Shown: piece after piece, positions 1 through 64,000 of the stretch | Layout: each line of letters begins with the position of its first letter | Numbering within the stretch: the stretch's first letter is position 1 | Assembly: GCA_013298955.1 (NCBI GenBank) | Contig: JAAFJT010000001.1 | Location: 1 to 64,000, forward strand | DNA from: Chitinophagales bacterium | GTDB lineage: Bacteria; Bacteroidota; Bacteroidia; Chitinophagales; Saprospiraceae | Direction: 5' to 3' | Length of the DNA stretch: 64,000 bases | Made by a program: the position numbers and the translations under genes | Notes under the pieces: model-generated | Told to the model about the DNA's origin: nothing | The model's input: only the letters and a program-made list of their open reading frames with translations | Database searches by the model: none

Positions 1-123
1 TTTATTCGTTTTGAATTTGGCAATGCTAAAAAATATCGGTTTGCAGACGCGCCAAAATGGGCGCATATCGAAGGGCGATATGCTGAATTTGCGCGTTTTC
101 ATGCGTTTATGGAAACGTTGTAA
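1..123 (+). CDS. Partial gene, C-terminal 40 residues
   Basis: The frame is open from the first base and stops at TAA 121-123, so this is the 3' end of a gene that begins outside the window. The visible tail is rich in aromatic and charged residues and ends FHAFMETL. I do not recognise a family. Codon use looks like that of neighbouring genes, and the stop is followed by about 90 bases of unassigned sequence and then by repeat element A. An ATG at 11 opens another frame across the same bases, but that frame lacks protein character. Confidence 0.5.
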   Translation, partial: FIRFEFGNAKKYRFADAPKWAHIEGRYAEFARFHAFMETL

Positions 124-216
124 ACTTCGGCGCGAGGTATCTCAAAATTCCTTCAACCGATTATTGATGCTGAAAAAAAACTCCTTTGAATGGTTCCATT
201 AAAAGGACCTATCCCA

Positions 217-503
217 AAGGTCGGCGAGGTTGAAACCCTATCCAGTACCCACAGAATCAAAAAGGTGCGTCGCACCACAACATTTGTAGAAAAACGATGA
301 ACCAATTTGATTGAAAGGTGCGTAGCACCGTAACATTCGCATCGTTTCACCAATGTTACGGTGCTACGCACCTCCGAAACGGCTTGATTCATCGTTTTGC
401 TACAAATGTTGTGGTGCTACGCACCTTTTTTATTTTGTAGAATCCTTTGAATACCAACAATCATTTTGTGGGTAGTGGATAGGGTTGAAACCTCGCCGAC
501 CTT
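217..503. repeat. Element A, copy 1: nested long inverted repeat
   Basis: The ends form an imperfect inverted repeat of about 40 bases (left 217-256, right 462-503), each carrying TCGGCGAGGTTGAAACC and then a CCCTATCC..ACCCAC segment. Nested inside are inverted copies of a unit made of the small palindrome GGTGC-GTA-GCACC followed by GTAACATTTGTAGAAAAACG. The whole would fold into one long cruciform. A second, array-expanded copy lies at 52388-52771. It fills most of the gap between the partial gene and the racemase gene; open frames across it are accidental. Confidence 0.85.
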
Positions 504-580
504 GATTCTATACAAATGCGTTGATTATCTATGAGTTACATTTTTTTAAAATTAGCGGCATTCAAAAAATTACTTCATTC

Positions 581-1282
581 CTAATTCAACCCCAAACTCG
601 TGCGCACCGCCGTCTCCGCCAAAATCGCTGCGGTATCAAAAAGTGGTATATCCTTATAATTTTGTTCATTCACCAATAAAAATATCTCCGTACAACCCAA
701 AATAATCGCTTCCGCGCCTTGTTTGCGCAAGTCTTCCATGACGGCAAAAAAGCGTTGTCGAGAGGTATCTTTGATTTCAAATTTACATAATTCTTCAAAT
801 ATAATGGTATCAATATCAGTCATTTGAGCCTCCGAAGGACGTACCAAAGTGATGTCATGCAACTCCTTGAAACGCGCTGCATAATACGCTGCTTCCATCG
901 TCGGACGCGTGCCGAGAATGCCCACTTTTTGAATCTGATGTTGTTTCAAAACGGCAGCCGTCATATCTACAATGTGCAAAAAGGGAATATTGATATTTTT
1001 AGCAATATCATCCGCCACCATGTGCATCGTATTGGATACCATGACGACAAAATCCGCACCACCTGCTTCCAATCGTTTGGCTTTTTCAATCAAATAAGCA
1101 CTGGATTCTGCCCACTTATCTTGATAAACAAATTGCTTAATGTGTTCAAAATCAACACTATACATCAATATTTGCGCGGTATGCGCACCACCGAGATAGT
1201 GATTCGCACGCTCATTGAGCATGCGGTATAATTCGCCAGTGGCAACATGGCTCATGCCGCCTAAAATGCCAATTGTTTTCAT
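581..1282 (-). CDS. Aspartate/glutamate racemase family protein
   Basis: A protein of 233 residues, the usual length for the Asp/Glu racemase family (cofactor-independent amino-acid racemases using two acid/base residues). It starts MKTIGILGGMS, the family's N-terminal strand and glycine loop, and contains the first active-site region SNTMH (near residue 81) and the second, LGCTEI (near 192). The second catalytic Cys is present. The first position, usually Cys in CNT, is Ser here; some relatives such as E. coli YgeA also lack Cys there, so activity may be asymmetric. ATG 1282 is preferred over a TTG two codons upstream. It lies 9 bases after the outer membrane protein gene upstream, probably in one transcript. 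Substrate unknown. Confidence 0.85.
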   Translation of the reverse strand: MKTIGILGGMSHVATGELYRMLNERANHYLGGAHTAQILMYSVDFEHIKQFVYQDKWAESSAYLIEKAKRLEAGGADFVVMVSNTMHMVADDIAKNINIPFLHIVDMTAAVLKQHQIQKVGILGTRPTMEAAYYAARFKELHDITLVRPSEAQMTDIDTIIFEELCKFEIKDTSRQRFFAVMEDLRKQGAEAIILGCTEIFLLVNEQNYKDIPLFDTAAILAETAVRTSLGLN

Positions 1283-1291
1283 ATTCAAATT

Positions 1292-2017
1292 TTAAAAAAA
1301 TCGATTGTAATACAACAACCAAGTGATTCCATGCGTCACATCATTGGATCTGTAATTGACAAAAACGCCGCCTTCCAATAAATGATTGGTTTTGGGTTCA
1401 AAATGCAACATACTCGCAGGTCGATGTTGCTCATATCGGAGTCCGTTTGCGGTGATGGCAACGAAATATTCATCAAAAATGGATGCCCAGAGTTGAGGAG
1501 CGACCTTATATTTCAACATCGGGCGCACCCGAAAGCGTTGCCGAATGGTCAAACTATCAAAATGATGCGGATAAATGAACAATATTTCACCGCCCATCCG
1601 ACTGCTCATTTCCAATCGATTGATTTTATACGTATATAAAGGCAGACAAGTCAACCGAAAATCGTGAAAATACGGTTTTCCGACATCTGTTGCTTTTTTA
1701 ATCGTTGGATACGTGGCAAACCAAGAAGTTGCCATGTCAATACGCCAACGTTTGGAAGCATTGTACAATGCCCACAAGCGCAGTCCGCGCATCAAGGGAG
1801 CCGCAAGTGGGTCATTGTGTCCCGCCCAATACGGCGGCGCAAATTCATTTTCTTGCTGTCTGAAAATGCCTTCAACTTGATAATTCGCCGCTTTGGTGCG
1901 ATAAATTAACATCCCGCGCAACCACATCGTATGATAATCTTCCGAAAAAGCAGGTTGATTTTGCGCCGCAAGGTACGTTGGCAGGAGTAAACATCCTAAT
2001 ATAAGTTTTTTCCACAT
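1292..2017 (-). CDS. DUF2490-like outer membrane protein
   Basis: A protein of 241 residues with a signal peptide (MWKKLILGCLLLPTYLAAQ) followed by alternating polar/aromatic beta strands and a C-terminal phenylalanine, as in small outer membrane beta-barrels. The pattern of strands with conserved Trp and Arg (for example RLWALYNASKRW, RQRFRVRPMLKYK) fits the DUF2490 group of Bacteroidota, for which no firm function is known. It is the first gene of a likely two-gene operon with the racemase-like gene 9 bases downstream; a promoter-like TAACTTTG lies upstream at 2051-2058. The assignment rests on motif resemblance, so the exact family is tentative. Confidence 0.6.
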   Translation of the reverse strand: MWKKLILGCLLLPTYLAAQNQPAFSEDYHTMWLRGMLIYRTKAANYQVEGIFRQQENEFAPPYWAGHNDPLAAPLMRGLRLWALYNASKRWRIDMATSWFATYPTIKKATDVGKPYFHDFRLTCLPLYTYKINRLEMSSRMGGEILFIYPHHFDSLTIRQRFRVRPMLKYKVAPQLWASIFDEYFVAITANGLRYEQHRPASMLHFEPKTNHLLEGGVFVNYRSNDVTHGITWLLYYNRFF

Positions 2018-2050
2018 CGTTCTTTGTAACCGTTAAGTAGAACAAAGTGG

Positions 2051-2058
2051 CAAAGTTA
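2051..2058 (-). promoter_or_regulatory. Bacteroidota -7 element
   Basis: On the minus strand this reads TAACTTTG, matching the TAnnTTTG -7 consensus of the Bacteroidota housekeeping sigma factor, 34 bases before the start codon at 2017. Confidence 0.5.
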
Positions 2059-2133
2059 ATAAGAACACAACGAAAAAAGGATGCTTTTTTCACAAAAGCA
2101 CCCTTTTTTTGAGCTATAAATTCGATTCCTATT

Positions 2134-2388
2134 TTATTGTTTCAGCGCAGATGTGGGTTTCGGCTCCGTAGCCGATTGCTTATCTGCGGGTTGCGTCGCT
2201 GTCGGCGTTTGCACCACAAAGGCAGAAGCCCTTAAAAAAGTTTCGCCGCCAGCGAAAATCGGTTTGATATTGACGGTATTTTGGGGTTCAGCCGTTGTTT
2301 TACGCGGAGCCTCTTGCACGTTTTGAGCAGAGACCGCAAGGATTGTTGAAAAAAGAACGGTAACAGTTGCCAAAAATGATTTTTTCAC
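2134..2388 (-). CDS. Small secreted protein, unknown
   Basis: A protein of 84 residues starting at GTG. It has a clear signal peptide (MKKSFLATVTVLFSTILAVSAQ) followed by a low-complexity chain rich in Pro, Thr, Ala and Gln, with no Cys and no sorting domain. No family recognised. It stands alone between the DUF2490-like gene and the SCO1 gene. A good promoter element (TATCTTTG, 2438-2445) lies about 50 bases upstream, which supports it as a real gene. Confidence 0.6.
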   Translation of the reverse strand: MKKSFLATVTVLFSTILAVSAQNVQEAPRKTTAEPQNTVNIKPIFAGGETFLRASAFVVQTPTATQPADKQSATEPKPTSALKQ

Positions 2389-2437
2389 GAGAAAACAGAT
2401 TTTAGGATTTTTAATAATTTTTTTTGAATTTACCTTA

Positions 2438-2445
2438 CAAAGATA
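2438..2445 (-). promoter_or_regulatory. Bacteroidota -7 element
   Basis: Minus-strand TATCTTTG matches TAnnTTTG and lies 50 bases upstream of the small secreted protein gene that starts at 2388. Confidence 0.5.
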
Positions 2446-2490
2446 TGCTATTTAGATGGAATTAGCCGTTAAAAGATACTAAATACCTTC

Positions 2491-3210
2491 TTAAAGTTTT
2501 GTTAAAAGATGCGTTATATCGGTCACACATCGGTTATATTCATGCTCATCCATTCCATTGTACATTCCTCTAATACGTTTCTCATTGTCAATCAATATCA
2601 ACGCGCCTGTATGAGCAATATCTTTTTTGCCGACTCCTTTAAAAGTAGTGGTATTATAATGCTCATTTGCCAATTGGTAAATGGTGTCTTTATTGCCTGT
2701 TAGGAAAACATGATTTGGGTTATCAAACCCGTTTTTAGTTGCAAATAATTTTAATCGTTCAGGTGTATCATATTGAGGGTCAATGGAATACGCTATTATT
2801 TTAAAATTCGGAGTTGCTTGAAAATGCGTTGCTATTTTTTGTAACAAGGGTTGCGTTTTCGGGCAGACCGATGGACAAGTGGTGAAAAAAAAATGAGCCA
2901 TATAAACCTGCCCATCTAAAATATTGGAGCGAAAGATTTGCCCATTTTGGTCTGTCAGCGTATGGAATGGAATTTTTTGATGCAATGTATCCATTTTTGT
3001 TTCTTTTTTGGATACACTATAAACCGTTTTGCCCAAAAAGGGCAAAGCCACATCACCGTTGGAGACCAGACTGGTAGGGTCATTGCAAGAAAAAAAGCAA
3101 ATCATGCCCGCTAAAAGCCAACTTATAAAAGGCGGTTCTTGGCGAATTTCTTTTTTTGCCCAAAAAGGGCAAAGCCACATCACCGTTGGAGACCAGACTG
3201 GTAGGGTCAT
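2491..3210 (-). CDS. SCO1/SenC-type copper chaperone, start uncertain
   Basis: The thioredoxin-fold SCO domain covers about residues 75-239. It has the copper-binding CPSVCP motif (CxxxC) after a strand ending AHFFFTT, and the third ligand His in AHTGALI. SCO proteins deliver copper to, or keep reduced, the CuA site of cytochrome oxidase. Before the domain comes a hydrophobic stretch ending in a lipobox-like FFSC, so the protein is probably anchored outside the cytoplasmic membrane. The N-terminus is unclear because the 5' part lies in an exact 127-bp tandem duplication (3027-3280). With one copy removed, this frame runs without a stop into the gene upstream (to 3925), giving one reading frame of 435 residues. 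No plausible ATG/GTG/TTG start precedes the lipobox in the single-copy version. Confidence 0.85.
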   Translation of the reverse strand: MTLPVWSPTVMWLCPFWAKKEIRQEPPFISWLLAGMICFFSCNDPTSLVSNGDVALPFLGKTVYSVSKKETKMDTLHQKIPFHTLTDQNGQIFRSNILDGQVYMAHFFFTTCPSVCPKTQPLLQKIATHFQATPNFKIIAYSIDPQYDTPERLKLFATKNGFDNPNHVFLTGNKDTIYQLANEHYNTTTFKGVGKKDIAHTGALILIDNEKRIRGMYNGMDEHEYNRCVTDITHLLTKL

Positions 3211-3280
3211 TGCAAGAAAAAAAGCAAATCATGCCCGCTAAAAGCCAACTTATAAAAGGCGGTTCTTGGCGAATTTCTTT
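3027..3280. repeat. Perfect 127-bp tandem duplication
   Basis: Bases 3027-3153 and 3154-3280 are identical over all 127 positions, and the match stops sharply on both sides. 127 is not a multiple of three, so the duplication shifts the reading frame between the SCO1 gene and the gene upstream. A second perfect tandem duplication with the same period is at 49321-49575. This length is a common maximum k-mer in short-read assembly, which suggests an unmerged overlap. Confidence 0.95.
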
Positions 3281-3925
3281 GAGTGCCTGTTTTTCTTGGA
3301 GTTGATGGCGCGTTTGGAGTCTATGCTCCCGATTATTGATTTTGGTATGAAAAAACATTTTCTGCATTTTTGCCCGCAATTGGTGCGCTTCAATGTAATT
3401 GCTAAGTCGGTCACTTTCGCTCATTTTATCAGGATTCGGAACCCGAATCTGTGTAATAAACTTTTTGCGGACTTTGGAAACCAACATCCATGGATAACTC
3501 CATTCATACATCATGTGTACGAAACCACTTTTTTCCCGAACTTCAATCGGTGTGAAATAGGCTTGCTCTAAAACAGACAGTTTTGACCAATAATATTCAT
3601 ATAATCGTTGGGTTTTATGCTCAATAGGTATTGTTTTAGCCCCTTTTTCTGCATGAGCGCGTTTGCTTTTGCGACGAACACGTTTGTTAAAATGCTTACG
3701 CTTGCTAAAAAGGATCGTATTGATGAGTGCCAATAGTTTTTCACGCATGGGCGTTTGGCAATCTTCGCGCAAGACGAAATATTTTTCATAACCTACAAAT
3801 TGAGGTTTTTCTAATTCGACATAGAGATACTCCTCTTTCCGCAATTTCATATCTCGGTCGTGTAAAGCTCGAAGCTGGGAAGCGAATGCTTTGTATTGAG
3901 CGCGTTTGGCGCGTCTATCAATCAT
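3080..3925 (-). CDS. Basic protein of unknown function; 3' end altered by duplication
   Basis: As read, 281 residues, but only about the first 215 look genuine. The rest is the duplicated SCO1 leader and then an out-of-frame run ending LLFFLQ. The body is strongly basic (clusters such as KRVRRKSKRAH near residue 80), has many aromatic residues and no signal peptide, and looks like a cytoplasmic, possibly nucleic-acid-binding protein. I do not recognise the family. A good promoter (TAAATTTG at 3941-3948 with TTG 20 bases further upstream) supports the start at 3925. If the 127-bp repeat is an artefact, the gene reads in frame into SCO1. Confidence 0.6.
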   Translation of the reverse strand: MIDRRAKRAQYKAFASQLRALHDRDMKLRKEEYLYVELEKPQFVGYEKYFVLREDCQTPMREKLLALINTILFSKRKHFNKRVRRKSKRAHAEKGAKTIPIEHKTQRLYEYYWSKLSVLEQAYFTPIEVREKSGFVHMMYEWSYPWMLVSKVRKKFITQIRVPNPDKMSESDRLSNYIEAHQLRAKMQKMFFHTKINNREHRLQTRHQLQEKQALKEIRQEPPFISWLLAGMICFFSCNDPTSLVSNGDVALPFLGKKRNSPRTAFYKLAFSGHDLLFFLQ

Positions 3926-3940
3926 AGTTTCATTTTAAGG

Positions 3941-3971
3941 CAAATTTAAAATCTTTTTGCCAATTACACAA
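3941..3971 (-). promoter_or_regulatory. Bacteroidota promoter (TTG-N20-TAAATTTG)
   Basis: On the minus strand TTG (3971-3969) and TAAATTTG (3948-3941) are 20 bases apart, fitting the -33/-7 arrangement of Bacteroidota promoters. The start codon at 3925 is 15 bases downstream of the -7 box, so the leader would be very short. Confidence 0.55.
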
Positions 3972-3981
3972 TGCTTTGCTA

Positions 3982-6180
3982 CTATTTTACAAAACGCGCT
4001 TGTTGATGCCCCATCTGCACGATGTACCAGCCTGTTGGCAAGGTACTTACATCCACTATTTTTTGATGCGTTATCAAGACTTGTTGTCCCAACGCATTAT
4101 AAATTTTTATGGGATAATTTTCTAAATCACTTTTTATAATCAATTGATTTTCAACAGGATTGGGATAGATTTCAAAATCATGTGTTACCGAAATGCTTTC
4201 AACAGGGACACTGCCATCCGTATTGTACGGCGTGACGAAAAGGGCTAATCCACCGCGCAAATTGCCTACCGTCATATCCAATTTGCCATCTTGATTCCAA
4301 TCGTATAAAATCGGATGCGTTTGAAAACCTTGTTGTACTTGTCCAAAATCGGGGTTATTGGAAACATAATTGCTGGATAAAGGCGAAACAATATTTTGAA
4401 ATGATTTTATTTTTCCAAATTCTGTACCGCAAATTAATTTAAAATGATTGCCAAAATCCATGAAAAAGGGCGTTGACAAACCTACGGGTTGTCCATCTCG
4501 GGTGTCCAAACCGCCTAATTGCGAAATGGTAGCAGTCGCATTAAAATTCGGTTGTCCGCGAGTGCCGATGTTTTTGAAAAAACGAATCATCCCATTTCGC
4601 CCACCTGCAATAATATCCATCAACCCATCTCGGTCTAAATCAATGAGTTGTGGGGTTGCATCGGTTGCACATTCTATATTTTTGTAATATGGAATCGGAT
4701 TTGCCATTTGCAATGCCCGCCCTGCGCCCGCCTCATTTCGGACGAAATAGAGTCCACCGTCATTGCTTCCAACCATCAAATCCATATCACCATCTTGGTC
4801 TATATCGCCAAAAGTGGGCGTAAAATTATAAACATCTATATTGCTTAAACTACTGAAATTCAACCAATTATCATCTATTAATTGAAATTGTGGGGCATTG
4901 CGCGTACCGATATTTTTAAATAAGTATAACCTTGAATCTTTACCGCCACCCGTTTGGAAACGCCCATAATTGCCCACGACCAAATCCATCAATCCATCTG
5001 CATTGTAATCCACGAATGCAGGATGCGCCCCTGCACCCAAATCTATCATCCCATCAATTAAAAGATTTTTAGATTTGAATGCCCATTGATACGCATTGCC
5101 CGTACCGATATTTTTATACCACCATGCACAATCGTAATTTTCAACCCAATTCATGGCATTTGGAGACACGATTAAATCTTTTTTGCCATCCAAATCGACA
5201 TCTGCAAGGTAAGCAGCAGGGAATCTCGGCAAAATTAATGGGTCAAGCGCGTCTGGAAAATTGGGATTTTGGGTCGAAATGACGGCGGTTCGAGCAGAAC
5301 CACCGTTCGTCAATAGGTTCAAACGGTCAAAAGAGACGCTGCCGAGCAACATTTCTTTATCGCCATCGCCGTCCACATCTATCGGACAGAGTGACGCACC
5401 GGGATGAAGCGGACGGCGAATAATATCGCCATTCAGATTCCGCGCACACGAATCAACACGCCCTAATTTGACCGTCAAACTCGCTCCATTGTCGTAAAAA
5501 CGCCCCCAACAATCGTCTTTTTGTTCAAAAATCAAGCTATCGCGCCGAAAACCGCGCTCTACGGATTGATTCGCAAAGTAAATCGCATGACCGCCGCCCA
5601 AACTAAATGCCACCAAATCCAAATCACCATCACCGTCTATATCGTCTATTGCGGGAATGTCCGTGATGTTGATGTAAATATTGAACCGCGTGCCAGACGC
5701 ATTCGTGTAATTTAAAATATCAAAATCATAATTTTGAAACAAAACGCGTTCAAACGCAATATGATTTTGAACGATTTTGCCTTTGAAAACGCGAACACCT
5801 GCAATCGGTCCGTCATTAAACGTGAAAATATCCATAATGCCATCTCCATTGAAGTCGCGGAGGAGGGCAAAATCATTCATTTCAGGGAAATAATTCAAAT
5901 ATTCAGGTGCGAAAACGTATTTTGATTCACCTGATACAGTAGATTGATTCAAAAATAAAAGCCGCACATTGCCAATTCGGTCTAAAACGAATAAGTCTTT
6001 TTTACCATCATTGTTGCAATCGACTTCACTCCATTGAGGCGCGTTGAGTCCGCCTGCCCAAGCATTGAGTACAGGTAAGTTGTTGATTTTCAATGGAATT
6101 GATAATCGTTGAAACGTTTGCGCACTTGCAAAGATGGTTTTACAAAGCAGCAAAAAGAGGAAAAATAGTTTGTTTTTCAT
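3982..6180 (-). CDS. FG-GAP/VCBS-repeat protein with T9SS sorting domain
   Basis: A secreted protein of 732 residues when started at ATG 6180, which puts a signal peptide (MKNKLFFLFLLLCKTIFASAQ) at the N-terminus; the frame continues 28 codons upstream without signal character. The body holds about eight repeats with calcium-loop motifs such as DVDGDGDKEM, DLDRDGLMDI, DIDQDGDMDL and DWNQDGKLDM, typical of VCBS/FG-GAP beta-propeller blades. The last 70 residues are a type A T9SS sorting domain (DFEIYPNPVENQL...GWYIVQM...FVK). It is expected to be exported by Sec, then T9SS, and displayed on or released from the cell surface. Ligand unknown. Confidence 0.9.
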   Translation of the reverse strand: MKNKLFFLFLLLCKTIFASAQTFQRLSIPLKINNLPVLNAWAGGLNAPQWSEVDCNNDGKKDLFVLDRIGNVRLLFLNQSTVSGESKYVFAPEYLNYFPEMNDFALLRDFNGDGIMDIFTFNDGPIAGVRVFKGKIVQNHIAFERVLFQNYDFDILNYTNASGTRFNIYINITDIPAIDDIDGDGDLDLVAFSLGGGHAIYFANQSVERGFRRDSLIFEQKDDCWGRFYDNGASLTVKLGRVDSCARNLNGDIIRRPLHPGASLCPIDVDGDGDKEMLLGSVSFDRLNLLTNGGSARTAVISTQNPNFPDALDPLILPRFPAAYLADVDLDGKKDLIVSPNAMNWVENYDCAWWYKNIGTGNAYQWAFKSKNLLIDGMIDLGAGAHPAFVDYNADGLMDLVVGNYGRFQTGGGKDSRLYLFKNIGTRNAPQFQLIDDNWLNFSSLSNIDVYNFTPTFGDIDQDGDMDLMVGSNDGGLYFVRNEAGAGRALQMANPIPYYKNIECATDATPQLIDLDRDGLMDIIAGGRNGMIRFFKNIGTRGQPNFNATATISQLGGLDTRDGQPVGLSTPFFMDFGNHFKLICGTEFGKIKSFQNIVSPLSSNYVSNNPDFGQVQQGFQTHPILYDWNQDGKLDMTVGNLRGGLALFVTPYNTDGSVPVESISVTHDFEIYPNPVENQLIIKSDLENYPIKIYNALGQQVLITHQKIVDVSTLPTGWYIVQMGHQQARFVK

Positions 6181-6323
6181 AATATCAATACGTTGAATGA
6201 ATGGTATCAGATTGGTGAAAAAGCGTAAAAATGCTACCTTTGCAGCGTTTAAGTATCTGAACAAAATTAAGTTGAGATAGTTAAAAAAATTGTAACTGCC
6301 TATTTGTGTTTATGCCGCTTAAG

Positions 6324-6353
6324 TTTCGGAAAATTGGAAATTTTCCGAAACTT
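6324..6353. repeat. Element E palindrome, copy 1
   Basis: A near-perfect inverted repeat, arms GTTTCGGAAAATT and AATTTTCCGAAAC. An almost identical palindrome is at 6699-6731, and degraded relatives are at 50635-50670 and 50737-50752. Both copies near 6.5 kb are flanked on their outer sides by CCGCTTAA/AAAGCGG, so the pair brackets the array as one larger inverted structure. Confidence 0.85.
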
Positions 6354-6435
6354 GATTCAAAATAGTTCCTTTTTTTCCAAAAAAGCGAACCTTTTTAAAA
6401 TAAGTAGTCGCGCCGTAATAAACTATCAAAAAACC

Positions 6436-6617
6436 GCGTCAACATCGGCGAGGTTGCAACCGCGTCAACGTCGGCGAGGTTGCAACCGCGTCAACGTCGG
6501 CGAGGTTGCAACTGCGTCAACGTCGGCGAGGTTGCAACTGCGTCAACGTCGGCGAGGTTGCAACCGCGTCAACGTCGGCGACGTTGCAACTGCGTCAACG
6601 TCGGCGAGGTTGCAACC
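6436..6617. repeat. 26-bp tandem array, seven copies
   Basis: Seven head-to-tail copies of a 26-bp unit of the form GCGTCAACGTCGGCGAGGTT+GCAACC, starting at 6436, 6462, 6488, 6514, 6540, 6566 and 6592, with one or two substitutions each. The last unit runs into its own reverse complement (to about 6626), forming a perfect hairpin around GAGGTTGCAACCTC. There are no unique spacers. The core CGGCGAGGTTG is shared with element A and resembles the 16610-16653 palindrome. Confidence 0.95.
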
Positions 6618-6698
6618 TCGCCGACGTTAATATGTCGACGTTAATATGTTGATTATCAATTATTTACATTGTGATAGCTTATTTCGTTATGACTACTT

Positions 6699-6731
6699 AG
6701 TTTCGGAAAATTGAAAATTTTCCGAAACTAA
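6699..6731. repeat. Element E palindrome, copy 2
   Basis: Inverted repeat with arms AGTTTCGGAAAATT and AATTTTCCGAAACT, matching the palindrome at 6324-6353. It lies between the 26-bp array and the elaA-like gene. Confidence 0.85.
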
Positions 6732-6804
6732 AGCGGCGATTTTTTATCCTCATTTCCCTCTTTCTATACGTTTTTTTGAAATTTATATTAAAATAAAAAT
6801 ATCT

Positions 6805-7254
6805 ATGGTTTGCTCTTGTAAACTTTTTAATCAATTGACTGTCAACGAGTTGTATGAAATTATGAACTTGCGTCAAGTCGTTTTCATTGTTGAACAAAAT
6901 TGCCCGTATTTGGACGCAGATGGTAAAGATATGCCTGCTTGGCATCTCATGGGACGCGATGCCGCGTCTAATCAATTGATAGCATACACCCGATTGTTGC
7001 CGAAAGGTGTTGCTTATGAAACGGAAATCAGTATTGGGCGTGTTGTGACGCACCCGAAAGTGCGCAATACAGGCGCGGGAAAAGCCTTGATGACTGAAAG
7101 TTTGAAACAAATTCGCGCTTTATACCCGAATCAACCGATTCGGATTGGTGCGCAATGCTATTTGATACCATTTTATGAAAGTTTTGGATTCAAAATCGAT
7201 GGAGAAGCGTATTTGGAAGATGGAATTTTGCATATTGAAATGGTGATGGCTTAA
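6805..7254 (+). CDS. elaA: ElaA-type GNAT N-acetyltransferase
   Basis: A protein of 149 residues, the normal size for ElaA. It shows the family signatures LRQVVFIVEQNCPYLDADGKD near residue 25, IGRVVTHPKVRNTGAGKALM (acetyl-CoA binding loop, near 85) and the C-terminal IRIGAQCYLIPFYESFGF. It should transfer an acetyl group from acetyl-CoA to an amine; the physiological substrate of ElaA is not known. It is a single gene, starting at ATG 6805 after the repeat region, and converges on the TonB receptor gene with a hairpin between them. Confidence 0.92.
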   Translation: MVCSCKLFNQLTVNELYEIMNLRQVVFIVEQNCPYLDADGKDMPAWHLMGRDAASNQLIAYTRLLPKGVAYETEISIGRVVTHPKVRNTGAGKALMTESLKQIRALYPNQPIRIGAQCYLIPFYESFGFKIDGEAYLEDGILHIEMVMA

Positions 7255-7538
7255 AATCAAAACCGTAAGACAAAACATGGTATTAAAAATTTCGTCTATG
7301 ACGAAGTAACGGCAGAAATCTTAACATGGAAAGAGTAAGTAGAAAAGTAAAAAAATAGGAGCGATTGATTCTTGAAATGCTTGCTGATGTGAAAGGGAAT
7401 CGGCAAGATGCTCATGTTATTTTAGATAAATCCAAACGGCATTATCAATTATTATAATCAAAACGGTCAGACAACTATGCAGTTGCTGACCGTTTGAATA
7501 TTCACTGTTAAACTTTTTTGCTTTGATACTTCAAATTA
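7255..7538. other. Intergenic region with possible coding remnant
   Basis: Between two convergent genes. A short frame at 7377-7460 (ATG, 26-27 codons, containing KGNRQDAHVILDKSKRHYQ) looks like the tail of a lost gene but is too short to name. The terminator-like hairpin at 7461-7495 follows it directly. Confidence 0.35.
7461..7495. terminator. Bidirectional terminator-like hairpin
   Basis: Arms AAACGGTCAGACAACT and AGTTGCTGACCGTTT pair over about 15 bases with one bulge and a four-base loop. Its place between the ends of the convergent elaA-like and TonB receptor genes suggests that it ends transcription from both sides. Confidence 0.65.
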
Positions 7539-10487
7539 TTAAAACTTGATATTCAAATTCGCATTCAAAACCGTACCTAATTGGCTGAATTGAGAACCAT
7601 TATAACCCAAAATATCATAACGTCCGCTAAATCCTAACGCGCCGCGCAATAATGCTTTTTTAGTAGGGTCTGCAAGTCTTGCTTTTGCCGCAGCGAATTT
7701 AGTTGCATCAGGCGTTGTTTCGATAGCCGATTCAATAATATCCCATTTTGGCAAAATATTGAAAATATTATTGATATTGATACCAACACCTATTTTCTTG
7801 TTAATCGCATAACCGATGCTCAAATCCGTTACGACTGCGGGAGAAAAGACCGATTTAAGATAAATCATATCGTCACCACCGTTGTCAATATCGCGGAAAG
7901 CCGTTTTGCCAAATAAAGTATTGTTCAAATTGAAATTCCATGCACCCAAAGTATAATCTGCACCCAAAATCGCTTTGTAAGCAGGACGGCTTTCCGTCAA
8001 TAACGACTTGATTTGTGGATTCAAGATACTTGAACCTGCATTTTTAATCGCTGCTGGCTCATTTGGTAAACCGTCAATTGTATTGCCTAATACCACATTA
8101 CCCGCCAAATTGATTGCCATTTTACCATCTCCAATAATAATATTGCGATAATTCGCAACGAAATCTAAACCACTTGTAGTAGTTTGGATACCATTGATGA
8201 AAAACTGTACAGATGCCAAATCACCTGCTTGCAAAATTTTGTATAAATCCGTAGTTGCATCAGACGAGGTGATAGAAGAGCTATATACGATTCTATCCTT
8301 CACTTTAATGCTGTAATAATCCAAACTGATACTCAAATTTTTGATTGGATTCAAGGCAACACCAAAAGTAGTGTTGGTAGATTGCTCCGGTTTCAAATTC
8401 GGGATACCCAAAGCGCGTGCTTGCGCACTACGGTTGTTGAATAAACCAGATAAGTTAATTTTACCTTGTGAGAACGATGCTTGAATCGATTGCGCATAAA
8501 TTTGGTGCAAGGTCGGCGCACGGAAACCCGTAGAAACCGAACCGCGAATCGTTGCAATATCATTTGGCAATTTATAACGAGTAGATAATTTCCAAACGTT
8601 TGCTGCGCCAAAATCACTATATTTTTCCGTACGGAACGTACCATTCACCAAAAATTCTTTGGTAATGTCGTAGCTTAAATCAATATAACCACCGACATTG
8701 AAACGAGAGTTGCTACCTGCATTCACCCGGTCAATACCCGGAAAAGAGTTAGAACCTTGTCCAAAATAAGATGCTGTATCACCGCCTACAATCGTAAACG
8801 TTTCAGACCGCGCTTCCATACCGAAAGCAATTCCCAATTCAGGTGTGATTGCTTTAGAAACATCCAAGTTACCCACTAAATGGCTAAATCCGTAACCACC
8901 TGTTTTAAAACGGGTTGGACTAAGTTTGCCTAAACTACGGTTTACGGTATTATCGACTGTATAAAGTTGCTCATTGCCACCCGCAGTTAAACTCACATCG
9001 TGTTTCCAACCGTCAATTTCGTTTCTCGCACCAATAGTTGCATTATAATCGGTCAAATCGCCTTCAAAAGTAGGCATGTAACCAATGTAACCTTTGTACA
9101 AATCAATATTATCACTACCGAAGAACACTTGACCGGGGAATGTAAGATAGTTTTTGCCACCATTATCGGTTGGTGTGTGCAATAAACCTCTATCTTGTCT
9201 CCAATAAGGCGTACGGAAATTGGCATTACTTAAAACGCGTTTTTTAACGAGTGCCGCGTTTGCATATAATTGACCTTTATCACTAATGTTCACACCGCCA
9301 TTGATTAAGAATTTTGCTGCGGTGATTTCGCCGGTGCCATTCAAGTTACCACCAGTAGGACGTTCTGCTAAGTAATTGCTAATCATACTATTATACTTAG
9401 CATTATTATCCCCTACTTTGCCATTCCAAGTTGCCATATCCGCTGCTGTAGCAGTAGCCCCAACTGGATTAATTTTTCCACCCAATACATCTGTACCTGT
9501 TTCATTACGGAATTTAGCTAAATCACTAAAACCGCCGTATGGGTTACCAAAAGTTTCAATTTCCGTTGGAACATGAATGTTGCCCGAACGCACTGCATTA
9601 TCTTGTTGGCTCAATGCAATCGTGTAATTCAAAAAGCCTTTGTCGCCTACATTGCTACCGCTATTCAACGATACGCCATAAGTTGCACCGTCGCCTTTGT
9701 GGGTAATTCCAGTATTGATATTCAAAGAAGAATATTCATATTTGTCTTTCAAAATGACGTTCATAACGCCCGCAATCGCATCCGAACCGTATTGAGCAGA
9801 TGCACCATCACGCAAAATTTCTACACGCTTAATCGCATCATTCGGAATCGCTGATAAGTCAACGCCCGTTTCACCACGACCGGGAGAAAACTGTACGTAT
9901 AATAAAGAACTTAAATTTTTCCGTTTGCCATTAATCAAAATCAAGGTACGGCTGGGTCCCATATTCCGGATTTCGTAAGGGTCTAACAACGTCGTTGCAT
10001 CATTTACAGGCGTATTCACCGAGTTAAACGATGGAACACGGTATTGTAATGCTTTGTCAAACGATTGTTGACCTGTGCTGCGCAAGTCATTGGTATTCAA
10101 AATGTCAATCGGAAGCGGTGAATCCGTCACCGTCCGTTGCGTATTACGGCTACCCGTAGAGATGATGACTTCTCCTAATGCGTTATCGCCTGCACTCATC
10201 ACAACATCCAAAGTCGTTTCCGTTCCATCAAGGGTCACCGATTTCGTAACAGGTGCAAAGCCGATGAATGAAAAAACGATTTCATGTGTACCATTCGGCA
10301 ATTTCAACGTATAGTTGCCATCGCCGTCCGTAATTGTACCTGTGGTAGTGCCTTTTTTAACAATGGAAACACCTGGAAGTCCACCTGTTGCATCTTTGAC
10401 AGAGCCTTTAAGAGTGGATTGCGCCCAAGTAACGCTTGCGGTAAATAACAACACAAGCAGGGCAAAAAAACGAGTCGCTTTGACCAT
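7539..10487 (-). CDS. TonB-dependent outer membrane receptor
   Basis: A protein of 982 residues. A signal peptide (to about residue 22, ending TASVTWAQ) is followed by a carboxypeptidase-regulatory-like domain (GSVKDATGGLPGVSI..., residues 24-105). Then come a plug domain (about 120-245, with ALQYRVPSFNSV, LILINGKRKN and LRDGASAQYGSDAIAGVMNVIL) and a 22-strand-type barrel ending in NANLNIKF. It imports a large substrate through the outer membrane using TonB energy. The lack of an adjacent SusD gene argues against a canonical glycan-uptake SusC pair; siderophore, peptide or other substrates are possible. A single gene. Confidence 0.92.
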   Translation of the reverse strand: MVKATRFFALLVLLFTASVTWAQSTLKGSVKDATGGLPGVSIVKKGTTTGTITDGDGNYTLKLPNGTHEIVFSFIGFAPVTKSVTLDGTETTLDVVMSAGDNALGEVIISTGSRNTQRTVTDSPLPIDILNTNDLRSTGQQSFDKALQYRVPSFNSVNTPVNDATTLLDPYEIRNMGPSRTLILINGKRKNLSSLLYVQFSPGRGETGVDLSAIPNDAIKRVEILRDGASAQYGSDAIAGVMNVILKDKYEYSSLNINTGITHKGDGATYGVSLNSGSNVGDKGFLNYTIALSQQDNAVRSGNIHVPTEIETFGNPYGGFSDLAKFRNETGTDVLGGKINPVGATATAADMATWNGKVGDNNAKYNSMISNYLAERPTGGNLNGTGEITAAKFLINGGVNISDKGQLYANAALVKKRVLSNANFRTPYWRQDRGLLHTPTDNGGKNYLTFPGQVFFGSDNIDLYKGYIGYMPTFEGDLTDYNATIGARNEIDGWKHDVSLTAGGNEQLYTVDNTVNRSLGKLSPTRFKTGGYGFSHLVGNLDVSKAITPELGIAFGMEARSETFTIVGGDTASYFGQGSNSFPGIDRVNAGSNSRFNVGGYIDLSYDITKEFLVNGTFRTEKYSDFGAANVWKLSTRYKLPNDIATIRGSVSTGFRAPTLHQIYAQSIQASFSQGKINLSGLFNNRSAQARALGIPNLKPEQSTNTTFGVALNPIKNLSISLDYYSIKVKDRIVYSSSITSSDATTDLYKILQAGDLASVQFFINGIQTTTSGLDFVANYRNIIIGDGKMAINLAGNVVLGNTIDGLPNEPAAIKNAGSSILNPQIKSLLTESRPAYKAILGADYTLGAWNFNLNNTLFGKTAFRDIDNGGDDMIYLKSVFSPAVVTDLSIGYAINKKIGVGININNIFNILPKWDIIESAIETTPDATKFAAAKARLADPTKKALLRGALGFSGRYDILGYNGSQFSQLGTVLNANLNIKF

Positions 10488-10803
10488 GAGTCCGAAAATT
10501 TTAAAGTTGAGTTTCTAAAAAAAATTTGCGCCAATCTATCCTACATTAAAAAATAGATTGGTTTTAGATTAATAAAATTTCGGTGTAATATTACGCATTA
10601 ATTTGGATACTCCAACTATTTATCTTTTTTTTAAAAGATTTTTTTGATTTTAATAATCATAAATTTTTAACAAATATATTTTTAACAAATAATATTTTGT
10701 GTGTGAATATTTTTTTTGAAAAATAATAATCGCGGTAAGGTCTGAATTAGGATTTTTAGGATGACCGAAGCGGACAAACAAGGGAGATAAAATAATCAAC
10801 AAC

Positions 10804-10837
10804 AACGTTTGGAGGGTTTTAAAACCCTCCAAACGTT
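10804..10837. repeat. Element C core, copy 1
   Basis: Perfect palindrome with arms AACGTTTGGAGGGTTTT and AAAACCCTCCAAACGTT. The same core appears at 14161-14193, 21621-21651 and 26113-26143; in two of those it is enclosed by a larger inverted repeat. Confidence 0.9.
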
Positions 10838-10863
10838 ATACGACCTTAAAAATCAATATTTTA

Positions 10864-11003
10864 GCAGTTTCCACTTTGGGAATTTCTGAAATAGGATGCT
10901 GATGATTTGAAGCCCTCATTGGCACTTTTCAACCGAAACATCCTTCCAATCTTTGAACTCATGAGCATCCTATTTCAAAAATTTCCCAAAGCGGAAATGG
11001 CTG
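10864..11003. repeat. Element F, copy 1
   Basis: An imperfect inverted repeat of about 140 bases. The left end reads AGTTTCCACTTTGGGAATTT and the right end AAATTTCCCAAAGCGGAAA; inside are GAAATAGGATGCTGATGATT and its complement-like AGCATCCTATTTC. A second copy lies at about 60636-60793. It sits in the intergenic region between the FKBP and TonB receptor genes. Confidence 0.8.
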
Positions 11004-11019
11004 TTTTTTCCCTAAAAAT

Positions 11020-11063
11020 GGAATGGATTCTTTGAATTAAAAACAATCCAAAGAATCCATTCC
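11020..11063. terminator. Terminator-like hairpin after FKBP gene
   Basis: A perfect 15-bp stem (GGAATGGATTCTTTG / CAAAGAATCCATTCC) immediately beyond the stop codon of the minus-strand FKBP gene. Confidence 0.6.
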
Positions 11064-11081
11064 ATCCAAAGAACCCAAGTT

Positions 11082-12014
11082 TTAATATTTAGGTTTTGCC
11101 ACATCTATGACTTGGATTTTAAAAATCAAAACCGAATTACTTGGAACCACCGTTTTGCCATCATCCAAAGGAGTCGCGCCGTAACCCAATTTTGACGGAA
11201 TCAAGAAAATGCCTTCACTGCCTTTATTGAAAAATTTCAACCCTTCTTCCCAACCTGCAATCGCTTTTTTGAAACCCAATACGAATTGAAAGGGCGATTT
11301 TCCCTTTGTTGCATCAAATGTTTTGCCATCTAAAAAGCTACCTTCATAATGCACGGTCACTTGGTCACCCGATTTTGCGGTCGCGCCCTTGCCATTTTTG
11401 GTGATGATATAACTCAAACCAGAAGGTAATCGATTGATTTTCAATTTTTTAGTACTTGCGTATTCATCAATCAACTTTTTATCTTGGATGAATTGTACAT
11501 TTTGTTTGCCCTCAAAATCCGCCCGCGCCTTTGCCTCCATTTGCTTCATGTACTTATCGTATTCGGCATCACTCATCGCTTCCAACAATTCAATTTCAAA
11601 ACGCAACGGTGCATTCGGCGGCACACTTTCATCCGCCCCCGTGCTGCCATAACCCCAATTGGGATTCATAAAAAGCGTCACTTTCGACCCTATTTTCAAC
11701 GTCGCAATCGCCGTTTCCCAACCCGAAATCACTTGCCGATAGCCCAACCGAAACACAAAAGGTTCGTTTTGAGGCGAAACATCAAATATTTTTTCATTCA
11801 ATAATTTACCTACATAATTGATTTTCAAATAGTTACCAATTTTAATAGGCGCACCTTTGCCTTCCGTCTCGACGGTTAGGTACAAACCTTCCTTGATTTT
11901 TTGAGCCTTGATTTTTTGTTCTGTGAGGTAGGTTTCAATCGTTTGTGCGCCATTTTGAGCGGACAATTGAGCAACAACCAAAAAACTAATGAGTAAAATG
12001 TGCCATGTACGCAT
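11082..12014 (-). CDS. FKBP-type peptidyl-prolyl isomerase, two domains, secreted
   Basis: A protein of 310 residues with a signal peptide (MRTWHILLISFLVVAQLSAQ) and two FKBP domains. Domain 1 covers about residues 50-150 (GNYLKINYVGKL, VISGWETAI, NWGYGSTG) and domain 2 about 205-307 (GDQVTVHYEGSFLDGKTFD, AIAGWEEGLKF, LGYGATP, LIFKIQVIDV). Both keep the Trp and Tyr of the binding pocket. It should catalyse proline cis-trans isomerisation of envelope proteins. Its neighbour across the divergent intergenic region is a Skp-like chaperone, so the two face each other as envelope protein-folding genes. A terminator-like hairpin follows. Confidence 0.93.
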   Translation of the reverse strand: MRTWHILLISFLVVAQLSAQNGAQTIETYLTEQKIKAQKIKEGLYLTVETEGKGAPIKIGNYLKINYVGKLLNEKIFDVSPQNEPFVFRLGYRQVISGWETAIATLKIGSKVTLFMNPNWGYGSTGADESVPPNAPLRFEIELLEAMSDAEYDKYMKQMEAKARADFEGKQNVQFIQDKKLIDEYASTKKLKINRLPSGLSYIITKNGKGATAKSGDQVTVHYEGSFLDGKTFDATKGKSPFQFVLGFKKAIAGWEEGLKFFNKGSEGIFLIPSKLGYGATPLDDGKTVVPSNSVLIFKIQVIDVAKPKY

Positions 12015-12111
12015 GGGTGAAAATGGTTTTTGATTTAAAAAAATATTTTAAATAATCCATGCTTCCGCGCAATTCGAGTGCCAATATTCCTGTCAATTAG
12101 AAACTTATTTT

Positions 12112-12119
12112 TACTTTTG
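12112..12119 (+). promoter_or_regulatory. Bacteroidota -7 element
   Basis: TACTTTTG matches TAnnTTTG, about 95 bases upstream of the Skp-like gene at 12215. Confidence 0.4.
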
Positions 12120-12214
12120 CGTCGCAATCAGAAGCCTCTTGAAATGTTTCCTTGCAAAAAAGCATCTAACAAAATTTTCTACCAATATCATATTTAAACT
12201 TACAGTCATAAGAA

Positions 12215-12727
12215 ATGAAAATTGTTCAATTGTTTTTAATGAGTACGCTCGTTTGTGCATTGAGTCATTCGGTGCAAGCGCAGAAAATTGGGTATTTAAA
12301 TTCTGGCAATATGTTGGAAAAAATGCCCGAAGTATTGAAAGCCGATTCTTCGTTGGCATTGTACCGCAAATCCTTGTCAGACCAAATCGAATTGTTGCAA
12401 AAAATGTTTGAACCGCGTGCAAAACAGTTCATTCAAGACCGAAAAGAAGGTAAATTGTCGCCTTCCGAAGAAAAAAGACAGGGCGAACAACTGAGCAAAG
12501 AGGAAGAACAAATCCGCAGAGGCGCGCAGGAAGCAGAGCAAAAAGTCAATGCGCAACGCCAAGCCTTGCTGCAACCCATTATTGAAAAAATTAATAAGGC
12601 AATTCAAGCAGTCGGCAAAGAAAATAAATATGATTATATTTTCGATACGGCTTCTGGAACCATGTTGTTTACCAATGAAAAGGAAGATGTCGCGCCTTTG
12701 GTCAAACAAAAATTGGGTTTGAAATAG
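12215..12727 (+). CDS. OmpH/Skp-family periplasmic chaperone
   Basis: A protein of 170 residues, typical for Skp/OmpH. A signal peptide ends at about residue 23 (SVQAQ); the mature start KIGYLNSGNMLEKMPEV is the conserved first strand and helix. A long charged helical region (residues 50-125, rich in Glu, Lys and Gln) forms the tentacle coiled coil, and the C-terminal strand IFDTASGTMLFT closes the body. It should bind unfolded outer membrane proteins in the periplasm. It stands alone here rather than beside bamA, as is also seen with paralogues in Bacteroidota. A long inverted repeat (element G) follows. Confidence 0.9.
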   Translation: MKIVQLFLMSTLVCALSHSVQAQKIGYLNSGNMLEKMPEVLKADSSLALYRKSLSDQIELLQKMFEPRAKQFIQDRKEGKLSPSEEKRQGEQLSKEEEQIRRGAQEAEQKVNAQRQALLQPIIEKINKAIQAVGKENKYDYIFDTASGTMLFTNEKEDVAPLVKQKLGLK

Positions 12728-12728
12728 G

Positions 12729-12897
12729 GTCAATTGGAACGCGGACGACGCGGATTGGACGAATTTTCACGAATTTTTTGAAAAAATCCGTATAGGGTAA
12801 ATTGGAACGCGGATGACGCGGATGGGCGGATTTTCACGGATTTTTCAAAAAATCCGTGAAAATTCGCCTAATCCCTGTCATCCGCGTTCCAATTCGT
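12729..12897. repeat. Element G: long inverted repeat with a partial extra copy
   Basis: Arms of about 46 bases (left from about 12792, GGAACGCGGATGACGCGGAT; right to 12895, ATCCGCGTTCCAATT) meet over a very short loop of Ts and As around AAAAAATCCGTGAAAATTCG. Before it lies a degraded third copy of the left arm (12733-12785). It fills the gap between two convergent genes and could terminate both. Confidence 0.85.
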
Positions 12898-12904
12898 ATC
12901 GTAA

Positions 12905-13984
12905 TTACGCCCACACTTTACAACCTTCTGTGCAATTTTGACAAATATCAATTTGGTCGCGCCCGCGCAAAAGGTCGGTTCGGAACTGTTGATACGGTTT
13001 GGCTTGCCATAATTCTTTAAAACTATTTGTTTTTAAATCACCCAATCGATGTTGCGCATCCTTATCAAAACAACAGGGAACGACCAATCCATCCCAAGTA
13101 ATGACGCAAGAATGCCATAATTTCCAACAACGATTCAACAATTTGTTTTTCGCCCGCCATTGACCGGGTGCAAATTCCTCATATCGAGCAAATTTATCCT
13201 GTCGCGGAATCAAATCATTGCCTTTTTCATAATCATAGACTTGCGCCGTTTTCAATTTGACCTCATCAATACCAATTTCTTTTGCCAATTGATAAATTTC
13301 AGGAATTTGATGTTCATTCGGACGAACCACCAGAAATTGAAAAATGATATGAGGCGTTTTAGACTTGAGTTCTTTTTTCCATTTGACGACATTGCGCGCC
13401 CCTTTCAACACGCTTTCCAATTTGCCCGCCTTGCGGTAACTCTCGTAAACCTCCTGTGTCGTGCCATCCACCGAGATAATCAAACGGTCTAAACCCGACT
13501 CAATCGTTTTTCGGGCATTTTCGTCGTTGAGGAAATGCCCGTTTGTGGAAGTCATCGTATAGATGCCTTTATCGGAAGCGTACCGCACCATATCCAAAAA
13601 TTTTGGATTGATATAAGGTTCTCCTTGAAAGTAAAAAATCAAGTAAATCAATTCTTTATGCAATTCATCAATGGTTTTTCTGAAAAAATCTTCTTTCAGA
13701 TTGCCTATCGGACGCGTGAAAGCCCGCAACCCACTTGGGCATTCGGGACACCGCAAATTGCATGCGGTCGTCGGTTCGAGCGAAATCGTGAATGGCAAAC
13801 CCCATTGAACAGGGCGTTTCAACCAGTCCGTCGCGTAGAACGAAGCAAGGACTTTCGACGCATTCCAAACGCGGCGCGGAGTCACTTTGGCAATAAAATT
13901 GAGCGAATCTTGAATGAATAAGGACACGGCAAGGTGATTAGGGTCGTTTGAAAAAAATCTGGTACTTCGTTTTTTTTGAATCAA
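12905..13984 (-). CDS. Radical SAM protein with SPASM-type C-terminal region
   Basis: A protein of 359 residues. The radical SAM cluster motif is CNLRCPEC (CxxxCxxC, near residue 73), followed by FYFQGEPYINP (the GGEP equivalent) and a TIM-barrel half. The C-terminal part has SPASM-type Cys ligands (CWKLWHSC, VVPCCFD, CQNCTEGC) for extra Fe-S clusters. Such enzymes cleave S-adenosylmethionine to start radical modification of peptides, lipids or nucleosides; the substrate cannot be read from the sequence. No small precursor peptide is visible beside it. TTG 13984 is the only start upstream of the domain. The gene is monocistronic, flanked by repeat elements. Confidence 0.88.
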   Translation of the reverse strand: MIQKKRSTRFFSNDPNHLAVSLFIQDSLNFIAKVTPRRVWNASKVLASFYATDWLKRPVQWGLPFTISLEPTTACNLRCPECPSGLRAFTRPIGNLKEDFFRKTIDELHKELIYLIFYFQGEPYINPKFLDMVRYASDKGIYTMTSTNGHFLNDENARKTIESGLDRLIISVDGTTQEVYESYRKAGKLESVLKGARNVVKWKKELKSKTPHIIFQFLVVRPNEHQIPEIYQLAKEIGIDEVKLKTAQVYDYEKGNDLIPRQDKFARYEEFAPGQWRAKNKLLNRCWKLWHSCVITWDGLVVPCCFDKDAQHRLGDLKTNSFKELWQAKPYQQFRTDLLRGRDQIDICQNCTEGCKVWA

Positions 13985-14046
13985 AAACGTAGGTTATATA
14001 GGCAAATATCCAATTTGCGTGACGTTACGATAATATAGGCGCATGG

Positions 14047-14100
14047 GTAGTCGGAGATTTATTTTCCGCAAATCGCGGGAAATAAATTTCCTAAGTAGTT
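14047..14100. repeat. Element B, degraded copy
   Basis: Imperfect inverted repeat related to the clean copies at 14950-15002 and 52874-52936 (GTAGTCGG..TTTATTTTCCGC / GCGGGAAATAAATTTC). It directly abuts the composite element C copy at 14095-14222. Confidence 0.75.
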
Positions 14101-14222
14101 AGAAGGAAAGAATCGACAAAAAGTTATATCAACTAAAATGTTGATTTTCAAGGTAGTATAACGTTTGGAGGGTTTCAAACCCTCCAAACGTTGTTATCGG
14201 TTCTTTAAATTTAACTACTTAA
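14095..14222. repeat. Element C, full composite copy
   Basis: The core palindrome (14161-14193, AACGTTTGGAGGGTTT) is enclosed by an outer inverted repeat: AGTAGTTA..GAAAGAATCGACAA on the left and GTTATCGGTTCTTTAAATTT..AACTACTTAA on the right. The copy at 26040-26177 has the same order of parts, including a TTGATTTTCAA segment before the core. This shows that the larger unit, not only the core, has been copied. Confidence 0.85.
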
Positions 14223-14234
14223 CTACTAAATTTG

Positions 14235-14869
14235 TTATATACCATTTGATGCTTTCATGGGTGAAATTATATTTTTAGTGAAAGTAACTTTATCCCGCCA
14301 TTCTTTTCCATAAATGCTGGGCGAATGAGTTACTATAATCTGTTGACAATGGGGGTTCATTTTTTTTATAATCTGTATTAATTCATATTGCCATTCCAAA
14401 TACAAGGAAATTTCAGGTTCATCCATGATTAAAATAGATGGCTTTTCGTCCTGACATAAAACGGTTAGCAAAATGATTAATAATTGTTTTTCACCAGATG
14501 ATAAATCATACCAATGAATTTTTACATCATTTTTAAGTCTAAATGCTAATTTAGTATCCTTTACATCCACCGATTTTTCGGTTATTTTGAAAAGTCGGTT
14601 GACCGTTTTAATAAAAAATAATTTTTAGCAAATGCTTTATCTTCCTCAGCAGATTTGTTGACAACTTCCAAATAAAGATTGGGATTTGAATCATAATCTT
14701 TATTCCAAATATTGATAATCCAATTCAAGATAGTGCTTTTTCCCGTTCCATTTTCACCAACGAGAATATTGACATCTGGATTTAAGTTCCAATCCACATC
14801 GAATTGATTCCATAAACCATTAATAACCAATCTATTAATATATTTTGTGGGCTGTATGGTTTGCTTCAT
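14235..14869 (-). pseudogene. AAA/ABC-type ATPase, frameshifted
   Basis: Two frames make one protein. The first (14869 to 14582) has Walker A GENGTGKST near residue 42. The second has the signature LSSGEKQ, Walker B ILIMDEPE and the switch motif THSP. The frames overlap: adding one base in the A-run near 14600 joins FLLK to TVNRLFKITEKSVDVKDTK, a continuous chain of about 211 residues. That length is short for this family of overcoming-lysogenization-type/AAA_21 ATPases, so part of the lid region may also be missing. A GTG start could express the second half alone, but without Walker A it would not bind ATP normally. Probably a remnant, or a sequencing error in a homopolymer. Confidence 0.8.
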
Positions 14870-14949
14870 TTTATCTATATTTTATCCATATCGTATCGAT
14901 AGGAATGATTTTAATGGCTTTAAAACGCCTACAAAGGTAACAAAATTGA

Positions 14950-15002
14950 GTAGTCGGGAAATTTATTTCCCGCGAATCGCGGGAAATAAATTTCCCGACT
15001 AC
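14950..15002. repeat. Element B, copy 1
   Basis: Nearly perfect 53-bp palindrome with arms GTAGTCGGGAAATTTATTTC and GAAATAAATTTCCCGACTAC around CCGCGAATCGCGG. The same element is found at 52874-52936. It lies just upstream of the alkyltransferase-like gene. Confidence 0.92.
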
Positions 15003-15061
15003 TGTTATACCTCAACAAAATTGCGCTATTTGAGTTCATTATAAAAACAAAGTTGCTGTTT

Positions 15062-15385
15062 ATGAAAAAACAATCTTTTTGGGCAGATGTGTATGATGTA
15101 ACGAAGTTGATTCCTGCGGGACGCGTCACCACTTATGGTGCTATCGCCGAATTTTTACAATTAGGTGCGCCGCGCATGGTGGGTTGGGCATTGAATGCGG
15201 CGTTGAAAGCTGATATTCCGGCGCACCGCGTGGTCAATCGCAAAGGCGAATTATCAGGCAGACTGCATTTTGCAACGCCTACTCGGATGCAAGAATTATT
15301 AGAAATGGAAGGCATTGTCGTCAAAGACGCTGTGATTGTTGATTTTAAACGCCATTTTTGGCATCCCTTGCAAGAAATGGGTTGA
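15062..15385 (+). CDS. Alkyltransferase-like DNA-binding protein (MGMT family, no active Cys)
   Basis: A protein of 107 residues matching the DNA-binding C-terminal domain of O6-methylguanine methyltransferase. It has the Arg-finger/recognition helix region APRMVGWALNAAL and the active-site loop PAHRV, where the alkyl-accepting Cys of PCHRV is Ala. It is therefore an alkyltransferase-like (ATL) protein, a class that binds O6-alkylguanine and hands it to nucleotide excision repair rather than repairing it directly. ATG 15062 is preferred to a TTG three codons upstream. It is a single gene with element B in front. Confidence 0.9.
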   Translation: MKKQSFWADVYDVTKLIPAGRVTTYGAIAEFLQLGAPRMVGWALNAALKADIPAHRVVNRKGELSGRLHFATPTRMQELLEMEGIVVKDAVIVDFKRHFWHPLQEMG

Positions 15386-15589
15386 AAAAGCGATAGTTGT
15401 GCTTGTAATTTATTTAAAATAATTCAAATTTATGGTAAAATGGTTCATGCCTTATCTTCTCCTTGTATGGCGCACGCGTTTTACCCTTTTTTAAAAATTC
15501 TTGCCCTATTCTTTGTAAATCCACAACATCTTGCTTTTATTTGTGTTTTCCTTATTTACTTTATCAATAAATCCAATAGATTCAAACAA

Positions 15590-15898
15590 ATGGATGGAGA
15601 AAAGTTTTTCTATATGGTCGAATTTACCTTACCACAATTGATTGGGGAACGATTTCAAAAGCTCATCCCGTATCAACGCGCTAAGGTGAATACCTATTTT
15701 AATGAAGGCAAATTGGCGAGTTACACGCTTTCAATGGAAAATAGCAAATTATGGGCAATTTTTATCGCCACTTCCGAGCGCGAAGTGGAGGAATTTTTGC
15801 ATCATTTGCCCTTATCCCGCTACATGAAACATAAAATCAATGTGTTGACTTTTCATCACGTGCAGCCTGATAAAGTACCTGCCTTTTCAATGAATTGA
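15590..15898 (+). CDS. Muconolactone isomerase-like small protein
   Basis: A protein of 102 residues if started at ATG 15590. The fold looks like the ferredoxin-like alpha/beta dimer of muconolactone delta-isomerases and related small proteins: strand FYMVEFTL, helix LIGERFQKLIPYQRAKVNTYF, strand KLASYTLSMENSKLWAIFIATSEREVEEFLHHLPL. The frame continues upstream to 15440 through a hydrophobic, poorly coding stretch that I leave out. Many Bacteroidota carry such proteins without a catechol pathway, so no isomerase activity is claimed. Neighbours give no pathway hint. Confidence 0.7.
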   Translation: MDGEKFFYMVEFTLPQLIGERFQKLIPYQRAKVNTYFNEGKLASYTLSMENSKLWAIFIATSEREVEEFLHHLPLSRYMKHKINVLTFHHVQPDKVPAFSMN

Positions 15899-15938
15899 TA
15901 ATCAATGATTTACGTATGAACAATTCAATAGATGCTGC

Positions 15939-16061
15939 TTGGCAAAATATATCCAACTGAAAAATCCAGACATCAAGGATTTTTTAGAACAACTTGAATT
16001 GGCAGAAGTGCCAGAGGTAGGATTAGAGCTTGAATTAAGCGATATGCCTCCATCCGTCTAA
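15939..16061 (+). pseudogene. Short coding remnant
   Basis: A frame of about 40 residues from TTG 15939 to TAA 16059-16061, containing KNPDIKDFLEQLELAEVPEV and ending SDMPPSV. The acidic, helical sequence looks like protein, but there is no good start and no recognisable family; the bases upstream hold stops. It may be the 3' end of a lost gene or a very small gene. Confidence 0.3.
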
Positions 16062-16119
16062 GCATCTGATGTTAGAGCTAAAAAAATCTAACTCAATGTG
16101 AATCAATAATTTAAAAATT

Positions 16120-16611
16120 ATGATTATTTCTATAATAGTAGCCGTAGCTAAAAATGGCGTGATTGGTCACGACCAACAAATCCCTTGGTATTTGCCTGCG
16201 GATTTGAAATATTTCAGACAAAAAACATTGAATCATTGGGTACTTATGGGCAGAAAATGTTACGAATCCATTGGTCGCCCTCTGCCGAAACGAACCAATG
16301 TCGTCATTACGCGGAATCCTTTTTTCATTGGAACGGGTGTGGTGACGGTACATTCCATAGAAGAAGCCTTGCACGAGGCGCGAATACAGGGGCAAAAAGA
16401 AGTTTTCATCATTGGCGGCGGCGAGATTTACTGCCAAACGCAGCCGTTTTGGAATCGAATTTACCTGACAGAAGTGGATATTGAACCGGTCGGCGATGTT
16501 TTTTTTCCAAAAATCAATGAAACGGAATGGGAAATCATGGAAGTTGTCACGCATGAACCCGATGCAAAAAATGAATTTAGATATACATTTAAAATATTAA
16601 ACAAAAAATAA
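16120..16611 (+). CDS. folA: Dihydrofolate reductase
   Basis: A protein of 163 residues, the standard bacterial DHFR length. Motifs are in order: VAVAKNGVIG at the N-terminus, IPWYLPADLKYFR with the catalytic Asp, VLMGRKCYESIGRPLP (NADPH binding), VFIIGGGEIY and the closing strands to LNKK. It reduces dihydrofolate to tetrahydrofolate with NADPH, supplying one-carbon units for thymidylate and purines. No thyA next to it. A perfect 44-bp palindrome overlaps its stop region and probably ends its transcript. Confidence 0.96.
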   Translation: MIISIIVAVAKNGVIGHDQQIPWYLPADLKYFRQKTLNHWVLMGRKCYESIGRPLPKRTNVVITRNPFFIGTGVVTVHSIEEALHEARIQGQKEVFIIGGGEIYCQTQPFWNRIYLTEVDIEPVGDVFFPKINETEWEIMEVVTHEPDAKNEFRYTFKILNKK

Positions 16612-16653
16612 TGGAAAAGTCGTCGAAGTTGCAACTTCGACGACTTTTCCATT
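16610..16653. terminator. Perfect 44-bp palindrome at folA end
   Basis: Arms of 22 bases (AATGGAAAAGTCGTCGAAGT+TG and its exact reverse complement) with no loop. It starts at the folA stop codon and is followed by an AT-rich run, so a terminator role is likely. The central GTCGTCGAAGTTGCAAC resembles the unit of the 26-bp array at 6436-6617 and the ends of element A. Confidence 0.75.
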
Positions 16654-17039
16654 ATTTTGGATATTTTTAAATTTTTTTTTAGGATATACGTTTTTTTAAA
16701 AAATGTATTTACCTTGTTATTAACTTAACCCAATTAACTAATTTTTTTTCAATACGAAAAAAATCCGTTTATAATAAACTGTTAGTAAACACCTTTTGGA
16801 TTTGATAAATATTTTTTAAAAATAATAAAAATTTTATTTCATGCTTAAAAGATTGGTTTTTATCGTATAACTCAAAATAAAGTTTTAAATATGCCCTTTT
16901 CTACCAACTTGCACACTTCAAAAACCTGCCTATCTTTGCACTAACAATTCAGTAATGGCTTCTTGGAACAAGCAAATTGCTGCCTTATTTTTAGGATTTC
17001 GAACTTTAATTTTTATAACTAAAACCCCCGTATCATTTT
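16654..17039. other. AT-rich intergenic region with promoter
   Basis: About 385 bases without a gene between folA and the secreted protein gene. It is very AT-rich with many A/T runs. It contains the well-formed promoter at 16909-16938, leaving an untranslated leader of about 95 bases before ATG 17040. Confidence 0.6.
16909..16938 (+). promoter_or_regulatory. Bacteroidota promoter (TTG-N19-TATCTTTG)
   Basis: TTG at 16909-16911 and TATCTTTG at 16931-16938 are separated by 19 bases, the canonical -33/-7 arrangement. The downstream gene starts at 17040. Confidence 0.7.
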
Positions 17040-18215
17040 ATGAGACAGTTATTTGCTACACTCAGTCTCTCTGCTGCTTGTGCTTTGAGCGCAGGTGCGC
17101 AGTGCCCTACTTTATTCGAGCCTGCTAACCTTAGCGGAGTGAACAAAGCTCCTAATTTTGAGATTCCTGTACTTTCATTCACCGCACCAACCAAACCAAC
17201 GGCTTCATCGACTGCCAATTCGATTAGTTTGACTTGGCCTATTTGTAAAGATGCTGTTGGTTGCAGCAAAAGCACTTGTTATGTGGTTCAAGTTGCCGAA
17301 AAAGGGGGTGCTTTTAAAACCGTTCATTTGGTGTATCGGGCTTCTGCTGTGATTGGCTCCTTAAAACCCGCTACGGATTACAAAGTGCGCGTATTGGCGC
17401 AACCTTGTGATGGCAAATTGTATGTTGCGGCGCAAACGGGCGATGATGCCGTTGTCGCGCCAAACAGACCCACTACGGTTACGGCTGATTTTAATACGAA
17501 TGGTATTGCAGATGCATACATTCGGACAGGCAGTAATACGTGTGGCATGAATTCTTATGAAGACAATGGAACCAGCGTGAAAGCAACGCCTATTAGTAAT
17601 GGTCAAACGACTTATTCGGTCATACAGCGTGCAACGGACGTTGATTATTACAAAGTAGAACATTCTGGCGGTGTTTTCAGTGTTGGTTTATTGAATGTTG
17701 CGCCAGGAGTGACGTATTCCGTGTTGGTTGAAAACATTTTTGGCAATAATCAAGGCATTACATTTGGCAGCAGAAGTGTCGTTTTGGGCAGTTTTGTGGG
17801 CGGTACGGATGTGATTGGCAGTGGTACTTTGGCAAAAGGCACTTATTATGTTAAAGTTTTCTCGACTTTGAGCTACAATCCAATGTATTGTTACGCATTG
17901 AAAACAGCTTCGAGTGCGACTTCTTTCGAGAAAGCGGTGCAGGAAGACGTAACCGCACAAATGGATGCGTTTCCAAATCCTGCAAACCGTTTGTTGACGG
18001 TTAATTTGCCAAGTGTTGCAGAAGCAACGACCGCAATCGTGACGTTAAGTGACATCGCTGGCAAAACGATTTTGAAATCAGAAACGAATTTGACAGACGC
18101 TGCAAGCCAAATCGAATTGGATGTGAATCCAGTGGCGAATGGTATGTATTTAATTATGGTACAATATGGTACAACAACGTTGACGAAAAAAATCATTGTT
18201 GCTCACGATAGATAG
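17040..18215 (+). CDS. Secreted fibronectin III-like protein with T9SS sorting domain
   Basis: A protein of 391 residues. A signal peptide (to about residue 21, ALSAGAQ) is followed by a fibronectin type III-like domain (residues 45-125, ending ATDYKVRVLAQPCDGK). Then comes a beta-rich region like bacterial pre-peptidase C-terminal domains (about 165-290, with DVDYYKVEHSGG and GTYYVKVFSTLS). The last 75 residues form a type A T9SS sorting domain (MDAFPNPANRLLTVNL...VANGMYLIMV...KKIIVAHDR). It is probably a cell-surface or released protein. No catalytic motif seen. Strong promoter upstream; single gene. Confidence 0.85.
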   Translation: MRQLFATLSLSAACALSAGAQCPTLFEPANLSGVNKAPNFEIPVLSFTAPTKPTASSTANSISLTWPICKDAVGCSKSTCYVVQVAEKGGAFKTVHLVYRASAVIGSLKPATDYKVRVLAQPCDGKLYVAAQTGDDAVVAPNRPTTVTADFNTNGIADAYIRTGSNTCGMNSYEDNGTSVKATPISNGQTTYSVIQRATDVDYYKVEHSGGVFSVGLLNVAPGVTYSVLVENIFGNNQGITFGSRSVVLGSFVGGTDVIGSGTLAKGTYYVKVFSTLSYNPMYCYALKTASSATSFEKAVQEDVTAQMDAFPNPANRLLTVNLPSVAEATTAIVTLSDIAGKTILKSETNLTDAASQIELDVNPVANGMYLIMVQYGTTTLTKKIIVAHDR

Positions 18216-18383
18216 TTTTAACGGGTGTTTTGACACGTTTCAGCACGTATAGAGGGGTTTCCACTTGGCAAAGTGGAACCCCTTTGTCGTATTTTGCGCA
18301 ATTTAATTATGATTTTATTGTATTTTATAAAATAAAATTTGTTATTTTTAGGGTTTAACGATGTTAAAAAGCAAGATTGGCGT

Positions 18384-18391
18384 TATATTTG
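18384..18391 (+). promoter_or_regulatory. Bacteroidota -7 element
   Basis: TATATTTG matches TAnnTTTG and lies about 105 bases before the dodecin start at 18496. Confidence 0.4.
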
Positions 18392-18495
18392 TGCGTATTT
18401 GATTGAAATTTTTTTTTAACAACAAACAGTATGAGCGAACTACAAAAAGAGGAAATTCCGCTTTTTGCCTTACCTGTTTATCAAAAGAACAAACC

Positions 18496-18696
18496 ATGTC
18501 TGTTTTAAAAGTCATTGAAGTTTTATCCAATTCCAAAAAATCTTGGGAAGATGCTACCGTTAAAGGCGTTGAAAAAGTCGCTAAAACCTTGCGGAATGTG
18601 CGTTCTGCGCATGTTCAAACCCAAAGTGTTGTCGTTGAAAATGGGAAAGTAACCGAATTTCGCGTCAATTTGAAAGTTTCTTTCGAGATAGAGTAG
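18496..18696 (+). CDS. Dodecin family flavin-binding protein
   Basis: A protein of 66 residues from ATG 18496 (MSVLKVIEVLSNSKKSWEDA). It shows the dodecin pattern: strand, one helix beginning SWEDATVKGVEKVAKT, then two strands (SAHVQTQSVVVENGKVTEFRVNLKVSFEIE). Dodecins assemble into hollow dodecamers that store or buffer flavins. The frame extends 31 codons upstream to 18403, but that part is not coding-like and the domain would not need it. Element D follows within about 10 bases of the stop. Confidence 0.9.
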   Translation: MSVLKVIEVLSNSKKSWEDATVKGVEKVAKTLRNVRSAHVQTQSVVVENGKVTEFRVNLKVSFEIE

Positions 18697-18703
18697 TGTT
18701 GAA

Positions 18704-18806
18704 ACACATAGTTCACATTAGGAAGACATAGGACACATAGGTAAAGTACTTATTTTAGCCGAAAGCCTCTATGTGTCCTATGTCTTCCTATGTGACCTAT
18801 GTGTTT
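18704..18806. repeat. Element D, copy 1
   Basis: Inverted repeat of about 103 bases. Arms are built from short CACATAG-type units (ACACATAGTTCACATTAGGA / CTATGTGTCCTATGTCTTCC); the loop is unique. Other copies: 37597-37739 and 49259-49363. All three sit just after a stop codon. Confidence 0.9.
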
Positions 18807-18824
18807 AAAAATATATAACAATCA

Positions 18825-19880
18825 ATGAAACCTTTTAAAAATCTCAAAGTCATTGAATTATCAAGCGTCCTTGCGGGTCCTGCGGTTGGGATGTTTTTCG
18901 CAGAGTTAGGCGCGGAAGTCATCAAAATCGAAAACCTAAAAACGGGTGGTGATGTCACTCGTTCTTGGAAATTGCCTTCTGAGCCTGCGGATGCCCCCGA
19001 TTCAGCTTATTTCCATTCGGTGAATTATGGCAAAACGCATTATTTTTATGACTTTCAATTAGATACAGATAGAAAAAAAACACATCAGTTGATTCAAACG
19101 GCTGATATTGTGATTGCTAATTTTAAAAAATCATCCGCAATCGCGCTTGGGATGGATGCTAAAACGTTGCGAGCGATGAATCCGACCTTGATTTATGCGT
19201 CGATTCATGGTTTTGAGGAGGACGATGACCAAGCCGCTTTTGATGTAGTATTGCAAGCAGAGACCGGTTTTATGTATATGACGGGCGAGCGCGGGCGCAC
19301 TCCTGTCAAGATGCCTGTGGCATTGATAGATTTATTGGCGGCGCATCAATTGAAAGAAGGCGTTTTGACAGCATTATTGGAACGTGTTCAAACAGGCAAA
19401 GGTAGCACTGTGACCGTTTCCTTATACGAATCGGCGATTGCGTCCTTAGCCAATCAAGCTACGAATTGGTTGATGGCGGGCAAAATTCCGCAACGCATTG
19501 GGTCTGAACACCCGAATATTGCGCCGTATGGTGATGTGGTTTCGTTGTCGAATGGAACGGATATCGTGTTGGCAATCGGAACTGAAAATCAATGGAAAAT
19601 GTTATGCAATGTATTAGATATAAGGGAGTTATGGAAAAATGAGCGTTTTAAAAACAACGTTTTACGGGTGCAAAATCGCGTCGAATTGATGTCGATTTTG
19701 CGCACTAAAATGCAGGCTTTGGAAGCGGATAGCGTTTTAGACTTATTGAAAAAAAATAATATTCCTGCGGGCGCGGTGTTGAATATGCAGCAAGTATTTG
19801 AAAATCCACAAGCCCAAAAAATGATTTTGACAGATGCTGGTGGTAAAAGAGTCAAAACGGCTGTTTTTAAGATGAGTTGA
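18825..19880 (+). CDS. Family III CoA transferase (CaiB/BaiF type)
   Basis: A protein of 351 residues, slightly shorter than the usual 360-400. It begins MKPFKNLKVIELSSVLAGPAVGMFFAELGAEVIKIE, the family hallmark. The region PVALIDLLAAHQLKEGVLTALL contains the Asp that forms the acyl-enzyme anhydride. These enzymes move CoA between carboxylic acids. The acid used here cannot be told; related genes in Bacteroidota are broadly annotated CoA transferases. It is flanked by element D upstream and a 495-base gap downstream, so it is probably transcribed alone. Confidence 0.92.
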   Translation: MKPFKNLKVIELSSVLAGPAVGMFFAELGAEVIKIENLKTGGDVTRSWKLPSEPADAPDSAYFHSVNYGKTHYFYDFQLDTDRKKTHQLIQTADIVIANFKKSSAIALGMDAKTLRAMNPTLIYASIHGFEEDDDQAAFDVVLQAETGFMYMTGERGRTPVKMPVALIDLLAAHQLKEGVLTALLERVQTGKGSTVTVSLYESAIASLANQATNWLMAGKIPQRIGSEHPNIAPYGDVVSLSNGTDIVLAIGTENQWKMLCNVLDIRELWKNERFKNNVLRVQNRVELMSILRTKMQALEADSVLDLLKKNNIPAGAVLNMQQVFENPQAQKMILTDAGGKRVKTAVFKMS

Positions 19881-20375
19881 ATCCCTAACATTTCCGTACT
19901 CCTGATTCAAACAAAAAGCCCTCCTGCTCCGAAAAACAGAAGGGGATTGTTAGCGTTTCAAAGAAGATAGGCGACAATATTTATAATAACGTTTCAAAGT
20001 GTTCAAAAAAGCATTTTAAGGTCGATTTTTTTATAAATAATAATAATTTGTTGTTTGTTTAGGATACGCAAAATTACGCTACTTGAAAATAGGTTTTGTA
20101 TCGACTTTTAATAATTTGATATTTTTTTTTATTTAATATCAATAAAAAAGCCCTATTTCATAAACTAAACAAATACATTCCGTCCGAATAAGTGGGCGCA
20201 GTCGTTATCACAATTTGTTCCTTGATTTGCGCCACCTCGCGCACAATACTTCCCAAAGAGGCGTGTCTTTTACCATGATTTCCAAACGTTTTAGTTTTCA
20301 AGGCAAAGTTAACGGTAAACAAAAATTTCTTTTGTAACTTTGCCCCTTTGTTCTGAAAAAATCAAAAAAATCAAT
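19881..20375. other. Intergenic region with possible minus-strand coding remnant
   Basis: Mostly AT-rich. On the minus strand a frame of about 60 codons ending at TGA 20160-20158 reads like protein (ALKTKTFGNHGKRHASLGSI and then VREVAQIKEQIVITTAPTY), with no clear start and no known family; it may be the tail of a lost gene. A plus-strand promoter element TAACTTTG (20335-20342) precedes the permease gene. Confidence 0.4.
20335..20342 (+). promoter_or_regulatory. Bacteroidota -7 element
   Basis: TAACTTTG matches TAnnTTTG and lies 33 bases before the permease start at 20376. Confidence 0.5.
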
Positions 20376-21596
20376 ATGAACCTGCCTTTTCGCATTGCAC
20401 GACGGTATCTTTTTGGGAAAAAAAGTTTTAATGCTATCAATATTATTACCAGTATTTCGGTTTTCGGACTCGCGCTGGGTACGGCGGCATTGTTGCTGAT
20501 TTTGTCGGTTTTCAATGGTTTTGAAGTCCTAATTGCGGGGATGATTGGCAAATTTAACCCTGATATTAAGGTAACTTTGCTCAAAGGCAAGACTTTTAAA
20601 GCCGATACGGCTCAAATTGAGGCAATTCGCCAATTGAAAGGCATTCACGATGTGTCTCAAACACTTGAAGAAAGTGCCTTATTTGAATACGGAAAATCGC
20701 AAGCATTTGGGATTGTCAAAGGCGTAGATGCGCACTTTCAACGCGTCAATCCTGTGGATTCAGCAGTGGTGCAAGGTAAATTCGCGCTCGGCGATGAGGA
20801 TAAATCGTTTGCAGTGGTTGGCGGCGGATTATATGGTCAATTGGGGATTACGACGGACAATCAACTTACGCCTTTGAGCGTTTACATGCCCAAACGCGAA
20901 GCCGTCAGCGCGTTAGACCAACCGTTTAACAAACGATTGACGTATCCGACAGGTGCGTTTTTGATTCAACAAGAGTTTGATAATCAATACGTTATAACGT
21001 CCTTAGATTTTGTACAAGATATTTTAAACGCCCCAGAGGAAATTTCTGCGATTGAAATTAAATTGGAAAAAGGCGTTCTTGCTGCCCCCATTTCCGCCCA
21101 AATCAAACAAATTGTAGGTTCAAAATTTGCCGTCAAAGACCGTCTTCAACAAGATGCGGCTTTGATGAAATTGATGAATATGGAAAAATGGTTGGCATAT
21201 TCCATTGTGAGTCTGACGATTTTGTTGATTGGGTTCAATATGGTTGGCACTTTATGGCTGATGGTCTTGGAGAAACAAGGTGATATTGCCGTTTTGCGGG
21301 CAATGGGCGCGGATGATACCTTGATTCGACGGATTTTTTTACACGAAGGATTATTGTTATGCCTCATGGGTATTCTTTTGGGGACGGGTTTGGCGGTCGG
21401 TTTGAATGCGTTACACCAAGCCTTGCCGAATGGATTGATACCGTTAGCGGCAGGTTTTATACAGCGTTATCCCGTGTCGATGCGCATGGGCGATTTTCCG
21501 ATAGTCGCGTTGACCGTGATTATCATCGGCGGTTTGGCGACATTGCCTGCTGCTTTGCGTGCGCAACGCGTGCATGCAACGATTCATCAAGATTAA
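20376..21596 (+). CDS. LolC/LolE-like ABC transporter permease
   Basis: A protein of 406 residues from ATG 20376 (MNLPFRIARRYLFGKKSFNA), the typical LolC/E opening. Four membrane segments are arranged as in the MacB/FtsX class: one near residues 25-48 (FGLALGTAALLLILSVFNGFE), then a large periplasmic domain, then three near 270-300, 320-350 and 375-395. In proteobacteria these permeases extract lipoproteins from the inner membrane for transfer to the outer membrane; the same role is likely here. The ATPase subunit is not beside it. Promoter TAACTTTG upstream. Confidence 0.88.
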   Translation: MNLPFRIARRYLFGKKSFNAINIITSISVFGLALGTAALLLILSVFNGFEVLIAGMIGKFNPDIKVTLLKGKTFKADTAQIEAIRQLKGIHDVSQTLEESALFEYGKSQAFGIVKGVDAHFQRVNPVDSAVVQGKFALGDEDKSFAVVGGGLYGQLGITTDNQLTPLSVYMPKREAVSALDQPFNKRLTYPTGAFLIQQEFDNQYVITSLDFVQDILNAPEEISAIEIKLEKGVLAAPISAQIKQIVGSKFAVKDRLQQDAALMKLMNMEKWLAYSIVSLTILLIGFNMVGTLWLMVLEKQGDIAVLRAMGADDTLIRRIFLHEGLLLCLMGILLGTGLAVGLNALHQALPNGLIPLAAGFIQRYPVSMRMGDFPIVALTVIIIGGLATLPAALRAQRVHATIHQD

Positions 21597-21620
21597 TTAT
21601 AATTATAATTACAAACAACA

Positions 21621-21651
21621 CCGTTTGGAGGGTTTGAAACCCTCCAAACGG
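21621..21651. repeat. Element C core, copy 3
   Basis: Palindrome CCGTTTGGAGGGTTT-G-AAACCCTCCAAACGG, the same core as at 10804, 14161 and 26113. Its right end runs directly into the AAACGGTTTGAT tandem array, so the array may have grown from the element's edge. Confidence 0.9.
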
Positions 21652-21770
21652 TTGATAAACGGTTGATAAACGGTTTGATAAACGGTTTGATAAACGGTTT
21701 GATAAACGGTTTGATAAACGGTTTGATAAACGATTTGATAAACGGTTCGATAAACGGTTCGATACACCAT
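21648..21770. repeat. 12-bp tandem array before histidine kinase gene
   Basis: About ten copies of GATAAACGGTTT, the first ones one base shorter and the last ones with CGGTTCGAT. The 12-bp period keeps one frame open, which would add a repeated LING peptide to the kinase if an ATG at 21663 were used. The real start is more likely ATG 21777, just beyond the array. Confidence 0.95.
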
Positions 21771-21776
21771 ACTACC

Positions 21777-23144
21777 ATGACCAAAAATACAGTTCGCCTC
21801 CTCATTGCCTTGATGACACTCGCTTTATTCGGCGTGTTGGCTTTGCAAATGCGCTTCACCTACCAAGCCTACCAAGTCAAAGTGGATCAATTTACAACAC
21901 ACCTTTTTGCCATCCTCAATAAGGTGACGGAACGGGTTGATAATGATGAAAATTATCAAGTGTTAAATGGCTATTCGGTGGCGTTTAAAGATGATAAGTA
22001 TTTGACTGCCAAACAGTTGCGTTTTGACGCGCCCATTGAAGAACGGATTGATTTGCTCAAATTAGACTTGTTTATCCAAGAGGCGATGGCGAATCATGGC
22101 ATCACTTTGGCGTATGCGTATGGGGTGTATTCGCATAAAAAAGCGGGTTTTGTGATTGCCAAAGACACGTATGGCGAAGCTCATTTTTTGGTAACGGATA
22201 CCGCAAAAGTCTCTGGTTCTGAATTTTTGAAAACCTCGCCGTTCAAAGCCAATCTTTTTCAGACGGATTTAAGCACACCCGGCTATTTAACGATTTGGTT
22301 TCCAAACAAATCAAGTGCGTTTTGGGGCAATTTATGGCAAGGTTTAGTGTTATCATTGTTGTTTGGGGGCATCATTTTGGGGTCGTTTATCTACACAATG
22401 CGAGTGGTGATGCGTCAAAAAAAGTTGTCGGAGATGAAAAATGACTTTATCAACAACATGACGCATGAGTTGAAAACGCCGATTGCGACGATTAATATGG
22501 CAACAGATATTATCAGTAATCCCAATATGGCTCCTGATAAAATGAAACGTTTTATTAATATCATTCGCCAAGAAAACGACCGAATGAACGCTAATGTGAG
22601 TAATATTTTGCAAATGACGTTGATTGATAGAGAAGATTTCAAATTAAAATTGACGGCTATCAATCTTCATGATGTGATTTTGACGGCGGCGGATTATATT
22701 CAACTCCAAGTGGATAAAAAAGAAGGAAGTGTTGAGACGAATTTGCTTGCGCAACAACCTATTATTGAAGGAGACCCGTCTCATGTGGCAAATATTATTA
22801 ACAATTTATTGGAAAATGCCCATAAATATTCGCCTGAAAAGCCTGAAATCACCATTTCGACCCGTAATTTGCCTCATGGCGTAGAAGTCGTTGTGGCAGA
22901 TAAAGGCATTGGGATTAGCAAAGAAGCGCGGAAATACGTTTTTGACAAATTTTATCGCGTTTCGACAGGCAATTTGCATGATGTGAAAGGTTTTGGATTG
23001 GGATTGGCGTATGTCAAGACGATGATGACGGCGCATAAAGGGCAAGTGGATGTGAAAAGTGAACCCGGAAAAGGCAGTCAATTTATACTCCTTTTCCCCT
23101 TTCGCGTCTCAGAGGAACGCGCTGACGAATCCGAAGAAGATTAA
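21777..23144 (+). CDS. Membrane sensor histidine kinase
   Basis: A protein of 455 residues. Membrane segments near residues 7-25 and 185-212 flank a periplasmic sensor of about 160 residues. The kinase core follows: H-box NNMTHELKTPIATINMA (phosphorylated His), N-box NIINNLLENAHKYSP, G1 ADKGIGIS, F-box FDKFYRVSTG and G2 GFGLGLAYVK. It should autophosphorylate on sensing an unknown signal and pass phosphate to a response regulator, but no regulator gene is adjacent, so it is an orphan here. Start at 21777 puts the first hydrophobic helix at the N-terminus (MTKNTVRLLIALM). An array of 12-bp repeats sits directly upstream. Confidence 0.92.
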   Translation: MTKNTVRLLIALMTLALFGVLALQMRFTYQAYQVKVDQFTTHLFAILNKVTERVDNDENYQVLNGYSVAFKDDKYLTAKQLRFDAPIEERIDLLKLDLFIQEAMANHGITLAYAYGVYSHKKAGFVIAKDTYGEAHFLVTDTAKVSGSEFLKTSPFKANLFQTDLSTPGYLTIWFPNKSSAFWGNLWQGLVLSLLFGGIILGSFIYTMRVVMRQKKLSEMKNDFINNMTHELKTPIATINMATDIISNPNMAPDKMKRFINIIRQENDRMNANVSNILQMTLIDREDFKLKLTAINLHDVILTAADYIQLQVDKKEGSVETNLLAQQPIIEGDPSHVANIINNLLENAHKYSPEKPEITISTRNLPHGVEVVVADKGIGISKEARKYVFDKFYRVSTGNLHDVKGFGLGLAYVKTMMTAHKGQVDVKSEPGKGSQFILLFPFRVSEERADESEED

Positions 23145-23178
23145 TTTTAATCATTAAAATATTGAATTTCAAATTATT

Positions 23179-23793
23179 ATGATTGATAAAATTAAAAACT
23201 TTATTCAAAGGAAATTTTTTCGCAATGCGCAAGCGCGTTGGAATCATCAATATGCAACAGGACAATGGGATGGTTTAAAAGAAGTGGTGGAATTGGAACG
23301 CCAACAAGTGATTCAAACTTTTTTTAATCAGTTTAAACCCGATGGCAGTTTATTGGAGTTTGGTTGTGGATTTGGGGTCTTGCCTGCGCAGGTGTTCCAA
23401 TCCAAAGGTTATTCCAAGTATTTGGGCATTGATGTCTCGGATTTTGTGGTTGAAAAAGCCCAATCTTTCGCAGATAAACGCACTTTTTTTGAGGTGGGCG
23501 ATATGGAAAACTATGTTTTTCGGGAAAAATGGGACGCAATTGTGTTGAATGAGTGCATTTATTACGCCAAAGATATTCCAAAATTGATAACACATTGTTT
23601 GAAAAACGGATTGAAAACGGATGGCGTTTTGATAGTCAGTTCCCATGAATTTAAGCGGAGTGCAGCGATTTGGAACGATTTAAACCAACAAATGACGCTT
23701 TTAGACAGCAAAATAGTCGAAAATGAACGAAGTCGTTGGCGTATCGCTATTTTGAAACCTTTTTATCCCGAAATCCAACGTATCAAAGTTTAA
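23179..23793 (+). CDS. Class I SAM-dependent methyltransferase
   Basis: A protein of 204 residues. Motif I LLEFGCGFGVLPAQ (near residue 58) binds S-adenosylmethionine; motif II/III is seen in YLGIDVSDFVVEKA, GDMENYVF, WDAIVLNECIYY and the post-motif strand GVLIVSSHEF. A basic N-terminal helix (KIKNFIQRKFFRNAQARW) may anchor it to a membrane or nucleic acid. Substrate unknown. It begins 34 bases after the histidine kinase gene and may share its transcript; the HD gene downstream has its own promoter. Confidence 0.85.
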   Translation: MIDKIKNFIQRKFFRNAQARWNHQYATGQWDGLKEVVELERQQVIQTFFNQFKPDGSLLEFGCGFGVLPAQVFQSKGYSKYLGIDVSDFVVEKAQSFADKRTFFEVGDMENYVFREKWDAIVLNECIYYAKDIPKLITHCLKNGLKTDGVLIVSSHEFKRSAAIWNDLNQQMTLLDSKIVENERSRWRIAILKPFYPEIQRIKV

Positions 23794-23801
23794 AAAAAGA
23801 G

Positions 23802-23809
23802 TACCTTTG
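23802..23809 (+). promoter_or_regulatory. Bacteroidota -7 element
   Basis: TACCTTTG matches TAnnTTTG and lies 41 bases before the HD-domain gene at 23851. Confidence 0.5.
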
Positions 23810-23850
23810 TACCAAAATTGTCGAACAACCAATCGTTTTCAAGGATAAAT

Positions 23851-24456
23851 ATGAGAAAAGAGCGTATTACCAAACAACAAATTGAAGCTATCCTGCAACC
23901 CAGAACGGATTTGGAAAAGTATATTCTTGCACAACCCGCTTTGCGCAAAGGCTTATTATGGGGTGAACCGCGTTACGGACACCCGGAAGGAATGGTTTTA
24001 AACCATATTCCAGAGATTTTTCACAATATTGAAAACCTTATGCCTGCTATTACACCCGAGACGGTGGCAAAATTGCGGATTTTGGCATTGATACATGATT
24101 CCTTTAAATATGCCGAAGATAAATCAACACCTCGTGATTGGTCGAAACACCATGGCATCTTGGCGCGACAATTTGCAACACCTTTTTTGGAAGATACTGA
24201 GTTATTGGAAATCTTAGAATTGCATGATGAAGCCTACTATTGTTGGCGCAGTGTCTGTTTGCAATTTAGAGTGGAGGAAGGCGAACGGCGGTGGCAATGG
24301 CTGATGCAACGGATTGAACCTTATTTGCAATTATATTATTTATTTTTTAAATGTGATACGCGGACAGGAGACAAAACACAAGCACCCGTCAAGTGGGTGG
24401 AACAACGGTTGAAAGGCAAAACAGGGTATTATGAATCTTTATTCATTTCACAGTAA
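23851..24456 (+). CDS. HD-domain protein
   Basis: A protein of 201 residues from ATG 23851 (a TTG 33 bases upstream is less likely, being too close to the promoter). It has metal-ligand residues of an HD phosphohydrolase in order: GHPEGMVLNHIPEIF, LALIHDSFK (the HD pair), KHHGILAR and ILELHDEAYY. Such proteins hydrolyse phosphate esters, often of nucleotides. The Trp-rich C-terminal half (RRWQWLMQRIEPYLQLYY) is not assigned. No partner genes suggest the substrate. Confidence 0.75.
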   Translation: MRKERITKQQIEAILQPRTDLEKYILAQPALRKGLLWGEPRYGHPEGMVLNHIPEIFHNIENLMPAITPETVAKLRILALIHDSFKYAEDKSTPRDWSKHHGILARQFATPFLEDTELLEILELHDEAYYCWRSVCLQFRVEEGERRWQWLMQRIEPYLQLYYLFFKCDTRTGDKTQAPVKWVEQRLKGKTGYYESLFISQ

Positions 24457-24563
24457 AAAAATGTATTTTTTACATAGAAAAGTCCAGTGAAAGTAGCTGC
24501 ATAGCTTACTACACAAAGTAATTTCTATATTTTTCTATAAAATTACTAACGAATAGACAGGAT

Positions 24564-26030
24564 TTAAAATTTATAACATTTTGTAGCTTTTCCGCGCCCA
24601 CCTTGTGCAGATGCTTTTTTTTCAATACGCAAAGGATTGATTTTCAATGCCATATAGAAATCAGCACCATTCAATTGCCCTTTGTAAAACCAACTCGCCA
24701 AATTATCAGAGCCAATCGTCAAAAATAGGGCGCGTAAACTCAATCCCCAGTGCAGTTGTTGCCAATTATGCAGCGAAATCGGCAAAGCGGCACTCCACCA
24801 TCGACTTTCATAACGCGGCGTAATCGCTGCCAACGCATCCGACATCGCTTGATTTGCCCCGCCCCGAATCGGTTGCACCCATAAACCATGCAGATACAAG
24901 GCTCCACCGTCGTCTTCAAAAATCGGTAATGCCGCCATCCGATAATCCACAAAAATTTGTAAACGGGCAGGCAAAAGCACTGAAAAAGAACGCGCTTTCA
25001 AAATCGCCGCAGGATTATCTGCATTTACAAATTTTCGATTAATTTGTTGCCCGAAAGATGTTATAACATTATTTTTATCATTAATCGCTAAATCATTGTT
25101 TGTAATGTTTTTATAAATATCATTTTTACTAATACTACGCCATTGTGCTGAATCCGTTAATCGAATCGCACCTATATCGTGTAAGGATGCGCCCCATTTC
25201 AAATCGTATTGAGTTGGCGTACCATTTGGAATGAATACCACTCCGAAATCGGTGGAAAAACCACTGCCTGTGGGTTGTTCGGGCGTTTTTTGCGCAGAGG
25301 TGGTCAAGCCCGTTTCGATAAATGCCGATTGGATGCGAATGGAATCAAACAATAATTTGGCAATACGCGTATCGCCTGTATTTTCAAGGTAGCCGCCTTG
25401 AAAACCCCATAATTTTTTGACAGTCAATCCAATAGAAATATAATTTTTATCTAATTCAAGAGCATAACTATAATTCAATCCTAATTCCGTCCAAGCCAAT
25501 CCTGCAACTTTTGAGGGTTCAATGTGAATTGTAGAATCAATCGCATAACTCATGTATCGATAACGATTGACAATGTGCGGCAAATCATAACCCGATACGT
25601 GTGTGCGCGCCTGCGCAAAAATGCCCCAAGTATGCCCTGATTCCGAACTCATCAAAAACGAAGGCAACATGCCCTCCGCTACCAACGAGAAAAATTTAGG
25701 GCGATTGTTATTATAAAAATCATAATATAAGCTTGGGGTTATCGGTGTGCGCAATTGCAAGGCAGGTACAGGTCCGATTACGCCTGTATTGTTTTTTACG
25801 GTGAAAAGGCTGGCATCTTTTACAAATAAAATATTGTTTTTGACGCTCAACCCAGTAGAAAATAAGTTTAAATCCCAAGATAACGGATAACTGGCAGCTC
25901 CCGCAGGATTTAAAAACAAACTGTGAATGCCTGCATAATTGTCGGTACGCAAACCGAGTTGCGCTTGTGCGCACACTTGTTGTTGCGTCAAGCCCATTAG
26001 AATTATGGACCAAACAATAGATTTGTTCAT
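24564..26030 (-). CDS. Outer membrane protein, DUF5723-like
   Basis: A protein of 488 residues with a signal peptide (to about residue 22, QQVCAQ). The mature start QLGLRTDNYAGIHSLFLNPAGAASYPLSWDLNLF resembles the opening of the Bacteroidota DUF5723 family and of PorV/FadL-like barrels. Many amphipathic strands follow (for example YRYMSYAIDSTIHI, LGLNYSYALELDKNYISIGLTVKKLWG). Probably an outer membrane beta-barrel with a role in the T9SS or envelope; the precise function is unknown. A single gene on the minus strand. Confidence 0.65.
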   Translation of the reverse strand: MNKSIVWSIILMGLTQQQVCAQAQLGLRTDNYAGIHSLFLNPAGAASYPLSWDLNLFSTGLSVKNNILFVKDASLFTVKNNTGVIGPVPALQLRTPITPSLYYDFYNNNRPKFFSLVAEGMLPSFLMSSESGHTWGIFAQARTHVSGYDLPHIVNRYRYMSYAIDSTIHIEPSKVAGLAWTELGLNYSYALELDKNYISIGLTVKKLWGFQGGYLENTGDTRIAKLLFDSIRIQSAFIETGLTTSAQKTPEQPTGSGFSTDFGVVFIPNGTPTQYDLKWGASLHDIGAIRLTDSAQWRSISKNDIYKNITNNDLAINDKNNVITSFGQQINRKFVNADNPAAILKARSFSVLLPARLQIFVDYRMAALPIFEDDGGALYLHGLWVQPIRGGANQAMSDALAAITPRYESRWWSAALPISLHNWQQLHWGLSLRALFLTIGSDNLASWFYKGQLNGADFYMALKINPLRIEKKASAQGGRGKATKCYKF

Positions 26031-26039
26031 ATTTTAATT

Positions 26040-26177
26040 TAAGTAAGTCGTTAAAATTAAAAAAATCGACAAAGAAGCATCCCTACTAAAAGGTTGATTT
26101 TCAATATAATATAACGTTTGGAGGGTTTGAAACCCTCCAAACGTTGTTGTCGATTCTTTCAATTTAACTACTTAGGA
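26040..26177. repeat. Element C, second full composite copy
   Basis: Outer arms AGTAAGTCGTTAAAATT..AAATCGACAA and TTGTCGATTCTTTCAATTTA..ACTACTTAGG enclose the core palindrome at 26113-26143 (ACGTTTGGAGGGTTTG). Order and sequence match the copy at 14095-14222 over most of the length. It lies just upstream of the DUF5723-like gene and beyond the 3' end of dgkA. Confidence 0.88.
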
Positions 26178-26209
26178 TATTGGATTTTCACCCATTAAAC
26201 GTACTTTAC

Positions 26210-26569
26210 CTATTTAAAGTCTATCCATTTAGGCAAAAATATCAATAAACCAACTCCGATTGCCGCCATCGCCATCAACAAAACCGCCCCCGCAGCCACA
26301 TCTTTTGCCTTGCCCGCCAACGGATGATATTCAGGCGAGACCAAATCGGTTAAAAATTCGAGCGCCGTATTCATCGCTTCCGCCATCAGCACCGCGCCAA
26401 AGGTTAGCAACAAAACACACCACTCCAACCGACTCAAATGCGACCAAAAACCTGCTGCTGTAACCAGCACTAACGCCAAAAGGTGAATTTGAGCATTCGC
26501 CTGCGTTGCAAAAAGGATGCGCATACCTTGTAGCGCATACCCAAAACTTTTAATTCTTTTTTCCAGCAT
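26210..26569 (-). CDS. dgkA: DgkA-type diacylglycerol/undecaprenol kinase
   Basis: A protein of 119 residues with three membrane helices. The catalytic helix contains AEAMNTALEFLTDLV, the family's ExxNTAxE motif, followed by HPLAGKAKDVAAGAVLL. It phosphorylates diacylglycerol or undecaprenol in the inner membrane with ATP. Its start overlaps the end of the EEP-family gene upstream by 20 bases, so the two are translationally coupled in one operon, with the lipid kinase gene just before them: three lipid/phosphate genes in a row. Confidence 0.93.
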   Translation of the reverse strand: MLEKRIKSFGYALQGMRILFATQANAQIHLLALVLVTAAGFWSHLSRLEWCVLLLTFGAVLMAEAMNTALEFLTDLVSPEYHPLAGKAKDVAAGAVLLMAMAAIGVGLLIFLPKWIDFK

Positions 26570-27488
26570 AGATAGAATCTTGCATAAATTGATAAATCCC
26601 AGAGATACCTAATCGTTCTCCTTTGATACCGTTAATTGTTTGAAAATCAATACATTGAAAATGATAAGAATAAAATAAGTGATCCATAGGCACTTCCAAT
26701 AACGAAATATGCCCATCACTGTGAATCGGGCGATACCCGCGCCGACTATCATTCAACTTCGCGGATGACCGAAAAAAAGCTAATTCCGTAGAAGTCGGTG
26801 GGATGTTATAATCACCTACCGTAATGATAGCACCTTTTAATTTTTCAATGTATAATGCAATGTTTTTCAATTGTTTTTGCATATCTTGATAAGCCGATTG
26901 GTACAAAGGCGGCGCGATATAGCTGGATATAATATAAATATTTTGTTTAGAATATTGGGTATCTTTGACCTGCACCACAATATTGGGGATGCGTCCCGAA
27001 TAAAACGTATCACATTTTACAAAAGGATATTTGGAATATATCGCCAATCCGTATAAATCAAGGCTTTCCACACCACATTTATAGGGGTAAGCGCGACGCA
27101 ACGAATCTCGAAAAATCTTATTCCAAACAGGACTTGTTTCCTGTACAGAGATTAAATCCGCATTGAGTTGGCGCAAGGAATGTAAAAAGGGAGGTACATC
27201 TTCGATATAACTAAGGTTGAAATGCGCTATTTTTAAAGCGGGTGCGTTTGTTTTGGGCGGGTATTCAATGCCCACATTGGACATCACCTTCAAAAAAATA
27301 CATAACACCGCCGCCACAGTGAACGTATAAAGCATGAGTCGTTCTTGCTTAAAGCATAAAAAAACAAGCCCTAATAACCAATAACCTAAGGTAATTTGCA
27401 TCGCATAATGCGCCCACCATTTAAAAATAAATAAATGCACAGGGTAAAGGCAGCAAAATACGCCTAAACCAAGTACACCCATTATCAT
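26550..27488 (-). CDS. Endonuclease/exonuclease/phosphatase family membrane protein
   Basis: A protein of 312 residues from ATG 27488 (the frame also has a TTG at 27512). Three hydrophobic helices at the N-terminus (GVLGLGVFCCLYPVHLFIF, ITLGYWLLGLVFLCF, TFTVAAVLCIFL) precede an EEP catalytic domain from residue 85: KIAHFNLSY, ADLISVQET (metal-binding Glu), VGDYNIPPTS (GDxN) and MDHLFYS at the end. It resembles the membrane-anchored EEP proteins common in Bacteroidota; it may be a phosphodiesterase acting on lipids or nucleotides. It overlaps dgkA by 20 bases. Confidence 0.85.
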   Translation of the reverse strand: MIMGVLGLGVFCCLYPVHLFIFKWWAHYAMQITLGYWLLGLVFLCFKQERLMLYTFTVAAVLCIFLKVMSNVGIEYPPKTNAPALKIAHFNLSYIEDVPPFLHSLRQLNADLISVQETSPVWNKIFRDSLRRAYPYKCGVESLDLYGLAIYSKYPFVKCDTFYSGRIPNIVVQVKDTQYSKQNIYIISSYIAPPLYQSAYQDMQKQLKNIALYIEKLKGAIITVGDYNIPPTSTELAFFRSSAKLNDSRRGYRPIHSDGHISLLEVPMDHLFYSYHFQCIDFQTINGIKGERLGISGIYQFMQDSIYAGKKN

Positions 27489-27554
27489 ATTTTCCCCTGT
27501 TTTAGATTTCAAAATAATTAAAATTTATATTTACAAATGTTTGTTTATCAAATA

Positions 27555-28496
27555 TTAAGGTATAATAACTTTAAGTGCTTTGTGTAGAATCGCAATTTCA
27601 AGAGGCGTTTGCCCTAAAAATTCACCATCTGTTTCAACGCGTATGGGTGTTTCAAGGCTTTCGATTTGAATGTTTTTGACTTGGTGTAAGGTTGTGTAAG
27701 GCTTGATTTTCGCCACTGTACCCAAATATAATTTGGGCGTATGTAGCAAAACGCTCAAGCGCGACAAATCTCGAATCAAGGTCAAGGCTAATAAACCATC
27801 ATCTGCAATCGCATGAGGCGTAAGCTGCATGCCCGCCCCACTGCATCGGTGAATGCCGAAATTGATGGTATAGAACTTATCTATAACCGTTTCTCCGTCA
27901 AAAGTGACACGCACTTTGGACGCTTTATAGTGATTTAAGCACTTCAAAATATGCCAAAAGTAAGAAAATTTTTTGGAAATCAAGCGTTTAGAAAACTCTA
28001 CCGAATGCACGACCTCTGCATCATAACCCGCACCACCTGCATTCGCAAAAAAATGTTCAGATATAGTATTTTGATTATCATGTTGTTTTGTATATCGAAT
28101 TATGCCAATATCTTGCCAACCTACTTTTTCGCGTTGAATCATTTGAAAAAAAAGGATTCTATTTTTAGGCAATTTCCAATTGCGCGCCCAATCATTTCCA
28201 GTGCCAACTGGCAAAAGCGTGTACATAATTTCAGTCGTTGGGACGATTTTTTGTTTAAAAATGCCATTAATCACCTCATTTCCAGTGCCGTCACCGCCGA
28301 TAGCGATGATTTTGCGGTGTCCTGCACCAATGCCTTCAATTGCAAATCGGGTTGCATCTCCGCCTTTTTCGGTGACGCGAAGGACGTAAGAGAGGTTCAA
28401 TTCCTGAAGTATTTGTTCGATTTTGGCGCGATTTTGGCGAAATTTACCGCCGCCAGAAGTCGGATTTGCGATGAGTAACCAAGTTTCACGAAGCAT
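27555..28496 (-). CDS. Diacylglycerol kinase-like lipid kinase (YegS/DgkB type)
   Basis: A protein of 313 residues, normal for this family. It contains NPTSGGGK at the N-terminus, the nucleotide-binding GGDGTGNEVINGI near residue 75, LPVGTGNDWARNW and a C-terminal VETDGEFLGQTPLEI. It phosphorylates diacylglycerol or a sphingoid-type lipid with ATP at the membrane. It shares strand and close spacing with the EEP and dgkA genes. Minus-strand promoter TATTTTTG at 28526-28533 is back to back with the promoter of the M48 protease gene. Confidence 0.93.
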   Translation of the reverse strand: MLRETWLLIANPTSGGGKFRQNRAKIEQILQELNLSYVLRVTEKGGDATRFAIEGIGAGHRKIIAIGGDGTGNEVINGIFKQKIVPTTEIMYTLLPVGTGNDWARNWKLPKNRILFFQMIQREKVGWQDIGIIRYTKQHDNQNTISEHFFANAGGAGYDAEVVHSVEFSKRLISKKFSYFWHILKCLNHYKASKVRVTFDGETVIDKFYTINFGIHRCSGAGMQLTPHAIADDGLLALTLIRDLSRLSVLLHTPKLYLGTVAKIKPYTTLHQVKNIQIESLETPIRVETDGEFLGQTPLEIAILHKALKVIIP

Positions 28497-28525
28497 AGAA
28501 TGAAAGGTTGAGGGTCTTTTTCGGG

Positions 28526-28544
28526 CAAAAATACAATAAATTTG
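28526..28544. promoter_or_regulatory. Divergent promoter pair
   Basis: Minus-strand TATTTTTG (28533-28526) points to the lipid kinase gene, and plus-strand TAAATTTG (28537-28544) points to the M48 protease gene. The two -7 boxes are three bases apart, so the genes may compete for or share regulation. Confidence 0.5.
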
Positions 28545-28646
28545 CAGATTTGCGTAGAAATGTGCTTTGAAAAAAGATTCTTTTGTATTTTGGAGGCGAT
28601 TTTTAGAAAACTATCACATTACATCACCAATTTCCATTGATTTACA

Positions 28647-29453
28647 ATGAATAATAGTTTAAAAGTTCGGTTGATGATAGGATTGGCAATGGCTGCTTTT
28701 GCTTATTTTTCCTATCTTTCCAAAACGTCTATCAACCCGATAACAGGCGAAAAACAAAAGGTGAGCCTGAGTGCTGCACAAGAAATTGCGATGGGCTTGC
28801 AGTCCGCCCCGCAAATGGCGGCTGAGATGGGGGGGGAAACCCATGACCCTGCCTTGTTGCAATACGTGCAGGCAGTGGGTCAAAAGTTGGTTTCCAAGAC
28901 GGAAGCGGCTAATTCGCCTTATAAAAACAATTTTCAATTCCATGTTTTAGCGGATAAACAAACCATTAACGCGTTTGCCTTGCCGGGTGGACAGATTTTT
29001 ATCACAGAAGGTTTATTGGCGCGGTTGGATAAGGATAAATTTGAAGATGAAGTCGCAGGCGTTTTGGGACATGAGATTGGACACGTCATTGGGCGACACT
29101 CGGCAGAACATTTGGCAAAACAAGAGTTGACGCAAGGGCTAATTGGTGCAGTGACGGCGGCAACTTCGGATGGGACAGGCATGTCGGGCGCACAAATTGC
29201 GCAGATGGTGGGCAATATGATTAATATGAAACATGGGCGCGAAGACGAATTAGAGTCGGATAAGTGGGGCGTAAAATATGCGATTCAATCGGGGTATGAC
29301 CCAGAAGGAATGATTCGCGTGATGGAGATTTTGAAACAGGCAATGGGAAACAATCGGCAATCGGAATTTTCGAGTTCGCACCCAAGTCCCGAAAATCGAA
29401 TTGTAAAATTGCGCGAAGAAATTGCTAAATTGCGCGGTGGCGCGGCAAAATAA
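28647..29453 (+). CDS. M48-family metalloprotease
   Basis: A protein of 268 residues with an N-terminal hydrophobic anchor (VRLMIGLAMAAFAYFSYL). The zinc motif is HEIGHVIGRH (HExxH, near residue 146), the third ligand Glu lies in EDELESDKWGVKYA, and HPSPENRI near the C-terminus is the conserved end motif. This is the pattern of BepA/LoiP-like periplasmic M48 proteases, which take part in outer membrane protein quality control. A soluble periplasmic role is likely, tethered to the membrane. Starts 103 bases after the divergent promoter. Confidence 0.92.
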   Translation: MNNSLKVRLMIGLAMAAFAYFSYLSKTSINPITGEKQKVSLSAAQEIAMGLQSAPQMAAEMGGETHDPALLQYVQAVGQKLVSKTEAANSPYKNNFQFHVLADKQTINAFALPGGQIFITEGLLARLDKDKFEDEVAGVLGHEIGHVIGRHSAEHLAKQELTQGLIGAVTAATSDGTGMSGAQIAQMVGNMINMKHGREDELESDKWGVKYAIQSGYDPEGMIRVMEILKQAMGNNRQSEFSSSHPSPENRIVKLREEIAKLRGGAAK

Positions 29454-29508
29454 GTCGCGGATGACACGGTTTCCAATATAAAACCAAATTTTTATCTAAA
29501 AATGACAC

Positions 29509-29604
29509 TTGGATTTTGCCGCAATGTTGGATTACGGGCGTAAAATCGGCAGCCCGAAACGCCGAAAAATGACGTTTCGTGAACGCGGACAGATGTTGGA
29601 AAAA
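29509..29604 (+). pseudogene. Remnant resembling the N-terminal part of PaaZ/aldehyde dehydrogenase
   Basis: A frame with LDFAAMLDYGRKIGSP and MTFRERGQML fits the region of the phenylacetate-pathway protein PaaZ that precedes its aldehyde dehydrogenase domain (E. coli reads GLDMAAARQ...MTFIERAAMLK). The match ends after about 32 residues and the frame then runs into unrelated sequence; there is no start with a leader and no catalytic part. Most likely a decayed gene scrap. Confidence 0.45.
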
Positions 29605-29692
29605 GGGGCGGTCAATTGGCTTGCAGGCGTACCTGCGAGCCACCGTTACCTCGTCTTTGACATGATTCCTTCATCTTATTCAAACACTTCGA

Positions 29693-30574
29693 TTATTTAA
29701 ATCGGCTTATAATCACAATCCCGCCTATGATAAGCAAAATCGCTAAACAATGCACCCATGATAATATTTCGCCATCAAAAATCCCCCAAGCAATCGCCAC
29801 AATCGGCACAAAATACGTGACCGAACCCGCAAATAAAGCAGACGAAACTTGCAAAATACGTGCAAAAAAGAATTGAGCAATTGCAGTCCCTAAAATACCC
29901 AAAGTCATTGCGGCTGCAAACGATTGTTGTCCATGCGGATGGGTTTGCAAAACGGTTAACCAATTGGTTGTCAATAAAATACATAATCCAAATAATCCTG
30001 CAATCGAAACAGCCATAATCGCTAAGGGCAAAGCAGGTACTTCAGGCAAGTGTTTTTTAATCCAATTTAAATTGAATCCGTAACATAGCGTGGCTAAAAT
30101 AATCCATAACGCATGGGCATTTAAACTCCATTCACCTTTGGCATTGACTAAAATCAACAGTGCGGAACCTAAAAATCCTAAACTTAAACCTGCGATTTTC
30201 AACCAACTTGGCGATTGTCGAAAGAAAATAATGCCCAAAATGAAAACCATACAAGGTGTTAAAGCATTTAAAACGCCAGTGACCGCACTCGGCAACCCTA
30301 ATTGCCCAAGTGCGAAAAAATAAATGGGAAATGCGAGTCCCGTGATGGCAGAGACCACCAAATGCCACCATTTATTTTTGGGTATTAGGGCGATTTGGGG
30401 TTTGATGAACCAAATCATTACTAACATGGCAGAGGTCAAACGCAAACTTGCCGTTTCTATCGGTGAAAAACTGATTAAAGTGCGTTTCATTAAAATAAAA
30501 GAACTGCCCCATACCAACGTCAAGTATAAGAATGAAGTCCAAATAGTAAGCGTATTTTTTTGATTTTGAATCAT
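29693..30574 (-). CDS. EamA/DMT-family transporter
   Basis: A protein of 293 residues with ten predicted membrane helices in two EamA halves, each opening with a conserved pattern (FLYLTLVWGSSFILMKRTLISFSP in half one, ALWIILATLCYGFNLNWIKKHLP in half two). It ends with a lysine-containing tail VIISRFK. These carriers export metabolites or amino acids from the cytoplasm; substrate unknown. Single gene, divergent from the glycosyltransferase gene. Confidence 0.92.
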   Translation of the reverse strand: MIQNQKNTLTIWTSFLYLTLVWGSSFILMKRTLISFSPIETASLRLTSAMLVMIWFIKPQIALIPKNKWWHLVVSAITGLAFPIYFFALGQLGLPSAVTGVLNALTPCMVFILGIIFFRQSPSWLKIAGLSLGFLGSALLILVNAKGEWSLNAHALWIILATLCYGFNLNWIKKHLPEVPALPLAIMAVSIAGLFGLCILLTTNWLTVLQTHPHGQQSFAAAMTLGILGTAIAQFFFARILQVSSALFAGSVTYFVPIVAIAWGIFDGEILSWVHCLAILLIIGGIVIISRFK

Positions 30575-30790
30575 TTATAGATAATTTTAATTTTTATAAT
30601 AAAAATGCTTATTGTTTGAATCAGGAGTGAAGGAATCTTCGGAATGAAGAACGCGTGAGCAGGATTCAAAAACGGAGCAAAAGTGCAAAAAAAAAACGTA
30701 TTGAGATACACGAACAGGTGGATTGTTTTACATCAAAAATATAATTTTTTACTACTTTTACCTGTTTTTTCACGCTTAAAATCCAGTACC

Positions 30791-31978
30791 ATGAAAATCG
30801 CTTTTGATGCCAAAAGATTGTATCACAATACAACAGGGCTTGGCAATTACAGTCGCACGTTAGTAGAAACATTGGCACAATATTATCCAAAAAATGAATA
30901 TCATTTATTCACAACCAAGGATGATGATGCGCCGCGTTTAGCTTTTTTAAAACAACAGCCTTGTGTCAAACGGCATTTACCACAAGGTTTTTTTCAATGG
31001 AATGCCAGTTTATGGCGTACCTTTGGTTTGAAAAACGATGTGGCTGCGATAGGCGCAACGCTTTTTCACGGATTGAGTAATGAATTACCGATAGGCATTG
31101 AAAAAACAGGCGTGAAAACGATTGTGACAATACATGATTTGATTTTTGAACGATTTCCAAAATATTATTCGTTTGCATCGGTCAATGTGCCGCTGTATCG
31201 GGCTAAATTTCGCTCTGCTTGTGAACGTGCCGATGTAGTGGTAGCGGTTAGCGAGATGACCGCACAAGATATTGAAACGTTTTACAAGATTCCGCGCCCT
31301 AAAATTCGAGTGATTTATCAATCTTGTCACCCACAATTTCATCAAAATGGCTTTTTAACCCCCCAAAAGCGGGAACAAGTACGCCAAAAATATCATTTGC
31401 CGGATGAATATCTGTTATATGTTGGAACGGTGAATCCACGCAAAAATTTATTAACTTTGTTGAAAGCCTTGTGTGGACTCCCCAAAACGTGTCATTTAGT
31501 GGTGATTGGAGCAGGAACGGCGTATTTTAAACAATGTCAACAATTTGTTGTTGAAAAAAAACTATCCAATCAAGTTTTTTGGTTGCCCAATGCTGATTTT
31601 GCTGATTTTCCAGCGATTTACCAGTCGGCGCAATTGTTTTTATTACCGTCCTATTTTGAAGGTTTTGGGATTCCGATTATAGAAGCCTTGCATTCGGGCG
31701 TGCCTGTTTTGACCACTCATGGCTCTTGTTTTGCAGAAGCGGGTGGTGGGCATTCCATTTATTTGCCGCCTGATGAAGTGGATAGTTGGATTGAAAATAT
31801 TCAAAAAACATTGATTGACAATGAATTACGCAACAAAATGATTCAAAATGGATATTTGCACGCTCAACAATTTGAAGCTGCAACGATTGCTAAACAATGG
31901 ATTCAATTATATGAACATACTGTATTGGAGTCGCCAGAAAATTTATTTTCCAATGCCAATGCAGTGCGCAAGCAGTAG
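30791..31978 (+). CDS. Glycosyltransferase family 1 (GT4-type)
   Basis: A protein of 395 residues from ATG 30791; 36 more codons upstream are open but not protein-like. The GT-B fold shows DAKRLYHNTTGLGNYSRTL at the N-terminus, a Rossmann strand YLLYVGTVNPRKNLLTLLKA in the middle, and the donor-binding motif SYFEGFGIPIIEALHSGVPVLTT (EX7E) in the C-terminal domain. It should transfer a sugar from a nucleotide sugar to a glycan or lipid in the cytoplasm. No neighbouring polysaccharide genes define its product. The QueD-like gene follows after 34 bases and may be co-transcribed. Confidence 0.92.
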   Translation: MKIAFDAKRLYHNTTGLGNYSRTLVETLAQYYPKNEYHLFTTKDDDAPRLAFLKQQPCVKRHLPQGFFQWNASLWRTFGLKNDVAAIGATLFHGLSNELPIGIEKTGVKTIVTIHDLIFERFPKYYSFASVNVPLYRAKFRSACERADVVVAVSEMTAQDIETFYKIPRPKIRVIYQSCHPQFHQNGFLTPQKREQVRQKYHLPDEYLLYVGTVNPRKNLLTLLKALCGLPKTCHLVVIGAGTAYFKQCQQFVVEKKLSNQVFWLPNADFADFPAIYQSAQLFLLPSYFEGFGIPIIEALHSGVPVLTTHGSCFAEAGGGHSIYLPPDEVDSWIENIQKTLIDNELRNKMIQNGYLHAQQFEAATIAKQWIQLYEHTVLESPENLFSNANAVRKQ

Positions 31979-32012
31979 TTGCTACCTGCTTTTAAAAAAT
32001 TAAAACAACAAA

Positions 32013-32423
32013 ATGGTTTATCTAACAAGAATCGAACGGTTTAATGCTGCCCACAAACTTTGGGTAGCGGCTTGGTCTGCCGAACAAAATGCAGCCATTT
32101 TTGGAAAATGCTCCAATAAAAATTGGCATGGTCACAATTACACCCTCTATGTCACCGTCAAAGGCAAGCCAGACCCTATGACGGGTTTTGTCATGGATGC
32201 CAAAGAACTGAGCCAATTAATTAAAAATATTATTACGGATAAATTGGATCATTCCAACTTAAATTTGGATGTTGATTTTATTCCCAAAGCGTTACAACCA
32301 ACAACGGAGAATTTAGTCCTCCTCATTTGGCATGAATTGATGCCACATTTGAAAAATTGTCAATTGCATTGCATCAAATTGATGGAAACTGAAAATATTT
32401 ATGCAGAATATTATGGAGCCTAA
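32013..32423 (+). CDS. queD: 6-carboxytetrahydropterin synthase / PTPS family
   Basis: A protein of 136 residues. Zinc ligands are His in FNAAHKL and WHGHNY; the catalytic Cys lies in FGKCSNKNWHGHNYTLYVTV, and DHSNLN plus the C-terminal METENIYAEY complete the family pattern. It converts 7,8-dihydroneopterin triphosphate to 6-carboxytetrahydropterin for queuosine, or makes 6-pyruvoyltetrahydropterin; the sequence fits either. No other queuosine genes are near. It begins 34 bases after the glycosyltransferase gene. Confidence 0.9.
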   Translation: MVYLTRIERFNAAHKLWVAAWSAEQNAAIFGKCSNKNWHGHNYTLYVTVKGKPDPMTGFVMDAKELSQLIKNIITDKLDHSNLNLDVDFIPKALQPTTENLVLLIWHELMPHLKNCQLHCIKLMETENIYAEYYGA

Positions 32424-33080
32424 ATAACGCCTATTAGTGGTTTTTTTTGGACAACAAGGTCGCGTCACTGCTGCTTGGTACGGGTTTGAACTCCCATATC
32501 CTTGCAATCCGTATTTTTTTAAAATAATTATATGTAATGCAATATGGTTTTTAAAATCCGTACCCATCCGTTGATTCCGTATATCCTACCGCTAAAACTT
32601 AACACGCGCTTATGCCCGTCACGTCATTAGACCATATAAAGCGTCCTGTCGCGTTTATTAAGCAATGAAACATGCAATATTCATATATTTTGTAACATGC
32701 TATTTTTATTTCAAGAATGACGCTCGTATTCATGTCACATATCTTGTCTTTTTAAATATTTTATATAAAATATTTATTTGTTAATCAATATTTTATATAA
32801 TAAAAAATGCGTTATGTGTTTTAACAAAATAATATTAAAAAACATAGCTTTTTTCAAAAACACTTTTTAATATTGTTTGGTCACCAGTTTATGCCTTAAA
32901 AATTGCTGTTGTTTTGTAATATTTTGTCTAAACAAATTCAATTATGAATCTATATTGCTATTTTCTCATGCAACCTAAAACCCGCTTTGATTAAGCCCAT
33001 TGATAATATGATTCTCTGGCTCATTTGTTTAAACAAAAACTAAAATTTTCTTCCTAATTTTTAATGATGACCATTTAAGT
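32424..33080. other. Intergenic region, 657 bp, no gene seen
   Basis: The first 160 bases hold an imperfect inverted structure (GGTACGGGTTTGAA..CAATCCGTATT and ..AAAATCCGTACCCATCC) with weak likeness to 55160-55250. The rest is very AT-rich, with ATTTTATATAA repeats near 32755-32800, up to the SdrD-B gene. The GGTTTGAACTCCC string is not part of a tRNA. Confidence 0.55.
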
Positions 33081-36038
33081 ATGAATTTTTCTACCGTGTA
33101 TTCAAAAAAAACAATGCTGCTTTTTGTAACATTGCTTCCTTTCTTGCTCCCCGTCGCCTTGGAAGCACAATGCATTGCAGGACATACGGGCGGCGTTGTC
33201 TGGCGCGATTTTAATAACGATGGTATCAAAGATGCAACCGAAACCGTTGGTATTGAAGGCGTTACAGTCAGAGCGTTTGATGACACAGGTTCGTTAATTG
33301 CCACTGCGACCACCAATACGTTGGGACAATATACGTTAGGCGTTTTGGCTACTGCACCAAGTGCTGCCAATAAATTACGGATTGAATTTTCCAATGTGCC
33401 TGCGCCTTATACGCCGACATTCAATGGCACGAATGGTCGAACGGACGTTCAAATCATTTCAGCCGTCAGTTGTGCGGTCAATTATGGGTTGAATGACCCT
33501 GCGGATTATTGCCAAGCCGTTCCGAATATCGTGACGAGTTGTTATCTTTTTGGCAATCAAATCACAGGTGGTAATAATGCAGGCAGCGTTTTAATTTCCT
33601 TTCCCAATAATGCAGGGAATACCAGTTTGACTGCGGCAGATGCAACGTATGATGTGCCTTCCACCCATACAACCAACATGAAAGCCAATCAAATTGGAAC
33701 GACTTGGGGTTTGGCGTATGCCAAAAAAACGCAAAAATTATATGCGGCTTCTTTTTTCAAAAAACATACTGGTTTTGGAAAAGGGGCGGACGGTACTGCG
33801 AATACGGCAGATGATGCAGGTGCGATTTATGTCATCAATCCGACCACAAATTTGGTAACAAGCACCTTTACAGTTCCAAATGCAACGACCAATCGGCATA
33901 ATACCGCCGATTATTTGGTTGACAATGGCAATATAGCTTGGGATGCGGTTGGCAAAACATCCTTAGGTGGAATGGATCTTTCGGATGATGAGGATTCGCT
34001 TTTTGTGATGAATTTGGAAGATAGAATGTTGTACGCGCTCAATCCGACAACGGGTGTTGTTCTCGGCAGTGTTGCCATGCCAACCACGTTGTCAGGATGT
34101 GGTGCGGCGGGTGATGCCCGTCCATTTGCTGTTGAATACTATAAAAGTCGGCTTTATGTAGGCATTATTTGCTCTGGAGAGAGTAACCAAGCCGCAACAA
34201 GCGTCAATGCATACGTTTATGAGGTGAATCCAACGACGATGACGATGGGGGCAAGTCCTGTTTTCCAAATGGACATGGATTATCCACGTGGCAAAGCCAA
34301 TAATGATGTGGGGCAAATAGCGGCTTGGAAACCGTGGAAAACCACTTTTGCCAACATCGTAGCAGACAACACAGTGGTGGTTTATCCGCAACCTTTACTA
34401 ACCAGTTTGGCTTTCGATAAAGAGCAGTTGATATTGGGTTTCCGTGACCGAGTGGGCGACCAAGTGGGGCAATACGCGCCTGATAATCCTGCATTACCAG
34501 CTACCAATTATGAACCCCGTGCAGCAGGCGATATTTTACGGGCATGTGGGAGTCTCAATGCTTGGACGTTGGAAAGCAACGGTCGTTGCGGCGGCACAGG
34601 CAGCGCGACTCAAAATACAGGACAAGGACCTGGCAATGGCGAATTTTACAATGGTGATGCTTATAGTTATGATTTCAATGGTGTTTCTGGGATTGGCAAT
34701 ACGCATGATGAGATAATTTTAGGCGGTGTCTTGCAGATTCAAGGTTTTCCAAATGTGGTGGCAACCGTTTATGACCCCATTCCATCGGGTTCCGCCGTTT
34801 TCGACGGCGGCGTGCGTTGGCAATCCAATACCACTGGTAATTTAACACAATCCTATCGTTTATATGATGATGTGGTTGCGGCAGGCGATTTAGGCAAAGC
34901 CAATGGTTTAGGTGATTTAGTAGCACTTTGCAATGCTCAACCGTTGCAAATTGGGAATTATGTTTGGCTTGACCAAAATAAAAATGGCGTTCAAGACCCG
35001 AATGAAACACCTATTGATAATGTAACGGTTGCGTTGTGGAAAGGTGCGACGCAAATCGCTTCCACAACGACGAATGCGAATGGTGAATATTATTTTTCAT
35101 CCAAATACGTTTTGGGTGCAGCATGGACTGGAACAGGTGTTGATACGACGCTTTTACCGAATACGGCGTATGAAGTGCGCATTTCAGCGACTCAATCGGC
35201 GATTACAACGCCCAACTATTTTTTAACCACTGCCAATAGCACCACAAACGGCGGTAATGACCAAAATGACTCCGATGCAACCTTGATTGGAACTAATGCA
35301 GTCATCGCATTTACCGCAGGTGCAGCGGGTTCGACCAATCACACCTATGATTTTGGTTTTGTTCCTTGTTCGACGATAACCAATCCGAGTACAACCCAAA
35401 CTATTTGTGCGGGTGCATCTGGAACTGATATAACCGTTAAAACCAATATTAATGCCGCTAATTCGATTCGATTTGTGAAATTTACAACCGATTTAATGGT
35501 AGGAGGCACTCCGGATGGTCCCGAAGCAACCGCGATTTACGCAGGGACTGCTTTTGCAACCGTCACACCTGTAACCAATGGAACGGATTATACGGCAACC
35601 TACACTTGGAATAGTACGGATTTTCCCAATGCAACGACGGCACCGATTACGTATTATGTATATGCGATTTTAAACCCTGATTTAGGGGTGGCGTGTCGTC
35701 CTGTTCAAGAAATTCAGGTGATTGTGAATGCAAATCCAATGGTTCCAACGCTCACAAGTCCTATGAATAACTCTTGTCCGACCACATCGGTCAATTTGAC
35801 AACGCGTGCCGCAACATTGAATCCTTCCATTGCGGGAGGCGTTTTTGAATGGCACACCGCGAATACATCCAGTTCGAGTTTGGTGCCTACGCCGACAGCA
35901 GTAGGGAATGGAACGTATTATTTGTTTGAAAAATCCCCTGTCAATTGCTATTCAACTGGAACTGCCGCGACGGTTGCGATTCAAGTGTGTTGCCCGGCAA
36001 CGCTTTGTTTGCCTGTGACCGCCATACGCAATAATTGA
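33081..36038 (+). CDS. Large secreted protein with SdrD-B domains
   Basis: A protein of 985 residues with a signal peptide (to about residue 30, VALEAQ). The first SdrD B-like domain covers residues 33-135 (GVVWRDFNNDGIKDATE...VRAFDDTG), and the second about 623-765 (IGNYVWLDQNKNGVQDPNETPIDNV). Between them is a region of about 480 residues resembling a propeller-like protein (AIYVINPTTNLV, LYALNPTTGVV, AYVYEVNPTTMT). The rest is beta-sandwich-like. Surprisingly for this class it ends at CLPVTAIRNN without a T9SS sorting domain, so it may be truncated or use another export signal. A strong hairpin terminator follows 25 bases after the stop. Confidence 0.85.
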   Translation: MNFSTVYSKKTMLLFVTLLPFLLPVALEAQCIAGHTGGVVWRDFNNDGIKDATETVGIEGVTVRAFDDTGSLIATATTNTLGQYTLGVLATAPSAANKLRIEFSNVPAPYTPTFNGTNGRTDVQIISAVSCAVNYGLNDPADYCQAVPNIVTSCYLFGNQITGGNNAGSVLISFPNNAGNTSLTAADATYDVPSTHTTNMKANQIGTTWGLAYAKKTQKLYAASFFKKHTGFGKGADGTANTADDAGAIYVINPTTNLVTSTFTVPNATTNRHNTADYLVDNGNIAWDAVGKTSLGGMDLSDDEDSLFVMNLEDRMLYALNPTTGVVLGSVAMPTTLSGCGAAGDARPFAVEYYKSRLYVGIICSGESNQAATSVNAYVYEVNPTTMTMGASPVFQMDMDYPRGKANNDVGQIAAWKPWKTTFANIVADNTVVVYPQPLLTSLAFDKEQLILGFRDRVGDQVGQYAPDNPALPATNYEPRAAGDILRACGSLNAWTLESNGRCGGTGSATQNTGQGPGNGEFYNGDAYSYDFNGVSGIGNTHDEIILGGVLQIQGFPNVVATVYDPIPSGSAVFDGGVRWQSNTTGNLTQSYRLYDDVVAAGDLGKANGLGDLVALCNAQPLQIGNYVWLDQNKNGVQDPNETPIDNVTVALWKGATQIASTTTNANGEYYFSSKYVLGAAWTGTGVDTTLLPNTAYEVRISATQSAITTPNYFLTTANSTTNGGNDQNDSDATLIGTNAVIAFTAGAAGSTNHTYDFGFVPCSTITNPSTTQTICAGASGTDITVKTNINAANSIRFVKFTTDLMVGGTPDGPEATAIYAGTAFATVTPVTNGTDYTATYTWNSTDFPNATTAPITYYVYAILNPDLGVACRPVQEIQVIVNANPMVPTLTSPMNNSCPTTSVNLTTRAATLNPSIAGGVFEWHTANTSSSSLVPTPTAVGNGTYYLFEKSPVNCYSTGTAATVAIQVCCPATLCLPVTAIRNN

Positions 36039-36063
36039 GCAAGCGAGTTGCTTTTTTTTAAAT

Positions 36064-36094
36064 AAAGGCTCTTTTCGACCGAAAAAGAGCCTTT
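36064..36094. terminator. Rho-independent-type terminator
   Basis: Hairpin AAAGGCTCTTTTC-GACC-GAAAAAGAGCCTTT, 25 bases past the stop of the SdrD-B gene. Confidence 0.75.
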
Positions 36095-36284
36095 GGATTG
36101 AAAGGCAAGATTCCATATCGTGTCAAACCCCTTTTGAACTTTTGAAAGCGTTGTTTTACGCAGTTTTGTGAAAAATGCTCTTTTCAAGTGGGCAAGACTA
36201 TTCTTTTGGGGCGATTTTTTTTTCCAATCTTTCCAGTTTATAGAAAAAATCTTACATTGCACCCCAAATTAAAACCATTCTATC

Positions 36285-37604
36285 ATGCAAACCATCACAA
36301 AATCTGCCGAATTATCGGCACGACGCAAAAAAGTCGTTCCAAATGCGATTGGCGTATTCAATCCTGCGACGGCGGTTTCCGCGAAAGGCGCGTTTCTTTA
36401 TGACCTTGAAGGTCGTGAATTAATTGATTTTGCGGGCGGCATCGGCGTAATGAACGCGGGTCATTGTCCTGAACCTGTCGTCAAAGCCATTCAACAACAA
36501 GCGGCGAAACTCATTCATACCTGTTTTAATGTTGCCATGTATGAAGGTTACATTGAGTTAGCGGAGACGCTTGCCGACCTTTTTCCACATGGCAATCAAG
36601 GTACAAAAGTGATGTTGACCAATTCTGGCGCGGAAGCGGTTGAAAATGCGATTAAAATTGCGCGTCAAGCAACTAAAAAGAGTGGGATTTTATGTTTTTC
36701 GGGCGCGTTTCATGGTCGTTCGATGATGGCGATGTCATTGACCGCCAAAACGGGGAACAAAATTGGTAGTGGACCCTTCGCTCCCGAAGTCTATCGGATT
36801 GATTTCCCTAATTTTTTCCGTTACGGGCGGGCGTTTACGAGCGAAGAAGCCTATATTCAGTACGAAATTCAAAAATTACATGATTTTTTTCTTGGATATG
36901 CCGACGCGGGCAATATGGCGGCAGTCATCCTCGAATTAGTGCAAGGCGAAGGCGGTTTTAACGTTTGTCCGCCTGCGTATGTGAAGGCGTTGCGCAACAT
37001 TTGTGATGAAAAAGGCATGCTGTTGATTATTGACGAGGTGCAATCTGGTTTTGGGCGCACGGGCAAATGGGCGGCGTATCAACATTATGGCGTTACGCCC
37101 GATATTTCGACTTGGGCGAAATCTATGGGTTCGGGCATGCCGATTGGCTGCGTCATCGGTCGGACGGAAATCATGGATGCCGTTACAAGTGGTACGATTG
37201 GTGGGACTTATCTGGGCAATCCTGTTTGTTGTGCGGCAGCGAGCGCGACGATTGAGTACATGAAACAATTGAATATCAATGAGTTAGGTGAAAAAGTGGG
37301 TCAAGTCGTTCGGAAACGGTTTGAAAAATTTAAACAATTGTATCCAAAAGTGGTGGGTGATGTACGTGGTTTAGGCGCGATGATGGCATTTGAATTGGTC
37401 AAAAATGGCGACCCTGCACAGCCAAATCCTGTTTTGGCAAAAGATTTGGTTCAAAAATGTGCGGATAATGGGTTGATTATCATCAGTGCGGGGACGTATG
37501 CGAATGTGATTCGGATTTTATCGCCGTTGGTCATCGAGACCAAAGTACTGAATAAAGGATTGGATATTTTAGAAAATTGCTTAAAACAACTGGTGAACAC
37601 ATAG
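36285..37604 (+). CDS. gabT: 4-aminobutyrate aminotransferase
   Basis: A protein of 439 residues of class III aminotransferases. It shows LTNSGAEAVENAIKIAR (cofactor phosphate binding), FSGAFHGRSMMAMSLT, LIIDEVQSGFGRTG with the PLP-contacting Asp, and TWAKSMGSGMPIG with the Schiff-base Lys. These fit GabT, which moves the amino group of GABA to 2-oxoglutarate giving succinate semialdehyde and glutamate. The next gene encodes the matching semialdehyde dehydrogenase, which strongly supports GABA (rather than ornithine or acetylornithine) as substrate. The 151-base gap between them contains element D, copy 2. Confidence 0.9.
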   Translation: MQTITKSAELSARRKKVVPNAIGVFNPATAVSAKGAFLYDLEGRELIDFAGGIGVMNAGHCPEPVVKAIQQQAAKLIHTCFNVAMYEGYIELAETLADLFPHGNQGTKVMLTNSGAEAVENAIKIARQATKKSGILCFSGAFHGRSMMAMSLTAKTGNKIGSGPFAPEVYRIDFPNFFRYGRAFTSEEAYIQYEIQKLHDFFLGYADAGNMAAVILELVQGEGGFNVCPPAYVKALRNICDEKGMLLIIDEVQSGFGRTGKWAAYQHYGVTPDISTWAKSMGSGMPIGCVIGRTEIMDAVTSGTIGGTYLGNPVCCAAASATIEYMKQLNINELGEKVGQVVRKRFEKFKQLYPKVVGDVRGLGAMMAFELVKNGDPAQPNPVLAKDLVQKCADNGLIIISAGTYANVIRILSPLVIETKVLNKGLDILENCLKQLVNT

Positions 37605-37739
37605 CTCACATAGGAGGACATAGGACACATAGGTGCGAATGCCCCTATGGAATGCGAACTCAATAAAGTATCCCTTTTAATACTTTATTGAGTTCGCATT
37701 CCTATGTGTCCTATGTCCTCCTATGTGAACTATGTGTTC
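37597..37739. repeat. Element D, copy 2, between gabT and gabD
   Basis: Inverted repeat of about 143 bases with arms AACACATAGCTCACATAGGA and TCCTATGTGAACTATGTGTT, plus an inner inverted pair GAATGCGAACTCAATAAAGT/ACTTTATTGAGTTCGCATTC. It overlaps the gabT stop and ends 17 bases before the gabD start, so it could limit read-through from gabT to gabD. Confidence 0.92.
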
Positions 37740-37755
37740 CAATAAATCATCAAAA

Positions 37756-39216
37756 ATGACTGAAACCATTTCAAAAAAAGCTGCCTTACGGCAAAATTAT
37801 ATCAACGGACAGCCTTGTAACGCATTGAATGCCAATACTTGGCAAGTCATCAATCCCGCAACGGAAGCGGTGATTACAACCGTTCCTTTCGGAAATGATG
37901 CGGATGCAAATCGCGCTGTGGACGCTGCAATCGCTGCTTTTCCGAAGTGGAAAGCCAAAAATGCTTGGCAACGCGCCGATATTTTAAAAAAAGTGGCAGA
38001 TATTATGCGCCGCGATGCCCAAAAATTAGCTGTAATCACCGTTGCGGAAGCAGGAAAACCGATGATGGAAGCCGTTGGCGAGTGGACGATTGCTGCACAA
38101 TTTTTTGATTGGTTCGCGGAAGAAGGCAAACGCAGTTATGGCAGGACGATTCCAGCCTCTCGGAATAATAAACGCATGAGTGTTATTTATCAACCGATTG
38201 GTGTTGTTGGGATTATCACCGCTTGGAATTTCCCTGTTTGGAATGTTGCGCGGGTTTGGGCGGCATCGTTGGCGGCAGGTTGCACGTTTGTTGCGAAACC
38301 TTCGGAATATACGCCGTTGACAGCCATGGCATTGATGGATGTGTTGATAGAAGCGGGCATTCCCGCAGGTGTTGCGAATTTGGTACTCGGCGAAGCGGAT
38401 AAAATTGGAAACGTTTTGTTGGAACGTCCAGAGGTTCGCAAAATACACTTCGTTGGAAGCACGCGAGTAGGCAAATTATTGATGGAAAATTCTGGCAAAA
38501 CCAATACAAAATTATCTTTGGAATTGGGCGGTAACGCGCCATGTTTGATTTTCCCTGAAATGGATGTGGATAAAATGGCGAAATCAGCCGCACAAGCCAA
38601 AGTCCGCAATTGTGGACAAGTTTGCGTGTCGCCACAACGTTTTTTAGTGCATCGCCAAATTTATGATGCGTTTTGTACGTTGACTGCCAAATATTTATCG
38701 GAATTTAAAATTGGGAATGGGGCAGAACCGAGTACGCAAGTTGGTCCACTTATCAATACCCGACAACGAGCAGGCGTTGCACAAGTTGTAGCCGAATCGG
38801 TTGCACAAGGCGCGGTTTTGATGTGCGGCGGCAAAGTGCCTGCTTCTAAAACGAAAGGTTATTTTTACGAACCGACTTTATTGAAGGATGTGAAACCTGA
38901 ATTTGCGATTTTCCGAAAGGAAGTTTTTGGTCCTGTGATGTCCGTTACGCCGTTTGACACGTTGGAAGAAGCGGTACAATTGGCGAATGATACTGAATAT
39001 GGTTTGGCAGCTTATGTTTGGACAAATGATTTAAAAACAAGTATTTATACATCTGAATCTTTGGAATTTGGGATAGTCGGCATCAATGAATGGGCAGCGC
39101 ATGGCATTGAAGCACCCTTCGGCGGTTGGAAACAAAGCGGTTTGGGTTACGAATGCGGGGAAGAAGGTTTGCATGAATATTTGGAGAAAAAGTTAATTGC
39201 GATAGGCGATTTATAG
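37756..39216 (+). CDS. gabD: NAD(P)-dependent succinate-semialdehyde dehydrogenase
   Basis: A protein of 486 residues from ATG 37756. Aldehyde dehydrogenase motifs: TAWNFPVWNVARVWAASLAAG (cofactor site), FVGSTRVGKLLM, LELGGNAPCLIF with the general-base Glu, and NCGQVCVSPQRF with the catalytic Cys; EVFGPVMSV and PFGGWKQSGLGYECG near the end. It oxidises succinate semialdehyde to succinate, completing the GABA route with the gabT gene in front. Other aldehyde substrates cannot be excluded from sequence alone. Confidence 0.88.
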   Translation: MTETISKKAALRQNYINGQPCNALNANTWQVINPATEAVITTVPFGNDADANRAVDAAIAAFPKWKAKNAWQRADILKKVADIMRRDAQKLAVITVAEAGKPMMEAVGEWTIAAQFFDWFAEEGKRSYGRTIPASRNNKRMSVIYQPIGVVGIITAWNFPVWNVARVWAASLAAGCTFVAKPSEYTPLTAMALMDVLIEAGIPAGVANLVLGEADKIGNVLLERPEVRKIHFVGSTRVGKLLMENSGKTNTKLSLELGGNAPCLIFPEMDVDKMAKSAAQAKVRNCGQVCVSPQRFLVHRQIYDAFCTLTAKYLSEFKIGNGAEPSTQVGPLINTRQRAGVAQVVAESVAQGAVLMCGGKVPASKTKGYFYEPTLLKDVKPEFAIFRKEVFGPVMSVTPFDTLEEAVQLANDTEYGLAAYVWTNDLKTSIYTSESLEFGIVGINEWAAHGIEAPFGGWKQSGLGYECGEEGLHEYLEKKLIAIGDL

Positions 39217-39284
39217 CGGATTATGGATTTGGAGGTTTTAGCACGAAACTTCGGAAATTTTTGTCGCGCCTAAAAAAACGGATG

Positions 39285-39327
39285 GAGCGAAATGAGTTGG
39301 GTTTTAAAAAAAAACTCATTTCGCTTC
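39285..39327. terminator. Terminator-like hairpin after gabD
   Basis: Arms GAGCGAAATGAGTT and AACTCATTTCGCTTC around a loop of Gs, Ts and As, about 70 bases past the gabD stop. Confidence 0.6.
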
Positions 39328-39344
39328 AAATGAATTAAAAACCG

Positions 39345-39352
39345 TAGATTTG
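39345..39352 (+). promoter_or_regulatory. Bacteroidota -7 element
   Basis: TAGATTTG matches TAnnTTTG and lies 29 bases before the FAD oxidoreductase start at 39382. Confidence 0.5.
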
Positions 39353-39381
39353 TTTAATTTGTGTGTCAAATCAAAATTGAA

Positions 39382-40659
39382 ATGAATATCGTTATTCTTG
39401 GGAACGGCATTAGTGGCATCACAGCGGCTCGACATATCCGAAAATTAAGCAATCATTCGATTACGGTGATTTCGGACGAATCCACTTATTTTTTTGCGCG
39501 TACCGCGCTCATGTATGTCTATATGGGGCATCAACGCTTGCAAGATATGCAGCCGTATGAAAATTGGTTTTGGCAAAAAAATAAAATTCAATTGCGTAAA
39601 GGACGTGTTGAATCCATTGATTATAATCATAAACAATTAATTTTCAATGACAAACAAATTTTGCATTATGATAAATTAATTATTGCAGTGGGTTCCATTC
39701 CGAATCGTTTTGGCTGGCTGGGGCAAGCGTTGGATGGTGTACATGGTTTGTATCACTTGCGCGATTTGGAGGCAATGGAACGTCATACTCAAAATGGTTT
39801 AAAACAAATTGTTATTGTAGGGGGTGGTTTGATAGGCGTTGAAATGGCAGAAATGTTTCATTCGAGAGGGCTGCATGTCCTTTTTTTGGTACGAGAAAAT
39901 CGGTTTTGGGGAAATGTGTTGCCGGCGGAAGAATCAAATATGATTTATAGGCATCTCTTAAAACAAGGGATTGACGTGCGTTTAAACACCGAATTAAAAT
40001 CCATTTTGGATGATGGAACAGGCAAATGTCGCGCTGTGCTTTCAAGTCAAGGCGAAGAAATTCCTTGTCAATTTGTTGGATTGACTGCTGGCGTGCGTCC
40101 CAATATTGATTTTTTAAAACATAACTCCTTGAAAATCAATCGTGGTATCATGGTGAATGATTTTTTGGAAACCAATATCCAAGATATTTATGCCATCGGC
40201 GATTGTGCCGAAATGGAGCAACCACAAGTAGGACGGCGTGCTATTGAAGCCGTTTGGTACACGGGGCGGATGATGGGTGAAACTGTAGCTTACACGATTT
40301 GTGGCAATCGGATGGCGTATCGACCTGGTATTTGGTTCAATTCGGCAAAGTTTTTTGAGATAGAATATCAAGTTTATGGGGATGTATCAGCGCAATTAAA
40401 ACCGCATGAAGCGACAATTTATTGGGAACATCCAACCAGCAATAAGTCGATTCGCTTGGTTTTTGATAAAAATTCAAAACAAATACTTGGTTTTAATTTA
40501 ATGGGCATTCGGTATCGACAAGAAGTTTGTCAAAAATGGATTCAACAAGGTTTAACCATAGATAAAGTAATCGCGCAATTGCATTTAGCCAATTTCGACC
40601 CCGAATTTTTCAAAAGGTATGAACATCATATATTAGAAAAATATAATTTTCATACCTAA
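39382..40659 (+). CDS. FAD-dependent pyridine nucleotide-disulfide-type oxidoreductase
   Basis: A protein of 425 residues from ATG 39382 (MNIVILGNGISGITAARHI). The FAD-binding GxGxxG is at the N-terminus, a second nucleotide motif IVIVGGGLIGVEMAEMF near residue 150 binds NAD(P)H, and IYAIGDCAE near 270 contacts FAD. No redox CxxC is visible, so it is closer to nitrite-reductase, rubredoxin or ferredoxin reductase-type enzymes than to thioredoxin reductase. It should pass electrons from NAD(P)H to a small carrier, unidentified here. Single gene with its own promoter and a long palindrome at its end. Confidence 0.85.
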   Translation: MNIVILGNGISGITAARHIRKLSNHSITVISDESTYFFARTALMYVYMGHQRLQDMQPYENWFWQKNKIQLRKGRVESIDYNHKQLIFNDKQILHYDKLIIAVGSIPNRFGWLGQALDGVHGLYHLRDLEAMERHTQNGLKQIVIVGGGLIGVEMAEMFHSRGLHVLFLVRENRFWGNVLPAEESNMIYRHLLKQGIDVRLNTELKSILDDGTGKCRAVLSSQGEEIPCQFVGLTAGVRPNIDFLKHNSLKINRGIMVNDFLETNIQDIYAIGDCAEMEQPQVGRRAIEAVWYTGRMMGETVAYTICGNRMAYRPGIWFNSAKFFEIEYQVYGDVSAQLKPHEATIYWEHPTSNKSIRLVFDKNSKQILGFNLMGIRYRQEVCQKWIQQGLTIDKVIAQLHLANFDPEFFKRYEHHILEKYNFHT

Positions 40660-40702
40660 GTGGCGCGGTAATACCGTTTGGAGCAGAAAAAAAACTTTCT
40701 GA

Positions 40703-40767
40703 GAACGGGTGTGTTGTTTTTTTGAATAGGGCAAAGCCCCATTCAAAAAAACAATACACACCCGTTC
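40703..40767. terminator. Long bidirectional hairpin
   Basis: Inverted repeat with arms of about 25 bases (GAACGGGTGTGTTGTTTTTT / AAAAACAATACACACCCGTTC) and loop AGGGCAAAGCCCC, itself a small hairpin. It lies between the convergent FAD oxidoreductase and acyltransferase genes. Confidence 0.7.
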
Positions 40768-40816
40768 CAATCTCCCTCTTTTCGGCGGCTTCGCTGCCTA
40801 TCAATAACTCAAAAAA

Positions 40817-42094
40817 CTATTCTTTAAAAGGATGTCGCGCTTCCCAAACAAGACGCGGACTCAACATCGGCAACGTTTTAGGCAAAATCTTATTCACTAA
40901 TGGATTTTGGTGTTTTAAATACAGGTACATTTCTCTCGCTTGCGCACCCACAGTGGTCTTAATTTCGGAAGCGGTACGAGCAAAAATGATGCGTTTCGAC
41001 CGATTTTCGATGCCAATACGCACAATATCAAACAAAATATTTAAATAAATTTGATATTCGTGATTAAAATTTTTATCATATCCTAAGAAACAAGCCTCCG
41101 TTTCATCATAATTTTTAACTGTTGTAAAAAACGCAATCAATTGATTATCAACAAAATAACCTATTAATTGGAAGTTTTCACCTAAGGTGCGTTTTTGCGC
41201 TAATTGATGTTCGGGATGCAGGGAAACCATATTGAAATCCGCCGCATCTGCGATATTTTGATACAATTCGTTTAAACGCGGCAGATAGGCTTGAATCCGT
41301 TCTTCATTAAAAACTTTTCGGTCTAAACTTTCTGCTTTTTTAAACGCTCGTTTCGCCCGAACCCGATATTTAGAACTTAACGCATTTAAATAATCATCAT
41401 ATTTAAGCCAATTTTCGGGCAAATCAAAAACCAAATTGGGTTCTACTTGAAAGGGATTATACCCGTCTGTTTCAAACAAAACAGGGCGATTTGTTTCAAA
41501 AAAATCTTTCACAAACACAGCTGATATATAAGTACCTGCTTTTAGCAAATATTCTTTGGCGATTTCCAATCCTTCCTTGATAAAAATATTGCGCTCTCCA
41601 TCCGTTACTGTGGGTTGAAACCAATAGCCATGTTCGCCGCAGAGGAGCAAATTGCCCAAAACTAAGGTATTAAAACGCACATGTTTAGCAAGGCTTTGTT
41701 TGACAAAATTAGATAATTTTTCGCACCAAGTGCCTACTATTTGAGTTTTTCGTAGGCTTTCCTGCGCATTGAAATCCTTGATTTGCATAGCGGCGATACC
41801 AACTGCTTGATTTTGTTTAAAAAAAACAAGGTAACATGCTTGAATTCCCGCAGGCGCAGCGATTTCAAGTGCCTGCCGATAATTTTTTTGCAAAAAAAGG
41901 TTGTTTGCGGGAGCTGCATCTGCAAAGATACTATCTGGGATTTCACTTACTTTATAAAAAAATTGTGTATATAAACCTTTGATACTGTTAGATATCTGAT
42001 TTTTTTGAAGCGGCATAGTGACCAACATTTTTTGCATTCGACACATGATTTCGGGTATAAAATTTAGACTATTTTTCAATTCCCTTAACAGCAT
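40817..42094 (-). CDS. GNAT/FemAB-like acyltransferase
   Basis: A protein of 425 residues. The C-terminal half (from about residue 240) looks like a GNAT/FemAB-type fold: a helix-rich basic segment KYRVRAKRAFKKAE, then MVSLHPEHQLAQKRTLGENFQLIGYFVDNQLIAFFTTVK. This resembles the peptidoglycan-biosynthesis-like family PF04339, often annotated as N-acetyltransferases. The N-terminal half is unlike any I know. It may acylate an amino group on a lipid or peptide; substrate unknown. Several Met codons near the start make the exact N-terminus uncertain. Confidence 0.6.
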   Translation of the reverse strand: MLLRELKNSLNFIPEIMCRMQKMLVTMPLQKNQISNSIKGLYTQFFYKVSEIPDSIFADAAPANNLFLQKNYRQALEIAAPAGIQACYLVFFKQNQAVGIAAMQIKDFNAQESLRKTQIVGTWCEKLSNFVKQSLAKHVRFNTLVLGNLLLCGEHGYWFQPTVTDGERNIFIKEGLEIAKEYLLKAGTYISAVFVKDFFETNRPVLFETDGYNPFQVEPNLVFDLPENWLKYDDYLNALSSKYRVRAKRAFKKAESLDRKVFNEERIQAYLPRLNELYQNIADAADFNMVSLHPEHQLAQKRTLGENFQLIGYFVDNQLIAFFTTVKNYDETEACFLGYDKNFNHEYQIYLNILFDIVRIGIENRSKRIIFARTASEIKTTVGAQAREMYLYLKHQNPLVNKILPKTLPMLSPRLVWEARHPFKE

Positions 42095-42506
42095 TTCTTC
42101 CTTATTTGTTCCATAAAATTGATGAATTATGGGGACTTTAAGAACACTTACGTAAAGTCCTCCTTGCTACAAAATATTTCCATCGCCCTAACGTTTTATT
42201 AACACTTAACCCCCTTTGGTTATTTTAATCCAATATTGTATCTTAAATTATTGTCAATCAATGATTTAAGATACATCTTATTTTAATAAAAATAATTTAA
42301 AAAGCGGCTCTAAAGAGCCCAAAGGTATCCACCGAGAGAGGGTTTCAAATGTTTTTTTTCAAAATAATACGCGCCTCTATGCCTTATAATCATGTAAAAA
42401 ACTTACATTTGCCCTTGACATAAACCCTGTAAACCCCTAAAACCAATACAAAATACGTTTTTTAAGTAAAAATTACCTTTTTAATTTTGTTAAATTACAA
42501 TCTGAT
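42095..42506. promoter_or_regulatory. Divergent intergenic region with hairpin and promoter
   Basis: 412 bases between divergent genes. It holds a 16-bp stem hairpin (GTATCTTAAATTATTG / CAATGATTTAAGATAC, 42238-42274, one mismatch), a small GGCTCTAAAGAGCC hairpin (42305-42318) and a plus-strand -7 box TACATTTG (42404-42411) for the secreted-protein gene at 42507. No gene seen. Confidence 0.5.
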
Positions 42507-42935
42507 ATGAAAAATATTTTACTGGTGTGGTTCGGTATGTTGCCTTTGTTGCTGCCCGCACAAAATCAAGCGGCAAAATCCGTGAAGGTTGCTCCGATTG
42601 ATGCCCGCATTTATGCTGCTTATGGGCAAACCTATGTGGACAAAGTGGCGCAAACCAATCCCTTCCTCATTCAATATTGGACTTTTTATCTGGATAATGC
42701 GTTTTCCATCATGGACGTTCCAAGCGAAAAAGAAGACGCACCAACCAATCATCCTATCATCAAAGTGGATAACTTAAAGCAAATCAATATTTTACAATTA
42801 GAACAAAATTTAACTATCAAACCTCAGTGGGACCGATTAAGCATTTATCGCATTCAAAATACGGATAAATTGTTGGTTTATCAACCCACTGATAATTTTG
42901 TACGCGCCTTGAACGAATGGCGAAAAACATTTTGA
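42507..42935 (+). CDS. Small secreted protein upstream of the adhesin, unknown
   Basis: A protein of 142 residues with a signal peptide (MKNILLVWFGMLPLLLPAQ). The mature part has YAAYGQTYVDKVAQTNPFLIQYWTFYLDNAFSI and a basic C-terminus (LNEWRKTF); no Cys and no sorting domain. I do not recognise a family. It lies 61 bases before the giant SprB-like gene on the same strand and has a promoter-like box upstream, so the two are probably one transcript, and it may assist adhesin export or assembly. Confidence 0.75.
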   Translation: MKNILLVWFGMLPLLLPAQNQAAKSVKVAPIDARIYAAYGQTYVDKVAQTNPFLIQYWTFYLDNAFSIMDVPSEKEDAPTNHPIIKVDNLKQINILQLEQNLTIKPQWDRLSIYRIQNTDKLLVYQPTDNFVRALNEWRKTF

Positions 42936-42996
42936 ATGAGGCGTTCAAAAAAAAACCTGCTAAAATAGCATTACCTTTCAAATAATGATTCTTATA

Positions 42997-45900
42997 ATGA
43001 GAAGATATTACTTATGCTTGTTGTCTCTTGGCGTATTGCTGAGTCGGGGGGCGGCACAAACGGATGTTTTGATGCGCACGGATACGGTGCGCACTTGTTT
43101 TGCCAAATTTATGGATTCGGGCGGACTTAATGGCGCGTATGCTGCCAATGAAAACCATACGATAGTGCTTTGCCCGCCTGCGGGACAAAATCCAGATTCT
43201 AATCGACTTTCGATTTCCTTCAATAGTATTGATTTGGGAGTGGGCGATATGCTTTGTTTTTTTGATGGGATTGGCACGAATGCGCCTTCTTTGGGCTGTT
43301 TTTCCAATTTCACAGGGTCTTTGCGCCAAGTGATTCGGGCAACCGCGCCCAATACATCGGGTTGTATTACCGCTACGTTTAATAGCAATGCTACGGAACA
43401 AAAAACGGGTTGGGATGCGAATATCATTTGCGATTACGCTTGTCAGACGTTTTTGGCAAAAATTGATTATTCATCGCGCCCGATTGTGCCTGTGGATACG
43501 GGTTGGATAGATTTGTGTATCAATGAACCGTTAGTTTTACGCGCCAAAGGGGTGTATTCTCAAAATGACCAGCCGCGCCATCAATCGGATTCGACGACGG
43601 AGTTTGTTTGGAACTTTGGAGACGGGCGCGTTACGACCGTGAGTCAATCGGTGGAACGCAGTTTTCCCAAACCAGGTGGTTACATTTTACAATTGCAACT
43701 GACGGATACGGCTACCAAATGTAAAAATATCAATTTTATCAATCAACGGATACGCGTTTCGCCCAAACCGAAGTTTCAATTGGCGAATATTCCTGCTCAG
43801 GTTTGCGCGAATACGCCTGTGCGTTTAAATTCGGTGGTGAATGCTCAAAACAACTCGTATAATGTGGGTGTACAAGCGGGTTCGGATAGTTTTCCAGTGG
43901 GGCGGCAGCGTTCCGACTCTTTAGCTTTGCCCGATGGAAATGGGCGCGAATACCGAACTACGTTGCGATTTAATGATTTCTCACCAGGGCAAAGTTTGAC
44001 GAATATCAATGATTTATTGGGCATTTGTGTCAATATGGAGCATTCATGGGCGCGAGACCTTGAAATTTCGATTCTCTGCCCCAATGGACAGCGTTCTATT
44101 TTGCATAATTTCACCACAGCGAGTGGGAATGAATGGTATTTGGGTCAACCCAATGATGGGGACAATTCGTTAACGCCCATCCCTGGACGGGGTTTCGATT
44201 ACTGTTGGACACCGACTGCGCCCCAAACTTGGCGGGATTACATGACGGCAAATCCTGCTGCGGTCGCGCCGCGCACGATTCCAGCAGGCAATTACGCGGC
44301 GGCTCAACCCTTGACCAATTTAGTAGGTTGCCCGATGAATGGGGATTGGTCTTTGGCAGTGCGCGACCTTTGGGCGGGCGATAATGGTTTTATTTTCTCT
44401 TGGCGGATTGATTTCAATCGCCGTTTATACCCTGCGATTGAGACGTTTTCACCGCAAATCGTGCAACATTATTGGACGGATAATCCATTTATCACGCAAA
44501 ATAACCGAGATTCGATTGTCGCCATTCCACGCAATGCAGGAACGGCAAGTTTCACGTATCGGATTGTGGATGATTTCACTTGTACCCATGATACGGCGGT
44601 GAATATCAAAGTTTTGCCTTTTACGAGTCCCAATTGTTTTAGTTGTGACCCGCATTTCAACGATATGCGCGATACAGCGATTTGTGCGAGTAGTTCCGCA
44701 AGGTTGGGTAAAACGTTACAAGATAGTCTAAATCAAAGTATTACATTTGAGTCTTTTCCCTATAAGGTATTGAGTAGTTTGACGAATCCACTGTCGAATC
44801 CTATAATTTCCTCCGTGAATGTGAATAGCATCAAACCGTTGACGATTACAGACGTTTATACCCAAGTGGATTCCGTTTGTGTGGATTTAAATACGCGGTT
44901 TCCTGCGGATATGGTTTTCAAACTCAAAGTACCGGGTATTGCTTCTACGTTGTTATTGACCAATTCGCCCGCGATTAGTTCGGGGCGGAGTTTGCGGGTT
45001 TGTTTCAGTCCGAATGGGGTGGCTCCATTGGGTTCTGCAACGCCTGCGCCGCCGATTGGCACGCCCTATACAGGAGTCTATCAAATCCAAGGCGGCAGAA
45101 CGGCTTGGGCTGCCTTGAACGGTGCAACCGTCAATGGCGATTGGCAATTGCAAACGGCAGATGTCAGTGGAGGCAATTTAGATACCCTTTTGCGTTGGAC
45201 GATTACGTTGAAAAATCAGAATAAGGTCAAATATACATGGACTCCTGCCACAGGACTTTCGTGTACGGATTGCCCCAATCCAGTGGCAACGCCGACCGTC
45301 AATACTCGATATATTGTAAGTACGATAGATAGTTTTAGGTGTCCCCATAAAGATACGGTGAATGTTGCGGTGACGCGCCAAACGGCTGCGCCCTTGGTAT
45401 TGACGGATAGTATGGGCAATGGCTCTATTGTTTTTACTTGGAATGTCATCGCTGGAGCAACTAATTATGAGGTCAATGTGAATAATACAGGCTGGGTCGC
45501 AGCGAGTCGCCCGCTTACACCTGCACATCAAGTGTCGGGTTTGCGGACGGATGATGTGGTAAATATCCAAGTTCGCGCAGTGGTGTCACCTGCGAATCCT
45601 TGTGGGGCGGCGATTGCGGTAGCGCGACAGGTTTATGGAGTGGCTTGTTTGTTCGATTTGCGATATGATAGTACGCAAACCCAGCCGATTACGTGTTATG
45701 GTGGCGGCACGCGGATTAATCTTTCGTCTTATAATGCCGCACAACCCACCACTTATTCGATAGATGGGATTACTTCTGGAACACAAAATCCGATTTTTTC
45801 GGATATTCGAGCAGGGTATCACCGAGCGATTGGGGTGGATAATGATGGCTGTGCCGATACGCTTTATTTCTTTTTACCACAACCGTTGCCGATTCGGGAC

Positions 45901-48900
45901 TCTTTCCGCATCGATTCCGTGAAATGTCGCGGGACGAATACGGGGACGATTACCACTTTGGTCAGTGGTGGAACGGGTACGATGCGTTATAATTGGAATT
46001 TGAGTCCGCGCACGACTCCAAGTTTGGATTCCTTGCGGGCAGGGACGTATTTGGTGACGATTACCGACCAAAAGAATTGTACGAAAACAGATACAGCGCG
46101 TCTTTACGAACCCGATTCGTTGTTGACAACGATGTTCCGCGATTCGGTGCGTTGCGCAAGCGGCAATTCGGGACGCGCTTGGGCGAAAACACGCGGTGGA
46201 GTGGCTCCTTATTTCTATGTTTGGGACAATGCGCCAACCGCTTCTATAATCGATACGGCGTACCAATTGCTTTCCAAAATGTATCATGTGACGGTGACGG
46301 ATAATAAGAATTGTACTAAAATCGATTCGGTTTTCATTCCAGAGCCTGATACCTTACAATTGCGACTCACGACCGTTGAAGCGACTTGTTTTGGGGCGGC
46401 AACAGGTTCGGCGCGGGTGAATACGATAGGTGGTTCTGCCCCTTTCCAGATTCGATGGAGTAATAATGATGTCGGTGCAGTGGCAAGTGCCTTGCGTGCA
46501 GGACGTTATGGCGTGACCGTGACTGATAGGCAAGGTTGTATGGAAAATACGGATATTGATATTACACAACGTCCAAAATTGAATGTTGCCATAATTGCTT
46601 CAAAACCAACTTGTTATGGTATGAGTACGGGCATCTTACAGGCGAAAGTAACAGGTGGAACGGGTTATTCCAATCAATTGACTTATACTTGGAATGGGAC
46701 GATTTTTGATTCGATGGCGCGCAATATGCGGGCAGGTGTGCATCAAGTGATTGTTCAAGATTTAAATTTATGTCGGGATACGCAACGGATTACGCTGACG
46801 CAACCCGATTCGATAAAATTTGATAGTTTAAAAACAACGCCAACCGCATGTAGTTCTACGGCAACTGGTACGGCGCGAGTGGTGGTTTCGGGCGGTTCGG
46901 GCGGAACGTATCAATACGCTTGGACGTATTTGAATGCACCGATTGGTGCTGTTTCGTCGATTAATAATTTGCGTTCTGGAACGTATTATTTAACGGTTCG
47001 AGATTCCAATAGTTGTCAGCGCAAAGACAGTATCAATGTCGGACAATCGCAACCATTGATTATTGATTCCATTATTACGACGGAAGTACGTTGTTTTGGA
47101 GAGGCAAGTGGCAAAGCGAGAGCCATTGTGCATGGCGGCACCGCAGGGGTGAATGGTTACATTTATCGTTGGAGCGACCCTTTATCTCAAACATTGGACA
47201 CCGCCGTTGCATTACGGGCGGGCAATTACACCTTGACGGTAACGGATGTCAATGGTTGTTCAACGATTCGGACAGCAATGGTTTTAGAACCCAATGCATT
47301 GGTAGCAACAGGTAATGCCGTTCCAGTCAATTGTCGGAATGGGGCAGATGGACGCGCTTATCCGATTGTGACAGGTGGAACGCGCATCAGTGGTTTGGGT
47401 TTATCGTACCGTTTTGCATGGTCTCATGCGGCGGCAGTGACGGATTCGATAGCAGGCAATTTGCGGGCAGGAGGTTATCAAGTTTCGGTCATCGATGCTA
47501 AAAATTGCGTTGCAACGGCAAGCATGACGGTTACACAACCTGCTACTTCGGTTACATCGACCTTAGTGCAAACGGCAAAAGGTTGTCATCGCGCCTTTAC
47601 GGGCGAAGCGAAGGCGACTCCACAAGGTGGTTCTCCGGGTTATAATTATCGTTGGAGCAATGGCGCGATAACGCAAACTGCACCCGGATTTGCCGCAGGT
47701 TGGCAATACGTGACCGTAACGGATGCAAAAGGTTGTTCAAATATAGATTCTATTAATATACAATCGCTTGATTCCATACGGATTTATCTATCATCAGTGC
47801 ATCCAAAATGTTTTGGAGTGGATAATGGGCGCATCCGCATTGATTCGGTTCGCGGCGGCGGCGGCAATGGTTTGGCAGCAGCGTACAATTATCAATGGAA
47901 TACGATTCCTGTACAAATTTCCAGTACGGCAGCAGGTTTAGGCGGTCGGAGTTACACGGTAACGGTAACGGATGCGTTGAATTGTGCATCCACAGGCACG
48001 GCAGAATTGGTGACACCAAGCAAAATTCAATTGAATACAGAAGTCAAAAATGCTTCTTGTTTTGGCTTTGCCAATGGAACGGCAACCGTTTTAGCCACTG
48101 GCAGCATCAACCAATTTACGTATAAATGGGATTCGGCAGCAGTCGGACAGACGACGCAGCGAGCGTTGAATTTGAAAGCAGGCAATTACACGGTGACGGT
48201 GACGGATACCGCAGGTTGCACAGGCGCGACGACTTTGCTGATTACACAACCTTCCGCTTTGCGCATTAACAATACGCGCATCACGCCGAACAGATGTGTG
48301 GGCGATTTGGAAGGCGGCATTCAATTACAAATAATTGGCGGAACGCCCAAATACAGCCTAAAATGGTCTAATGGAGATTCATCTGCCACCATTTCACGGC
48401 TTCGAGCGGGTACTTATACGATAAGTATTGATGATTTAAATGGTTGTAAATTAACTGATTCGGTGGTTTTGCGGCAGCCGAATGGGATTACGGCGCAAGT
48501 TATCCCGAAAGCCGTTAAATGTTATGGCAGTTTAGATGGCAGCATTACGATGAATGCTTCTGGAGGCACACCGCCGTATAAATACAGTACCGATGATGTG
48601 ATTTACAACGGGATTAATCAATTAGTGGGTTTGAAAGCGGGCGACCATCCTATTTTCATTTTGGATAACAATAATTGTAAATGGTTTGACCGTGTGACGG
48701 TTCCAACTCCTGCCAAATTAACGGTTGATGCGGGTCAAGACCGAACCATTCAACTGGGCGATAGTACGCGGTTATCGGCAGACATTCAAAATGCACGCGG
48801 TCGAGTGACTTTCACTTGGAAAGCACCGTATGACAGCACTTTATCGTGTAAAACCTGTCCTGCGCCGATGTCAAAACCGTTGTTTACGATTCAATACGAG

Positions 48901-49257
48901 GTAACAGCACGAGATTCGGCAGGTTGTTTGGCAACCGATGACTTGAAAGTGAGCGTTGAAAAACCGCGTTTGGTGGTGATTCCAACAGGGTTTTCGCCGA
49001 ATGACGATAATGTCAACGATATTTTATACGTACACGGGCGCGAAGGCGTGAAAATCAAGGTGTTTAAAATCTATGACCGCTGGGGCGAAATGGTCTTTGC
49101 GGCAACGGATTTCAAACCAAATGACCCTGCTTTTGGTTGGGACGGCAAGTTTCATGGCGACCCGATGAATACAGGTATTTTCGTGTGGTACATCGAAGTA
49201 CAGTATTTGGACGGCGCGACAGATGCGTTTAAAGGCAATTGCACACTTTTGAGATAG
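42997..49257 (+). CDS. Giant SprB-repeat adhesin with type B T9SS sorting domain
   Basis: A protein of 2086 residues from ATG 42997; an ATG four codons upstream is also possible. Signal peptide to about residue 21 (SRGAAQ). Then: a CUB-like domain (about 30-155), a PKD domain near 190-255 (FVWNFGDGRVTT), two P-domains like those of proprotein convertases (about 325-480 and 608-740), a fibronectin III-like domain (about 798-880), and thirteen SprB repeats (about 898-1907; pattern C-G-TG-GG-Y-W..LRAG-Y-VTVTD..C). A PKD-like domain (1908-1987) and the gliding-associated type B sorting domain (VIPTGFSPNDDNVNDIL...) follow. SprB in Flavobacterium is the mobile surface adhesin of gliding. A PorP/SprF-like gene follows, its usual partner. 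Confidence 0.93.
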   Translation: MRRYYLCLLSLGVLLSRGAAQTDVLMRTDTVRTCFAKFMDSGGLNGAYAANENHTIVLCPPAGQNPDSNRLSISFNSIDLGVGDMLCFFDGIGTNAPSLGCFSNFTGSLRQVIRATAPNTSGCITATFNSNATEQKTGWDANIICDYACQTFLAKIDYSSRPIVPVDTGWIDLCINEPLVLRAKGVYSQNDQPRHQSDSTTEFVWNFGDGRVTTVSQSVERSFPKPGGYILQLQLTDTATKCKNINFINQRIRVSPKPKFQLANIPAQVCANTPVRLNSVVNAQNNSYNVGVQAGSDSFPVGRQRSDSLALPDGNGREYRTTLRFNDFSPGQSLTNINDLLGICVNMEHSWARDLEISILCPNGQRSILHNFTTASGNEWYLGQPNDGDNSLTPIPGRGFDYCWTPTAPQTWRDYMTANPAAVAPRTIPAGNYAAAQPLTNLVGCPMNGDWSLAVRDLWAGDNGFIFSWRIDFNRRLYPAIETFSPQIVQHYWTDNPFITQNNRDSIVAIPRNAGTASFTYRIVDDFTCTHDTAVNIKVLPFTSPNCFSCDPHFNDMRDTAICASSSARLGKTLQDSLNQSITFESFPYKVLSSLTNPLSNPIISSVNVNSIKPLTITDVYTQVDSVCVDLNTRFPADMVFKLKVPGIASTLLLTNSPAISSGRSLRVCFSPNGVAPLGSATPAPPIGTPYTGVYQIQGGRTAWAALNGATVNGDWQLQTADVSGGNLDTLLRWTITLKNQNKVKYTWTPATGLSCTDCPNPVATPTVNTRYIVSTIDSFRCPHKDTVNVAVTRQTAAPLVLTDSMGNGSIVFTWNVIAGATNYEVNVNNTGWVAASRPLTPAHQVSGLRTDDVVNIQVRAVVSPANPCGAAIAVARQVYGVACLFDLRYDSTQTQPITCYGGGTRINLSSYNAAQPTTYSIDGITSGTQNPIFSDIRAGYHRAIGVDNDGCADTLYFFLPQPLPIRDSFRIDSVKCRGTNTGTITTLVSGGTGTMRYNWNLSPRTTPSLDSLRAGTYLVTITDQKNCTKTDTARLYEPDSLLTTMFRDSVRCASGNSGRAWAKTRGGVAPYFYVWDNAPTASIIDTAYQLLSKMYHVTVTDNKNCTKIDSVFIPEPDTLQLRLTTVEATCFGAATGSARVNTIGGSAPFQIRWSNNDVGAVASALRAGRYGVTVTDRQGCMENTDIDITQRPKLNVAIIASKPTCYGMSTGILQAKVTGGTGYSNQLTYTWNGTIFDSMARNMRAGVHQVIVQDLNLCRDTQRITLTQPDSIKFDSLKTTPTACSSTATGTARVVVSGGSGGTYQYAWTYLNAPIGAVSSINNLRSGTYYLTVRDSNSCQRKDSINVGQSQPLIIDSIITTEVRCFGEASGKARAIVHGGTAGVNGYIYRWSDPLSQTLDTAVALRAGNYTLTVTDVNGCSTIRTAMVLEPNALVATGNAVPVNCRNGADGRAYPIVTGGTRISGLGLSYRFAWSHAAAVTDSIAGNLRAGGYQVSVIDAKNCVATASMTVTQPATSVTSTLVQTAKGCHRAFTGEAKATPQGGSPGYNYRWSNGAITQTAPGFAAGWQYVTVTDAKGCSNIDSINIQSLDSIRIYLSSVHPKCFGVDNGRIRIDSVRGGGGNGLAAAYNYQWNTIPVQISSTAAGLGGRSYTVTVTDALNCASTGTAELVTPSKIQLNTEVKNASCFGFANGTATVLATGSINQFTYKWDSAAVGQTTQRALNLKAGNYTVTVTDTAGCTGATTLLITQPSALRINNTRITPNRCVGDLEGGIQLQIIGGTPKYSLKWSNGDSSATISRLRAGTYTISIDDLNGCKLTDSVVLRQPNGITAQVIPKAVKCYGSLDGSITMNASGGTPPYKYSTDDVIYNGINQLVGLKAGDHPIFILDNNNCKWFDRVTVPTPAKLTVDAGQDRTIQLGDSTRLSADIQNARGRVTFTWKAPYDSTLSCKTCPAPMSKPLFTIQYEVTARDSAGCLATDDLKVSVEKPRLVVIPTGFSPNDDNVNDILYVHGREGVKIKVFKIYDRWGEMVFAATDFKPNDPAFGWDGKFHGDPMNTGIFVWYIEVQYLDGATDAFKGNCTLLR

Positions 49258-49258
49258 T

Positions 49259-49363
49259 TCAACACATAGTTCACATAGGAAGACATAGTTCACATAGATG
49301 CATTTCTAAAAAAGAATGCATCTATGTGAACTATGTCTTCCTATGTGAACTATGTGTTAAAAA
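49259..49363. repeat. Element D, copy 3
   Basis: Inverted repeat with arms AACACATAGTTCACATAGGA and TCCTATGTGAACTATGTGTT plus an inner GATGCATTTCT/AGAATGCATC pair, starting at the adhesin stop codon. Half of it is included in the 127-bp duplication that follows. Confidence 0.92.
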
Positions 49364-49575
49364 AATAAAAAAAAAATGAATCGTTATCTATACCTTTTAA
49401 TTTTCAGCTGCATAGCAGCCCCTGCGATACAAGCTCAAGACCCCATTTCTATGTGAACTATGTCTTCCTATGTGAACTATGTGTTAAAAAAATAAAAAAA
49501 AAATGAATCGTTATCTATACCTTTTAATTTTCAGCTGCATAGCAGCCCCTGCGATACAAGCTCAAGACCCCATTT
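49321..49575. repeat. Second perfect 127-bp tandem duplication
   Basis: Bases 49321-49448 match 49448-49575 with a period of exactly 127. The duplicated unit contains the right half of element D and the first codons of the PorP/SprF-like gene. As with the copy at 3027-3280, the sharp edges and the period point to an unmerged assembly overlap. Confidence 0.95.
49376..49456 (+). pseudogene. Duplicated 5' end of the PorP/SprF-like gene
   Basis: Because of the 127-bp duplication, the first 24 codons of the following gene (MNRYLYLLIFSCIAAPAIQA) appear once more here and then run out of frame to an early stop. It has no independent function; with the duplication removed only one start remains, about 120 bases after the adhesin stop. 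Confidence 0.85.
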
Positions 49576-50597
49576 TATCGCAATATTACGCCGCGCCGCA
49601 ATATTTAAATCCTGCGATGACGGGCGTTTTCAAAGGCATGTGGCGTTTCAATGCCAATTATCGCCAACAATGGACGAATATTTTTGCAGATGTGCCTGTC
49701 CGGACGATTCACGCAGGGGCGGACATGCGTTTCAATGTTATCAACGAAGATTATTTGGCAGTGGGTTTAAACCTTTTGCAAGATGAAATGGGCGGGATTT
49801 CGCGTTTGCAACAAACCAATGGTTCATTGAGCGTTTCGTATATGAAGCAACTTGGCGGACGCAAATATGGCGGCAGCGACCAATATTTGATTGCTGGCGG
49901 TCAATTTGGTGCGGGTCAACACAGCCTCAATTTTGGCAATTTGCTTTTCAATCAACAATATGACAGTATGCGCATTTTGTTGAATGGGCAATTGCCCTCT
50001 GGCGAAACGGAACCGAAAACCAATATTTTCAGTGATTTCAATGCTGGTTTGATGTGGTACGCCGTTTATGACCACAACAAAAGTTTTTATGTTGGCGGCG
50101 CGTTGAACCACTTGACGAAACCCAATGTTTCGTTTTTAGACAACAAAGATGAACGCTTATATCGGCGGTGGACGTTACATGGCGGCGGCGAATTTCCCAT
50201 GAATCGGGAATTGAGTTTGATGCCTTCCATGATGTTCACAAAACAAGGACCTTCTTTTACGACGCAATGGAACGCATTATTCCGATACACCAATCGGGAC
50301 TGGTATGAAGCGGCGATACGGGCAGGGGTCGGTTATCGGATGTCGCGGGGCGCGGGCAGTGGTTTTAAACAAGATGCCAATTTCAAAGCGGTGGCAACTA
50401 CGGCATCCAGTCTTTTGGGCGATGCGTTAATTTTTTCAGCCATGTTGGAAATGGAGCGTTGGAATTTTGGATTCAGTTACGATGTCCACACATCCTCTTT
50501 GACACGCCCGACCAATTATCGCGGTGCATATGAATTATCACTCGTTTATATTCATCCAGCGTACAAACGGGTGCGGACGATTTGCCCGAAATTCTAA
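49503..50597 (+). CDS. PorP/SprF-family T9SS-associated outer membrane protein
   Basis: A protein of 364 residues with a signal peptide (to residue 20, AIQA). The mature start QDPILSQYYAAPQYLNPAMTGVFKGMWRFNANYRQQW is the PorP/SprF hallmark, followed by amphipathic strands of a barrel ending ELSLVYIHPAYKRVRTICPKF. SprF is needed for SprB to reach the Flavobacterium surface; the adhesin gene immediately upstream makes the same partnership very likely here. The natural spacing to the adhesin stop is shorter than shown if the duplication at 49321-49575 is an artefact. Confidence 0.93.
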   Translation: MNRYLYLLIFSCIAAPAIQAQDPILSQYYAAPQYLNPAMTGVFKGMWRFNANYRQQWTNIFADVPVRTIHAGADMRFNVINEDYLAVGLNLLQDEMGGISRLQQTNGSLSVSYMKQLGGRKYGGSDQYLIAGGQFGAGQHSLNFGNLLFNQQYDSMRILLNGQLPSGETEPKTNIFSDFNAGLMWYAVYDHNKSFYVGGALNHLTKPNVSFLDNKDERLYRRWTLHGGGEFPMNRELSLMPSMMFTKQGPSFTTQWNALFRYTNRDWYEAAIRAGVGYRMSRGAGSGFKQDANFKAVATTASSLLGDALIFSAMLEMERWNFGFSYDVHTSSLTRPTNYRGAYELSLVYIHPAYKRVRTICPKF

Positions 50598-50834
50598 CGA
50601 TAACGAATCTTTGACAAATTTTGTGGAACCATATCAGTTTCGGAAAATTTTCAATTTTCTGAAACTTAAGCGACGTAACTTTTTCAAAGTGTAACCCTGC
50701 GTAAAAGGCGTTTCCATTTTGAAAAAACGCGCCGCCTAAGTTTCGGAAAATTAGAGGTGTGAAAAATAAAAAAATAACGTTCTTTTAGTTATTTTTGCCT
50801 CGTTTTTAACCTATTTTTCGGGAAAGCAAACGCA
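50598..50834. repeat. Element E-type palindromes, degraded
   Basis: About 237 bases between genes. It contains AGTTTCGGAAAATTTTCAAT.. with TTTCTGAAACTTAAG (50635-50670) and a half copy TAAGTTTCGGAAAATTAGAG (50735-50754), relatives of the palindromes at 6324 and 6699. A weak -7 box TATTTTTG precedes the WG-repeat gene. Confidence 0.65.
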
Positions 50835-52358
50835 ATGAACCCATTCTTACTCCTTTTTTGGATACTTTGTATCCCAATGCTGATGTGTGCGCAGCCCACT
50901 ACGCGACATTACGCGCCACCACACATGAAGCATCCGTTAGACGATACGTTGACAAAAAACGCGCCGATAGATACCTTCAACTTTAAAGGAGGTGTCAAAA
51001 TCCCTGATTTAAATTGGACGATTCACCCGACCTTGAAATTGGATAACTTATTGATTTTCAAAGATGGATATATTCGCAAAATGTTTCATGGCAAATGGGG
51101 TTTGACTACGAATGCGGGTGCGGAAGTGATTCCTGTCAAATATGATGGGATTGGCACTTTTGAACGCGGGCGTGCTAAAATCCATCAAAATGGGCTTTGT
51201 GGTTTTGTGAATACGGAGGGACAAGAGATTTGTCCGCCGCGTTACGACGAAATTCGGATGGTCGATAGTTCGATTGCAAAAGTCCGACTCCATCGAAAAT
51301 GGGGTTTGATTGCGGTTGGCAACAAAAATATCAAAGAATTGACGCTTTTGCGGTATGATTTCATTGGAAAATATCAAAATGGGTTGTTTGAAGTCCTTTT
51401 GAATGGAAAATGGGGCTTTGTGAGTCGGTTTGGGACGGAATTGGTAAGTCCTGCGTATGAGGCAGTGGGTTCGTTTTGGGAAGGCGTTGCGGGCGTTCAA
51501 CGAAACCATTTGTGGGGATTTGTGAATGCAAAAGGCGAAGAAGTGATTCCGTTGCGGTACAAAGAGGTCAATCACTTTTCGGAAGGGGTTGCCGCCGTCC
51601 TAAAGGCGGATAATAAACGAATTTTTATTAATATGAAAGGCATTGAAATCACGAAATTGTGGTTTAACGATGTTTTGCCTTTGTCGGAAGGATACGCGTC
51701 TGTTCGGATTAAACAAAAATGGGGATTCATTGGTGTTAAAAAAGAATTAGTAAAATGTCAATATGATGCGGTGTTGCCCTTTCAAGGCGGTGTGGCGCGG
51801 GTGATGTTGAATCATCGGTGGGGACTTTTGAACCGACAGGGCAAATTAATCACGCCGATTCAATATCACTGGATTGACACTTTATCAGAAGGCGTAATGC
51901 GTATTGGGTTGAAAGGCAAATGGGGCTACTTGCGCAAAGATGGCGTAGTATTGGTCGCGCCCCAATACGATATGGGGACTTTGATGGTAAATGGAGTGGC
52001 GTATGTCAAAGAAAAAGGCAAAATGGGGGCGATAGATGCGAGTGGAAAAGGGATAGTGCCGTTGAAATATGATGTGGTTCAACCGTTTCGAGATGGTTTG
52101 GCGGCGGTGGAACTCCATGATTTTCATGGTTTTGTGAACAAAAAAGGCGTAGAAGTCGTTCCGTTGAAATACGACGAAGCGGAATCTTTTTCGGATGGTT
52201 TGGCGCGGGTTCGACTCAATTATCAGTTTGGATTTATCAATACGGCGGGCGTGGAAGTGATTCCCTTGCGATTCACAGAGGCAGGCGATTGCGCGAGTGG
52301 CGCGATTCCTGTTTGCATCAATGGTCAATGGGGTATTGTGCGAAAACCTGCGAAGTAG
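50835..52358 (+). CDS. WG-repeat protein
   Basis: A protein of 507 residues with a signal peptide (to about residue 19, MLMCAQ). From about residue 70 it consists of a run of roughly 35-45-residue WG repeats: KWGLTTNAGAEVIPVKYDGI, GLCGFVNTEGQEICPPRYDE, KWGFVSRFGTELVSPAYEAV, LWGFVNAKGEEVIPLRYKEV and so on to the C-terminus, about ten in all. WG (KWG/Leptospira REP) repeats fold into beta-propeller-like domains; their ligands are not known. Probably periplasmic or on the outer membrane. It follows the adhesin/SprF pair on the same strand but has its own intergenic region. Confidence 0.9.
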   Translation: MNPFLLLFWILCIPMLMCAQPTTRHYAPPHMKHPLDDTLTKNAPIDTFNFKGGVKIPDLNWTIHPTLKLDNLLIFKDGYIRKMFHGKWGLTTNAGAEVIPVKYDGIGTFERGRAKIHQNGLCGFVNTEGQEICPPRYDEIRMVDSSIAKVRLHRKWGLIAVGNKNIKELTLLRYDFIGKYQNGLFEVLLNGKWGFVSRFGTELVSPAYEAVGSFWEGVAGVQRNHLWGFVNAKGEEVIPLRYKEVNHFSEGVAAVLKADNKRIFINMKGIEITKLWFNDVLPLSEGYASVRIKQKWGFIGVKKELVKCQYDAVLPFQGGVARVMLNHRWGLLNRQGKLITPIQYHWIDTLSEGVMRIGLKGKWGYLRKDGVVLVAPQYDMGTLMVNGVAYVKEKGKMGAIDASGKGIVPLKYDVVQPFRDGLAAVELHDFHGFVNKKGVEVVPLKYDEAESFSDGLARVRLNYQFGFINTAGVEVIPLRFTEAGDCASGAIPVCINGQWGIVRKPAK

Positions 52359-52387
52359 TTGATAATCAATTTATTAATGCTATATTA

Positions 52388-52771
52388 AAGTCGTCGAGGT
52401 TGTAACCCTATCCATTACCCACAGAATGATTATTGGCATCCAAAAGATTCTACAAAATAAAAAGGTGCGTAGCACCGTAACATTTGTAGAAAAACGATAG
52501 ACAAACCCTATTGAAAGGCGCGTAGCACCGTAACATTTGTAGAAAAACGATAGACAAACCCTATTGAAAGGTGCGTAGCACCGTAACATTTGTAGAAAAA
52601 CGATAGACAAACCCTATTGAAAGGTGCGTAGCACCGTAACATTTGTAGAAAAACGATAGACAAACCCTATTGAAAGGTGCGTAGCACCGTAACATTTGTA
52701 GAAAAGATGCGAATGTTACGGTGCTACGCACCTTTCAATAGGGTTTCTCGAGCGTTTTTCTAGACGACTTT
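52388..52771. repeat. Element A, copy 2, expanded to a 53-bp tandem array
   Basis: Outer arms AAGTCGTCGAGGTTGTAACC..CTATCC (from 52388) and CTAGACGACTT (to 52771) correspond to the ends of copy 1 at 217-503. Inside, a 53-bp unit starting AAAGGTGCGTAGCACCGTAA occurs five times in tandem (starts 52461, 52514, 52567, 52620, 52673), the last followed by one inverted copy. Each unit contains the small palindrome GGTGC-GTA-GCACC. No unique spacers, so not CRISPR. Confidence 0.93.
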
Positions 52772-52791
52772 GGTGTAAAAAAATTTATAAA

Positions 52792-52872
52792 ATGAAAAAT
52801 ATGAACCAATTAATCCAACAATTAGTAAAACGTTCTGTTGCGCAACGAATGGCAGAATCTTTAAATAACTAA
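52792..52872 (+). CDS. Possible 26-residue peptide
   Basis: ATG 52792 opens a frame of 26 residues (MKNMNQLIQQLVKRSVAQRM...SLNN) ending just inside element B. It has an amphipathic helical look and a basic centre. It may be a small gene or only the remains of one; nothing else supports expression. Confidence 0.25.
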   Translation: MKNMNQLIQQLVKRSVAQRMAESLNN

Positions 52873-52873
52873 T

Positions 52874-52936
52874 ACTTAGTAGTCGGGAAATTTATTTCCC
52901 GCATATCGCGGGAAATAAATTTCCCGACTACTAAGT
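52874..52936. repeat. Element B, copy 2
   Basis: Perfect palindrome with arms ACTTAGTAGTCGGGAAATTT and AAATTTCCCGACTACTAAGT around CCCGCATATCGCGGG. It matches the copy at 14950-15002. It lies 18 bases upstream of the ferredoxin reductase-like gene. Confidence 0.92.
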
Positions 52937-52954
52937 GTCAAATTCAAAAATTAT

Positions 52955-53692
52955 ATGTGGAAATGGTATAATTCAAAAATCATTAAAATAGAATCGATTG
53001 CGCCTACAACAAAGCGTTTTTGGTTGCAAATAGAAGGCGATGAAACCTTGGATTTCAAAGCAGGTCAATTCGTCACGATGGATTTGCCAATTGCTGAAAA
53101 GCGATTGAAACGATGGCGCAGTTATTCCATCGCTTCCGCGCCGAGTCATCCTGCGTCGAATGTATTAGAATTTTGCATTGTGCGTGCGGAAGCGGGCGCA
53201 GGCACGCGTTACCTTTTTGACGAAGCGGCTGTTGATACAAACATTCGTTTCAAAGCACCTGATGGCAATTTTATTTTAACGGATGCGCGAATTGCCGAAA
53301 AAAATTTGGTTTTTATCTGTACAGGAACGGGCGTTGCGCCATTTAGGAGCATGATTCACGATATATTGCAACGCGGATTGCCGTATCAAAACCTGCATTT
53401 AATCTTCGGAACGCGCACGGAAGCAGGGATTTTGTATCAAAAAGAATTTGAAGATTTACAATCAAAGTATCCCAATTTTAAATATGAAGTCGTTTTATCG
53501 CGTCCGCAACCGACTTGGAACGGGCGGCGCGGGTACGTTCATGCCGCTTACATGGAAGCCTATCCGAATCCGACGGCGGAAACCGATTTTTGGATTTGCG
53601 GTTGGAGCAAAATGATTGATGAAGCCGTAGAACATTTGTTATTGGATTTGAAATGCGCCAAATCGCAAATCCATTATGAGTTATATGGGTGA
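52955..53692 (+). CDS. Ferredoxin-NADP reductase-like flavoprotein
   Basis: A protein of 245 residues. The FAD domain has RWRSYSIASAP (RxYS) and the NAD(P) domain has FICTGTGVAPFRSMIH, followed by HLIFGTRTEAG and FWICGWSKMIDEAVEHLL at the C-terminus, all typical of FNR-fold reductases. It should move electrons between NAD(P)H and a ferredoxin or flavodoxin. There is no fused iron-sulphur domain. It starts just past element B; no clear operon partner. Confidence 0.9.
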   Translation: MWKWYNSKIIKIESIAPTTKRFWLQIEGDETLDFKAGQFVTMDLPIAEKRLKRWRSYSIASAPSHPASNVLEFCIVRAEAGAGTRYLFDEAAVDTNIRFKAPDGNFILTDARIAEKNLVFICTGTGVAPFRSMIHDILQRGLPYQNLHLIFGTRTEAGILYQKEFEDLQSKYPNFKYEVVLSRPQPTWNGRRGYVHAAYMEAYPNPTAETDFWICGWSKMIDEAVEHLLLDLKCAKSQIHYELYG

Positions 53693-53822
53693 ACCCATTC
53701 AAAACTTAACAATTTATTAATATTGCCTTAATATACACTTAACATGAAAGTATCAATTTTGCCCCGTCATTCAGTCGAATGATTGTATCGACTTTGAAAA
53801 AGATAAATATTAAACCAATTTT

Positions 53823-55115
53823 ATGAAAAACTTTTACTTGAAACAGATTTGCTATTTAGCAATCGTTTTGTTGAGTTGCCAAACCTTATCAGCGCAAACG
53901 GAAAGTCATCAAGCGATGGTGGATAGTCTTGCCCCGAAACCTAAAATCAACACCCCTGCGCCGCCTGCCACCCCTGCTGCTCCTGCAACCGCACATGCTA
54001 AAAAATGGTATGATGCTTTTTCGATTCGCGGTTATGCGCAAGTGCGTTACAACCGCCTTTTTGAAACCAATTCTAAACTCAAATGCGACCAATGTGATAA
54101 ATCAATTGGTGAAAATGGTGGTTTTTTCATTCGCCGCGCCCGCATTATTTTTAGTGGCAATGTACATGACCGAGTTTTTTTCTACATTCAACCCGATTTG
54201 GCATCTGCGCCGAGTTCAACTACCAATAATTTTGCCCAAATCCGCGATTTATATTTTGATGTTGCCTTAGATAACAAAAAAGAGTATCGTTTTCGCATCG
54301 GACAATCCAAAGTACCATTTGGTTTTGAAAACATGCAATCCAGTCAAAATCGTTTGCCCTTAGATAGAGCCGACCCAACCAATAGTGCATTGAGTAATGA
54401 ACGCGATTTAGGCTTGACTTTTTACTACGCACCTGCCAAAATGCGGGAATTATTTGCCAAATTGGTCAATGACGGTTTGAAAGGAACGGGCGATTATGGA
54501 ATGATTGGCTTGGGCGCGTACAATGGACAAACGGCGAATAAAGCAGAAAGTAATAATCAACCCCATTTAGTGGCGCGATTGACCTATCCTTTTGAGTTGG
54601 CAAACGGGCAAATCATGGAGGCAAGTATTCAAGGCTATAAAGGAAAATATAATTTGAATGCCGATTTGCGCAATGTCGGGGTTCGATTGCCTGCAAATGC
54701 CGAGTTTATCGATGAGCGTTTTGCAACCACTTTTGTTTTGTATCCGAAACCTTTTGGTATTTTTGCAGAATTTAATTCGGGTTTGGGACCCGAATTTGAT
54801 AAAGCGACGGATTCAATTCAGGTCAAAAAATTGCAAGGTGGGTATTTGACCGCCACTTATCGGGCAGTGGTGGGCAACCAAGTCGTGATGCCGTACTTGC
54901 GTTATCAATGGTATCGGGGTGGAAAAAAACATGAAGTCGATGCCCGCAGTTATGATTTGAAAGAATGGGAATTGGGCGTAGAATGGCAAGTTTATAAAAA
55001 TTTTGAATTAACAGCCGCTTATACCATCTCAGAACGCCGTTTTGAAGACTTCAAATTGCAAGAAAACTTGCAACGCGGTAGTTTGATGCGCCTTCAAGCG
55101 CAACTGAATTTTTAA
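53823..55115 (+). CDS. Phosphate-selective porin O/P family protein
   Basis: A protein of 430 residues with a signal peptide (to about residue 24, TLSAQ). After a Pro/Ala-rich linker (NTPAPPATPAAPATAHA) the barrel starts with SIRGYAQVRYNRLFE and FFIRRARIIFSGNVHDRVFFYIQPD, and ends LMRLQAQLNF, as in the OprP/OprO family of trimeric porins. It should let anions such as phosphate or other small solutes cross the outer membrane. A Cys pair (KCDQCDK) near residue 80 is unusual for a porin and might form a loop disulphide. Single gene. Confidence 0.88.
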   Translation: MKNFYLKQICYLAIVLLSCQTLSAQTESHQAMVDSLAPKPKINTPAPPATPAAPATAHAKKWYDAFSIRGYAQVRYNRLFETNSKLKCDQCDKSIGENGGFFIRRARIIFSGNVHDRVFFYIQPDLASAPSSTTNNFAQIRDLYFDVALDNKKEYRFRIGQSKVPFGFENMQSSQNRLPLDRADPTNSALSNERDLGLTFYYAPAKMRELFAKLVNDGLKGTGDYGMIGLGAYNGQTANKAESNNQPHLVARLTYPFELANGQIMEASIQGYKGKYNLNADLRNVGVRLPANAEFIDERFATTFVLYPKPFGIFAEFNSGLGPEFDKATDSIQVKKLQGGYLTATYRAVVGNQVVMPYLRYQWYRGGKKHEVDARSYDLKEWELGVEWQVYKNFELTAAYTISERRFEDFKLQENLQRGSLMRLQAQLNF

Positions 55116-55268
55116 AATAGTGTCACTTCGTGATTTGAACATTTGGGTAAAATCAATGAGTTGGGGTTGATGTACGGATTTTTCTATGGGCATCCAAATC
55201 TGTAAAATTGGATGGAAATGCGTGCAATCCGTACATCCTACCACAACGTATTACAAAAAAATAATGAT

Positions 55269-56258
55269 TCAAATGGTTTTAAAATACAATTGCACTTGCT
55301 GCACGATTTTGTCCGTATCCAAATCGTTCATACACCGAAAATGTCCTTTGGGGCATTGGTCAAAACCAATTTTTGAACACGGACGACAGCGCAATGTGTT
55401 GATTTCAAACGAAGTATGTTCGGTTCGATATGGATACATCCCAAAAGCGGGGACGGTGCTGCCCCAAATTGCCACAATTTTTCGTTGAAATGCTGCCGCA
55501 ATGTGCATCAAACCCGTATCGTGACTTACCACCACCGCCGATTGCCGCACCACAGATGCCGATTGATGTAGGTTCAATTGCCCACACGTATTATAACAGC
55601 GTGTTGAATCGACCCTTTTTGAAATGCGCTCCCCTTTTTCGGCTTCCTCTTTCCCACCTAATAAAACGACAGGCATGCCTAAAGCCGTGATTTTTTGACA
55701 GATTTCAATGATTTTCGCTTCAGGCAACCGTTTGGTAGCATGTGCCGCACCTGTTACAAAAGAAACATATTGTTGTTTTTTTAATTGAAACTGTTGCATT
55801 ACGTCGATTTCATCACTTGACGGAATAAAATAATCTAAACCGCGCTCATCAGGCAAAATCCCAAACGGTGCAACCGCCGATAAATAGCGTTCCACAATAT
55901 GCGTATGCGGCAATCGATTGATTTTGAGCTGCACAAGCAACCATTTTTCAATATTTAATTTATCAAACGCAACCGATGTGACGCTCAAAGCGCGGCGCGT
56001 TTGCCACGACCGAATATTTTTATGCAAATCAATGACTAAATCATATTGTTCTTTTTTCAATGCTTCAAGAATTTCTTCAACGCCTTTTTGAATCAAAAAC
56101 ACTTTATCAATGAATGGATTATGTATAACAATATTTTCAAAGGACTTTTTGGTGAGGTAATGAACGGTGGCATTTAATTGCAATTTCAAACAACGCGCCA
56201 CAGGCGATGTCAATACAATATCGCCAATCGACGAGAAACGGATGATTAAAACTTTCAT
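55269..56258 (-). CDS. Glycosyltransferase family 9 (heptosyltransferase-like)
   Basis: A protein of 329 residues from ATG 56258. N-terminal KVLIIRFSSIGDIVLTSPVARCLK is the GT9 start; LGGKEEAEKGERI, VSHDTGLMHIAAAF and KIVAIWGSTVPAFGMYPY in the C-terminal half are the donor-site motifs. Such enzymes add heptose or another sugar to the lipopolysaccharide core at the cytoplasmic face. The C-terminal Cys pair CRPCSKIGFDQCPKGHFRCM is typical of many GT9 proteins. Single gene, convergent with the porin gene. Confidence 0.93.
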   Translation of the reverse strand: MKVLIIRFSSIGDIVLTSPVARCLKLQLNATVHYLTKKSFENIVIHNPFIDKVFLIQKGVEEILEALKKEQYDLVIDLHKNIRSWQTRRALSVTSVAFDKLNIEKWLLVQLKINRLPHTHIVERYLSAVAPFGILPDERGLDYFIPSSDEIDVMQQFQLKKQQYVSFVTGAAHATKRLPEAKIIEICQKITALGMPVVLLGGKEEAEKGERISKRVDSTRCYNTCGQLNLHQSASVVRQSAVVVSHDTGLMHIAAAFQRKIVAIWGSTVPAFGMYPYRTEHTSFEINTLRCRPCSKIGFDQCPKGHFRCMNDLDTDKIVQQVQLYFKTI

Positions 56259-56407
56259 AATTTCAATTGTCAAAAAACAATGACAATGGTTAAGGTTTCC
56301 TTAAAATGATTTTTCGACGCAACGCACCTTTTACACGGCGCGTCTTGGAGACAAATTAAAGCATAATAGTTCACATTAGTTCATCAAACAAATTAAATTC
56401 TGATTTC

Positions 56408-57061
56408 ATGAAAAATTTTGTAAAATTTTCAGCAGTTGCTGCGGCACTTTTTTTATTTTCTTGCACGGCGCAAGAAGACGTAACGGTGGAAACGCCTGAC
56501 AGCAACACGATGATTACGACCGAGTTTTTGTTGGGTCCGTCACCGACTCCGACAGGCACGACAGCGCGTCGCGACAGTGGGCGGGTTTGCGGCGGTGGTC
56601 ACGGTCGCGGTACGAATGGACATCATGTGGGTCATGCTTCGGGTGCGCAAGCCGATTCGATTCCCTTTGCGCAGTTGCCTCAAGCGGCGCAAACTTATAT
56701 TACGACAAATGCAGGTACGTTGACGATTGGAAAAATCATGAAAATCACTTTACCAGATAGTACGATTCGGTATGCGGTGCGATTTACGAATGGTACGCAT
56801 TATCATTTTGATGCAAATGGCGTTTTCATGACAACGCCAAACCATGCACACGCATTTGCCAATATTGCTTTTGATAGTTTGCCTGCTGCTGCAAAGACCT
56901 ATTTATTGGCAAATACCGATACTGCCTTGATTAATCATATTATAAAAATCACGAATGCAAATGGTTCGGTTTTATATGGGGTGCGTTTGAATAATAACAC
57001 GCAATACTTTTTTGATGTGAATGGGGCGATTGTTCCAGCACCGCGCAGAAGACGCAGATAA
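56408..57061 (+). CDS. Lipoprotein with two PepSY/BLIP-like repeats and a His-rich linker
   Basis: A protein of 217 residues. The signal peptide ends in a lipobox LFSC (Cys near residue 19), so it should be a membrane-anchored lipoprotein. A Gly/His-rich linker (residues 62-80: GGGHGRGTNGHHVGHASG) could bind metal. Two repeats follow: IPFAQLPQAAQTYITTNAGT... to about residue 141 and IAFDSLPAAAKTYLLANTDT... to about 209, each ending in a similar FD(A/V)NG strand, as in the PepSY-like (BLIP-like) domains common in Bacteroidota. It ends in five arginines. Function unknown. Confidence 0.75.
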   Translation: MKNFVKFSAVAAALFLFSCTAQEDVTVETPDSNTMITTEFLLGPSPTPTGTTARRDSGRVCGGGHGRGTNGHHVGHASGAQADSIPFAQLPQAAQTYITTNAGTLTIGKIMKITLPDSTIRYAVRFTNGTHYHFDANGVFMTTPNHAHAFANIAFDSLPAAAKTYLLANTDTALINHIIKITNANGSVLYGVRLNNNTQYFFDVNGAIVPAPRRRRR

Positions 57062-57368
57062 TTGATTTTCAATATTTTAGGCTTGAAAAGTTTTGCCAAA
57101 AAGGAATAAAGTGTTTGAGTTAAATTTTTTCATACAATTTTAAGGTTTAGTTTGAAGGAGAGGTTGTGTAGGCAACCTCTTTTTTTTGTTTTGAACCAAG
57201 CATAAATGGATAGGTATTAAATTGTGTTGCGATAATCGGGTCAAACAAATGCCTAATTTTTAGGCGACTGACTCACTTTGGCATCGGATATGTTTTTTCG
57301 CCTAAAAACAAACCGATTGCGCTCAAAAGGTTTTTTTTAGGCGAAAAAATATATCCAATGTTTTCAGT
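57062..57368. repeat. Intergenic region with long inverted repeat after tatC
   Basis: 307 bases between convergent genes. Near the tatC end is an inverted repeat with arms GGATATGTTTTTTCGCCTAA (57286-57313) and TTAGGCGAAAAAATATATCC (57329-57356), preceded by a small hairpin GCCTAATTTTTAGGC (57251-57265). It probably terminates tatC. An AGAGGTTG..CAACCTCTTTTTTTT hairpin (57160-57187) probably ends the lipoprotein gene transcript. Confidence 0.7.
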
Positions 57369-58220
57369 TTATACACGCGGCTCTAATTCCATTCTTTTTT
57401 TTACAACACGCCCCGAAACCACAATACTGATTTCATACAAACCATAAAGCGGCACTGCCACCATCATTTGGGAGAAAATATCGGGCGAAGGGGTGATAAT
57501 TCCAGCCACAATCAAGATAATGACCACCGTATGCCGCCGATAAGCGCGCAAAAATTCGGGGGTAACAATCCCAATTTTGGATAAAAAGTAGATGACCACT
57601 GGCAATTCAAAGATAATGCCCAATGGTAAAGTCAACATTGTGATAAAATCAATATACGAACCTAAGGAATTCATCGCTTGATTATCAGGCAAATCATACG
57701 TCGCCAAAAACGAAACCGCAAACGGCGAAACCACATAATAGCCAAAAAGGACACCTGTTAAAAACAAAAAACTGCAAATTGCCACAAAACCGCGTGCTGC
57801 TTTCACTTCTTTATGGAACAAACCGGGTTTGATGAATCGCCAAAATTCCCAAAAAATATAAGGAAAAGATAAGATAAATCCCACCACAATTGAAACTTGC
57901 ATGTGTACAAAAAACGCTTCACTGAGCGCAATCGTCACGGTTCGCCACTCTTTCGGCGTATAGCAGAGGCTTGGCATGTGTAGCCATTCCGCCAAACGAC
58001 ACATTACTTTGAATGTGATGAAATTACTTTGTTTGGGTCCGTAAATGATTTGATTAAAAACAAAATCTTTATTGGCAAAAACGATGAGCGTCAACACGAC
58101 AAAGACCACGAGCGAGCGAATCAAGTGCCAACGCAACACTTCGATATGATCCCAAAAACTCATTTCATCTGTTTTTTTAACTTCGTATTGTTCGTCTAAA
58201 TCAATTTGGTCAAGCGGCAT
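57369..58220 (-). CDS. tatC: Twin-arginine translocase subunit TatC
   Basis: A protein of 283 residues with six membrane helices. MSFWDHIEVLRWHLIRSLVVF at the start is the conserved cytoplasmic region that binds twin-arginine signals. Family features such as FWEFWRFIKPGLFHKEVKA and FELPVVIYFLSKIGIVTPEFLRAYRRH follow. TatC with TatA exports folded proteins across the inner membrane. No tatA gene is beside it, as often in Bacteroidota. Promoter TATCTTTG at 58245-58252. Confidence 0.96.
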   Translation of the reverse strand: MPLDQIDLDEQYEVKKTDEMSFWDHIEVLRWHLIRSLVVFVVLTLIVFANKDFVFNQIIYGPKQSNFITFKVMCRLAEWLHMPSLCYTPKEWRTVTIALSEAFFVHMQVSIVVGFILSFPYIFWEFWRFIKPGLFHKEVKAARGFVAICSFLFLTGVLFGYYVVSPFAVSFLATYDLPDNQAMNSLGSYIDFITMLTLPLGIIFELPVVIYFLSKIGIVTPEFLRAYRRHTVVIILIVAGIITPSPDIFSQMMVAVPLYGLYEISIVVSGRVVKKRMELEPRV

Positions 58221-58244
58221 GGTACATTTTTTTTGTTAATGCCG

Positions 58245-58252
58245 CAAAGATA
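58245..58252 (-). promoter_or_regulatory. Bacteroidota -7 element before tatC
   Basis: Minus-strand TATCTTTG lies 24 bases upstream of the tatC start and just beyond the stop of the histidine kinase gene. Confidence 0.5.
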
Positions 58253-58261
58253 AATAAAATT

Positions 58262-59911
58262 TTATACTGTAAATTGAAAAGTTGCGCCTTCATTAGGCAC
58301 GCCTTCTGCCCAAATCGTGCCGCCTTGTTTCTCAATGATGCGTTTACAAATCGCCAAACCCATGCCTGTACCCTTTTTATCGGTGTCCAATCGTTGAAAA
58401 ATGCCGAAAATGCGTTCTTTTTGGGTGTCATCAAAGCCTTTGCCATTGTCGCGGACGGAGCAAAGCCAATCTTTTTCTTTGGGACGATAGTTGAAATCGA
58501 CGCGTATTCGCGGTGCGCGATTCGGATGCCGATAATGGATACTGTTGCCAATCAAATTTTGGAAAACTTGTGAAATCACCAATCGATTTGCCGTCAAAGT
58601 AGGCAAATCGCCTACGATAATTTCTGCTTGCGCCTGCCCAATTGAATAGGTTAAATTTTGCAATACTTCAACGATAACAGCTTGTGTATCAACTTTTTCG
58701 GTGGGAAAACGCTGCGAACTCCACCGTGAATATTCCAACATATCTTTAATTAATTTGCTCATGCGTTTCGCACCGTCAATTACAAAATTGAAATCTCGGT
58801 CCATGTCAGGGTTATTCATTTTGGCGAGATAACGGCGTTGAATGAGTTGCGAAAAGCTCGTAATCATCCGCAAAGGCTCTTGCAAATCGTGCGAAATCAC
58901 ATAACTAAATTCTTCTAACGCTTGATTTTGTTGCAAAAGAAGTGTAGAACGTTGATTCAGTAGAAATTCCGCTTGTTTTTTTTCCGTAATATCATCAAAA
59001 ACAGCAATCGCAAATCGGTTGGATTCTGGAATATTCGAGGTTTCAAAATTGGTTGCAGAAATCGAAACCCGCATCCAGAGCGTATTCCCCTCCTTATTTT
59101 GGAGGCGCATTTCCGTTTTATACGTTCCGTTAGGCGTTTCAAACAGCGTGTTATATAACGTCTGATTATCAATCCTATCTTCTGCGTGAATAATCGGGTC
59201 TAAACCGTGCGTCACAATTTCACTTTCTGAATAACCTAAAATGGTTTGAAAATGATGATTGATTTTAAAAACTTTAATATCTGCACCCACCAAAGCAATG
59301 CTTACAGGCGTATGATGAAATAAATTCCGAAACCAAGCTTGATTTTGAGAAACTTCCTGCACCGCAGCAATTTTGCTCCCAAAAACATACACGCCCAGAA
59401 AGGCAACTATCATGCTCATACTGCAAACATACATTTTTCCAACTTCGGGATAGGGACAAAGGCAAACCCAAAAAATTAGAAAAAAATTAGAAATCAAATA
59501 GTAAATTCCTAAATAGTGTTTTTGTTTGAAAGCACCACCCATACAAAAAATAGCGGCAACAGCACTTGTTGTACTTTGGATTGGAAAGTCTTTTGTAAAA
59601 AGAACATATTCTATCATTAAAACATATGAAATGGTAAATATATAACTGATTTCATTCAAGTATTTATGCATTTTTTGTGTTTTATAAGAAATGATAAATA
59701 TACTTAAATGAATGATAAGTAATATATTGCGAATTAAATCATGGTCTAAAATCGCTCCATCTAATATCAAATTTAAAAAGGGAATCACGATCATAATGAT
59801 AGAACCAATTAAAATTCCAGACCGAAATTCAATTAAATCTCTGCCTTTTTCGTTGGTTATGGCAGGATAACGCAGATAATAAAGTAGTTTTGCTTGTATT
59901 TTGGAAAACAT
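58262..59911 (-). CDS. Membrane PAS-domain sensor histidine kinase
   Basis: A protein of 549 residues. About six membrane helices occupy the first 190 residues (for example ILIGSIIMIVIPFLNLIL, ISYIFTISYVLMIEYVLF). A PAS domain follows (about 200-315, with FHHTPVSIALVGADIKVFKIN and a PAC end DITEKKQAE). Then comes the kinase core: H-box SYVISHDLQEPLRMITSF, N-box FQNLIGNSIHYR, G1 DNGKGF and G2 GTGMGLAICKRI. The H-box with SHDLQEPLR is typical of phytochrome-like kinases. No response regulator next to it. tatC follows on the same strand but seems to have its own promoter. Confidence 0.9.
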   Translation of the reverse strand: MFSKIQAKLLYYLRYPAITNEKGRDLIEFRSGILIGSIIMIVIPFLNLILDGAILDHDLIRNILLIIHLSIFIISYKTQKMHKYLNEISYIFTISYVLMIEYVLFTKDFPIQSTTSAVAAIFCMGGAFKQKHYLGIYYLISNFFLIFWVCLCPYPEVGKMYVCSMSMIVAFLGVYVFGSKIAAVQEVSQNQAWFRNLFHHTPVSIALVGADIKVFKINHHFQTILGYSESEIVTHGLDPIIHAEDRIDNQTLYNTLFETPNGTYKTEMRLQNKEGNTLWMRVSISATNFETSNIPESNRFAIAVFDDITEKKQAEFLLNQRSTLLLQQNQALEEFSYVISHDLQEPLRMITSFSQLIQRRYLAKMNNPDMDRDFNFVIDGAKRMSKLIKDMLEYSRWSSQRFPTEKVDTQAVIVEVLQNLTYSIGQAQAEIIVGDLPTLTANRLVISQVFQNLIGNSIHYRHPNRAPRIRVDFNYRPKEKDWLCSVRDNGKGFDDTQKERIFGIFQRLDTDKKGTGMGLAICKRIIEKQGGTIWAEGVPNEGATFQFTV

Positions 59912-60037
59912 GTATAAGGCGATTATTTTTGCATGAATGATTGGTTTTGAACGTTATGTGAACCTTGCTCCGAAAAAAATGCCAAAAAAAAGTTGCTTTA
60001 AGCATATAAAATAGTATGTTTTGTAAGTCTTTGATAA

Positions 60038-60045
60038 TAAATTTG
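60038..60045 (+). promoter_or_regulatory. Bacteroidota -7 element
   Basis: TAAATTTG matches TAnnTTTG and lies 62 bases before the csaA start at 60108. Confidence 0.4.
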
Positions 60046-60107
60046 TATTGAATATGATTCAATCAAAATATATAAAATTATTTTTTAAATTATTTTACTT
60101 GTCATTT

Positions 60108-60446
60108 ATGAAACCATTTATTACATGGGCGGATTTTGAAAAAGTTGAAATCGCTGTCGGTACGATTACGCATGCGCAACCTTTCGCTAAAGCGAAAAAA
60201 CCTGCGTATCAATTGACCATTGATTTTGGCGCACAAGGCATTAAACGTTCTTCTGCGCAAATCACAAAATTATATTCCGTTGAGGATTTGATTGGGAAAC
60301 AAATTGTTGCTGTTATTAATTTTCCACCCAAACAAATTGCTAATTTTTTTAGTGAATGTTTGGTACTCGGTTCGGTCGGCGCGGAAGGCGAAATAACGCT
60401 TTTGCAACCTGACCGCCTTGTGACCAATGGTTTGCCTATTGCCTAA
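60108..60446 (+). CDS. csaA: CsaA-type tRNA-binding protein
   Basis: A protein of 112 residues from ATG 60108, the usual CsaA length. The OB-fold tRNA-binding domain is seen in VEIAVGTITHAQPFAKAKKPAYQLTIDFG, SSAQITKLYSVEDLIGKQIVAVINFPPKQIANFFSECLVLG and LLQPDRLVTNG. CsaA dimers bind tRNA-like RNA and have been described as export-related chaperones in Bacillus. The frame upstream of 60108 is AT-rich and not coding. Confidence 0.94.
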   Translation: MKPFITWADFEKVEIAVGTITHAQPFAKAKKPAYQLTIDFGAQGIKRSSAQITKLYSVEDLIGKQIVAVINFPPKQIANFFSECLVLGSVGAEGEITLLQPDRLVTNGLPIA

Positions 60447-60520
60447 TTTGAGTGATTCAAAAAAACAGCTATCATGCACTCCCTTTTGTATCCGATTGCT
60501 TTACAGAACACGGTTTGGCA

Positions 60521-60646
60521 GCTCCCAGCGTTCAAATTTACGCCACTTTGCCGAACAATCGGTATGGTTTTTTCAGTGGAACGTCGATGGCAACCCCATA
60601 TGTTGCAGGATTGGTGGGCGTATTGAAAGCCTTTCAACCGCTTTGA
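60521..60646 (+). pseudogene. Remnant of a subtilase (S8) peptidase, cut by element F
   Basis: The frame has APSVQIYATLPNN and FSGTSMATPYVAGLVGVLKA, the catalytic-Ser region GTSMATPxVAG of subtilisin-like proteases. The Asp and His parts are missing upstream and the frame ends at the edge of element F; beyond the element (60793 onwards) a few codons such as KLLEKSAA might continue the gene. It is a scrap of a larger protease gene, probably disrupted by the element and by deletion. Confidence 0.7.
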
Positions 60647-60793
60647 AAATTTTTGAAATAGGCTCCTGATGATTTGAAGGATTGCAAGGATGTTTGGAGT
60701 GATTCTTTACATTTTTCAACTAAAAATATCCTTCCAATCCTTCCAATCATCAGCATCCTATTTCAAAAATTTTCCAAAGCGGAAACTGCTGGA
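60636..60793. repeat. Element F, copy 2
   Basis: Inverted repeat of about 155 bases: left end CCGCTTTGAAAATTTTTGAA..ATAGGCTCCTGATGATTTGA, right end ATCATCAGCATCCTATTTCA..AAAATTTTCCAAAGCGG. The arms are about 55 bases. It matches copy 1 (10864-11003) in both arms and interrupts a subtilase remnant. Confidence 0.85.
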
Positions 60794-60821
60794 AAAAAGT
60801 GCGGCAATTGGTTGAACAAAT

Positions 60822-62453
60822 TTATTCTGCTGCCATGAATGGGTATCGATAATCCGTTGGCGACACAAAGGTTTCTTTTATCGTTCTCGCTGATAACCAA
60901 CGATATAAGTTCAAAACGGAACCCGCTTTATCATTCGTCCCACTCGCCCGCGCCCCGCCAAACGGTTGCTGACCAACAACGGCACCTGTCGGTTTATCAT
61001 TCACATAAAAATTCCCTGCGGCATGGCGCAATTGTTCAAAAGCGGTATTTACAGCCATTCTATCGGTCGCAAAAATCGAACCTGTCAAGGCATAAGGCGA
61101 TGTTTTATCCACCAATTCCAATGTTTTCACATAATCTTTGTCTGGATAAACGTAAATTGTTAATACGGGACCAAATAATTCTTCACATAACGTTTCATAA
61201 TTCGGGTTGGTGGTGACGATTACGGTTGGTTCAATGAAATATCCTTTGGTTTTATCATAATTGCCGCCAATAATAATTTCACAATCTTTTGCCTTTTTCG
61301 CTTGCGCAATGTAATGTGTAATTTTATCAAAAGCCCGTTCATCAATCACTGCCGAAACAAAATTTTGAAAATCTTCTGGATTGCCCATTTTAAATGTTTT
61401 GGCATCTTCTATCATGAAATTTTTGATGGATTGCCACAACGATTTGGGAATATAGGCGCGAGAAGCGGCAGAACATTTTTGTCCTTGATATTCAAAAGAG
61501 CCGCGTGATAAACCGACTGCAACCGCTTTTGCGTCTGCCGAAGCGTGTACCATGACAAAATCTTTCCCACCCGTTTCACCTACAATACGCGGATAGGTTT
61601 TATATTTAGACAATTGATTTCCAATGGTTTGCCATAAAGTTTGGAAAACTTTCGTGCTGCCCGTAAAATGCAAACCTGCAAAATCAGGGTGTTTGAAAAT
61701 CACATCGCCCGCTACGGGTCCGTCGCAATAGACCAAATTGATAACGCCCGCAGGCAAACCCGCCGCTTCAAACAATTCCATAATCACATGCGCCGAATAA
61801 ATTTGGGAATCCGCAGGTTTCCAAACCACGACATTGCCCAACATCGCAGGTGCAGCACATAAATTCGCCGCAATGGATGTAAAATTAAACGGAGTCAAGG
61901 CAAAAACGAAGCCTTCTAAGGGACGATATTCGGTTCGATTCCAGATGCCGGGGCTACTTTCGGGTTGTTGTTGATAGATTTCCGTCATAAATTGGACGTT
62001 GAAACGGAAAAAATCTGCCATTTCTGCTACGGCATCAATTTCTGCTTGATAAACCGTTTTGGATTGGCACAACATCGTTGCGGCATTCATCCGCGCCCGA
62101 AACGGACCACATAACAAATCCGCCGCTTTCAAAAAAATAGCGGCTCGCTCCTGCCAAGGCATTTTTTCCCATTCGACTTTGGCTTTCAATGCCGCATCAA
62201 TCGCATTTTGGACATGGATGGCACCGCCGCGATGAAAATAACCCAATGTGTGACTCAATTCATGTGGTGGATGAATGGCTACTTTTTCATCCGTAGTCAC
62301 TTTTTTGCCGCCGATGTGCATCGGAATTTCTATAACTTGTGCTTTACAAGTTTTCAAAGCCGCTTTCAAGGCAATTTTTTCAGGGCTATCAGGGCGATAA
62401 CTTAGAATAGGTTCATTGACCGCTTTCGGAACGCGATAAAAGGCGTTAGACAT
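60822..62453 (-). CDS. pruA: L-glutamate gamma-semialdehyde dehydrogenase
   Basis: A protein of 543 residues from ATG 62453 (a start at 62522 would lie upstream of the promoter box). It fits the group of 1-pyrroline-5-carboxylate dehydrogenases: LTPFNFTSIAANLCAAPAMLGN, FTGSTKVFQTLW, VGETGGKDFVMV with the general-base Glu, EYQGQKCSAASRAY with the catalytic Cys, and PFGGARASGTNDKAG near the end. It oxidises glutamate semialdehyde to glutamate in proline breakdown. The proline dehydrogenase gene is not in the window. Promoter TACTTTTG at 62490-62497. Confidence 0.95.
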   Translation of the reverse strand: MSNAFYRVPKAVNEPILSYRPDSPEKIALKAALKTCKAQVIEIPMHIGGKKVTTDEKVAIHPPHELSHTLGYFHRGGAIHVQNAIDAALKAKVEWEKMPWQERAAIFLKAADLLCGPFRARMNAATMLCQSKTVYQAEIDAVAEMADFFRFNVQFMTEIYQQQPESSPGIWNRTEYRPLEGFVFALTPFNFTSIAANLCAAPAMLGNVVVWKPADSQIYSAHVIMELFEAAGLPAGVINLVYCDGPVAGDVIFKHPDFAGLHFTGSTKVFQTLWQTIGNQLSKYKTYPRIVGETGGKDFVMVHASADAKAVAVGLSRGSFEYQGQKCSAASRAYIPKSLWQSIKNFMIEDAKTFKMGNPEDFQNFVSAVIDERAFDKITHYIAQAKKAKDCEIIIGGNYDKTKGYFIEPTVIVTTNPNYETLCEELFGPVLTIYVYPDKDYVKTLELVDKTSPYALTGSIFATDRMAVNTAFEQLRHAAGNFYVNDKPTGAVVGQQPFGGARASGTNDKAGSVLNLYRWLSARTIKETFVSPTDYRYPFMAAE

Positions 62454-62489
62454 AATTTTGATTTTTTTTGGTTGGCAATTTAAAGGACG

Positions 62490-62522
62490 CAAAAGTAGGC
62501 AATTGCTAATGATAATTTGCAA
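62490..62522 (-). promoter_or_regulatory. Bacteroidota promoter before pruA
   Basis: Minus-strand TACTTTTG (62497-62490) with TTG at 62522-62520, 22 bases apart, a slightly long spacing. It lies in the tail of the 130-residue protein gene and decides the pruA start at 62453. Confidence 0.45.
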
Positions 62523-62898
62523 AGACCTCCCAAAAAATCGCTTCTATGTTTGCAGCATCGGTTTCGTCGCAATCGCCATAAATGCTCACGCGCCGCGATA
62601 AACCACTGATATTTTCATCTTCTTCCTCGAAACGAAACGAAAAATCGTTGCCTAATTCATCTTTTAAGCCCATCACTTCATAAATATCATGAGAAACTTT
62701 GCCGTCTTCAAACGATTCCGATTCGTATCCGCCCAAAAGTTGCATGACAATGTGCATGTCCGCCTCTGCACCAAAATAATGGTTATGAAGCTCCGAATCA
62801 AACCGATAGGATTCCAAAATAGGCATTTGGCAATATTCCTGCACCGTTTCGCGGAGTGCTTGGATGATATTGAGCTGATGTTGAGTGGGTTCTAACAT
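62506..62898 (-). CDS. Acidic protein of unknown function
   Basis: A protein of 130 residues without signal peptide or membrane segment. It is strongly acidic (EADMHIVMQLLGGYESESFE, FRFEEEDENISGL) and ends with a helix NIEAIFWEVFANYH. No family recognised. It ends 52 bases before the pruA start, on the same strand, and carries the pruA promoter in its last codons. Coding character is good across the whole frame. Confidence 0.65.
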   Translation of the reverse strand: MLEPTQHQLNIIQALRETVQEYCQMPILESYRFDSELHNHYFGAEADMHIVMQLLGGYESESFEDGKVSHDIYEVMGLKDELGNDFSFRFEEEDENISGLSRRVSIYGDCDETDAANIEAIFWEVFANYH

Positions 62899-62948
62899 AG
62901 ATTTTGATTTTAAAATTTAGCTTTGGGAACAAAAAAAAGATTCATTTG

Positions 62949-62979
62949 TTTGGTGATGAGGGCAAATATCTTATTTTTG
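62949..62979 (+). promoter_or_regulatory. Bacteroidota promoter (TTTG-N19-TATTTTTG)
   Basis: TTTG 62949-62952 and TATTTTTG 62972-62979 are 19 bases apart. The -7 box ends only 12 bases before ATG 62992, so the transcript would have almost no leader. This also argues against the earlier starts at 62923 and 62983. Confidence 0.65.
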
Positions 62980-62991
62980 CGCATGCTTAAA

Positions 62992-63744
62992 ATGAAAATA
63001 CATACGTTGCTCCAAATTGGTGAACACCACACTAATCATTGTGAGGATTCCCTCGTTTCGGAGCAAATTGGCTCGCATCAATGGCTTTGCGCCGTCATGG
63101 ATGGTTGCACGATGGGCATTGATAGCCACCTCATTTCGACTTTGATGGGAAAAGTGTTGCGCAAAATTGCCAAAAATGCCTATTTCAGAGAATTTATGAC
63201 TAAGAAGCAAGTGTCCAATCCCATTTTATTGAAAGCAGTTTGCCAGCAATTGTTTTTAGATTTAAATGATATTAAAAATCAAGTGCAATTAGAGCGCGAC
63301 GAAACGCTCGCAACCTTGATTTTGATGATTTTGGATACGCAAAAATGGGAGGCAAGTGTCATCACTGTTGGAGATGGAGTCATCGTTTGCAATGCACAAG
63401 TCATTGAATATCAACAAGATAACAAACCTGATTATTTAGGTTATCATTTAACTAAAAATTTTGAAACTTGGTTTGCCCATCATACCCAATTCAATCATTT
63501 TCAGGCGATAAAGGATATTAGTATGGCAACCGATGGCATTTTGACATTCAGTCGTTTTGACAATCGCGTTACGATTGTCGAAAAAGATGCAATTGCGCAC
63601 TTATTGATTGATAATCAATGGATTGAAAACGATAAAATGCTTCATCTGAAAATGTTGAAGATGCAAGATGAATGGGGATTGAAACCAACCGATGATTTAG
63701 GCATCATTAGAGTTGTTCAAGGAGCGCACCTAAATAATATATGA
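62992..63744 (+). CDS. PP2C-like serine/threonine phosphatase
   Basis: A protein of 250 residues from ATG 62992. PP2C signatures: NHCEDSLVS (metal-binding Asp), LCAVMDGCTMG (the VxDGxGG equivalent, with CT replacing HG), ASVITVGDGVIVCN, ISMATDGILTF and PTDDLGIIRVV at the end. It should remove phosphate from Ser/Thr of proteins in the cytoplasm, using two metals. The altered DG loop is unusual but the metal Asp residues are present. No kinase gene is adjacent. The transcript may be nearly leaderless. Confidence 0.8.
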   Translation: MKIHTLLQIGEHHTNHCEDSLVSEQIGSHQWLCAVMDGCTMGIDSHLISTLMGKVLRKIAKNAYFREFMTKKQVSNPILLKAVCQQLFLDLNDIKNQVQLERDETLATLILMILDTQKWEASVITVGDGVIVCNAQVIEYQQDNKPDYLGYHLTKNFETWFAHHTQFNHFQAIKDISMATDGILTFSRFDNRVTIVEKDAIAHLLIDNQWIENDKMLHLKMLKMQDEWGLKPTDDLGIIRVVQGAHLNNI

Positions 63745-63794
63745 AGAACGTCAATATAGTACTTTTTCGATGTCAGGACGGTCATTACAAAAAA

Positions 63795-63846
63795 AAAGAA
63801 GCATTTATTCGATTTTTGCAAAAAAAACCAATAAATGCTTCCTTTT
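63795..63846. terminator. Bidirectional terminator-like hairpin
   Basis: Arms AAGAAGCATTTATT and AATAAATGCTTCCTTTTT, between the PP2C-like gene and the convergent partial gene at the window's end. Confidence 0.75.
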
Positions 63847-63863
63847 TCTGGATTTACCCCCTT

Positions 63864-64000
63864 TTATTTATTCAATATTTGGTCAAAATTCAACGCAACA
63901 TAATACACACCCCCAATTTGTGCTAAACCATATCCTTGCGAATAGTATTTGTTCATCAAATTGCTCGCACCAAATTTAACAATCGTGCGATATGCGGGAA
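63864..64000 (-). CDS. Partial gene: C-terminus of an outer membrane beta-barrel protein
   Basis: The minus-strand frame entering from base 64000 ends at TAA 63866-63864. The visible 45 residues (VKFGASNLMNKYYSQGYGLA, then QIGGVYYVALNFDQILNK) look like the last strands of a TonB-dependent receptor or carboxypeptidase-regulatory-like barrel: a GASNLMNKYY turn and a final strand YYVALNF. The usual last residue after such a strand is Phe; here four more residues follow. The rest lies outside the window. Confidence 0.7.
   Translation of the reverse strand, partial: PAYRTIVKFGASNLMNKYYSQGYGLAQIGGVYYVALNFDQILNK

Follow-up and report, generated by a model that had tools for sequence, protein, structure and literature searches.

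The window analysed here, by which we mean the whole stretch of 64,000 nucleotides at the start of contig JAAFJT010000001.1 (Chitinophagales bacterium, assembly GCA_013298955.1), has at 217-503 a near-complete nested palindrome, Element A, with a predicted single-stranded DNA fold of -112.9 kcal/mol (z = -22 against 200 shuffles). This locus raises the question of what kind of element is built in this way, and how its layers came to lie one inside the other. An initial annotation of the sequence proposed a non-autonomous mobile unit with shared ends and a variable interior. We consider it very probable that Element A belongs to an IS50-like branch of the IS4 family, as a non-autonomous, MITE-like transposable element inserted at the dyads of palindromes. 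The nested palindrome annotated at 217-503 was confirmed, but the mobile unit proper extends only from 238 to 482, its flanks being the arms of a target hairpin and the second copy of a target duplication. The parts of the two copies in the window are as follows.

190-216, plus strand: degraded left end of MITE1, the outer repeat whose hairpin was hit (similarity judged by eye)
217-237, plus strand: left arm of the target hairpin, AAGGTCGGCGAGGTTGAAACC, which includes 228-237
228-237, plus strand: left copy of the 10-bp target duplication, GGTTGAAACC
238-482, no strand assigned: mobile core of Element A, 245 bp, MITE-like, with no long ORF
238-257 and 463-482: terminal inverted repeats of the core, with 1 and 2 differences from the consensus end, respectively
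264-276, plus strand: unit hairpin 1, GGTGC-GTC-GCACC, followed by TTTGTAG at 283-289
317-329, plus strand: unit hairpin 2, GGTGC-GTA-GCACC
360-372, minus strand: unit hairpin 3, mirrored
413-425, minus strand: unit hairpin 4, mirrored, with CTACAAA at 400-406, which is TTTGTAG on the minus strand
483-492, plus strand: right copy of the target duplication GGTTGAAACC, in direct orientation
493-503, plus strand: right arm of the target hairpin
504-546, plus strand: degraded right part of MITE1 (similarity judged by eye)
52387-52771, plus strand: second window copy, with five forward units and one mirrored unit
52387-52407: left hairpin arm of the second copy
52408-52427: left terminal repeat of the second copy
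52763-52771: hairpin-arm remnant of the second copy, GACGACTTT, the last 9 nt of the outer arm

No mechanically called ORF of at least 120 aa lies inside the 245-bp core. The likeness annotated between 217-503 and 52388-52771 extends to the ~53-nt units and the left end, but not to the right end, which differs in the second copy, its right terminal repeat having been lost. Nearly every unit contains GGTGC-GTA-GCACC, as had been noted, the exceptions being GGTGCGTCGCACC in the first copy (unit 1) and GGCGCGTAGCACC in the second (unit 2).

Element A is far more widespread than the two copies 52 kb apart that were initially described. A BLAST search of the host draft assembly (4,684,908 bases in 204 contigs, 97.95% complete) with the 287-bp element returned 201 matches, which collate into 39 places across the 4.68-Mb draft, part of them fragments; the confinement to two loci that the initial annotation had named as telling against a mobile unit was therefore not found. 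There are 76 exact occurrences of the 16-mer AAAGGTGCGTAGCACC in the host genome and, at up to three mismatches, 63 matches to the 20-bp end, whose consensus is CTATCCATTACCCACAGAAT; the reversed controls gave none in either case. With 98% and 97% identity to the window copy and with different flanks, the copies on contigs C101 and C20 suggest that the spread was fairly recent and that the element was active in the not too distant past. Among 39 relatives searched with the same 287-bp query, only G001 matched besides the host, at 70% identity. For counts of units and ends we kept 31 elements, dropping eight fragments that were at contig ends or consisted of a solo end. Both ends are present in 18 of the 31 (up to four mismatches), and neither lies inside the coordinates used in four, two of which (L071 and L086) retain a degraded or partial left end.

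The flanks were compared for every pair of ends found at up to six mismatches, 36 pairs from nine genomes. Direct target duplications, defined as 7-14 bp with at most one mismatch, flank 24 of these pairs (13 of 22 in the host and 11 of 14 in eight other genomes). Of the 12 pairs without a duplication by this definition, one (L065) begins at a contig end. Where the duplicated sequence is asymmetric it is direct and not inverted, as with GGTTGAAACC in the window, AGTTTTAAACT at L090, GGTTTTGAACC at L154 and GGTTTAAAACC at L165. In 21 of the 24 duplicated insertions the duplication is centred on a dyad, that is, the rebuilt empty site is palindromic with at least 13 of 16 positions paired; random centres reach this score at a rate of 2.1e-4, an upper bound given that the background contains the elements themselves. 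The three exceptions, L237, L241 and L248, are not in good dyads. Duplication length follows the palindrome, being 10 bp in the 12 even palindromes and 11 bp in the nine odd ones. These 21 cases are not independent, as the 12 even ones represent a single hairpin family and the nine odd ones six families, one of which (in G243) resembles the even family. The only complete odd case in the host genome, L090, has the same core in a different hairpin with an 11-bp duplication, and in four one-sided odd cases from the host (L064, L073, L085 and L097) the whole central 11-mer lies beside the end, as expected. In all, similar ends are placed at the dyad, with a duplication length that follows palindrome parity, in seven hairpin families (two of them alike) and seven genomes, including an insertion sequence in genome G344 that is described below.

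Uninterrupted hairpins of the target type are found at 92 places in the host genome (up to three mismatches) and, as far as sequence can tell, represent related empty sites, paralogous ones within a single genome. Many, though not all, of the 35 distinct uninterrupted hairpins viewed in context lie within a second repeat, MITE1, which has the hairpin AAGGTCGGCGAGGTTGCAACCTCGCCGACCTT at its centre. The ends of MITE1, AGTAGTTSAATYGAAAKAACCTATC, have 100 matches in the host genome; in 12 of the 20 copies for which both ends were found the length is 126 bp, and in 12 of 20 TA is present at both sides. The layering in the window is thus MITE1 outermost, followed by its central hairpin, the Element A core at 238-482 and finally the mirrored ~53-nt units. 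The window has a further MITE1 copy at 6403-6697, with TA at both sides and the central hairpin expanded to a 26-bp tandem array. A hairpin family of the form AACGTTTGGAGGGTTTGAAACCCTCCAAACGTT, found at 10788-10837, 14107-14221, 21604-21653 and 26060-26174, resembles an unoccupied target of the Element A type.

We placed 29 elements relative to mechanical ORFs: eight are between convergent genes, 15 between tandem genes, one between divergent genes and five were unclassed. A gene 3' end faces the element in 23 of the 24 classed cases, a setting expected for terminator-type hairpins, and the target palindromes are probably of that type. In the window, 77 bp separate the first copy from the 3' end of an Asp/Glu racemase-type gene, and a WG-repeat gene ends 28 bp before the second. 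Several other repeats occur in the window. A separate nested hairpin family (AGTAGTCGGGAAATTTATTTCCCGCG...) is present at 14942-15003 and 52871-52932, the two being 92% alike and the latter following closely on the second Element A copy. At 3027-3280 a perfect tandem duplication of 127 bp overlaps the ORFs at 2491-3210 and 3080-3925 (minus strand); another perfect one of 127 bp, together with inverted CCTATGTG-type repeats, adjoins the end of a gene for a 2090-aa SprB-repeat protein at 49258-49574.

A scan for the inner end motif in 398 genomes of the same family matched 33, host included, among which single matches may be due to chance. In one of the genomes, G344, two inverted ends (CTTTTGATTACCCACAGAAT) lie 1.48 kb apart on contig 61 around a gene for a 470-aa protein with the Pfam domains PF14706 and PF01609 (Tn5-type DNA-binding and DDE domains). 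This protein scores 310 bits against the IS4_3 model NF033590 (cut-off 160), matches the Tn5 transposase in the PDB (E 1.8e-27) and contains the Y(2)R(3)E(6)K motif. The inner 14 bp of the Element A consensus end are identical to those of the G344 insertion sequence; the outermost six bases differ (CTATCC in Element A versus CTTTTG). The G344 element is itself inserted in a palindrome, ACGTTTACTAAACTTTGAAAGTTTAGTAAACGT, whose central 11 bp are duplicated; the duplicated sequence, ACTTTGAAAGT, is centred in ACGTTTACTAA...TTAGTAAACGT. Similar ends are also present on two other IS4_3 elements, L262 (G474), which is truncated on one side by the end of its contig, and L265 (G203), the flanks of which do not form a good dyad. 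Searching with the IS4_3 model gave 30 loci, 28 of which were examined for ends and duplications. Both were present at 11 loci, where the duplications measured 8-12 bp and the centres scored 6-16 out of 16. Dyad targeting may be confined to part of this lineage, because only two of the 11 loci (L261, which is the G344 element, and L267) are in dyads of at least 13/16; L265 and L276 score 6. Short elements with the same inner ends and very different interiors were seen at L247 (G303) and at L237, L239, L241 and L243 (G572), and also in G625; the named loci in G303 and G572 represent further MITE families of the same lineage.

Seven of seven defined positions of the IS50 consensus CW------Y---CA-A--W- are matched, by eye, by the Element A consensus end. 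Duplications of 8-9 bp are tabulated for the IS50 subgroup and of 7-13 bp for the IS4 subgroups taken together, in the part of that survey available to us (PMC2266710). The 10 or 11 bp of Element A are outside the former range and inside the latter, and we therefore file the element as IS4-family and IS50-like, not as a strict IS50 member. Like other MITEs it is short and has terminal inverted repeats and no transposase gene, and an insertion sequence with the same inner ends exists in a relative, G344, not in the host. A transposase in the same genome was sought with the G344 protein and with NF033590, both of which gave 0 matches in the host assembly (97.95% complete, 204 contigs). None was found in the window either, in keeping with the initial annotation, among the 45 ORFs scanned with Pfam, the full mechanical set of 120 aa or more numbering 60; no Rfam family reached its gathering score in the window. 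A search of 13 genomes with the G344 protein matched only G344 itself, and therefore the other genomes with related MITEs also lack that protein. The mover of Element A may be an enzyme encoded in the unassembled part of the genome or a family member missed by these searches, or the element may be a relic.

In the scheme we propose, a Tn5-type DDE transposase acting in trans would recognize the 20-bp ends and cut the element out. Reinsertion would be symmetric about the dyad of intergenic, probably terminator-type palindromes, with duplication of the central 10 bp of an even palindrome or 11 bp of an odd one. The commonest landing site in the host is the hairpin also carried by MITE1 (~126 bp), so that one mobile element is often nested in another. 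The interior is a mirrored set of ~53-nt units, usually four, the number of which would then drift by tandem duplication or loss. The initial idea of a mobile unit that lacks autonomy, shares its ends and varies in its interior finds support in the terminal repeats, the target duplications and their position at dyads, the related (paralogous) empty sites, the many copies spread through the genome and the autonomous relative with the same inner ends. As to the movement itself, we infer cut-and-paste by the Tn5-type class of transposase and its action in trans.

The interior consists of mirrored ~53-nt units, each with a 5-bp hairpin that in many cases is followed by TTTGTAG. Four units are present in 15 of the 31 kept elements and the remainder range from 1-2 up to 16; these counts are totals only, as orientation counts are unusable for a unit that is itself palindromic. 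When contexts were anchored on TTTGTAG-like tags with no pairing required, a perfect 5-bp hairpin with a 3-nt loop was found 6-7 nt upstream of the tag in 19 of 24 contexts from nine other genomes. In the host, where many tags belong to the spacer, a perfect 5-bp hairpin was found at this distance in 16 of 52 contexts. Hairpins at other gaps from the tag were seen in 2 of 24 and 4 of 52 contexts, respectively. An alignment of 24 units from ten genomes (A2) was then evaluated, leaving out the tag-anchored rows L186:1752 and L178:1471, which have no hairpin at a gap of 6-7, and all but two of the 52 host tag contexts. In this alignment 99.2% of cells pair, and both partners differ in 17 cells where shuffles lead one to expect 3.2 (none of 500 attains 17), a figure that overstates independence since some rows were found with a pattern fixing part of the stem; further pair types are not above shuffles (225 of 500). 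Pairing is also present in units found through the ends (G305, G615 and G622) or as the neighbour of another unit (the second unit in G371). From the aligned sequences, the double changes read as compensatory changes between species in the unit hairpin.

Units occur both with and without terminal repeats. Two loci in the host, L068 and L070, are arrays of up to 16 Element A units without terminal repeats, and because of these the units may spread or persist independently of the Element A ends. The hairpin-TTTGTAG unit was also observed without visible CTATCCATTACCC ends at L098 in G001, another species of the host genus, and in other genera at L186, L194 and L197 (G245), L185 (G371) and L178 (G343), the last being a single unit and weak evidence. 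The wide pattern scans matched 12 of 396, 14 of 396 and 33 of 398 genomes, host included, and reversed controls matched in several; single matches may thus be chance, and we relied on paired ends and repeated units. Phage carriage was considered, and no exact match to the unit (one pattern) was found in viral contigs. An assignment of the units to the GTAG-REPs was rejected, with the tag 6-7 nt from the stem and Bacteroidetes absent from the phyla list in the available part of the GTAG survey (PMC3733652). The hairpin-TTTGTAG unit, with its covariation and its occurrences inside and outside these MITEs, may represent a structured repeat of the Saprospiraceae, for which we found no name and which deserves one.

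Other origins for Element A were weighed against this reading. The initial annotation compared it to REP/BIME elements, which as REPs or REPINs would be moved as single-stranded hairpins by a RAYT (Y1 HUH) transposase, and proposed a search for a RAYT or for an insertion sequence with the same ends. The second proposal was rewarded by the G344 insertion sequence with its shared inner 14 bp, but the first was not: a Y1_Tnp search gave no match in the host genome and was positive in 5 of 14 control genomes, and the relative identified encodes an IS4/Tn5-type DDE transposase. The intergenic position, strong folding, inverted sets of hairpins and GTAG near a stem are all REP-like. Direct duplications of 10-11 bp and 20-bp terminal repeats are not, and 6-7 nt separate the stem from the tag that follows it, whereas published GTAG repeats end in the tag and are placed by the survey, in its available part, in other phyla (PMC3733652), making a RAYT-moved element exceedingly improbable.

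A single larger transposon, the terminal repeat of which includes the hairpin arm and ends at AAGGTCGG, would account for the many host copies with the same arms and for their ~37-41 bp of inverted end similarity. We consider it highly improbable: L090 has the same core in an unrelated hairpin of the host genome, other genomes have it in hairpins of other kinds, target-type hairpins are uninterrupted at 92 places, and where the central 10-11-mer is asymmetric its two copies run in the same direction. It is likewise very unlikely that the elements are immobile structural repeats (terminators or attenuators) that arose on the spot through slippage and template switching at palindromes. In favour of such repeats are the variable unit number, the gene 3' ends facing 23 of 24 classed elements (mechanical ORFs) and the lack of a transposase match in the host. 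Against them are nearly identical copies at separate loci, target duplications in direct orientation, the related empty sites and, in a relative, an insertion sequence that has an open transposase gene and shares the inner ends.

Returning to the MITE-like element inserted at dyads, the points of insertion lie symmetrically around the dyad, each separated from the loop by four stem pairs, and the duplication fits the palindrome over several target sequences, 10 bp for a 2-nt centre and 11 bp for a 3-nt centre. That the length of the duplication follows the palindrome at several target sequences suggests that the shape of an extruded or bent hairpin is read rather than a sequence motif. A joint reading, in which hairpin geometry chooses the target of this transposase lineage and the interior hairpin-TTTGTAG unit may be a signal at the protein or RNA level, is offered tentatively, the balance as we see it tilting somewhat against it. 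If hairpin geometry is read, insertion at hairpin tips near gene ends would be a safe-site strategy, and a testable structural question would be posed for a well-understood class of transposase. At these loci nature has in effect repeated an experiment on how a Tn5-type transposase chooses its targets, and the layered palindrome in the window is explained as one mobile repeat nested in another.

In the open-licence literature we found no description of Element A or its lineage, of duplications whose length matches the parity of the palindrome, of its nesting inside a second mobile repeat or of the covarying hairpin unit. Insertion of IS4 elements at palindrome axes, modular repeats with variable interiors and a Bacteroidota MITE with tandem repeats are already known. 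BOX elements of Streptococcus pneumoniae have conserved end modules and variable internal tandem modules, and mobilization by an insertion sequence with similar ends has been proposed for them in the accessible text (PMC3049150); the likeness to Element A is one of plan, judged here from descriptions, and the BOX modules differ in forming one tandem array while the units of Element A are mirrored. BrickBuilt of Porphyromonas gingivalis, as far as the available text describes it, is a Bacteroidota MITE with IS5-family-like ends and a tandem repeat of 23 nt (PMC4596501), in contrast to the mirrored ~53-nt hairpin units of Element A. In ends and enzyme there is a likeness to the IS50 (Tn5-like) subgroup of the IS4 family and its MITEs, with which Element A shares the end consensus, a duplication of about one helix turn and, through its autonomous relative in G344, a Tn5-type two-domain transposase with the YREK motif. 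It differs from that subgroup in its 10-11 bp duplications against the 8-9 bp tabulated, in its position at the dyad of long intergenic palindromes and in having no transposase found in the host. A precedent for IS4-family insertion at a palindrome axis is ISRm22 of Sinorhizobium meliloti, which inserts at the axis of palindromy of repeated intergenic palindromes (REPs) (PMC1525189) and belongs to subgroup IS4Sa (PMC2266710), in the parts of these reports available to us. ISRm22 is autonomous, has 6-bp direct repeats and targets one REP family according to the same partial source (PMC1525189), whereas Element A has hit several hairpin families with a duplication whose length follows the parity of the palindrome.
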